A DNA stretch of 33,522 bases from a bacterium. Lineage in GTDB: Bacteria > Planctomycetota > UBA1135 > GCA-002686595. The stretch lies in contig JAUHXY010000014.1 in the NCBI GenBank assembly GCA_030426785.1, positions 1-33,522 of the forward strand, in the 5' to 3' direction. A program made the position numbers and the translations under genes. A model generated the notes under the pieces. That model made no database searches. It had not been told where the DNA came from and saw only the letters and a list, made by a program, of their open reading frames with translations. Of this stretch, positions 1 to 33,522 are shown piece by piece (within the stretch, counting starts at the first letter, position 1; every line of letters starts with the position of its first letter).

Positions 1-90
1 ACGCGCCAAGAGCAACCCGCAGAAGAGGGTTCGCTCGATGAGCGCGGTGATGCGCCGGCGTCCCCCGACGAAAGCCCTCGCAAGGACTAG
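1..90 (+). CDS. C-terminal end of an unknown protein (partial)
   Basis: Frame 1 is open from the window edge to a TAG at 88-90, giving a 29-residue acidic, Pro/Ser-rich tail that ends in PDESPRKD. A strong hairpin terminator follows 55 bases after the stop, which supports a real plus-strand gene ending here. The tail is low-complexity, so the family cannot be named. The start and any domains lie outside the window. Confidence 0.5.
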   Translation, partial: TRQEQPAEEGSLDERGDAPASPDESPRKD

Positions 91-145
91 GGCCAAGATC
101 CCCTCGCGGGCTGAGAGTCTCGCCCGCTTCTCGATCGATTCCACG

Positions 146-182
146 CAGCAGGCCGTCCCACCCGGACGGTCTGCTGTGTTTT
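146..182 (+). terminator. Intrinsic terminator
   Basis: A 13-bp stem (CAGCAGGCCGTCC at 146-158 pairing with 164-176, one G-T pair) closes a 5-base loop and is followed by TGTTTT. This is a classic factor-independent terminator for the gene ending at position 90. Confidence 0.85.
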
Positions 183-246
183 GGCCGGCATCATTCCGCC
201 GGCGGGACCCCTGGAGGCCGGCGACCGAGCCGCGTAGGTTATCCCT

Positions 247-1449
247 ATGAATCCCCTCGCTTGGCTTGCCCTGCCCCTGCTCTCCACCCCCGCCCTGGCC
301 GCCTGCACCCCGGCTCAAGACCCCAGCCCGGTCGAACCGTCTTTGCAGCTCGTCGATGCGTTCCCGGAGCAGGAGTTCCGAGAGCCACTCTTCCTGACCT
401 ACCCCGAGGACGGCACCCAACGACTCTTCGTGATCGAAAAGAAGGGCCGCATCCGCGTCTTCGACCAAGCGCAACCAAAGCGCCCCAGCCAACTGTTCTT
501 GGATTGGAGCGACAAGGTGTCCACCAAAGGCAACGAAGAGGGTTTGCTAGGTCTCGCCTTCCACCCCAACTACGCTGAGAACGGATACTTCTACGTGCAC
601 TACTCGTCGAGCGTCGACGACCAAGTGGGCTACGTCTCGCGCTTTCAGGTTTCCGAAGACGATCCAGACCAGGCGAACCCCGAGTCGGAGGTCGTGTTGC
701 TGCGCCAGCCGCAACCCTGGCGCAATCACAACGGCGGGATGATCGCGTTCGGACCGGACGGGTATCTCTACATCTCCTTCGGGGATGGTGGTGCGGGCGG
801 CGACCCCAAGAACAGCGGGCAGGACCTATCGACCTGGCTGGGCGCCATCCTGCGCATCGACGTGGACAAGGCGGGCGAGGATCGCCCCTACTCCATCCCC
901 AGCGACAACCCGTTCGTGGATCGAGAAGGTGCTGCGCCGGAAATCTACGCTTACGGATTGCGCAACGTGTGGCGCTTCTCTTTCGATCGCGAAACGGGAG
1001 CCCTGTGGGGCGGCGACGTGGGCCAAAACCTGTGGGAGGAGATCGATATCATCGAAAAGGGCGGCAACTACGGTTGGAATCATTTCGAAGGCTTTTCCGA
1101 CTTCGCGCGCAAGGTCGGCAAGGACCCGTTGCCCGCCGCGCAGCACAAACCGCCGGTCGCCGTCTACGGCCGCCGCGAAGGGGTTTCGGTGACCGGTGGT
1201 TACGTCTATCGCGGAAAGCGTCACCCCTCCTTGGTGGGCGATTACCTCTACGGCGACTACCGCACGGGCAACGTTTGGCGGTTGCGGCAAGGTGAAGACG
1301 GGCAATGGAAGAACGTCATCGCTTTGCAACCGCGCCGCAGCCCGTTGATCACTTCGTTTGCGGAGGATCGTGAGGGAGAAGTCTATTTGCTGTCGCAACA
1401 GGGCAAGATCTGGCGCGTCGACTTGGCGGAAGCCGCCTCCAAAGAATAG
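247..1449 (+). CDS. PQQ-dependent sugar dehydrogenase-like lipoprotein
   Basis: This 400-residue protein belongs to the soluble glucose/sorbosone dehydrogenase family (GSDH), a six-bladed beta-propeller that in characterised members oxidises sugars with PQQ. The first 20 residues form a lipoprotein signal with lipobox LAAC (Cys20), so the enzyme is probably membrane-anchored outside the cytoplasm. Family features visible include EEGLLGLAFHPNY near residue 98, RNHNGG near 159, FGDGG near 178, YAYGLRNVWRF near 235, GDVGQ.LWEEI near 256 and NYGWN near 274. The length is normal for the family. It stands alone on the plus strand and converges on the DUF5522 gene with only 13 bases between them. 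The fold is certain; the substrate is not. Confidence 0.9.
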   Translation: MNPLAWLALPLLSTPALAACTPAQDPSPVEPSLQLVDAFPEQEFREPLFLTYPEDGTQRLFVIEKKGRIRVFDQAQPKRPSQLFLDWSDKVSTKGNEEGLLGLAFHPNYAENGYFYVHYSSSVDDQVGYVSRFQVSEDDPDQANPESEVVLLRQPQPWRNHNGGMIAFGPDGYLYISFGDGGAGGDPKNSGQDLSTWLGAILRIDVDKAGEDRPYSIPSDNPFVDREGAAPEIYAYGLRNVWRFSFDRETGALWGGDVGQNLWEEIDIIEKGGNYGWNHFEGFSDFARKVGKDPLPAAQHKPPVAVYGRREGVSVTGGYVYRGKRHPSLVGDYLYGDYRTGNVWRLRQGEDGQWKNVIALQPRRSPLITSFAEDREGEVYLLSQQGKIWRVDLAEAASKE

Positions 1450-1462
1450 CCCGGCAGTCGAG

Positions 1463-1702
1463 TCACTCCACGAACGGGCAGTGACGGCAGCCTAGATCGC
1501 AGCAGTCGCGGCTTTGCCAAATCGAACGAGCGGTCTGCACCCAAAGCCCGGTGTAGGGATCGAGGTACATGGGGTCGCCGCGCCGCATGGCTTCTTCGTG
1601 GGCCTCCAAAATCTCCTCATACATCGGGTGATTGCGGGGCAACCGGCTGGGATGCGGGCGGCGCCGTTCAGCCGGCAACTCCCCGCGCGAATCCTCATCC
1701 AT
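1463..1702 (-). CDS. DUF5522 family small cysteine-rich protein
   Basis: This 79-residue protein ends in a conserved block, DPYTGLWVQTA followed by DCCDLGCRHCPF, that I recognise as the DUF5522 family. The four cysteines in a CC-x3-C-x2-C pattern suggest metal or Fe-S binding, but no function is established. The start at 1702 is six bases beyond the stop of the upstream lipoprotein gene and has no clear ribosome binding site; the internal Met at about residue 27 (MYEEILEAHEEA) is an alternative start. It is the last gene of a three-gene minus-strand operon with the S8 protease and the lipoprotein. Confidence 0.8.
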   Translation of the reverse strand: MDEDSRGELPAERRRPHPSRLPRNHPMYEEILEAHEEAMRRGDPMYLDPYTGLWVQTARSIWQSRDCCDLGCRHCPFVE

Positions 1703-1708
1703 GTCGGT

Positions 1709-2197
1709 TTAGTCGATCCACTCGAGCTCCACCGGCCCGGCAAAGCGCGGTACAGCCACCAATTCGAACGGCATGGTCATCATGGTCACTTGCGCCGAGC
1801 CTTCTTCCGGCCGGGTTTCGCGCGCATAGACGCGTAGGCCCTCGCCCACCCGCTCGATGGTATCGATCTCGACGGCGTAGCCGCCCGAAGGGCGGTCGCC
1901 GCAGAACACGGCGATGACGCAGGACTCGCCAAAGTCCACTTCCGGGGCTGCCGGCGTCGGCAGCTGCAAACGGGTGTGCTCCGACCAGAAGCGCTGCCAA
2001 CCTTCGTCATCCCGGCAGACGAACACGCCATCGGCTTCGACGCCACTGACCGTGCCCTGCAACACGCGTTGGACCAGCTCCGGAGCCAAAGCTCCATCGC
2101 GCGGCCCTTCCGGCCCATGCGCCGCATCCCGGCGACAGGCCGCAAACACCAAGCCGAGCAACAGCGCGGCTCCTACCATCCATCCCCAATGCATCAT
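1709..2197 (-). CDS. Hypothetical lipoprotein coupled to the S8 protease
   Basis: A 162-residue protein with a short hydrophobic signal and lipobox FAAC (Cys21). The mature part has EGPRDGALAPEL and then a region containing GESCVIAVFCGDRPSGGYAVEID, which resembles the protease-inhibitor-like PrcB_C domain (typically a G.R.TGGY-type motif); I place it there only tentatively. The start at 2197 is chosen because its ATG overlaps the protease stop (ATGA) and because GAGGAG lies about 10 bases upstream. An open frame runs farther upstream to 2377 but lies inside the protease gene. If the PrcB-like reading is right, coupling to a protease would make sense. That is inference. Confidence 0.75.
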   Translation of the reverse strand: MMHWGWMVGAALLLGLVFAACRRDAAHGPEGPRDGALAPELVQRVLQGTVSGVEADGVFVCRDDEGWQRFWSEHTRLQLPTPAAPEVDFGESCVIAVFCGDRPSGGYAVEIDTIERVGEGLRVYARETRPEEGSAQVTMMTMPFELVAVPRFAGPVELEWID

Positions 2198-5154
2198 TGC
2201 GCTGATTCTCCTCGCTGATCTTTCGACCATTCCGGCCCGGACAATAAGCGAACTCCCTGCGGTCCATGGGAGGCACCACCGAACACTTCCTGCAACGGGA
2301 AATCCCGCGAGCCCAAGTTCGTGCCGCCGGTGACCGTCAACTCGGTCGGCAGCTCCAGGGAGGGGTAGGCACCGCACAAAGGCTCACCGGGATCGCAGAT
2401 GAATCCGTCGTTGTCCTCGTCGGTGCCCGCCACGATGAAGTACGAACCCGCAGGCAAGTTCGCGAAGGTATAGTCCAGGGCCCCTTGCGACTGTACGGTC
2501 ACCTGCGCCAACGTCTCGATCGTCTCCGAATCGACGGCCACGATGAAGACGGTGTAGTCGCTCCCACCCGTCGCGGCTCCGACCGACAGGACGACTTGCA
2601 CGGTCACGTTGCCGCCGTTCGACATGATCGCCACGTCCCCGCGGTAGGTCCCGTCCGCCAACCCCGTCGGGTCGGCGCAGATGTCCACGGCCGTCGTATC
2701 GGTGCTGGTTCCCGACAATGCCGGCACCAGGCTGGCGCTGAGCCAGGGCCCGCCGCTTTGCGTAGAGGGCATCGCGGAGGTGACGTTGAGGGAGCCGCCC
2801 CCATTGTTGCTGATGCTAACGCGCCGGCATTGGGTGCCCGCGGAAGCGGCTCCGCTCAGCAACACGGTGGTGTCGCCGATCGCCAGCTCCGGGGCACCGC
2901 CACCGCCACCACTGGCCGCCAACACGGCGGCGTGGGCGTTGACGAGCCCCTCGCCATACAGATTGTCGCGCCCGGCTTGACCCAAGTCCGTCGCCGTCGA
3001 AGCCAAGATCGATTCCACGTCCGCGACGCTTAACCCTGGGTTCACCGAGAGCATCAAAGCCGCCACCCCGGCGACGTGCGGAGCCGCCATGGACGTGCCT
3101 TGATAGAAGCTGTAGCTCCCGTAGTTGATCGGGTTGACCTGATCGTCGGGTTTGGTCGACAACACGCCGTCCGCGTAGCCGTCGCCATTGAGGTCCACTC
3201 CAACGTTGCCGCCGGGCGCGGCGAGATCGACGCTGGGGTGGAAGTTGGAGTAAGGCGCACGCGTCCATTCGTAGCCCACGGCCGAAACCGAGATCACGCC
3301 GCTGTACGCGGCCGGGTACGAGGGCGTCGACGAGTTCTCATTGCCCGCGGCGGCGACGATGACCGTGCCCGCGCCGCGCGCCGCGGTGACCGCGTCCTGC
3401 ATGGTTTGGCTGTAGCCCGGTCCCCCCAAACTGAGGTTCATCACGTGCGCACGCGCGGCAGGCAAGCTCCCCGAAGCGTTCGTGAGCCGCGCGGCGTACA
3501 AAATGCCGTTGGCGATGTCGAAGTTGGTACCGCCGCCGATGCCGAGCACGCGCACGTGCATGATGCCACCGGCCCAGGTGACGCCCGCGACGCCTTGGGA
3601 GTTGTTGGTCTCGGCCCCGATCGTGCCCGCCACGTGGGAGCCGTGGTAGCTCGAAGGCTGCGGTCCATTGGAATCCCCCACGTCGAAGGGATCGGAGTCG
3701 TAGCCATTCCCATCGCCCGCGATCGTAGGACTCGCAATCATGTCGAAGCCGCTGATCTCACGACCGTCCAGGTCGGGCGCCGGCGTCGACCCCGTATCGA
3801 GCACGGCCACGATGACGCTCCCCGAACCGGTCTCGATGTCCCACGCGGCCGGCAGGTTGATGGCTTCGTAGTGCCACTGCAGGTTGTAGAACTGGTCGTT
3901 CGGCCGGGTGTCGAAAGAAGGCTGGTAGAGATAGTTAGGTTCCGCATACGCGACGCCGGGACCGCCGTTCATCGCAAGGGTCACAGCGGTCGAATAGCGT
4001 CGTTGTTCTTCAGGGCTCAAACCCGCAGGCAGATCGAAGCGCATCTGCTGCAAGCCTTGTGCTCCCGCGTGTTGCAGGCGCACCCCGCGCCGATCGTGCG
4101 CCGCCGCACCGCTAGGACCAGGTTCCAAGCGCACCACCATCTCCCCCACCACGCTCGGCGCGGGATCGTCGGTGAAGCGGGAGTGCTCGGGGGCGTTCTT
4201 GATGCGCGCGCTTTCCAAGGCGGCGCTGGCCCGCGGCCGTGCACTGAGTTCGGCGATTTCGCCCGCCGCCCAGAAGGTCGACGGGTGGGTCAGATCCAGG
4301 CTCCAGTTGCCGCTGCCGGTCGCGATGTACACCTCCACCTGCACGAGAGTCATCGCGGGGATCGCCACGCTGCCCGTTTCCATGCTCGTCGAAGTGGAGG
4401 TGAAGCTCTGCAACAACGCCGGCGTGGCGATGTCCGAAGTGACATCGAAGACGCGAATGTCAAAGTCTTGCCCCAAATCGAACGTCAGGTCCAAATTCAG
4501 GTTCCCCGCTTCGGGGTAGGCTACCCAAAAGCGGTCGGTGACATCCCCACCGCCCAAACTGCCATCCACGGTCAAGCCGTCACCCGCGGTGAGCTCGCCC
4601 AGGTATTGGGCTCCGCTGTTCGCGTCGTTGGGCTCCACTTCGGCCAGCGGCGTCGCTGGGGCGTTCACCTCGACCAACAGGTCGTAGTCGGAGGTTCCCG
4701 ACGCGGCATCGACGACCAAGTAGGCGGGACCCTTGAGGGTGAAGGTGCCGCTCTCGCTGGCGGCCAGACTCGTCAAACCGTCGATGAACTGCAGGCTGAT
4801 CGGATCGACGAGGTACACGTCGAGATCCGCCGCCCCGTTGACTCCCGTCAAGGTCACATCCACCGAAGCGCGCTCGGTGAGGTTGACCTGGAAGCCATCG
4901 AAGTCATCGCTGCCATCGTCGGTGATCGAACCAAACACGCGCCGCGAATCGCCGATGCGCAGACTGCCGAGCCGGTGGGAGGTGGATGCGTTGTCGTTGG
5001 GTTCCGCTTCGACGGTGGTCTCTTCGACCTGAAGCACGGCGAGGGTTCCGGAGATCGTTCCGGTCGTAGAGCCGCCACCGCTGCCACCACCGCAGGCGGG
5101 CAGGGCCGAAACGGCGAGCAGGGTGCAGGCGAGCGAGCGCAGGGGATGGTTCAT
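2194..5154 (-). CDS. Subtilisin-like S8 serine protease lipoprotein with PPC domains
   Basis: A 986-residue extracytoplasmic protease. A lipoprotein signal ends at Cys21 and is followed by a Gly/Ser linker. Two pre-peptidase C-terminal (PPC) type domains with EPND motifs lie at about 49-164 and 172-290. A prodomain-like segment (about 335-410) precedes the S8 catalytic domain (about 425-745). The catalytic triad is visible: Asp453 in VLDTG, His504 in HGSHVAG and Ser688 in GTSMAAPHVAG, with oxyanion Asn605 in AAGNEN. A Gly-rich linker near 750 leads to a BACON-like beta domain (about 755-855) and a final beta-sandwich with a Ca-site-like DEDNDGF. PPC domains normally sit at the C-terminus of such proteases, so their N-terminal placement is less usual. 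It is first in a three-gene operon; its TGA overlaps the next ATG. Confidence 0.93.
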   Translation of the reverse strand: MNHPLRSLACTLLAVSALPACGGGSGGGSTTGTISGTLAVLQVEETTVEAEPNDNASTSHRLGSLRIGDSRRVFGSITDDGSDDFDGFQVNLTERASVDVTLTGVNGAADLDVYLVDPISLQFIDGLTSLAASESGTFTLKGPAYLVVDAASGTSDYDLLVEVNAPATPLAEVEPNDANSGAQYLGELTAGDGLTVDGSLGGGDVTDRFWVAYPEAGNLNLDLTFDLGQDFDIRVFDVTSDIATPALLQSFTSTSTSMETGSVAIPAMTLVQVEVYIATGSGNWSLDLTHPSTFWAAGEIAELSARPRASAALESARIKNAPEHSRFTDDPAPSVVGEMVVRLEPGPSGAAAHDRRGVRLQHAGAQGLQQMRFDLPAGLSPEEQRRYSTAVTLAMNGGPGVAYAEPNYLYQPSFDTRPNDQFYNLQWHYEAINLPAAWDIETGSGSVIVAVLDTGSTPAPDLDGREISGFDMIASPTIAGDGNGYDSDPFDVGDSNGPQPSSYHGSHVAGTIGAETNNSQGVAGVTWAGGIMHVRVLGIGGGTNFDIANGILYAARLTNASGSLPAARAHVMNLSLGGPGYSQTMQDAVTAARGAGTVIVAAAGNENSSTPSYPAAYSGVISVSAVGYEWTRAPYSNFHPSVDLAAPGGNVGVDLNGDGYADGVLSTKPDDQVNPINYGSYSFYQGTSMAAPHVAGVAALMLSVNPGLSVADVESILASTATDLGQAGRDNLYGEGLVNAHAAVLAASGGGGGAPELAIGDTTVLLSGAASAGTQCRRVSISNNGGGSLNVTSAMPSTQSGGPWLSASLVPALSGTSTDTTAVDICADPTGLADGTYRGDVAIMSNGGNVTVQVVLSVGAATGGSDYTVFIVAVDSETIETLAQVTVQSQGALDYTFANLPAGSYFIVAGTDEDNDGFICDPGEPLCGAYPSLELPTELTVTGGTNLGSRDFPLQEVFGGASHGPQGVRLLSGPEWSKDQRGESAQ

Positions 5155-5342
5155 GAGCTTGGAGACGCAAAAATTGGCCCACCATTATTGACGATCGAGG
5201 GGCATCTTGCAGCGCGGCCCACGGGGCAACTCAGCGCGTGGGCGCGAACCCGTGCGGCGGGAGGCCCCAAGGCGCGTCGCAGGCGGGGCGGACTGCGAAA
5301 CATGAACGAGGTTTCAGTCCGTGCGTGGTAGTTTGGGCCCCG
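5155..5342. other. Divergent intergenic region
   Basis: This region separates the divergent S8 protease operon and the IMPACT-family gene and should hold both promoters. On the minus strand an AATAAT box lies about 35 bases before the protease start and could be a -10 element. No convincing -35 box or operator was seen. Confidence 0.4.
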
Positions 5343-5954
5343 ATGGCGACCACCTACGTCACTTTGGAGGCCCCGTTCCGCTTCGAACCCGAACGCACGA
5401 AGGGATCGCGCTTCATCGCCGACCTAGGGCCGGCCGACACGACCGGCGAGGCCCTCGCCTTCGTGGATCGGGTGCGCCAGGAGTTTCCCGACGCCAGCCA
5501 CCACTGCTACGCCTGGTCCTTGGGCCGCGATGGCCTCGAAACGCGCGCCAACGACGATGGGGAGCCGGGTGGATCCGCCGGGCGGCCGATCTTGGCCCAG
5601 ATCGAAGGCCACGGGGTGGCGGGCATCGTCTGCGTGGTGACGCGCTATTTCGGGGGTACGAAGCTGGGCGTGGGAGGCTTGATGCGCGCCTACGGTGGGG
5701 CCGCCGGGCAGGCCCTCGACCGCGCCCCCCTAGTGACCAAGCCGATCACCGAGCGTTGGCGCATCGCGTTTCCCTACGAGTGCTCCGGCGCCCTCGAGGG
5801 GCTGTTCCACGCCCGCGGGCTCAGCTTGCTGGAGGCACAGTACGGAGAGCGCGTTGAGGGGGTCGTGGTCCTGCCGATCGCGGACGTGGAGGCCTTCCAA
5901 AGGGAGGTTCAGGAGGGCAGTGGGGGCCGGGCGAGGCTTCAGGGCCCCCTTTAG
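5343..5954 (+). CDS. yigZ: IMPACT/YigZ family protein
   Basis: A 203-residue protein of the UPF0029 (IMPACT/YigZ) family. The diagnostic N-terminal domain is present: KGSRFIADLGPA, SHHCYAWSLG near residue 55, then NDDGEPGGSAGRPIL and VTRYFGGTKLGVGGLMRAYG. The C-terminal ferredoxin-like part (about 135-203) is less conserved. Bacterial YigZ has a ribosome/translation-linked role that is poorly defined; the eukaryotic relative IMPACT regulates GCN2. I chose the ATG at 5343 because homologous sequence starts there; the open frame extends upstream to 5238 with non-conserved, Arg-rich sequence. Confidence 0.9.
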   Translation: MATTYVTLEAPFRFEPERTKGSRFIADLGPADTTGEALAFVDRVRQEFPDASHHCYAWSLGRDGLETRANDDGEPGGSAGRPILAQIEGHGVAGIVCVVTRYFGGTKLGVGGLMRAYGGAAGQALDRAPLVTKPITERWRIAFPYECSGALEGLFHARGLSLLEAQYGERVEGVVVLPIADVEAFQREVQEGSGGRARLQGPL

Positions 5955-6202
5955 CCCACCGGGTCAGTATTATACCTCCTGGTATATTACAGACGTATCC
6001 CCTTCGGGAATCCCCCTATGACAAATCCGTTGGGGCATAGGCGCAGCCTCCCGGGGACGGCAGACTCGCTGTCCTGCTGTCGGGAAGCGCCCGAATGGCA
6101 GTTTTCTCTCAACCCCTGCCCCCCATCGACTCACGCCACGCGGAGTCATAGGGGTCTCCGCCTGCTAGCGGAATCCCGCAACCTCGAACCAAGGACATCC
6201 CC
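5955..6202 (+). promoter_or_regulatory. Structured 5' leader and likely promoter of mscL
   Basis: This 248-base gap has an AT-rich palindrome at 5969-5988 (arms ATTATACC and GGTATATT around TCCT, one mismatch) that overlaps a plausible -10 box TATATT. Downstream, 6047-6085 can fold into a long hairpin (GACGGCAG at 6056-6063 pairing with 6074-6081, extended by TCCC/GGGA across a bulge). A second hairpin (GACTC...GAGTC) lies near 6130-6150. The layout suggests an operator or promoter followed by a folded leader of about 200 bases before mscL. I do not recognise a known riboswitch. Confidence 0.4.
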
Positions 6203-6604
6203 ATGGGAATGATCAAGGAATTTAAGGACTTTGCCATGAAGGGCAACGTCATGGACATGGCCGTCGGCATCATCATCGGCGGAGCCTTCGGCACCATCGT
6301 GAAGTCGATGGTCGACGACGTTCTGATGCCCCCCATCGGAGTTCTCATGGGTGGCGTGGACTTCTCGGATATCAAGATTCCGGTGAAAGAAGCGTCGGAA
6401 GGTGCTGAGGCCGTCACCATCAACATCGGCAGCTTCGCCAACAACGTCATCTCCTTCCTGATCGTGGCCTTCGCCGTGTTCATGCTCGTCAAAGTCATGA
6501 ACGCCGCCAAGAAGAAGGAAGAAGAGGCTCCCGCCGCCCCGCCGAAGCCCTCCGCGGAAGAGCAACGCTTGATCGAGATCCGCGACATCTTGGCCAAGAA
6601 GTAA
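6203..6604 (+). CDS. mscL: Large-conductance mechanosensitive channel MscL
   Basis: A 133-residue MscL, the pentameric inner-membrane channel that opens under extreme membrane tension to release solutes on osmotic downshock. It starts with the family's amphipathic N-terminus ([21 protein letters not shown]), TM1 runs through about residue 40 ([16 protein letters not shown]), a periplasmic loop covers about 50-75 ([13 protein letters not shown]) and TM2 about 78-98 ([17 protein letters not shown]). The C-terminal cytoplasmic helix follows a charged [12 protein letters not shown] linker. AAGGA lies 8 bases before the ATG. It opens a plus-strand run of ion channel and antiporter genes. Confidence 0.95.
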
Positions 6605-6631
6605 CTCCGCGGAATCCCGCGATGCTTTCGC

Positions 6632-6663
6632 CGCGCCGCGGGGGATCCGTCCCCTGCGGCGCG
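6632..6663 (+). terminator. Strong hairpin after mscL
   Basis: A 14-bp GC-rich stem (6632-6645 with 6650-6663, one G-T pair) around a TCCG loop starts 28 bases after the mscL stop. No U tract follows, so it may pause or protect the transcript end rather than act as a standard intrinsic terminator. Confidence 0.6.
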
Positions 6664-6757
6664 CTGCCCATTAAAAGCGCGAACCGCCCCATTTGACTTC
6701 GCTCTTCGGAGCGCCTGCCGGGAGTCGGATGGATCGAGACCTGACCCTCCATCCACC

Positions 6758-7681
6758 ATGCTGCAGACCCTAGCTCTCCTACTCCAAGACTCCTCCACCG
6801 CGGAGACGACGGAACCAACCCCGACCGAACCCCTCAGCACCAGCGAGTGGCTCCTCCACACGCGCGCCAACGTGCAAACGTGGTTCCAAGATTCTGCCCC
6901 CGACTGGATCGAAAAGGGGGCTCTCTTCATCGGGATCGTCCTGGTCACGCGGTTGATCGGTGGTTGGATCGCGCACTTGGTCGGCAAGGCGCTCAACAAC
7001 ACGAAACCGCAGACGACGCAGTTGATGCGGACGTTTGCCGTGTCCATCACGCGCAAGTCGTTTTTGCTCTTGGGCATCGTGCTCGGCCTCGACGCGATCG
7101 GGATTTCGGTCGGCCCCTTCCTCGCTGGCTTCGGTGTGGCGGGCTTGGCGATCGGCTTTGCCCTCAAGGACACCATGTCCAACTTCGCCGCCGGGGTGAT
7201 GATCCTCTTCTACCACCCCTTCGAGGTGGGCGATTTCATCAACGCGGGTGGTTCCTCCGGCAAAGTCGATGCGATGAACCTGTCCTTCACGACTTTGCTC
7301 AGCCCCGACAACCAACGCATCCTGGTGCCCAACTCCAAGATCTGGGGAGGCATCATCACCAACGTAACCGCCCTCAAGCGGCGCCGTCAGGAGATCTCCG
7401 TGATGGTCGACCGGTCGCAGGACATGCACACGGTCGAAAAAGTGCTGCAACGGCTCGCGTTCGAGCATCCCGCCGTCTTCCGCGATCCCGAGCCGATCGT
7501 GAAGGTCAACGAACTGACGGACACCGCCATCCAGTACATCTTGCGGGTATGGACGAGCACGGGGGACTTTGCCAGCGTCAAATGGGACCTCTTGCGCGAC
7601 ATCCAGCTCGCGTTTGAGGCCGAACAGATTCAGACGCCCGTGCAGCGCCGCGAAGTGCGCATGCATTCGATTTCGGGCTGA
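6758..7681 (+). CDS. MscS-type small-conductance mechanosensitive channel
   Basis: A 307-residue MscS family channel. After an N-terminal extension there are three membrane segments (about 48-70, 92-112 and 115-150). The pore-lining TM3 has the Gly/Ala-rich pattern GPFLAGFGVAGLAIGFALKD, followed by MSNFAAGVMILFYHPFEVGDFI. The cytoplasmic beta domain carries LVPNS.IWGGIITN and the last part forms the alpha/beta vestibule domain. Size and order match E. coli MscS. The TGA overlaps the ATG of the AAA ATPase gene (TGATG), so the two are probably translationally coupled. No clear ribosome site precedes the start. Confidence 0.93.
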   Translation: MLQTLALLLQDSSTAETTEPTPTEPLSTSEWLLHTRANVQTWFQDSAPDWIEKGALFIGIVLVTRLIGGWIAHLVGKALNNTKPQTTQLMRTFAVSITRKSFLLLGIVLGLDAIGISVGPFLAGFGVAGLAIGFALKDTMSNFAAGVMILFYHPFEVGDFINAGGSSGKVDAMNLSFTTLLSPDNQRILVPNSKIWGGIITNVTALKRRRQEISVMVDRSQDMHTVEKVLQRLAFEHPAVFRDPEPIVKVNELTDTAIQYILRVWTSTGDFASVKWDLLRDIQLAFEAEQIQTPVQRREVRMHSISG

Positions 7682-9030
7682 TGTTCGTCGGAAGAGAACA
7701 CGAACTGGCGGTGCTCGAAGAGCTCGCCGACTCCGGGCAGCCCGAGCTCTTCGTGCTGTACGGTCGCCGCCGCGTGGGCAAAACCGAGCTCTTGCAGCGC
7801 TTGTGCGATTCCAGGCGAGCGGTGTACTTCCTGGCGGCCCAAGTGCGCGAAAAGGACAACCTGCGGGCGTTTCGCGACGCGCTCAAGGAAGCCCTGTCGG
7901 ACCCCTTGCTCGAAGGGTTGGAGTTCCCCGACTGGGCGACGGCCCTGGGCTTCGCGGCGGAACGGGCCGGAAAGGAGCGTTTGATCGTCGTCCTGGACGA
8001 ATTCCCCTACCTGTGCGAAGCCAGCAAAGGCCTGCCCAGCCAAATCCAGCAGTTCTGGGACACGCGCGGCAAAAAGAGCTCCCTGATGATCGTCCTGTGC
8101 GGCAGCCAGGTGTCCTTCATGGAAAACGAAGTGCTGGCCGAGCGCTCGCCCCTGTTCGGACGCCGCACCGGCCAGCGCCGCTTGGTGCCGCTGGAACCGA
8201 AGGAGTCGGTACGCTTCTTCCCCGAGTGGCCAGTGGAGATGCAGGTGACCGCGTACGGGATCCTCGGGGGCATGCCGGCCTACCTGCGGCGTTTCCAGGA
8301 CTCGCGCACCCTCAAGGACAACCTGCTGCGCGAGGTGCTGCGGCCGGAAGGCTACCTGTTCGACGAGGTCCAGTTCCTGCTGCGCAGCGAGCTGACGACC
8401 CCCGCCACTTACAACTCGATCCTGGCCGCGGTCGCGCGCGGGGTCGACAAGGTCGGCGACATCGCGTTGTCGGTCGGCGTCGACTCCCCCACGGCGGGCA
8501 AGTACCTGCACGTCTTGCGCGAGTTGCGCCTGATCGAACGGGAGGTGCCGATCACCGACCCGAATCCCCTGCGCTCGCGTCGCGGACGCTATCGGGTGGC
8601 CGACCGCTTCGTGGCCTTCCACTTCCGACACGTGCAGCCCAACCTGTCCTTGATCCACGCTGGCCGCGGCGAGCAGGTCTACCGGGACAAGGTCGAACCC
8701 GACCTGGAACGCCTGTACGACGAAGCCCGCCAGGAGTTTCTGCTAAGCCACCTGCGCCGGGAGGCCGCCGAACTGGTCGACGATGAAATCGTCGAGGTCG
8801 GCCGATTCGCCGGTCAATTCGTGCGCGCCGTCGGCCGCACCGCAAGCGACCGCACCGTCGCGGCCATCGTCATCCCGGACGGCAAGCGCTCCTTGGCTTC
8901 CCTCGAAGAGGAGATGCAGGAGCTGCAAAACTGCTTCCAATCCGAACCGATCAAGCTGGTCTACGGCCTGACCGATCGGCCCGAGGCCCCCCTGGGCGTA
9001 GAGCGCGTTCCCGAAGGGGAATGGCTATGA
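7681..9030 (+). CDS. AAA ATPase of the archaeal-ATPase/DUF234 type
   Basis: A 449-residue P-loop ATPase. The Walker A motif GRRRVGKT is at 28-35, Walker B LIVVLDEFPYL at about 101-111 and a sensor-like strand IVLCGSQVSFM at about 137-147. A winged-helix region (about 240-300) precedes a DUF234-like segment (VADRFVAFHFRHVQPN, about 305-320) and a nuclease-like C-terminal part. Such proteins are widespread, and their role is generally unknown; some are linked to mobile or defence contexts. Here the start overlaps the MscS stop by one base, which is an unusual partner. Whether it affects the channel is not shown. Confidence 0.85.
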   Translation: MFVGREHELAVLEELADSGQPELFVLYGRRRVGKTELLQRLCDSRRAVYFLAAQVREKDNLRAFRDALKEALSDPLLEGLEFPDWATALGFAAERAGKERLIVVLDEFPYLCEASKGLPSQIQQFWDTRGKKSSLMIVLCGSQVSFMENEVLAERSPLFGRRTGQRRLVPLEPKESVRFFPEWPVEMQVTAYGILGGMPAYLRRFQDSRTLKDNLLREVLRPEGYLFDEVQFLLRSELTTPATYNSILAAVARGVDKVGDIALSVGVDSPTAGKYLHVLRELRLIEREVPITDPNPLRSRRGRYRVADRFVAFHFRHVQPNLSLIHAGRGEQVYRDKVEPDLERLYDEARQEFLLSHLRREAAELVDDEIVEVGRFAGQFVRAVGRTASDRTVAAIVIPDGKRSLASLEEEMQELQNCFQSEPIKLVYGLTDRPEAPLGVERVPEGEWL

Positions 9031-9050
9031 CGGCTCTCGCGAGCGAGCCG
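9031..9050. terminator. Small hairpin after the AAA ATPase gene
   Basis: CGGCTC (9031-9036) pairs with GAGCCG (9045-9050) around an 8-base loop directly after the stop codon. There is no U tract, so it is only a weak terminator candidate. Confidence 0.35.
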
Positions 9051-9122
9051 CATCGGCCCTGAACCTGCCTGGAGCCGAATCGAGCATAGTCGCCGCGGGA
9101 CTGCCTACGGTACGCTAGCGCC

Positions 9123-10937
9123 ATGGCCCCCGAATCTTCTCGTGCACGTTCGCTAGCACAGCGCGCTTTAGGGTCAGCCCGCTTCGGGCACTTCACCAAG
9201 TGGGTCTTGTTGTCCGCCTTGATCGGGCTGCTGGGAGGCTTGGTGGCCTGGATCTTTCGGGAGATGGTCTACGGCTTTGAGCATTGGCTCTTCAAGCGCC
9301 CGACCGGGATCACGGCGGCCGGACTTGGGGGAGACCAGAACCCGGCCTGGTGGATCGTGCTGATCCCGGCGGCGGGCGGGTTGGCGGTGGGTGCGCTCAT
9401 TCACCTCTACTCCCAAGAGTCGGAGGGTCACGGTACCGACGCCGTCATCCGCACCTTCCATCGCGCAAAAGGCGTCATGCGCGCCCGGGTGATCGCCCTC
9501 AAAGCGGTCACCAGCGCCTTCACGATCGGCACCGGCGGCTCGGCAGGTCAGGAAGGTCCCGTCGCCCAAGTGGGTGCGGGGATCGGCAGTTCGGTAGCAC
9601 AAAGCCTGCGCCTCTCCGATCGTGACCGGCGGTTGTTCGTCCTGGCGGGCGGGTCGGCGGGGGTCGGCGCGATCTTCGGTTCGCCCCTGGGCGGCGCCCT
9701 GTTTTTGCCCGAAGTGCTCTACCGGCGGGCAGAGTTTGAGGGGGAGGCCATCATTCCCTGCATCGTCGCCTCCACCTTCTCCTACGCGACCTTCACGTCC
9801 ATTGCGGGCGTGCACCGGGTCATCAATATCCCTACCGCGACCCTCAACGACCTCGCGTTCCAGCCGGGGCACCTTTGGATCTATGTGCTGTTGGGACTGG
9901 TATGCACCGGTGCGGGTTGGCTTTTTGTGCGCACGTTCTACGGGATCGAGGCGTTGTTCAAGCACATGAAGATCGTGCACCCCATCTTGCGCCCGGCCAT
10001 CGGAGGTCTCCTGGTTGGGCTGCTAGCGCTGGGCATGGCACCCTACTGCGGGGAACACGGGGTGCTCTTCGGCGGCTACGAATTGATGGAAGCTTCGATC
10101 GCCGGCGAATTGGCGCCGAAGCTGATCTTGGTGCTGATCCTGACCAAGATGCTGGCCACCTCCCTTTCGATTTCGTCGGGAGGGTCGGGCGGCGTATTTG
10201 CGCCAGCCTTAGCGATCGGGGCCTTGCTGGGGGCGGGCGTCGGACAGATCGCGCAGGAGTTCGTGCCCGGAGTCACACCAGGCGCGTTCGCGCTGGTTGG
10301 CATGGGGGGCTTCTTTGCGGGCGCCGCGAAGACTCCTATCGCGGCGGTAGTGATGGTTTCGGAGATGACGGGCGGCTACCACTTGCTAGCGCCCCTCATG
10401 TTGGTCGCGGTGGTGCACTTGCTGCTCTCGACCCGCTGGACCATGTACCGCTCCCAGGTCGCCTCCCCCATCAACTCCCCGGCCCACGCCGGTGAGTTCG
10501 TCATCGACGTGTTGCAGTCCCTCAAGGTGCGCGAGGTCTTGGGCGAGATTAGAGCCCCCACCCTGATCCACGAAGACGTGACCCTCCATGGCGCGAAACG
10601 CATCGTAGCGGACTCCCACGAGACCCACTTCCCGGTCATCGACGACGAGGGACTGGTGGGCATCTTTTCGCTGACGGACCTGCGCCGCATCTTCCTGGAG
10701 GAGGTCGTCGAGGATATGGTCATCGTTTCGGACTTCATGTCCGAACACGTCGCGACGGTCAAGCTCGACGATTCCTTGCACGACGCCCAGCGCTTGATGA
10801 CGCGCCGGGGCGTGAGCGCCCTGCCGGTCGTGGACTCCGAGAACCCGCGCAAGGTGCTCGCCCTGCTCGAACGCAACCTGATCGGCAAAGCCTACAACGA
10901 AAAGCTCAGCGAGCTGAAAGGCACGCATTCGCGCTAA
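9123..10937 (+). CDS. ClC family chloride channel/antiporter with CBS domains
   Basis: A 604-residue inner-membrane ClC protein, which moves Cl- or other anions, often in exchange for protons. The membrane domain covers about 25-440. The GKEGP-type motif appears as GQEGP (142-146), with Glu144 as the expected gating residue. The third anion-binding motif is GGSGGVFAP near 353-361. The first motif, usually GSGIP, is here EGHGTDAV near 101-108, as in several divergent bacterial ClC groups. Two CBS domains follow (about 462-520 and 535-595), which in other proteins bind adenine nucleotides. It lies between the AAA ATPase and a proton antiporter gene in the same direction. Transported ion and mode (channel or exchanger) are not decided by the sequence. 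Confidence 0.92.
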   Translation: MAPESSRARSLAQRALGSARFGHFTKWVLLSALIGLLGGLVAWIFREMVYGFEHWLFKRPTGITAAGLGGDQNPAWWIVLIPAAGGLAVGALIHLYSQESEGHGTDAVIRTFHRAKGVMRARVIALKAVTSAFTIGTGGSAGQEGPVAQVGAGIGSSVAQSLRLSDRDRRLFVLAGGSAGVGAIFGSPLGGALFLPEVLYRRAEFEGEAIIPCIVASTFSYATFTSIAGVHRVINIPTATLNDLAFQPGHLWIYVLLGLVCTGAGWLFVRTFYGIEALFKHMKIVHPILRPAIGGLLVGLLALGMAPYCGEHGVLFGGYELMEASIAGELAPKLILVLILTKMLATSLSISSGGSGGVFAPALAIGALLGAGVGQIAQEFVPGVTPGAFALVGMGGFFAGAAKTPIAAVVMVSEMTGGYHLLAPLMLVAVVHLLLSTRWTMYRSQVASPINSPAHAGEFVIDVLQSLKVREVLGEIRAPTLIHEDVTLHGAKRIVADSHETHFPVIDDEGLVGIFSLTDLRRIFLEEVVEDMVIVSDFMSEHVATVKLDDSLHDAQRLMTRRGVSALPVVDSENPRKVLALLERNLIGKAYNEKLSELKGTHSR

Positions 10938-10981
10938 ACCGATTCCCCCACTGGCCTCCCTCCCACCCGCCGCTACCCTCG

Positions 10982-12634
10982 ATGGAAAGCTGGTCCGTCC
11001 TCGTCGACATCGCTCTGCTGCTCGCGGGCTCCCTCGTGTTGGGGGCCCTGTGCGAGCAGTACTTGCGCAGCGCGATCGTCGGGTACCTGTTGGCGGGCAT
11101 GATGCTGGGGCCCAACGCTCTGCGCTGGATCCAAAGCGTCGACGAGGTCACCCTGCTGGCCGAGCTGGGCGCCTCGCTGCTGCTATTTTCGGTGGGCCTT
11201 GAGTTCTCATGGCCGCGGCTGCGGTCTTTGGGCAGCATTCCTCTGCGCGGCGGCGTCACCCAGGTCATCGGCACCACCGTGGTGATGGGTCTCGGCGCGT
11301 TTTTGCTCGACCACTCCTGGAAGAGCGCGGCGCTCTTGGGCATGGCGCTAGCGTTGAGCAGCACGGCGTCGGTGCTGAAAGAGCTCGAGATGCGCGGGCT
11401 GCTCGAGAGCGTGCGGGGAGGTTATTCGGTCGGGGTGTTGTTGCTGCAAGACCTGGCGGTGATTCCGTTCGTGTTGCTGGCGACGACCCTGACGCAGAGC
11501 GCGGAGTCTTCGGCGTGGCTGGCGTTGGGTCGCTCGATCGGCTTTGGCTTGCTCGCGGTAGCCGGGCTGTACGTGCTCTTCATCCACGTGGTGCCCAAGG
11601 TGCTCGGCATCCTGCCGGGGCAAGGCAACCGCGAATTGTCGGTGCTGACCGCCATCGTCGGCGGTCTCGCTTCGGTGACCTTGGCCCACCAAGCCGGGCT
11701 TTCGCCGGCTCTCGGCGCCTTCATCGCCGGCATGTTGCTGGCCTACTCGCCGTACGCGGTGCAGGTACGCGCCGACCTATCCGGCCTGCGCACCCTGTTC
11801 GTCACCATCTTCTTCAGCTCCATCGGCGCCCTAGGCGATCCGGTTTGGATGGTGCAGAACGGCGTGCTCGTGCTCGGGGTTTCCCTGCTGATCTTTGGGG
11901 CCAAGTCGGTGTTGACCTTCGGTGCCCTGACCGTGGCGGGCGCGCGCGGCGTGAGCGCTTTGGCCGCCGGCATCGGGCTCGCGCAGATCGGGGAGTTCTC
12001 TTTCATCTTGGCGGGCATGGGCCGCGGCACCCTCTTGAGCGAGCGCATGTTCCTGCTGCTCGTTTCCGCCGCGATCCTGACGATGATGTTCACGCCGTTG
12101 ATGATCGGCGTCGGGCCGCGCCTCGCGGTTTGGATCCTCGGCAAGCGCGGCAAGGAGTACCGCAGCCTGAGCTTCAGCCCCAGCCACGACCAACCGGAAG
12201 CGATCCTGATCGGTTTCGGCCCCGCGGGCGCGGTGGTGGGCGAGCAACTGCGGGAGGCGCGCGTGGCCACCGTAATCCTCGACCTCAACCCCAAGACCGT
12301 CGAACGGGCGCGCAAGTTGGGCTACCAAGCCATGGTCGGCGACGGCTTGCACACCGACATCTTGAACCACGCGGGCATTTCCGGCGCCAAGGTGGTCATC
12401 ATCACGGTGCCAACCCCTTCGGTGACCATGCACATCGCCCAGCTCGTGCGCTCGGTGGCCCCCGAGGCTCACGTAGTCGCCCGCTCGCGCTTCCACCGGC
12501 ACTTAACCGAGATCCAAGCCGCCGGGGCTCACATCCTGGTGGACGAAGAAACCGAGGTGGGCGCGAGCATCGCTCACGCGGTGAAGGGCTACCTACGCCC
12601 CGAAGAGAGCGATCCCGTCGACGCCTCGGAGTGA
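10982..12634 (+). CDS. CPA2 family cation:proton antiporter with TrkA-N domain (KefB-like)
   Basis: A 550-residue membrane protein of the KefB/KefC type. About twelve membrane segments fill residues 1-390, with family signatures such as YLLAGMMLGP near 35, ALSSTASVL near 121 and GLSPALGAFIAGMLLA near 239. A cytoplasmic Rossmann domain (TrkA-N/RCK) follows at about 408-540, with nucleotide-binding motif GFGPAGAVVG and an acidic residue at the end of the second strand (VILDLN). Relatives export K+ in exchange for H+ under stress. The gene begins 44 bases after the ClC stop and probably forms an operon with it. Substrate could be K+ or Na+. Confidence 0.9.
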   Translation: MESWSVLVDIALLLAGSLVLGALCEQYLRSAIVGYLLAGMMLGPNALRWIQSVDEVTLLAELGASLLLFSVGLEFSWPRLRSLGSIPLRGGVTQVIGTTVVMGLGAFLLDHSWKSAALLGMALALSSTASVLKELEMRGLLESVRGGYSVGVLLLQDLAVIPFVLLATTLTQSAESSAWLALGRSIGFGLLAVAGLYVLFIHVVPKVLGILPGQGNRELSVLTAIVGGLASVTLAHQAGLSPALGAFIAGMLLAYSPYAVQVRADLSGLRTLFVTIFFSSIGALGDPVWMVQNGVLVLGVSLLIFGAKSVLTFGALTVAGARGVSALAAGIGLAQIGEFSFILAGMGRGTLLSERMFLLLVSAAILTMMFTPLMIGVGPRLAVWILGKRGKEYRSLSFSPSHDQPEAILIGFGPAGAVVGEQLREARVATVILDLNPKTVERARKLGYQAMVGDGLHTDILNHAGISGAKVVIITVPTPSVTMHIAQLVRSVAPEAHVVARSRFHRHLTEIQAAGAHILVDEETEVGASIAHAVKGYLRPEESDPVDASE

Positions 12635-12648
12635 GGCGCCCTGGGAGA

Positions 12649-12679
12649 GGGTTCGGGCCTCCTCAGGCCTCCCGAAACC
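12649..12679 (+). terminator. Hairpin after the antiporter gene
   Basis: GGGTTCGGG (12649-12657) and CCT pair with AGG and CCCGAAACC (up to 12679) across a CCT bulge and a CCTC loop. It lies 15 bases after the stop. It is likely a terminator, although the following sequence is not U-rich. Confidence 0.45.
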
Positions 12680-12821
12680 TTGCCGTGGACGGTAGAATCC
12701 GCCCCCTGAGCGGCCTACGCTGGCCCATCGCCGGAAGTGCGTACTCCGGCCCCGACCCGACTCGCGAGTCGCCCTGCGGCCCGCCGCCCCAAGCCAACCC
12801 ACTGCCACCCCCGCTACTTCT

Positions 12822-13232
12822 ATGTACGACCCGCAACTCGTCCAGCCGATGCGCGACGAACTGACCGCCCTCGGCATCCAAGAACTCCTGACCCCCGACG
12901 ATGTGGACGCGGCCATGAAGGCTGACGGCACAACCTTGGTGGTCGTCAACTCCGTCTGCGGTTGCGCGGCGGGCAGCGCTCGCCCCGCGGTGCGCTTGGC
13001 CCTCATGAACGGCAAGAAGCCCGACCACGTGGTGACCGTCTTCGCCGGCATGGAAGGCGAAGCGACCGCGCGCGCCCGGGAATACTTCAAGCCTTACCGC
13101 CCGAGCTCGCCCCAGATGGCCCTCATGAAAGACGGCCAATTGTTGGAGATGCTCCAGCGCCAAGACATCGAAGGCAAGCAGCCCGATGCCCTGGCCCGCG
13201 ACCTCTCCGCCGCGTTCGACAAGCACTGCTAG
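12822..13232 (+). CDS. BrxA/BrxB family bacilliredoxin
   Basis: A 136-residue thioredoxin-fold protein of the YphP/YqiW (DUF1094) family. The active-site CGC motif is at 46-48 (VNSVCGCAAGSARPA), the hallmark of bacilliredoxins, which in Bacilli remove bacillithiol from S-bacillithiolated proteins. FAGMEGEAT near residue 70 and a P.SSPQMALMKDG stretch near 98 also match. Length is normal. Planctomycetes are not known to me as established bacillithiol producers, so the true thiol partner is uncertain; homologues occur widely. It is followed by a hairpin and an unknown gene in the same direction. Confidence 0.88.
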   Translation: MYDPQLVQPMRDELTALGIQELLTPDDVDAAMKADGTTLVVVNSVCGCAAGSARPAVRLALMNGKKPDHVVTVFAGMEGEATARAREYFKPYRPSSPQMALMKDGQLLEMLQRQDIEGKQPDALARDLSAAFDKHC

Positions 13233-13241
13233 GCATCGAGC

Positions 13242-13261
13242 TGGGGGGCTTCGGCCCCCCA
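13242..13261 (+). terminator. UUCG-capped hairpin after the bacilliredoxin gene
   Basis: An 8-bp perfect stem (TGGGGGGC with GCCCCCCA) closes a TTCG tetraloop, a very stable C(UUCG)G hairpin. It sits inside the 39-base gap between two same-strand genes and ends 10 bases before the next ATG. It may partially terminate or stabilise the upstream mRNA, or limit translation of the next gene. Confidence 0.5.
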
Positions 13262-13271
13262 CTCCGGCTGC

Positions 13272-13730
13272 ATGTCCGAGACCACCGACCGCCCGACCTC
13301 CCAGCAAGCCCTCGCGGAGGAGTACCTGCAAGAAGCCGTGTACCGTTCGCGCGGTGCTCAGGCGGGTAAGGCGCTACTCGCCCCGGACAGCAAGGGCCAG
13401 TGCGGTTTGGGCCAGGAAGCCGCCGTCGTGTTGGACTTGTCCCCGCGCGGCGAAGCGCTCTTCCGCGCCCTCTGGCCGCAAGACCCGGCGGAGTCCGACG
13501 TGCAACGCATCCAAGCGATCATGACGGCTTGGATCGAAGAACAGGACCAACTGGACCGCAAGCGCAACCACTTCTTGAAGGCGTTTCGCGGGCGGCACGG
13601 TGCCCGGCGCGCCGACTACTCGCCGGAATTGTTGGCGGAATTCGAACAGGGCCTGGAAGCGGTCAACCAAGAGGTCAGCGCCGCCCGTCGCGCCGCCGCG
13701 CAGACGCTGCTCACCCTCGGGCGCGCCTAA
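13272..13730 (+). CDS. Hypothetical helical protein
   Basis: A 152-residue soluble protein I do not recognise. It is predicted mostly helical and charged: an N-terminal segment EEYLQEAVYRSRGAQAGKALL, a middle part IMTAWIEEQDQLDRKRNHFLKAFR, and a C-terminal helix FEQGLEAVNQEVSAARRAAAQ. There is no signal peptide or membrane segment. Codon use resembles its neighbours, so it is probably a real gene. It converges on the hydrolase gene and overlaps its stop by four bases. Confidence 0.65.
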   Translation: MSETTDRPTSQQALAEEYLQEAVYRSRGAQAGKALLAPDSKGQCGLGQEAAVVLDLSPRGEALFRALWPQDPAESDVQRIQAIMTAWIEEQDQLDRKRNHFLKAFRGRHGARRADYSPELLAEFEQGLEAVNQEVSAARRAAAQTLLTLGRA

Positions 13731-14608
13731 CGATTCTCGTCGCGGTAGGCCTGCCAGGCTTCCAGGCCGAATTGGGTGATCGCGAGGATGTGATCCTCGA
13801 CGGGCAGGTCGTTATGGCCTTTGTCCGTCGCCGTAACCCAGCGCCGCGGAAGCCCACGCGCGGCCTCGAACAACGCCCGGCCCCGCTCGATGGGCACGAT
13901 GCGATCTCGATCACCGTGGATTTGCAACAAAGGCACGTCGAGGGCTGCCAAAACCTCCACGCTTTCGAAGCGATTGCGCATCAGCAGGGAGACAGGCAAC
14001 CAAGGCAGGTGTTCGCCAGCCACCCGCACCAAAGAATCGAACGTGCTCACGAGCACCAGCCCCAAAGGCTTGCGCTGCTGGGCCACCTCGATCGCGACCG
14101 CTCCCCCCAAGGATCGGCCAAGGTACAAAAAGGTTTCGCTCGGCTGCCCGGTGCGACGCACGAGCCAATCGACCGCCGCCACGCCATCGCGCACCAGCCC
14201 CGCTTGGGACGGCCGGCCCGCGCTCGCCCCATACCCGCGGTAATCGAACATCATCACGTCCGCGCTGAGCACATGCCCTAATGCGCGCAACCAAGCCGCA
14301 CTCGTCTGCACATCCTCCGCGTTGCCGTGGAAGAACACGATCGTGTGACGCGGATCGGGGTGCGGGCAATACACACCGTGTATCTGCACCCCATCGGAAG
14401 CCGGGATGACAAAAGTCTCTTGGCCTGCGGCGGCCAGCGATTCCCCTCCGGATTCCGTCGCGGGCGCGGGATACACCAAGCTGCTCTCCAAGAAGAAGAG
14501 CAAGACCAACAAAACCGCGTAAGCCGCCCCCGCGCTGGCGGCCGTGCGCACCAGCGCGCGGCCCCAGCGGCGATCCGGGGAGGAGTGCGGCTTCGAGGTG
14601 GATTTCAT
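13727..14608 (-). CDS. Membrane-anchored alpha/beta hydrolase
   Basis: A 293-residue serine hydrolase of the Bem46/ABHD13-ABHD17-like type. A membrane anchor (about 26-41, AVLLVLLFFLES) is followed by LVYPAP and the hydrolase domain. Motifs in order: FFHGNAEDV near 92-100 (oxyanion region), FDYRGYGAS near 121, nucleophile Ser166 in GRSLGG, Asp235 in HGDRDRIVP and His265 in DKGHNDLP. The catalytic domain would face outside the cytoplasm. The open frame extends upstream to 14824 with Arg-rich, non-conserved sequence, so I take the ATG at 14608. It lies 52 bases after the dienelactone hydrolase gene and may be its operon partner. Substrate unknown. Confidence 0.87.
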   Translation of the reverse strand: MKSTSKPHSSPDRRWGRALVRTAASAGAAYAVLLVLLFFLESSLVYPAPATESGGESLAAAGQETFVIPASDGVQIHGVYCPHPDPRHTIVFFHGNAEDVQTSAAWLRALGHVLSADVMMFDYRGYGASAGRPSQAGLVRDGVAAVDWLVRRTGQPSETFLYLGRSLGGAVAIEVAQQRKPLGLVLVSTFDSLVRVAGEHLPWLPVSLLMRNRFESVEVLAALDVPLLQIHGDRDRIVPIERGRALFEAARGLPRRWVTATDKGHNDLPVEDHILAITQFGLEAWQAYRDENR

Positions 14609-14660
14609 CGCTTGCGGGGCAAGAGACGACCTTGGCTGCGCGCTCTTCCCACCATCTGGC

Positions 14661-15491
14661 TCATTGCAGACGGTCCGCGAGGAAGGCCCGCACCTTCTTC
14701 CAAGCGGCTTCCGCCGCCTCCGCGTCGTAGCGCGCGTTCGAGGGGTTGGCGAAGGCGTGCGGCGCATCGAATCGGTGCACATCGACGTCGACGTCCGTGA
14801 CCGACATCGCTTCGAGCCACTCATCGACCGCAGCGGGCGGAATGCCCTGGTCCTGGTTGCCGAAGATGCCGACGATCGGACATTGGATCGATTGCAACGC
14901 TTCGGGGTCCGTGATCAGGCGTCCGTAGTAAATCACCGCTCCGTCCAGGTCCGGGGTGTGGATGGCGTGCTGCAAGGACCAATGCCCGCCGAAGCACCAC
15001 CCCATGGTGACGCGCCGCGGAGCGCGCACGCGCTCATCCTGCGCCAAGAACTCATAACCCGCCTGCAGCATGGCCAAAGCAGCTTCCGGCTGGACAGCCT
15101 GCATGTTGGCCAAGGCATCCTCGCGCGTCGTCGCGACCTGCCCGCCATAGAGGTCCACGGCCAATGCCGCGTACCCCTCCGCCGCCAAACGATCGGCCCA
15201 ATGCTTGACGTGTTCGTTGAGGCCCCACCACTCGTGAATCAAGAGCACCGCGGGCACCGGGGGCAGACGGCTGGCCGGCAACGCTAGGTAAGCTTCGCCT
15301 CCACCGACCGCCACCATCTCGCCGCGCAAGGGCGGCCGTTCTTGTTCGGACAGTTGGTGCAGCGCTTGGAAGTCCGCCTCGCTGATGCCGGGAGGCAATG
15401 CGCTGCCCCCCTGTGTCCCAACGGGTTCGGCCGATTGACAACCGGTTAGCCCCACAACGGCTAACCCCAGCATGCAAAGGAGGTTCTTCAT
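14661..15491 (-). CDS. Dienelactone hydrolase family lipoprotein
   Basis: A 276-residue protein with a lipoprotein signal (lipobox LTGC, Cys18) and a dienelactone hydrolase-type alpha/beta fold. The catalytic triad is Cys166 in GWCFGGH, Asp214 in GNQDQGIPP and His245 in DAPHAF, with Glu87 in HEWWGLNEH matching the conserved Glu of the family. Known enzymes hydrolyse dienelactones in chlorocatechol breakdown, but many homologues have other or unknown ester substrates, and the surface lipoprotein form argues against a simple catechol role. It is probably co-transcribed with the downstream alpha/beta hydrolase. A long inverted repeat lies just upstream. Confidence 0.9.
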   Translation of the reverse strand: MKNLLCMLGLAVVGLTGCQSAEPVGTQGGSALPPGISEADFQALHQLSEQERPPLRGEMVAVGGGEAYLALPASRLPPVPAVLLIHEWWGLNEHVKHWADRLAAEGYAALAVDLYGGQVATTREDALANMQAVQPEAALAMLQAGYEFLAQDERVRAPRRVTMGWCFGGHWSLQHAIHTPDLDGAVIYYGRLITDPEALQSIQCPIVGIFGNQDQGIPPAAVDEWLEAMSVTDVDVDVHRFDAPHAFANPSNARYDAEAAEAAWKKVRAFLADRLQ

Positions 15492-15508
15492 GAGAACCCC
15501 ATCCTAAC

Positions 15509-15558
15509 AGATACGGTGTCAGGCACGTTTTTCCCAGGCCGCGCCTGACACCGTATCT
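15509..15558. repeat. 16-bp perfect inverted repeat between two minus-strand genes
   Basis: AGATACGGTGTCAGGC (15509-15524) is repeated in inverse at 15543-15558 around an 18-base spacer that contains GTTTTTCCC. The right arm overlaps the stop codon of the ABC ATPase gene by two bases. It can act as a terminator for the importer operon. The GTGTCAGGCAC core resembles short palindromes that I associate with REP elements, so it may be a mobile or dispersed repeat; this needs a genome-wide search. Confidence 0.7.
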
Positions 15559-16303
15559 ACCGCTCGACGCCCAAGATCCCGAAGATCTTGTCTTTGAGGG
15601 CGCGGAAACCCGGATGGTCGGGGTCGCGCGGTCGCGGCAAGTCGTTTTGCAAAACCGAGTGCACGGTCGCCGGACGTTTGGTCATCACGGCGATACGATC
15701 GGCGAGCTCGACGGCTTCTTCCACGTCGTGCGTCACCAAGATGCAGGTCTTTTTGGTTTCTCGCCAGATGCGAATGATCTCGCTGCGCATCCCGAGCCGC
15801 GTGAGGGCGTCCAAAGCTCCAAACGGTTCGTCCAAATAGAGCACATCGGGTTCGACCGCCAGGGCGCGAGCGAATTCGACGCGCTGCTTCATGCCGCCGG
15901 ATAGCTCGCTGGGAAAGGCCTTTTCGAAGCCCTCGAGCCCCACCAAGCGGATGTAACGCATGACGATCTCGTGTTTCTCTTCGAACGGCAGGTTGCCGAG
16001 CCCGAAGCCGATGTTGTCCCACACCGAAAACCACGGGAAGATGCCAGCTTCTTGGAACACGAAGACGCGCTTGCGCGAAGGCTCGCGCACCTCCGCACCA
16101 TCGATGCGGATCGAGCCGGAGGTCACCAGCTCGAACCCCGCCATGCAGTTCAGCAAGGTCGACTTACCGCATCCTGAAGGCCCAACGATGACCAGGAACT
16201 CCCCCTCCATCACGTCCAGGTCGACGCCGTCGAGCACGTCGACGTCTCCCTTCTTGGTGGAGAATACTTTGTGCGCACCGCGCACCGTGATTTTGGTGCT
16301 CAT
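15557..16303 (-). CDS. ABC importer ATPase (SsuB/TauB/NrtD-like)
   Basis: A 248-residue ABC ATPase of the nitrate/sulfonate/taurine importer group. Walker A GPSGCGKST is at 41-49, Q-loop Gln84 in FVFQEAGIFPW, signature LSGGMKQR at 134-141, Walker B LYLDEPFGALD at 155-165 and switch His192 in VTHDVEEA. It powers uptake with the permease encoded five bases upstream and the binding protein before that. An open frame extends far upstream through the permease gene, but homologous sequence begins at the ATG at 16303. The stop lies inside the arm of a long inverted repeat. Confidence 0.93.
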   Translation of the reverse strand: MSTKITVRGAHKVFSTKKGDVDVLDGVDLDVMEGEFLVIVGPSGCGKSTLLNCMAGFELVTSGSIRIDGAEVREPSRKRVFVFQEAGIFPWFSVWDNIGFGLGNLPFEEKHEIVMRYIRLVGLEGFEKAFPSELSGGMKQRVEFARALAVEPDVLYLDEPFGALDALTRLGMRSEIIRIWRETKKTCILVTHDVEEAVELADRIAVMTKRPATVHSVLQNDLPRPRDPDHPGFRALKDKIFGILGVER

Positions 16304-16308
16304 GGGGG

Positions 16309-17076
16309 TTATCTCCGGCTCATCCCTCGGCGGGCCAAGGCCGCGGCTTCGATGCGCGCCATGCCCATGTCCAACAACAATCCGATCAACGCGATGACCA
16401 CCATGGCCGCCGCCACGTAATCCATGCGCAACGCGTTGCGCGAGTCCATGACCTGATACCCCAGCCCGGACTCGACGCCTAACATCTCGGCCGCCACGAC
16501 GACCACCCAAGCGATGCCCAACGCGAGTCGCAACCCGGTCAGGATCTGGGGCAACGTTGCCGGCAACATCACGCGCCGGAAAAAGGCAATGCCCCCCACT
16601 CCAAAGTTGCTCGCCGAGCGGATATAGCGCGGATCGAGCGACGCCGCCGCCGAGGTGGACGCGGTCACGATCGGAAAGAAGGCCGACATGAACAGCAGGA
16701 AAATGGCCGACAGGTCGCTGGACATGGGATAGCCGCCGAACAAAATCACCGCGAACGGCAACCATGCGATCGGGGAAATGGGTCGCAGCGCTTGCACCAG
16801 CGGGTTGAACACGGCGCGCAGGCTCGGATACCAGCCGAGGGCGAGCCCCAGCGGAATGCCGATGCCCGCTGCCAAGCTGAAGCCCCACGCCACGCGGAAC
16901 ACCGAAGCAACGATGTTCTCCCACAGGATGCCCTGCACGGCGATCTCGCCCAAACCGCGCGCGGTCAACCAGGGACCCGGCAAATCGCCAATCGCGTTGC
17001 CGTAGGTCTGCCAGTGCCAAAAGCCCAAGAAGAGCGCAAAGCCAATCGCGCCGAAGAGCAGTGTCCGCAGCTTCAC
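16309..17076 (-). CDS. ABC importer permease (SsuC/TauC/NrtB-like)
   Basis: A 255-residue inner-membrane permease with about six membrane segments. The cytoplasmic EAA-type region that contacts the ATPase is at about 160-200 (ASLDPRYIRSASNFGVGGIAF then RVMLPATLPQILTGLRLAL). IPLGLALGWYPSLRAVFNP and PISPIAWLPFAVILFGG are typical for the SsuC group. Translation starts with GTG at 17076, which overlaps the binding-protein stop (GTGA), and AGGAGG lies about 10 bases upstream. The overlap argues for coupled expression of the three importer genes. Confidence 0.92.
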   Translation of the reverse strand: MKLRTLLFGAIGFALFLGFWHWQTYGNAIGDLPGPWLTARGLGEIAVQGILWENIVASVFRVAWGFSLAAGIGIPLGLALGWYPSLRAVFNPLVQALRPISPIAWLPFAVILFGGYPMSSDLSAIFLLFMSAFFPIVTASTSAAASLDPRYIRSASNFGVGGIAFFRRVMLPATLPQILTGLRLALGIAWVVVVAAEMLGVESGLGYQVMDSRNALRMDYVAAAMVVIALIGLLLDMGMARIEAAALARRGMSRR

Positions 17077-18218
17077 TGCTCCACCTCCTGCAACGGCATG
17101 TCCGGAATGCGGGCGCGCTCAAAGCGCGGGTCGCAGTAGTCTTCGAAGCCGAAAGGATCTTCGGGAGTGACGGGCCGCAAGTCGAAGAAACCCAACTTGT
17201 CCGCCCAGTGTTGGATCTCCGCGAACTCCTCGCGAGCCAAGTCGAGCTCGGTGTACTTGACCCGGTCGACCGGCTTGGTGAGCACGAACTTGAGCAACTC
17301 GGGGTTCTGGTTGTAGTAGCGGCGCTGGGCCGCGATGATCGCAGCCTGCATGCGCGGCGTGCGCCCGAACTCGTTGGGCACCTCCACCAATCCCTGTTCG
17401 CGCGTGGTCTCGCTGGCCGCATCCTGCATGACGAGGCCAGCCAGCAAGCGCTCATCCCCTTCGTCCAGCCACTTGCCCGACGCGGTGATGCCCGTGACCA
17501 ACTCCTGGACCACCTCGGGGTCGTTGTCGATCAAATCTTGCGTCACGATCAACACGCAGGAGATGAAGTTCGGCCAGATGTCTTTGGTCAGGTAGAGCAC
17601 GCGCCCAAAGCCTTCCATTTCCGCTTTGGCCGCGAACGGCTCGCCGACGATGTAAGCATCGAAATTTCCGGCCAGCAGGCCCGCGGGCATTTCCGGCGGT
17701 GGGTAATCGATCAAACGCACGTCGTCATCCTTGAAGCCAAACTCGGCCTTCAGTTTTTCGATCAGGATGCGTTGGTTCGAGTAACGGTGCGGGATGGCGA
17801 TGCGCTTACCGCGCAGATCCGCAAAGGTCTGGTAGGGCGAATCGGTGGGCACGATCATGGCCGTGCCGTCCCGGTGCCCCAAGTGCACGATCTTGACCGG
17901 CGTTTTTCCCTGGCGGGCCATCTGCATGGCGAGCGGCGCCAAAATGAAGGCGGCGTGCAGGTTGCCGGCGTCGATATCCTCGGTCATCGACGGCCAACTG
18001 GTGTAGCGCTTCGAGCGAAACACCGTGCCCGCATCGGAGTTTTCGGTCACCCAACTGGCGACGGGACAGGTGAGGTGTCATGTGACCGGCAAGTGCGCGA
18101 CGGTCAACTGCTTGCGACCATCGCCCCGAAACCAATCGAGGTTCATCCAGCCGTGCAGCAGGGTGACGCTGGACAGAAACGCCAAAAAGGAGAGCAGGAT
18201 ACGAAGCGCTTGACTCAT
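17073..18218 (-). CDS. ABC importer binding protein with in-frame TGA (candidate selenoprotein)
   Basis: Read through one TGA, this gene encodes a 381-residue NrtA/SsuA-like substrate-binding protein. The ATG at 18218 opens a membrane anchor or signal (ALRILLSFLAFLSSVTLL), then KQLTVAHLPVT, TGA at codon 47, and HLTCPVASWVTENSDAGTVF in the same frame. The rest is a typical type 2 binding fold: AAFILAPLAM near 83, HRDGTAMIVP, FADLRGKRIAIPH, AYIVGEPFAAKAE and a C-terminal helical lobe. From memory, relatives have TCHLTCPV here, so the TGA replaces a conserved Cys. Sec insertion would explain this; a Cys-to-stop mutation is the alternative. The piece after the TGA has no signal and no good start of its own. 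GGAGG lies 18 bases before the ATG with a small hairpin between. It is followed by the permease with a four-base overlap. Confidence 0.75.
18047..18073 (-). promoter_or_regulatory. Possible bacterial SECIS-like hairpin
   Basis: Starting five bases after the TGA, UCACCUG can pair with UGGGUGA through a seven-pair stem with G-U pairs, leaving an apical loop of about 13 bases that includes GU at +16/+17. Bacterial SECIS elements lie immediately downstream of the UGA and have a G in the apical loop at about this distance. The stem is short and the match is by eye only. Confidence 0.25.
18078..18080 (-). other. In-frame TGA at a Cys position
   Basis: The codon is TGA in the reading ACA-TGA-CAC-CTC-ACC-TGT, codon 47 of the binding protein gene. 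A single third-base change from TGT or TGC would create it. The next base is C and the next codon CAC, as follows the Sec codon in E. coli fdhF. Sense reading continues in the same frame for 334 codons. Confidence 0.6.
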
Positions 18219-18370
18219 GGTCTGTGGTCTCGAAGACCTCCGGAAGCGCGCATCTTACGCGACCTGCCGGGTCGGGCGAGGATTCCTCGGCCGGATTCTG
18301 TGGCGGGAATTCCCCGGCCGGAAAGGTGTCTGCTGTCGTTCGGCGAAGGTTGGCCGGTCTGCAACGTCGG
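18219..18370. other. Gap between porin-like gene and importer operon
   Basis: The porin-like gene and the importer genes are both on the minus strand, separated by this region. It contains a 7-bp inverted repeat (CGGCCGG at 18288-18294, CCGGCCG at 18314-18320, loop 19) and a short hairpin GGTCT-CGA-AGACC at 18226-18238 next to the ribosome site of the binding-protein gene. A promoter for the importer operon is expected but not clear. Confidence 0.35.
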
Positions 18371-19399
18371 TCAGAAAGAAACCTGCACGTCGAGGCGCAC
18401 GCGCAGAGGATCGTCGATCTCATCGTCGCCCTGCAAAGCCCACAGTTTGACGTTGGTGCGCTCGTTCCAGTTGCGTTGGTAGCCAGCGATGAAGCCGGTC
18501 AAGCCCATCGGCCCGGGCGCGATCGGCACGTCGTCTTGACCAAACTCCCACAGATTGGCGTTGGCCTCGAAGTCGAAGTAGTTCAAGAAAACCCCGTCGG
18601 TGTCGTTGATCTTGGCTTGGACCCCCAAAGCCCAGCCCAGGTCCTCGTCCGTGTCGTCGTCAAGGTTCTGGAAAGCTTCGGCGGACGCGGTCCAGGCCCC
18701 CTGGCGACCCGCAAGCATCACGTCCCACACCTGCGCCTCGTTGGGCCCCTCGTTCGAGTAGTTCCACAGGGAGGTGTGGAAGTCCCAATCGATGCCCCGC
18801 CAGGCCTGGGAGGCCAGGAACTGGAGCACCGTGACCGCCGGGTCCGAAGCGTCGCCAGCCGCGTTTTCCTCGTCCAGAATCCAGTAGCCGGCCCGGGCTC
18901 CCAAAGAAGCTCCACCATCCCAGATCGCGGAGAGGCCAGCGGGTTGGATGTCCGCGTCCCACAACCACTCCCCATAAACCGGGTTGACGGCCAAGGGATT
19001 GCCCATCTTGCCCGCCTTCCACGTCAAGCAGCCGTTGTTGGGCGAGTAGGTCAGGTTGATGCGATCCAAGACGATGTCGCTGCCGCTGACCGTGTCGCTG
19101 CCGTTGCTGGCGCCGAAGTCCCAGTGAGGATTGTTGGCGTCGCCCGAGGCGGTGCTGAGGCGCACCTCGGCGCGCAGCTCTTCGGTCACCTGGGCTTGCG
19201 CGCCCAGCCGGAACCGCAGGCGGCCGCGCGTGCGGTCTTCCCCATTGGGTTGATCGAAAGTCGATTCCGCCCGCAAACGCAGGTGCGCGGAAAAGTCGAT
19301 CGACTCCTCCCAAGAGGCCGTCATGGCGGCGAGGTCGGAAGCGGTGGGCGTTTCCTGCGGGCCGAAACAGGCCAAGCCGAGGGAAGCGAGGAGCAGCAT
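18371..19399 (-). CDS. Porin-like outer-membrane beta-barrel protein
   Basis: A 342-residue protein with a short hydrophobic start (MLLLASLGLACFG) and then alternating strands typical of an outer-membrane barrel: HLRLRAESTF, GRLRFRLGAQAQV, LRAEVRLSTAS, DRINLTYSP, FLNYFDFEANA, and a C-terminal strand RVRLDVQVSF ending in Phe. It resembles the putative-porin/alginate-export type of proteins. The start at 19399 gives a signal peptide; the open frame continues upstream to 19471 with unlikely sequence. It lies just upstream of and in line with the ABC importer genes, so it may supply the outer-membrane entry for the same substrate. That link is inference. Confidence 0.8.
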   Translation of the reverse strand: MLLLASLGLACFGPQETPTASDLAAMTASWEESIDFSAHLRLRAESTFDQPNGEDRTRGRLRFRLGAQAQVTEELRAEVRLSTASGDANNPHWDFGASNGSDTVSGSDIVLDRINLTYSPNNGCLTWKAGKMGNPLAVNPVYGEWLWDADIQPAGLSAIWDGGASLGARAGYWILDEENAAGDASDPAVTVLQFLASQAWRGIDWDFHTSLWNYSNEGPNEAQVWDVMLAGRQGAWTASAEAFQNLDDDTDEDLGWALGVQAKINDTDGVFLNYFDFEANANLWEFGQDDVPIAPGPMGLTGFIAGYQRNWNERTNVKLWALQGDDEIDDPLRVRLDVQVSF

Positions 19400-19560
19400 G
19401 GGGGGTGCGTTGGGTTGGTTGGGGGAACGGCAGGACGGGCGCAAGATCTCCCGCGCCATCCATTTGTGCAACCCCCAATCCCCATAGCCTCCCCAAATCC
19501 TGAGACGTTCCGTTCCCGTGAGAGGCCGGGTTGGGTCCCGCTGCGCGTCTCCGCAAGCGA

Positions 19561-19602
19561 GCCGGCGAGCGCCCTGGGAGTGATCTCAGGACGCCCGCCG
19601 GC
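19561..19602 (-). terminator. Long hairpin after lipoprotein gene
   Basis: GCCGGCGAGCG (19561-19571) pairs with 19592-19602 with one mismatch, and an inner stem CTGGGA/TCTCAG closes a GTGA tetraloop. It starts 18 bases after the stop of the lipoprotein gene at 19620. There is no U tract, but position and stability suggest a transcript end. Confidence 0.6.
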
Positions 19603-19619
19603 GAAGGAGGCCTTCCGCC

Positions 19620-20357
19620 CTACCGTTGGTTCGCGTAGGGCGCGACAATGCGCTCCGCGAGGTTTTTGACCCCGCGCACCCGCGCGATGCGCTGGTAGGC
19701 GGCGGGATCGGCTTGCAAGGAGGCCGCACGCCGCGAGTAGACCGACTCCGCCGACCCGAGGGCATAGGGGTAACCCGTCTTCGCATCGAGCACCGCCCCT
19801 TCCAGCACCGCCGTCGACTGATACTCCGAGGTCGGCACCACCAAGGCGGGCACGAGGGCCAAGTCGAGCAGCGAGAGTAGGTTGGGCGTGACCTTGTAGG
19901 TGGTCCCCACCCGGGCGACCAAAATTGCATCGAGTTGACGAATGCGGGCCGCTTTCTGGCAGCTCTCGAGCACGTTGTCCTTGTCCTGCTCGATGATCAT
20001 GCTCGGCAGGAACTCAAAGTGCTCGATCAAGCCGGCGGCTTGCGCGGATTGGGCCCACTCCTGAATGGTTTCCACCTCCTCATCGGTCCAAACATCGAAG
20101 GCGAACTTCGAACGTCGGTCGTTGCGGGCGTCCCTCGATATGGACTGGATGGGAGGGGCGATGCCGATGCGCAATGGCCCCACCACGGTAGGTTTGGGAA
20201 GGGACTCGCCCGCCACCTCCGCGGGCAAGATCGGAATCGATTCGATGTCGTGCACCAGATCGTCGGTCTTCATGCCCTGTCCATGAATGGACGAACAAGA
20301 AAACGAAACAGCGGAAACGAGTAGGGCCAATCCCCAGGATCGTAAGAGAGGTTTCAT
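19620..20357 (-). CDS. Hypothetical lipoprotein
   Basis: A 245-residue protein with a signal ending at a probable lipid-modified Cys21 (VSFSC). The mature part has LRIGIAPPIQS, a helical segment with DEEVETIQEWAQSAQAAGLIEHFEFLP, then RQLDAILVARVGTTYKVTPNLLSLLDLAL and VLEGAVLDAKTGYPYALGSAE. The pattern of a strand AILVARVG followed by a description of a parameter (AVLDAKTGYPY) resembles outer-membrane assembly or stress lipoproteins that sense signals, but I cannot name a family. The ATG overlaps the stop of an upstream short frame (ATGA). A strong hairpin follows it. Confidence 0.75.
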   Translation of the reverse strand: MKPLLRSWGLALLVSAVSFSCSSIHGQGMKTDDLVHDIESIPILPAEVAGESLPKPTVVGPLRIGIAPPIQSISRDARNDRRSKFAFDVWTDEEVETIQEWAQSAQAAGLIEHFEFLPSMIIEQDKDNVLESCQKAARIRQLDAILVARVGTTYKVTPNLLSLLDLALVPALVVPTSEYQSTAVLEGAVLDAKTGYPYALGSAESVYSRRAASLQADPAAYQRIARVRGVKNLAERIVAPYANQR

Positions 20358-20617
20358 AGCTTGGTTGTGATTCGCAAGAAGCGTTCGGTTTGGCCCACCG
20401 ATCCGGATGGTAGAGCGACCGCAATGTAGGAATGCGTAAGCGTCTGGTATGCACTTCCCAAGTCCGTCTCAAAGCCCCCTAGGCGCACGCGTTCTGGGAA
20501 TTCAGAACCGTTTCCGGCGATCGCAAATGTTGTGTTCGCAACGGCCGGGGTCCTCCAAAGCCATCCAAACGCCCCAGATCGAGTCGATTCTCGTGTGGGT
20601 GTCCCCGGGGGTGTCAC
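20354..20617 (-). pseudogene. Short open frame, possible C-terminal remnant of a secreted protein
   Basis: An 87-codon frame starts with GTG at 20617 and its stop overlaps the lipoprotein ATG by four bases. The last 60 residues look protein-like (NTTFAIAGNGSEFPERVRL, TLTHSYIAVALPSG, TERFLRITTKL), with an end that resembles the ERFYRL-type termini of secreted planctomycete proteins. The first 25 residues look like non-coding translation. It may be the 3' remnant of a lost gene, or a short gene coupled to the lipoprotein. The family is unknown. Confidence 0.35.
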
Positions 20618-20695
20618 CTTGGCCCCTCCACGTCCTGTACGAGGCCCCCATGCTTACGATTTCGATTCGCCTTCTCCTGTCGCCCCCATCGTTTC
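20618..20695 (+). other. Upstream region of secreted protein gene
   Basis: Together with the short frame before it, this forms a 338-base gap (20358-20695) between the lipoprotein and the first shared-domain gene, which are divergent. It should hold the promoter of the plus-strand gene. No clear promoter boxes, operator or ribosome site were seen. Confidence 0.3.
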
Positions 20696-22474
20696 ATGCG
20701 CCTTTCCGTTCCCGCATCCGTAGGCCTGCTCTGCGCCGTTTTTGCCCCATCGACCGTGCAAGCCAATGACGAGTTGATCGTGATCTACAGCGAGGTCGCG
20801 ACCGATGCTTCTTCGCAAGTGCTCGGCGCCCCCGGCTTTTTCATCGATGCCATCGATCGCTTCGCCGCGAGCCCTAACGGCCAAAACTGGGCCATCACTT
20901 TGCAGATCGACACGGGCAATTTCTTCGACGATGAATTGTTGGTCGTCAACGGGGTGATGGTCGCGCGCGAGGGTAGTTCTCCCAGCTTCGTGCCCCCCGG
21001 CCGGGCCTTGGAGGTCTTCGACGCCACCATGCGCATCAACGACCTGGGTGCGTACGCGTTTTCTGGCGAGTTCAACGGCAACACGGTGGACGATGACTTC
21101 GTCGCGCGGGGTGTGGTGGGCGGCGGCATTTCGTTGCTGGCCCGCGAGGGGGATCCCTTGACGGGCGCACCGGCTGGTTGGCTGGCGGATACCCTGGATT
21201 CTGCGGTGGTGACGAACGGAAGCGTGGGGTACGAAGTCGACTCCATCGACGGCGGCCCGGGGTTTGCGGACGACAACGCGCTCATGCTGAACCAATCGAT
21301 CCTCGTCCGCACGGGCGTCGATGCGCCCGCAGGGCAGATGGGCGGCGGCTCCGAGACCTGGGAGACCTTCGATCGCGGCAAGTATTGGGTTTCTAACGAT
21401 GGCCTGCACCACCTGATCCAAGGGGACCTGACCGGAAACGCCCAAGAGGACCACGTCATCGTGGTGAACGGTCAGGTGGTGTTGCAAGAGAGGTTCCCCA
21501 TCCCCGGCTCCGGCTTGCCGGACTTGGTGGCGCTCAATGCGTTGCAACCGGACGCCTTCTTGGCGGACAGTGGGGACTGGATGGCCGAAGGTCAGTTCTT
21601 GGTCTCCTTCCGGGCCTGGGCGGTCTACAACGGCATCCCGGTCGCCTTGCAGGACTCCCTGATCCATCCTGGCGCCACCGAAATCTGGGACGCTCCCTTC
21701 CACGCGGTCACCTGCAACTCGGTGGGCGACTACGTGGTGGTCGGCTCGAGCGATGCCACCCCCGGGCAGGACCAAGTGGTCGTCTTCAACGGTCAACGGG
21801 TCGTCGCTCGCCAAGGAGATCCGGTCGATTTGGATGGCAACGGCCTGTTCGACGACAACGTTTATGTGGAGGCCTTTGGGGAGAACGACTTCACCCTCAC
21901 CAACGATCGCAAACTGTTCTTCACGGGCCTGCTCATGGACGGATCGGGCGCGACGCAAGGCGATTTCGCGGGCTACATCCAGATCGACGGCACGCCGGTC
22001 GGGGTGCCCTTCTGCCAGCCCGCCAACCTGAATTGCAACGGCACCAGCACCACCTTAAGCGGCCAGTTCGGCACCGGCCTCGGCTCGGACCTGCACTTGT
22101 CCGCCACCCACGGTCCGAGCAACGAGTTCGGCTACTTCCTCGTTTCCGCCGGCTTCTCGGAGCCCGGCATCGCGCTCAGCCGCGGCCGTTTCTGCCTGCT
22201 GGATGGGGTCAATCCCTTTGGCCGCTACAACGTGAACAACACGAGTTTCAACTCCATCGGAATCTTCAGCGCCGATGGGCAAACCTTCAACAACCTCTCC
22301 GGCACCGGCACCTCCGCGGGCAACACGGGCTTCGACGTGCCCGCCAACGCCCCCGTCGCTGGCAATCCCTTGCTGAGCGGCTCCACCTGGAACTTCCAAC
22401 TTTGGCACCGCGATTCCTGCGCGGCCGCGGGCGAGTCCAACTTCTCGAACGGCTTGAGCGTCACCATTCCCTGA
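20696..22474 (+). CDS. Secreted repeat protein with shared C-terminal domain (copy A)
   Basis: A 592-residue exported protein. A Sec signal (about 1-23, cleavage after VQA) is followed by a long region (about 24-435) of repeated units of the kind DELLVVNGVMVAREG and QDQVVVFNGQRVVARQGDP, with NGQ.V..xGD motifs, resembling the choice-of-anchor/DUF7453 type of tandem repeats that may form a beta-propeller. From about residue 438 it carries the domain also found in three other proteins here: FCQP, GPSNEFGYFLV, SRGRFCLL, GRYN, GFDVP, NFQLWHRD and SNFSNGLSVTIP at the very end. Function unknown; a secreted or surface role is likely. Confidence 0.85.
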   Translation: MRLSVPASVGLLCAVFAPSTVQANDELIVIYSEVATDASSQVLGAPGFFIDAIDRFAASPNGQNWAITLQIDTGNFFDDELLVVNGVMVAREGSSPSFVPPGRALEVFDATMRINDLGAYAFSGEFNGNTVDDDFVARGVVGGGISLLAREGDPLTGAPAGWLADTLDSAVVTNGSVGYEVDSIDGGPGFADDNALMLNQSILVRTGVDAPAGQMGGGSETWETFDRGKYWVSNDGLHHLIQGDLTGNAQEDHVIVVNGQVVLQERFPIPGSGLPDLVALNALQPDAFLADSGDWMAEGQFLVSFRAWAVYNGIPVALQDSLIHPGATEIWDAPFHAVTCNSVGDYVVVGSSDATPGQDQVVVFNGQRVVARQGDPVDLDGNGLFDDNVYVEAFGENDFTLTNDRKLFFTGLLMDGSGATQGDFAGYIQIDGTPVGVPFCQPANLNCNGTSTTLSGQFGTGLGSDLHLSATHGPSNEFGYFLVSAGFSEPGIALSRGRFCLLDGVNPFGRYNVNNTSFNSIGIFSADGQTFNNLSGTGTSAGNTGFDVPANAPVAGNPLLSGSTWNFQLWHRDSCAAAGESNFSNGLSVTIP

Positions 22475-22706
22475 AGGGCGACCCCAGCGAGCCGACGGGC
22501 AGGTAGCGATACCGCAGGCACCGTTCCTGACCGGTCGGTGGAAGAAGGCTGTCCAAAACGAGGCGTTTTGGGGTGAGCCGTTGCCTGGAAATGGGCAAGT
22601 CTTGCGTACGGCTCGATTCCCCAGGCTCCCCAAGTTTCCGGCGCCCCCTATCATGGGGGGGCTAGGCCCACTCCGGGCCGCCAAGTTTCTCCTCCTCCTA
22701 GCTACC
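22475..22706 (+). other. Gap between two shared-domain genes
   Basis: This 232-base gap holds a perfect 8-bp hairpin CCAAAACG-AGG-CGTTTTGG at 22553-22571, which may end the upstream transcript, and a C-rich region before the next start. No promoter boxes could be assigned. Confidence 0.35.
22553..22571 (+). terminator. Hairpin between shared-domain genes
   Basis: Eight perfect base pairs close a three-base AGG loop, with four T in the descending arm. It lies 79 bases after the stop of copy A. No U tract follows the stem, so termination is possible rather than certain. Confidence 0.4.
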
Positions 22707-23870
22707 ATGAAACTCTCCTTGCTTCCGCTCGCCGCGCTCGTGACCACCAGCGCTGGATTCGCGCAACTTCCGGACATTGCAATCGCCGCCGCCTACTCCA
22801 ACTCCTGCAACGTCAACGATGTACAAACGAAGCTGATCGCCTCCGGGCGTTTTGGCTCCGTGGACATCATCGAAGTAAAGGCCTCCACACCCGTTTTGGC
22901 GGACCTCACCCCCTACGACGCGCTGCTCACTTGGACCAACCTGAGCTATAACGATGGGATCGCTCTGGGTGATGTTTTTGCCGACTACGTGGACGCAGGT
23001 GGTGGCGTGGTCGTCGCCACCTTCGCCACCAGCACTACGACGAACAACCGCTACTTGGCGGGCCGTTGGATCACGGGTGGTTATGAAGTCATTCAAACGC
23101 AAAGCGGCAACACCGCGAGCTCCAGCAGCCTGGGCACGATCTTGCAGCCCGGCAACCCGCTGATGAACGGTGTCACTACGTTGAACGCCAACTCCGCTTT
23201 CCGTCCGACGGGTACGACCCTCGTGCAAGGCTCCGTCGTCGCAGAGTGGGCCGATGGGAAAATTCTCGTGGCCGAAGGCACCATGGCGGGTCGCGTCGAT
23301 CTTGGCCTGTTCCCCCCGTCCACCGACTGCAGCACGGCGTATTGGGACGCCACCACCGACGGTGCGGTCCTGATCGCGAACGCTCTCGAAGTCGCTGCGG
23401 GCGGCGGGCTCGTGACCGCGAACTTCTGCGATCCGGCCTTCAACAACTCGACGGGCTTGCCCACCGTGGCGACCGCTTCGCTGTCCGCCTCGGCGACCTC
23501 CGGCGTGCGCCTGGAAGCCATGCAAGGCCCGCCTTCGGAGTTCGGCTACTTCCTGCTGGGCACCGCTGCGGCCGACCCGGGCATCATGCTCAGCAACGGT
23601 GAGTTTTGCTTGGCCGTGGGCGGTTCGAATCAATTCGTACGCTACAACGTGGCCGGCGGCGTCTGGAACTCCCTCGGTCAATTCGACGCGACGGGCGCTC
23701 TGCAAAACTTCGTCGGCACTTCGTCGAGCGGCTACGGCTTCGACCTGCCCGCCAACATCCCCGTCCTGAACCAAACCATCCAGGCGGGCGACACCTGGCA
23801 CTTCCAGCTCTGGCACCGCGAAGCCGCGGGCGCCTCGAACTTCTCGAACGGCCTGTCGATCACCTTCTAG
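22707..23870 (+). CDS. Secreted ThuA/GATase-like protein with shared C-terminal domain (copy B)
   Basis: A 387-residue exported protein with a Sec signal (cleavage after GFA or FAQ near residue 19). The N-terminal part (about 22-230) looks like a class I glutamine-amidotransferase-like or ThuA-type fold: DIAIAAAYSNSC, LADLTPYDALLTWTN, FADYVDAGGGVVVATF, GNPLMNGV and WADGKILVAEG; no catalytic Cys-His pair is obvious. Residues from about 235 form the shared domain: FCDPAFNNSTG, GPPSEFGYFLLG, DPGIMLSNGEFCLA, GFDLPANIP, WHFQLWHRE and SNFSNGLSITF. The ATG at 22707 is chosen over an upstream in-frame one (22581) because it begins a signal peptide. A strong terminator follows. Confidence 0.85.
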   Translation: MKLSLLPLAALVTTSAGFAQLPDIAIAAAYSNSCNVNDVQTKLIASGRFGSVDIIEVKASTPVLADLTPYDALLTWTNLSYNDGIALGDVFADYVDAGGGVVVATFATSTTTNNRYLAGRWITGGYEVIQTQSGNTASSSSLGTILQPGNPLMNGVTTLNANSAFRPTGTTLVQGSVVAEWADGKILVAEGTMAGRVDLGLFPPSTDCSTAYWDATTDGAVLIANALEVAAGGGLVTANFCDPAFNNSTGLPTVATASLSASATSGVRLEAMQGPPSEFGYFLLGTAAADPGIMLSNGEFCLAVGGSNQFVRYNVAGGVWNSLGQFDATGALQNFVGTSSSGYGFDLPANIPVLNQTIQAGDTWHFQLWHREAAGASNFSNGLSITF

Positions 23871-23887
23871 GTCGATAACCCGACACG

Positions 23888-23930
23888 GAGCGGCCCGGCA
23901 GCGTTCGACGCAGCCGGGCCGCTCTCTTGT
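23888..23930 (+). terminator. Intrinsic terminator after copy B
   Basis: GAGCGGCCCGGC (23888-23899) pairs perfectly with 23913-23924, and an inner GCG/CGC pair closes the loop. TCTTGTT follows. It begins 18 bases after the stop. Confidence 0.85.
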
Positions 23931-23988
23931 TAGGCGAAGATCTCCCGCGCGACCTCGCAGCGCACGTCGGTGAGGCGGAAGTCGCGGC
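23930..23988 (-). pseudogene. Remnant of a DUF1501 gene 3' end
   Basis: On the minus strand this segment encodes RDFRLTDVRCEVAREIFA and a stop, which is nearly the C-terminus of the intact DUF1501 protein encoded at 26428-27828 (RDFRLTDVHGEVARDILA). At the DNA level 52 of 58 bases match positions 26429-26486. Upstream of the Arg the similarity ends. It is a truncated copy, in direct orientation with the intact gene. Confidence 0.75.
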
Positions 23989-24136
23989 ATGGAGAGACTT
24001 GCACTCCCGCTCCGGAAACGATTTGTGCCCCACAGCCGCCGGAACTGCGCTCCAGAATCGACTCAAGCGGCGGCTCCCCGAAGCCTGGGAAACCACCGCT
24101 TGCACTTTGCTTGGCCTTGGCCCGTACCAGCTTTGC
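23989..24136. other. Unassigned sequence after the DUF1501 remnant
   Basis: No gene or clear hairpin was seen between the remnant and the stop of the shared-domain gene on the minus strand. The translated extension of the remnant frame is not similar to DUF1501. Confidence 0.4.
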
Positions 24137-26101
24137 CTACGGGAAAGTCACACTCACACCATTGGAGTAATTCCAACGCCCCGGGGCCGACCAGGTGTCC
24201 CGGTGCCATAGTTGAAAGTGCCAGGTTTCACCGCTTTGCAGCGTGCCGCCCAAGGGATTTTGTGCAGCTACATCGTAGCCGTAGCCCCCTTGCGAAGTAC
24301 CCGTGCCTTGCAGGTTTCGGAAGTCACCGTTGGCGTCGAATTGCCCCAATGCCGTCATGGCCGTGTTCGCGATGTTGTAGCGCCCAAACGCATTACCGCC
24401 GGTGAGCGCGAGACAAAGTCGACCGTCGCTCAGGGGCAGCCCAGGATCGCTGACTCCCGTACCGATCACGAAGTAGCCGAACTCGCCAGAAGGGCCTGAA
24501 TGGGCACTGAGGTGCAAACCGCTTTCCACGCCCGAACCCAGATGGCCCATAAGCCTTGTCGACATACCGGTGGAGTTAACATTCATCGGATCGCAAAACG
24601 GCACCCCAACCCCTGGGTCAGGACAACCGGCTCCATCGATGGTGAGCTCATAGACATTGCAGTCACTCAACGCAAACCAATAGACCGAGACCTTGGCATA
24701 GATCGTCTGCTCGAAGCCCGTCTGGTTTTGGTAGGTGTACTGTTGTTGGCCTAGCACAACGCCCCCCGCATCCGGTGCCCCTGAAGGTAGGCCTCCATAA
24801 ATCGCGATCTCAAGGTCCGCGCCAGACGTCGGACAATTCACGCCAAATTGGGTGACCTGCCCGGGTTCGAGGCAGTATTGGTACCAATCGTCATCCTGCC
24901 GGTCCACCGTCAGGTTCAGGTGCGTCCCTTCGGAGAGTACCGCGGCCGTTGCCAGGGTTTGGTTGGCCTCAAAGGCATCTGGATAAAAACAGTCCTCAAA
25001 CTTCACGAAGAAGCCATAAGCAATGCAGTCATCCGTATACGGAGGAATCGGGACAGGGTGAAACAGAACGACCTCTGTGACCGAACTCGTATTCGTATAC
25101 GCAAAGCCACCTGACTCGATCGTCCCGGAGGCACTGCAATCAAGCCGATAGGACCAGTCTACGTCCTCCAGGATTCCATTGCCTTCGACGACCAGTTGCA
25201 CACCCGGCTCCACCGACACCTTGTATTGGTCGAAATCGGTGACGTTCTGCATGCTTGAGGTGTAACTACCGGCGAACACCTCCGTGGCCAACGCACAGGG
25301 GTAGTTAGGCTCGTTCGGATCGTCAAAACACTCGAACGCGACCATGAATTGGTATTCGACGCAATAGTTGAACCCTGGTGAGCTTGACGCTTGGACGACA
25401 ACAGGCTGTGGAGTCATCGAGGGGTTCTCGTAGGAAACCTCGGTACTACCAACAGTGACCAACCCTTGGCAATCGGTGGTATCCGTGAGCAAGTAAATCA
25501 CTTCATCGAGCGCATCCTGCATCTCGGTCAGAACAAGAATCTTCCGAGGGGGAATCACGATGCGGTAGTAGTCCGGATCAGAGGAGGTTGACACTGCGGA
25601 ATGGGTCCCTGCCCCGATCTCGAAAGCAGTGGCACAAGAATCATTGTCCTCATAGGGATCATTTGGGCCACAACCGATGTTGAGGGGTCCATCACCAGCC
25701 GGGAAAGGATAGTTGCCGACCTGGATCAGGTATTGCTGACCTTGAACCACGTTCGACAAAGTGATCGAACTGGCGTTGCCCACCCCGCTGTTATCGTCAA
25801 AAGCAATACAAGGCGCGGAGCAGTCGACGCCGTCGTAAACAGCGAGCCTGGAATCAAAGGTACAACCGTTGGTATCGATGAGGATCTCCCCACCCTGCGT
25901 CGCCGTGTACAACCAAAACAGATCCCCCGGCATATTGGGGCCGCAAGTCATTTCAGAGTTCGTGAACGCCGTCCCTTGATTGAGGTCGAAAGTGCCCTCA
26001 TGGACCTGGGCCGGGTTCGTGCACGAATCGTTCGAGGCTTGGGCCATGGCCACGCCCGTTGGATACAAGGCGGCAAGCGCAAGAGAAACACAGATTTTCA
26101 T
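24137..26101 (-). CDS. Secreted multi-PPC-like protein with shared C-terminal domain (copy C)
   Basis: A 654-residue exported protein with a Sec signal (cleavage near AMA-QA, residues 20-21). Four beta-rich modules resembling PPC domains follow at about 22-144, 150-258, 262-371 and 375-489, each starting near a NDSC, EDNDSC, EPNYPC or AFEANQT motif and containing many Cys, likely disulfide-bonded. Residues 495-654 are the shared domain: FCDPMNVNSTG, GPSGEFGYFVIG, SDPGLPLSDGRLCLA, GRYN, WHFQLWHRD and WNYSNGVSVTFP. The ATG at 26101 is chosen because a good signal peptide starts there. GC is lower than in the surrounding genes. The gene is bracketed by the two DUF1501 3' ends. Confidence 0.85.
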   Translation of the reverse strand: MKICVSLALAALYPTGVAMAQASNDSCTNPAQVHEGTFDLNQGTAFTNSEMTCGPNMPGDLFWLYTATQGGEILIDTNGCTFDSRLAVYDGVDCSAPCIAFDDNSGVGNASSITLSNVVQGQQYLIQVGNYPFPAGDGPLNIGCGPNDPYEDNDSCATAFEIGAGTHSAVSTSSDPDYYRIVIPPRKILVLTEMQDALDEVIYLLTDTTDCQGLVTVGSTEVSYENPSMTPQPVVVQASSSPGFNYCVEYQFMVAFECFDDPNEPNYPCALATEVFAGSYTSSMQNVTDFDQYKVSVEPGVQLVVEGNGILEDVDWSYRLDCSASGTIESGGFAYTNTSSVTEVVLFHPVPIPPYTDDCIAYGFFVKFEDCFYPDAFEANQTLATAAVLSEGTHLNLTVDRQDDDWYQYCLEPGQVTQFGVNCPTSGADLEIAIYGGLPSGAPDAGGVVLGQQQYTYQNQTGFEQTIYAKVSVYWFALSDCNVYELTIDGAGCPDPGVGVPFCDPMNVNSTGMSTRLMGHLGSGVESGLHLSAHSGPSGEFGYFVIGTGVSDPGLPLSDGRLCLALTGGNAFGRYNIANTAMTALGQFDANGDFRNLQGTGTSQGGYGYDVAAQNPLGGTLQSGETWHFQLWHRDTWSAPGRWNYSNGVSVTFP

Positions 26102-26427
26102 GAGTGACAGCTTTGGGGAGAGCGAAAAGCACGTGACGCTGACGAAGAATGCCAGCGTCGCGGGTCTGCAGTACACCACGCCCTGTCGAAAACCACCAAG
26201 GGTGAAACCCGTCGATTCCACCTCGCCACCTGCCTAAGACGGATCGTCTCGCCTGAGGGTGCTCTCCATCGAACCAAACCTATCGAAGGTTCCAGCTAAT
26301 CTGCCGACCGGCCCTCTCGTCGCAATCACGTTCGCTTGGTCAACAACTCCAAAAAGGCTCGACGCAGCTGAAAGGGAACAGGAACCCGCCTTCGACGCCA
26401 GTCGGTGCCCCCAAGGTCGAAACCTTC
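26102..26427. other. Gap upstream of copy C and after the DUF1501 gene
   Basis: The 326-base gap separates two minus-strand genes. It has a 7-bp inverted repeat (GACGCTG at 26135-26141, CAGCGTC at 26153-26159) close to the start of copy C. No gene, clear terminator or promoter was recognised in the rest. Confidence 0.35.
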
Positions 26428-27828
26428 CTAGGCCAAAATGTCCCGCGCGACCTCGCCGTGCACATCGGTGAGGCGGAAGTCGCGGCCGGCGTAGTTGTAG
26501 GTCAAGCGTTCGTGGTCGAGGCCCAGCAGATGCAGGATCGTCGCGTGCCAATCGTGGATGGACATGCGGCCGCTGACGGCTTCGATACCGAGTTCGTCGG
26601 TGGAACCATAGCTCAGGCCACCCTGGACGCCGCCACCGGCCATCCAAGTGGTGAAGCCACGGTTGTTGTGGTCGCGGCCGTCGGTGCCTTGGGCGTACGG
26701 CGTGCGGCCAAACTCACCGCCCCACAGGACCAGCGTTTCGTCTAGCATGCCTTGACGCTTTAGGTCGGCCAACAGCGCGGCAATCGGCTGATCCACCGCG
26801 GTGCAAGCCGTGCGCAAGTCCTCGCGCAGGTTGCGGTGGTGGTCCCAGTTGCCCGTGCCCAGTTGAATGAAGCGCACGCCCGCTTGCGCCAGGTGCATCG
26901 CGGTCAAACACTGCCGCCCGAAGTTGTCGGTGCCCTCTTGGCCGATGCCGTAAGCCTGCAAAGTTTTTTCGTCGACCGCCGACAGGTTCATCAGGTCGGG
27001 CAACTCCGCCTGCATGCGGAAGGCCAACTCGTACGATTGAATGACCGCCTCGATGCCGTCTTCGCCCTTTTCGCGCTTGGCGTATTCCCGGTTGAGCCGC
27101 TGCACCAAATCCAATTGCTTGCGCTGCAACTCCGGCGCTTGGCGCGGGTTCTTGATGTCTTCCACCGGCTCCCCGGCGGCCCCCAAACGACCGCGCCCTT
27201 GGCCCGCCAAACCGATGCGCAGGCCCTGGTAGGTGGCCGGCAAGAAGGCGCTGCCGTAAAGCTGCGCGCGCCCCTGCGGCGGATTGATCGTTACAAAACC
27301 GGGCAGGTTCGTGTTTTCGGTGCCCAAACCATACAACGTCCAGGCCCCCAGCGAAGGCCGCACGAACTGGATGCTGCCGGTCTGCAACATCGTTTGCGCC
27401 TGCGGGTGCGCGGGCAGGTTGGTGTGCATGCCGCGCAGCAAACACAGTTCGTCGGCGTGTTTGGCGAGGTGCGGGAACAGCTCGCTGATCCACAAACCGC
27501 TTTGACCGTGCTGCGCAAAAGCAAACGGGCTGCCCAACAGCTTCGCGCCCCGCCGATAGCCCGACAGGGTCTTGCCGTGATTCGCCTTCAGCTCGGGCTT
27601 GTAGTCGAAGGTGTCCACGTGGCTGGGCGCGCCGCTCATGCACAGGAAGATGACCCGCTTGGCGCGCGCCGCGTGCATGGGGGCTTTGGCACCCAAAGTG
27701 TCTTGCACGACGCGCGGCGCCGCTCCCGCCATGCCGCGCAACGCGAGCAGCCCAAAGCCACACGAAAGGGCCCGCAGCGCTTCGCGCCGAGAAAGCATCG
27801 GCGGATTCCAAGGATTCAATTCGTGCAT
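26428..27828 (-). CDS. DUF1501 family secreted protein (Tat signal)
   Basis: A 466-residue protein of the DUF1501 family, related to sulfatase/alkaline phosphatase-like folds and very abundant in planctomycetes. The N-terminus has a twin-arginine signal (SRREALRALSCGFGLLAL), followed by KRVIFLCMSGAPSHVDTFDYKP, GKTLSGYRRGAKLLGSPFAF, LFPHLAKHADELCLLRGM, and near the end LVLWGGEFGRTPYAQG, GRDHNNRGFTTWMAGGGVQGG and TILHLLGLDHERLTYNYAGRDFRLTDV. The start at 27828 is chosen over a longer open frame because the signal begins there. It lies 13 bases after the PSD1 gene, the usual partner, in one operon. Biochemical function not established. Confidence 0.93.
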   Translation of the reverse strand: MHELNPWNPPMLSRREALRALSCGFGLLALRGMAGAAPRVVQDTLGAKAPMHAARAKRVIFLCMSGAPSHVDTFDYKPELKANHGKTLSGYRRGAKLLGSPFAFAQHGQSGLWISELFPHLAKHADELCLLRGMHTNLPAHPQAQTMLQTGSIQFVRPSLGAWTLYGLGTENTNLPGFVTINPPQGRAQLYGSAFLPATYQGLRIGLAGQGRGRLGAAGEPVEDIKNPRQAPELQRKQLDLVQRLNREYAKREKGEDGIEAVIQSYELAFRMQAELPDLMNLSAVDEKTLQAYGIGQEGTDNFGRQCLTAMHLAQAGVRFIQLGTGNWDHHRNLREDLRTACTAVDQPIAALLADLKRQGMLDETLVLWGGEFGRTPYAQGTDGRDHNNRGFTTWMAGGGVQGGLSYGSTDELGIEAVSGRMSIHDWHATILHLLGLDHERLTYNYAGRDFRLTDVHGEVARDILA

Positions 27829-27841
27829 AGGGGTCCCTCGA

Positions 27842-30738
27842 CTAGTTGAGGTGCCGGAACTCGGCGCCTTGGAACAAGGATTGAGCGAAGGCAGACCAAG
27901 CAGCCCGGCGCGGGTCGCGGATCGGTGCGGGTTCGGCGGCTCCGCCTCGCTGGCGCGCGCGGTCCCGTGCCCTCTGGCGGGCCCGTTCGCGGCGACCTTC
28001 GCGGTCGTTGGCGCCCCGGCGGGGGTTCGGGGATTCGGCTTCGGGCGTCCGGGTGCGCTCCACCTCGCGCGCGTAATCTCGCAGGAAGTTCGCCACCAGC
28101 TTCGCTTCCGCGCTCGAGGGCAAGCGCCCGTACGCCAACTCAAACGCCGCGCGAATGCGATCGCTGTCCTTGCCGTCGAGCTGCAACAAGCGGTCCGCGA
28201 ACGCATCCGCCATCCGCAGCACCTCAGAATCGTTCATCAAGAACAGCGCTTGCGTCGCCACGGTCGTCTCGTCACGATCCCCGGTCACAAACTCGCTGTC
28301 GGGCGCGTCGAACGCCGCCAGGGTGTCCATCGTGAAGCCGCGCGGTGCCGGCAAGTAGACCGACCGCACGGGCTGCTCGCGCAGCATCAGATTGGCGAAT
28401 TGTTCGTTGCGCAGGAGCCCTTCGAAGGTTCCCGTCACCGAACCCACCGGCGGTTGGGCCTGCAAACGCCCCGAAACCGCCAACATCGCATCGCGCAAGG
28501 CTTCCGATTCGAGTCGCTTCTTGGGCATGCGCCACAACCAGCGGCCCCCGGGATCGATCGCCTGGTTTTTGCGGTCGGGGCTCGACGACAAGCGATAGGC
28601 GCGCGTCAAACACAGCTCGCGCAGCATGGCTTTCGTCGACCAGCCCTTCTCCATGAACTCCACGGCTAGCCAATCGAGCAATTCCGGGTGCGAAGGAGCT
28701 TTGCCCGCCATGCCAAAGTTGTCGGGGGTCTCCACCAAGCCCGTGCCGAACAGGTGCAACCACAATCGATTGACCCAAACCCGGGCGGTGAGTGGGTTCT
28801 CGGGGCTCGCGATCCAGTTGGCGAGCTCCAAGCGGCCACTGCCCTCGGCGATCGGCGGCAAGTCCGCGTGGCGCAACACTTGCGGCATGTTGCGCTGCAC
28901 CACTTCGCCGGGCCGATCCAGCTCGCCGCGATCGAGCACCGCGATGTCGCGCGCCTCGCCTTCGCTCACGCCCATGGCCAGGCGGTTGGTGGGCAGCGCC
29001 CGACCTTGGTTGTCAAAGCGTCCGTTCAGCTCGTCGAAAATGCCCTGCTGCTGCGAACGCCGGCGGGCTTGCAAGGCCTCTTGCCGTTGCTGCTCGCGCC
29101 GATCCTCCTCGCTCATGGACGCGTCGCCCATGTCGCCCATCCTTTCATCGTCCATCGCGGGCGCATCGGCCCCGGGACGGTTGCGGCCCCCTTGCCCATC
29201 GCGCAAGCGCCTTTGCCCCCGCTCCAAAAAGCGTCGCAAAGCCGCGTCCATGGTCGGCCCGTTGGGCAAATCCGCGCCAGCGGGAAGGTCGAGCAAGGTC
29301 GAAGGCTGGTTGTTGCCCAACGACCGCTGGGTGCCAACGCATAGTAATCCTCGATCGGAATCGGATCGAACTTGTGGTCGTGACAGCGCGCGCAAGAGAC
29401 CGTCAAACCGAGCATGCCTTGGGACAAAGCATCGATTTGCTCATCCACCATGTCGAGCTGAAACTGCCGCCGATCGCGGTTGCCGTGGCCTTTCGAGCCG
29501 ATCGCGAGGTAGCCCGTGGCGATCTGGTTCCAGGCTTTCTCCGTCGCGTCCGAAACCGCCATCAGGTCGCCAGCGATCTGCAGTTTGAGGAAGCGCTGGA
29601 AGGGCATGTCCTCGCGGAACGCCTTCAAAACCCAATCCCGATAGCGCCAAGCGTGCGGATAGAGCACGTTGCGCTCTTTGCCGCTCGACTCGCCGTAGCG
29701 CGCCACGTCCAGCCAGTGACGGCCCCAGCGTTCCGCATAGGCATCGGAAGCGAGCAAGCGGTCCACCACCACTTCATCCCGGGCCGCGCTGCGGTCGGCG
29801 AGGTACGCTTCGATTTCCTCCGGCGTCGGCGGCAAGCCCGTCAAGTCGAAGGTCACGCGCCGCAGCCACGTGCGATCGTCCGCATCGTCGACCGGTAGCA
29901 CGCCGGCTGATTCCATCTTCACCCGCAACCAAGCATCGATCGGCCCGCGCGCCCAGTCCGCATCCGCCGGCGTGGGCACTTCCGGACGAACCGGCTGTTG
30001 GAACGACCAGAATTGGCGCCCCGCTTCGATGTCGATGTCGCGGTTGAGGCTTTCGGGCTCGGCTTCGTCGGCGCCGGTGCGCGGCGCCATTTCAAAGGTC
30101 CCCAAATCGCGCTCGGGCGCCCACGGCGCGCCCATCGCCACCCAGGCTTCGAGATCGCGGATCTCTTCGCTGCTGAGTTTTTCTTTGGGCGGCATGCCAA
30201 ACTCCGGCTCTTCGTAGCGCACGGCCTGCAGGAACGCGGACTCTTGCACGTCGCCGGGAATCATGGCGGGCCCGTAGTCACCGCCCTTCAAAAACCCTTC
30301 GCGCGAATCGAGCTTGAGGCCACCGCGCAAACGCTGCGCCCCGTCGGAATGACACTGGTAGCAGTGATCCGAAAGCACCTGACGGATCTTCTTTTCGAAG
30401 AACTCGAGCTGCTCGGCGCTGCCGGTTGGTGTTTCGGCAGGCTGCATGCTGCCGGGCGTTTCTTCGGAGGCTGGTGCGGGTTGCTGCCCCCCTCGGCGCG
30501 CGTCAAACTCCGCTTTCGAAAGGAACCCATCGCCGTCGGTATCGAAGCGTCGAAACGCGCGGCGACCCCGACTGAACTCTTCCTCGCTGATCTTGCCGTC
30601 CAGGTTTTTGTCCAAGCGCGCCTTGAGCCGCTCGTAGGCCTGGTCGCCGCCCCGTTGTTGGGGAGCTGGCTCGGCCAGACTCCATCCCGCGATCCCGGCC
30701 GCCCATGCGGCCCAAAGGGCAAGGTGAAGGCTCTTCAT
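27842..30738 (-). pseudogene. PSCyt1-PSCyt2-PSD1 cytochrome-like protein with EF-hands, frameshifted
   Basis: The gene is split between two frames that meet at about 29330-29340. The first part (from the ATG at 30738; 30750 is an alternative) has a signal peptide, two EF-hand motifs (DKNLDGKISEEEF, DTDGDGFLSKAEF), a planctomycete cytochrome c domain with haem motif CYQCH, and the DUF1549 (PSCyt2) domain. Close to the break is a second CxxCH (CARCHDHKFDPIP) then EDYYALA. The second part resumes at GTQRSLGNNQPS and covers DUF1553 (PSD1) to the end: LANWIASPENPLTARVWVN, WLHLFGTGLVET, GNF-like DNFGMAG, HPELLDWLA. Family proteins have about ten residues (GIF.ST-type) between ALA and GTQ, so a short piece of non-multiple-of-three length is missing. 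The rest is intact, so the lesion is recent or an assembly error. Confidence 0.85.
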
Positions 30739-30887
30739 AGGACGTTTCATCGGCTGGACGGCGCGGATTCGACCTTTGAAACCCTCCGCCGGGGCGGAAG
30801 TTCCGCTCCCGGGTGGGATTCTCATGGCGGACACCGACCGGGGAAGGGAACCTAGGGACCCTGCCCCGCCTCCCCATCCTACCTTCC

Positions 30888-31247
30888 ATGACGCAAGCCA
30901 TTTCCTGGACCCTCGATCTCGACATCCAACCGGGCCGCCAAGCCGACTTCACCCGCCTGATGAACGAAATGGTGGCCGCCGTGGAGGCCAAGGAGCCCGG
31001 CGCCCTGTTCTACGAGTGGAACACCACCGCCGAGGGCACCCAATGCCAGATCTACGAGCGCTACCGCGATTCCGAAGCCGTGCTGGAACACCTCACGCAC
31101 TTCCAGGACCAATACGCCGCCCGTTTCTTCGAAATCCTCACCCCCACCCGCTTCGTCATCTACGGCGGCCCCAACGAGACCGTCCGCGAGGCCCTCGCCC
31201 CATTCAGCCCGACCTACATGCAATTCGCCGCGGGCTTCGCGCGCTGA
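30888..31247 (+). CDS. Antibiotic biosynthesis monooxygenase-like (ABM) small protein
   Basis: A 119-residue protein with a ferredoxin-like ABM fold: ISWTLDLDIQPGRQADFTRLM, EMVAAVEAKEPGALFYEWN, CQIYERYRDSEAVLEHLTHF and AARFFEILTPTRFVIYG. Homologues act as small monooxygenases, quinol-type oxidases or as stress-linked proteins with unknown substrate. The ATG at 30888 gives the usual length; an in-frame ATG at 30813 would add unlikely sequence. It is divergent from the PSD1 gene. Confidence 0.82.
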   Translation: MTQAISWTLDLDIQPGRQADFTRLMNEMVAAVEAKEPGALFYEWNTTAEGTQCQIYERYRDSEAVLEHLTHFQDQYAARFFEILTPTRFVIYGGPNETVREALAPFSPTYMQFAAGFAR

Positions 31248-31262
31248 TGGTTCAAACCAGAC

Positions 31263-31327
31263 CCCCTACCCGCAGCGCGTTCAGCGTTCCGCGCCTTCGG
31301 CGCCAAAGTGAGTACCTGCGGGTGGGG
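31263..31327. terminator. Long hairpin between convergent genes
   Basis: CCCCTACCCGCAG (31263-31275) pairs with 31316-31327 with one bulged T; inside, GCGCC-TTC-GGCGC (31291-31303) forms a second hairpin. It lies just after the ABM gene and before the end of the decayed minus-strand gene, so it may terminate either transcript. Confidence 0.5.
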
Positions 31328-31362
31328 AAACTGGATCTCTATCTGCGTTAGTAGCGTGGGAA

Positions 31363-33272
31363 CTAGAATTGGACAGAAAGACCGTTCGAAAAGTTGGAGT
31401 CCCCCCCATCTTCTCGATGCCAAAGCTGAAAGTTCCACGTTTCCCCAGCGAGAATTGTTTGATTGGTCGTTACGGGCAGCTCCGAAGGCACATCAAAGCC
31501 CGTCCCAGTGACCGAGTTTCCGCTCTGACTGACAAGCACCCCAGAAGTATCAAATGCACCAATTGAGTCTCGGGCATCACCGATCAAATTGTACCTTCCG
31601 ATTGTTGAACCTCCCCCAGGAGTAAGACAAAGCCTGCCTTGCCCAACTGGGATGCCCGGGTCGTTGATCGTAGATCCAACGAGGAAGTATCCAAACTGCG
31701 TTGGAGGCCCGTCCATAGATTCAAGGTGCAGGCCGGACCCAGGAGTACCGCTCGCAAAACTGCCAGAAAGCACAGTTGGAACGCCAGTCGAGTTTGGATC
31801 CATCGGGTCACAGAAAGTCCCAATAATGTTCCCTTCACACTCCCCCAGGCCACTAACTATCAGATCGTAAGCAACGCATGGCGTTGGACCTCCGACATGT
31901 CGAACCTCCAAAGCTACGTTTACGTTTTGATTTGAGCCGTTCATCCAAACTATCTGCTCGTCGGAGTTGGTAGTGGTGCTTTCAGCAAAAGGCTAGGCAA
32001 GAACCCATTGTTCAGTGGTTTGGCCGTCGCGCACGAATCATTTTCTTCTAGGGAGTCGTCTATGCCTCCAGGGCAAGGATTTGGAAAGACTTCAACCTCG
32101 AAAGAGTATTGAGTGCAGCGCTCTGGGGCAGGAGCGAGCGATTGCGCTTCAAACCGAATAGAGTCTTGTGCTCCTGATTGATTATGGAACACCCATCCTT
32201 GCGCCCTGACTTGGCTGGTAGAGCAATCATCACTAAACTCCATGAACTGGAGTTCCCTCAGGCTATAAAGAAGACGCACTACCAAGAAGTAGTCATCCGG
32301 GACTCCCACAGAGTAGAAGTCACTATCAACGACCGAAGTGAACAAGCCCTGATAAGTCCCCGACACAATGGCCTTTGGGGCACTACATGCATCATTATCC
32401 TCCAGGAAGTCGTCTACAGCTGCAGCGCAATCATCTGTACGGATATACACCGCAAGATCGTAGTTCAGCGAAAAGGGGAGGTTGTCGACCGAAGGCCGTA
32501 CTCCAAACTCAACCGCGAATGCACTAGAGGCCGGATTGCGGTATGAAAGAACATTCCCAGGTAAGACATTCCACGCGTAGAAGATGGGATCAAACTCGAG
32601 CAGACCCAGATCACTTCCAGACATTTGTACTTCTACGAATGAGTTCTTTGGGATTTGAATTGTGTAGTAGTCGTGATCGTCATCGCTCACAACAAGGTTT
32701 GGGTGAAAGCCGACTGGGACGGGGGTCCCTGCAAAAATGGTATCGTTTTCTTCAAAACAATCGTCTGGTTGAGATGTGCAAGGAGGATGCGCTTCCGAGA
32801 CATTGATTCGCGCAATACCTGATAAGAGCCCATCTCCCCCGACCTGGAATAGAAACTACTCTCCAGTTGCTAGAGAGACGAACTCAATCGAGCTGGAGTT
32901 TCCAGTTCCACTGTCAAGATCCTGCCCTAAACATATTGCGTTGCAACTTCCACCCCGGTAGGCGGCTAAGATCGTATCGAACTCAGATAGGTTTGTGTCT
33001 ACGACGTAGTTTCCAGCTGCAGGTGAGGTCCACCTCACAAAATAATCCTGATAAATCGGAACGGCACCTCCGCTACAGGTACCGCCGCCATTAAAACCAC
33101 TACTAGTGGCCAAATGTGTATTGAATAGCACCGAACCGACTCCCGTAAAGACGATCGGATCTGAGCAACTATCCCCAATAGCTTGCATGCTTGCCATGTA
33201 GGCATGCAGTTTCGGCATCGATGCCATGGTCCCTAAGCAGAGTATAACTATCCTCAGTAGCTGTACGTTCAT
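31363..33272 (-). pseudogene. Decayed secreted PPC-like protein with shared C-terminal domain (copy D)
   Basis: From the ATG at 33272 (signal LLRIVILCLGTMASMPKLHA) the frame encodes a first module like that of copy C (IGDSCSDPIVFTG, DTNLSEFDTILAAYRGGSC) and meets TAG at 32858-32856, codon 139, where copy C has Tyr (GQQYLIQVG versus TGE-stop-FLFQVGG). The same frame continues with DDCFEENDTIFAG and further modules to about 31990. A one-base shift near 31980-31997 (CTTTTG run) then moves the reading into AESTTTNSDEQIVW and on to the shared domain: FCDPMDPNSTG, GPPTQFGYFLVG, DPGIPVGQGRLCL, GFDVP, WNFQLWHRE and SNFSNGLSVQF. Copy D has the lowest GC in the window. A nonsense codon plus a frameshift argue for a pseudogene, unless both are sequence errors. 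Confidence 0.8.
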
Positions 33273-33303
33273 TGGATCACCAAAGGTCTGAGCGGTTGAA
33301 GAC

Positions 33304-33332
33304 ACTTGCCTGTGATTGATTTTCAGGCAAGT
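33304..33332. repeat. 9-bp inverted repeat upstream of copy D
   Basis: ACTTGCCTG (33304-33312) is repeated inverted at 33324-33332 around an 11-base AT-rich loop, 32 bases before the copy D start. It could be the terminator of the upstream gene or an operator. There is no U tract on either side. Confidence 0.4.
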
Positions 33333-33439
33333 TAGCAGGGACTCCAATGCTAGCAGATCTCAATTGAGGCGTACTTTTTTCCATGGCTTTGTGCGGTGAG
33401 GAGTTTGGTTGCCCTTGGCTCAGAACACTCGAAGCGCAC

Positions 33440-33522
33440 TCACCAATCGAGCCGCAACGTCCGCGCGACGTGGTCCTGGATGGGCTGGGGTACGCCGAGG
33501 TCTTGGGCGAGGGGTTGCCAAC
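33440..33522 (-). CDS. C-terminal end of an unknown protein (partial)
   Basis: Reading in from the right edge on the minus strand, one frame gives WQPLAQDLGVPQPIQDHVAR then TLRLDW and a TGA at 33442-33440. The sequence looks like a real protein tail and GC is back to the usual level. The other two frames are less protein-like. The family cannot be decided from 26 residues. Confidence 0.45.
   Translation of the reverse strand, partial: WQPLAQDLGVPQPIQDHVARTLRLDW

Follow-up and report, generated by a model that had tools for sequence, protein, structure and literature searches.

A predicted selenocysteine-containing substrate-binding protein of an ABC importer from a planctomycete genome and its relatives

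Introduction

Several binding proteins of ABC transporters are already known as selenoproteins. A 2026 review (PMC13188914) lists 119 families or subfamilies of prokaryotic selenoproteins, including SaoX (NF040735), an NMT1-type substrate-binding protein able to carry selenocysteine (Sec), as well as SaoB and BtuF, with the motifs CUxxT and CxxU, respectively (Table 1 of that review). The protein analyzed in the present study is likewise of the NMT1 type. Its closest solved relative is an ABC binding protein of S. aureus (3un6; sequence E value 1e-39), whose structure was solved with zinc. The same fold is found in CmpA/NrtA, SsuA, TauA and PqqT, which are more distant, lack Sec and bind bicarbonate/nitrate, sulfonates, taurine and PQQ, respectively.

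Results and Discussion

Binding-protein gene and its surroundings

The analyzed stretch of DNA (the window; 33,522 nucleotides) comes from a fragmented draft genome (4.0 Mb in 366 contigs, 85% complete), whose closest named relatives are Planctomycetota, e.g. Pla86, with a binding protein 79% identical to that of the window. Three intact genes lie on the minus strand in the order binding protein, permease, ATPase. The first (positions 17073–18218), when read through, encodes 381 amino acids with an NMT1_2 domain (PF13379; 117.6 bits, above the gathering score; fold type NMT1_2/CmpA-NrtA). Its stop is overlapped by the start of an ABC permease gene (16309–17076; BPD_transp_1, 72.4 bits in Pfam) devoid of in-frame TGA codons, and the translation of the third (15557–16303) is an ABC ATPase (ABC_tran, 113.4 bits). 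With the permease and ATPase in its operon, the product of the first gene is the substrate-binding protein (SBP), of the NMT1_2 type, of an ABC importer.

Translation of the SBP gene revealed a single internal stop, TGA at codon 47 (18078–18080, minus strand), in the context AHLPVT-TGA-HLTCPVASW, i.e. HLPVT-U-HLTCPV if the codon specifies Sec. This bore out the original prediction, made from the DNA alone, of one in-frame TGA within LPVT-TGA-HLTCPV, and placed it on the minus strand. The same prediction held that the frame, the signal anchor, the downstream fold and the operon are otherwise intact, with which the NMT1_2 domain, both partner genes and an N-terminal membrane helix (residues 3–25) agree. 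The helix was located in a structure model built from 80 sequences (pLDDT 93), which replaced a poor one based on 17 sequences (pLDDT 62).

Directly upstream of the SBP gene, and in the same direction, lies a gene for a Porin_5-type porin (18371–19471, minus strand), which is not conserved beside the SBP genes of relatives. Elsewhere, the window encodes a CLC-type chloride channel with CBS domains (9123–10937, plus strand). Clustering and scanning of neighbour genes gave no clue to the substrate: beside the relatives only the ABC trio is conserved, the other genes being unrelated.

Codon 47 in related loci

A protein search covering 60 relatives yielded matches interrupted by a single TGA in over 20 further genomes; on translation, this codon fell in the same motif. 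We compared 81 loci, i.e. the window and 80 relatives kept from a scan of named genomes of Planctomycetota, Myxococcota, Acidobacteriota, Verrucomicrobiota and other phyla. Codon 47 specified Cys in 28 loci (TGC in 21, TGT in 7) and was TGA in the other 53, these being counts of loci that share kinship and are not independent; no other codon was found at this site among the 81. The TGA form also occurs in chromosomes recorded as complete (Pla86, Poly30 and Pla163; loci L048, L056 and L084, respectively). When a protein tree was built with column 47 masked, 11 changes between the Sec and Cys states were needed, at least nine of them on well-supported branches. Such repeated exchange is the pattern expected of selenoproteins.

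Relatives with Cys at exactly this position had been anticipated, as had the low likelihood that a chance stop would strike a conserved Cys codon; the former are present in 28 loci, and the recurrence of TGA in dozens of genera rules out chance. In the proposed check, no homologue deviated from Cys or TGA at this position, and TGA was present in many independent genomes.

Some loci showed further peculiarities. In locus L124, from a metagenome-assembled genome (MAG) of Thermoanaerobaculum sp., the SBP gene is present as two tandem copies (motifs at 10160 and 11409), each of which has TGA as its codon for the Sec position. In L069 (1287–3266) the SBP frame extends into a membrane stretch, giving 660 codons without a further stop, apparently a binding protein-permease fusion. 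An extra TGA in L137 and a second one in L147 were considered as additional Sec codons and rejected, as they are ordinary stops after the domain.

Selenocysteine machinery

The search for selenocysteine genes that had been suggested as a check gave a full set in the host genome: selA (483 bits), selB (355 bits), selC (75.4 bits; called tRNA-SeC by ARAGORN) and selD (335 bits), with selC, selD and selA on one contig. The host selD (L158; G000:C143:14596-15531) has an in-frame TGA of its own (YAACSG-U-AAKLPQGQL), and SelD is therefore predicted to be a selenoprotein as well. Among the genomes tested, selB scored above the cut-off in all 23 that carry the TGA form of the SBP gene vs 12 of 28 with the Cys form (Fisher p 6e-6). 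In one TGA genome (G206, 84% complete) selB is present, while selA was not among the matches listed in the phylum survey.

Hairpin downstream of the TGA codon

According to the bacterial SECIS model of PMC13188914, the hairpin has a stem of 4–16 bp, a loop of 3–9 nt with G in one of its first two positions, a spacing of 16–37 nt and an energy of at most −7.5 kcal/mol. A hairpin of this type (GTCGCC-AGTTG-GGTGAC; 18046–18062, minus strand) follows the TGA codon of the window. Its 6-bp stem includes one G-U pair, its apical loop (AGTTG) lies 21 nt past the TGA and its energy is −10.3 kcal/mol, all within these limits. Judged alone against synonymous recodings, it did not exceed chance (p 0.54 for stem length, 0.76 for energy). 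The evidence for a SECIS element is thus comparative.

Of the 53 Sec forms, 43 (type I) have an AGTTG loop closed by a stem 21 nt past the TGA, and the hairpin core is kept in all 43. The third bases of the Val53 and Val57 codons swap as pairs in these sequences (C-G in 38, G-C in 5, no mismatches), whereas the Cys forms show many mismatches there. The covariation score of the hairpin was higher than in all 500 shuffles and than in slid controls. Moreover, Ser55 is encoded by AGT in 43 of 43 type-I forms, while the Cys forms that keep Ser use AGT and AGC equally (4 each), and the hairpin with its AGTTG loop accompanies Sec in six of six independent Sec/Cys comparisons (p 0.031). Its stability is slightly beyond that expected in type-I forms (mean z −0.94, vs −0.61 in Cys forms). 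A scan of the hairpin against Rfam at a loose threshold produced only chance matches to miRNAs.

Nine of the remaining ten Sec forms make up a second subfamily (L095, L097, L102, L111, L113, L117, L118, L124 and L125), in most of which the hairpin is longer and of another kind, starting approximately 13 nt past the TGA (mean z of all ten forms, −2.07). This suggests separate origins of the recoding signal.

Decoding of UGA47

The SBP has the features that would mark one partner of a Cys/Sec pair: UGA opposite Cys, UGA at the same site elsewhere, selA, selB, selC and selD in the genome, and a hairpin within the bacterial SECIS limits. We consider it very likely, close to certain, that it is a selenoprotein in which UGA47 is read as Sec, an interpretation already put forward in the original prediction and supported here by the Sec/Cys site pattern together with the sel genes.

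The same prediction had allowed for a TGT/TGC to TGA mutation. A pseudogene confined to one genome, created by such a point mutation or by a sequencing error, would suit a draft as fragmented as this one, and a single base change turns Cys into TGA; nevertheless, the 53 loci with TGA at codon 47 are spread over many genera and several phyla and include complete chromosomes, and this recurrence refutes local mutation or sequencing error. Against a pseudogene, too, the sequence 3' of the TGA is conserved up to the C terminus and the operon is intact, and the probability left for this explanation is negligible. It is also highly improbable that the TGA is a real stop followed by a restart at the GTG at 18050, which would yield a shorter functional protein. 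Although 325 codons are open from that point, the product would lose the membrane helix and the first strand, the Cys forms read straight through, and both Sec and Cys forms show protein-level conservation around the TGA as well as upstream of it. As for UGA encoding a different amino acid in this lineage, or being generally read through, an open frame under another code can always be proposed, but the SBP gene itself ends with TGA as a normal stop, the only alternative residue at codon 47 is Cys, the sel set is complete and, in the genomes tested, TGA forms occur only alongside selB. We give this last option next to no credence.

As a selenoprotein, the SBP would be produced by decoding of UGA codon 47 by tRNA-Sec and SelB, aided by the hairpin just 3' of it. 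Comparative evidence supports the recoding, and from it we infer incorporation of selenium into the SBP.

Protein fold and predicted ligand

Together, the SBP, permease and ATPase would form a three-part ABC importer with a Sec-containing binding protein. The membrane-anchored SBP is expected to hold its ligand in the cleft of the NMT1-type fold, where Sec47, placed in the loop past the first strand, probably touches the ligand along with Cys51, His115 and Cys221. Residues invariant in the 80 SBP sequences include U/C47, H48, C51 (codon 18066–18068, minus strand; the partner of Sec47 in U-x3-C), H115 (LGHRDG; 17874–17876, minus strand), D117 and C221 (FISC; 17556–17558, minus strand). Around the TGA, LPVT, H48, C51, P52 and V53 are kept in Sec and Cys forms, and H22 and N26 are nearly invariant.

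The top structural match of the SBP model was again 3un6 (TM 0.86 by target). In a sequence-profile alignment, this protein has His at position 47, His at 115 and Cys at 221 and, unlike the SBP of the window, contains neither Cys51 nor Sec. Distant relatives have Asp47 and lack Cys51, but retain His48, His115 and Cys221. Position 47 is therefore occupied by Asp, His, Cys or Sec across the relatives (Asp and His only in distant ones), all of which are common metal ligands, and these shifts suggest a metal-like or thiophilic ligand. The invariant positions 47, 48, 51, 115 and 221, considered together with the zinc-bound neighbour 3un6, likewise suggest a soft metal, a metalloid or another thiophilic compound, which would be the likeliest class of ligand, and for which a selenolate would raise the affinity. 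For a metal or metalloid in particular, our confidence falls somewhat short of even.

The protein could also be a selenoprotein whose Sec47 and Cys51, instead of holding a metal or metalloid, form a redox switch or react covalently with an electrophilic organic substrate. The two residues of U-x3-C seem to have arisen jointly, the relatives with Asp47 also being those without Cys51, and relatives in fold include sulfonate and taurine binders and enzymes such as DszB. What argues for metal or metalloid binding instead is the set of residues found at position 47 and the zinc with which the closest fold, 3un6, was solved. We regard the redox or covalent role as a real but minority possibility. 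Redox and metal/metalloid roles had both been raised in the original prediction, and either is plausible. A broader proposal, i.e. a widespread family of Sec-containing ABC importers, gained or lost repeatedly, with two SECIS hairpins and with Sec as a direct ligand of an imported soft metal, metalloid or organometal, is offered tentatively, as less likely than not.

Significance

These results add a large, apparently unlisted selenoprotein family that current NCBIfam models do not cover, and do so for phyla whose use of selenium has received little study. Genome annotations probably misreport SBP genes with an internal TGA as split or truncated. Sister lineages with naturally occurring Cys or Sec forms offer a ready test of the contribution of selenium to a binding protein, which is a carrier and not an enzyme; a Cys-containing homologue could, in addition, serve to find the cargo.

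Comparison with known selenoprotein transporters

The SaoX model (NF040735) gave 45.4 bits on the SBP, far below its cut-off of 300, and no SaoX members exceeding this cut-off were found in the one other phylum searched. The Sec motif listed for SaoX is UxP, in contrast to U-x3-C (TUHLTCP) in the window, a difference between listed motifs rather than aligned columns. The permease behaved similarly: its best NCBIfam match was SaoP (NF040733), with 138.5 bits vs a cut-off of 295. Pfam and NCBIfam scans of the SBP gave no match to the SaoB or BtuF families. In their main texts, neither deep-Sep nor the 2016 survey mentions a family of this kind.

The original prediction had regarded a binding protein with a U-x3-C pair as new. 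This stands for the family itself, as its motif occurs in none of the 119 families of PMC13188914, but not for Sec in ABC binding proteins as such, since SaoX, SaoB and BtuF are already included there. Compared with the Pfam and NCBIfam models and the literature considered here, the SBP of the window is best called a new family within the selenoprotein ABC binding proteins.
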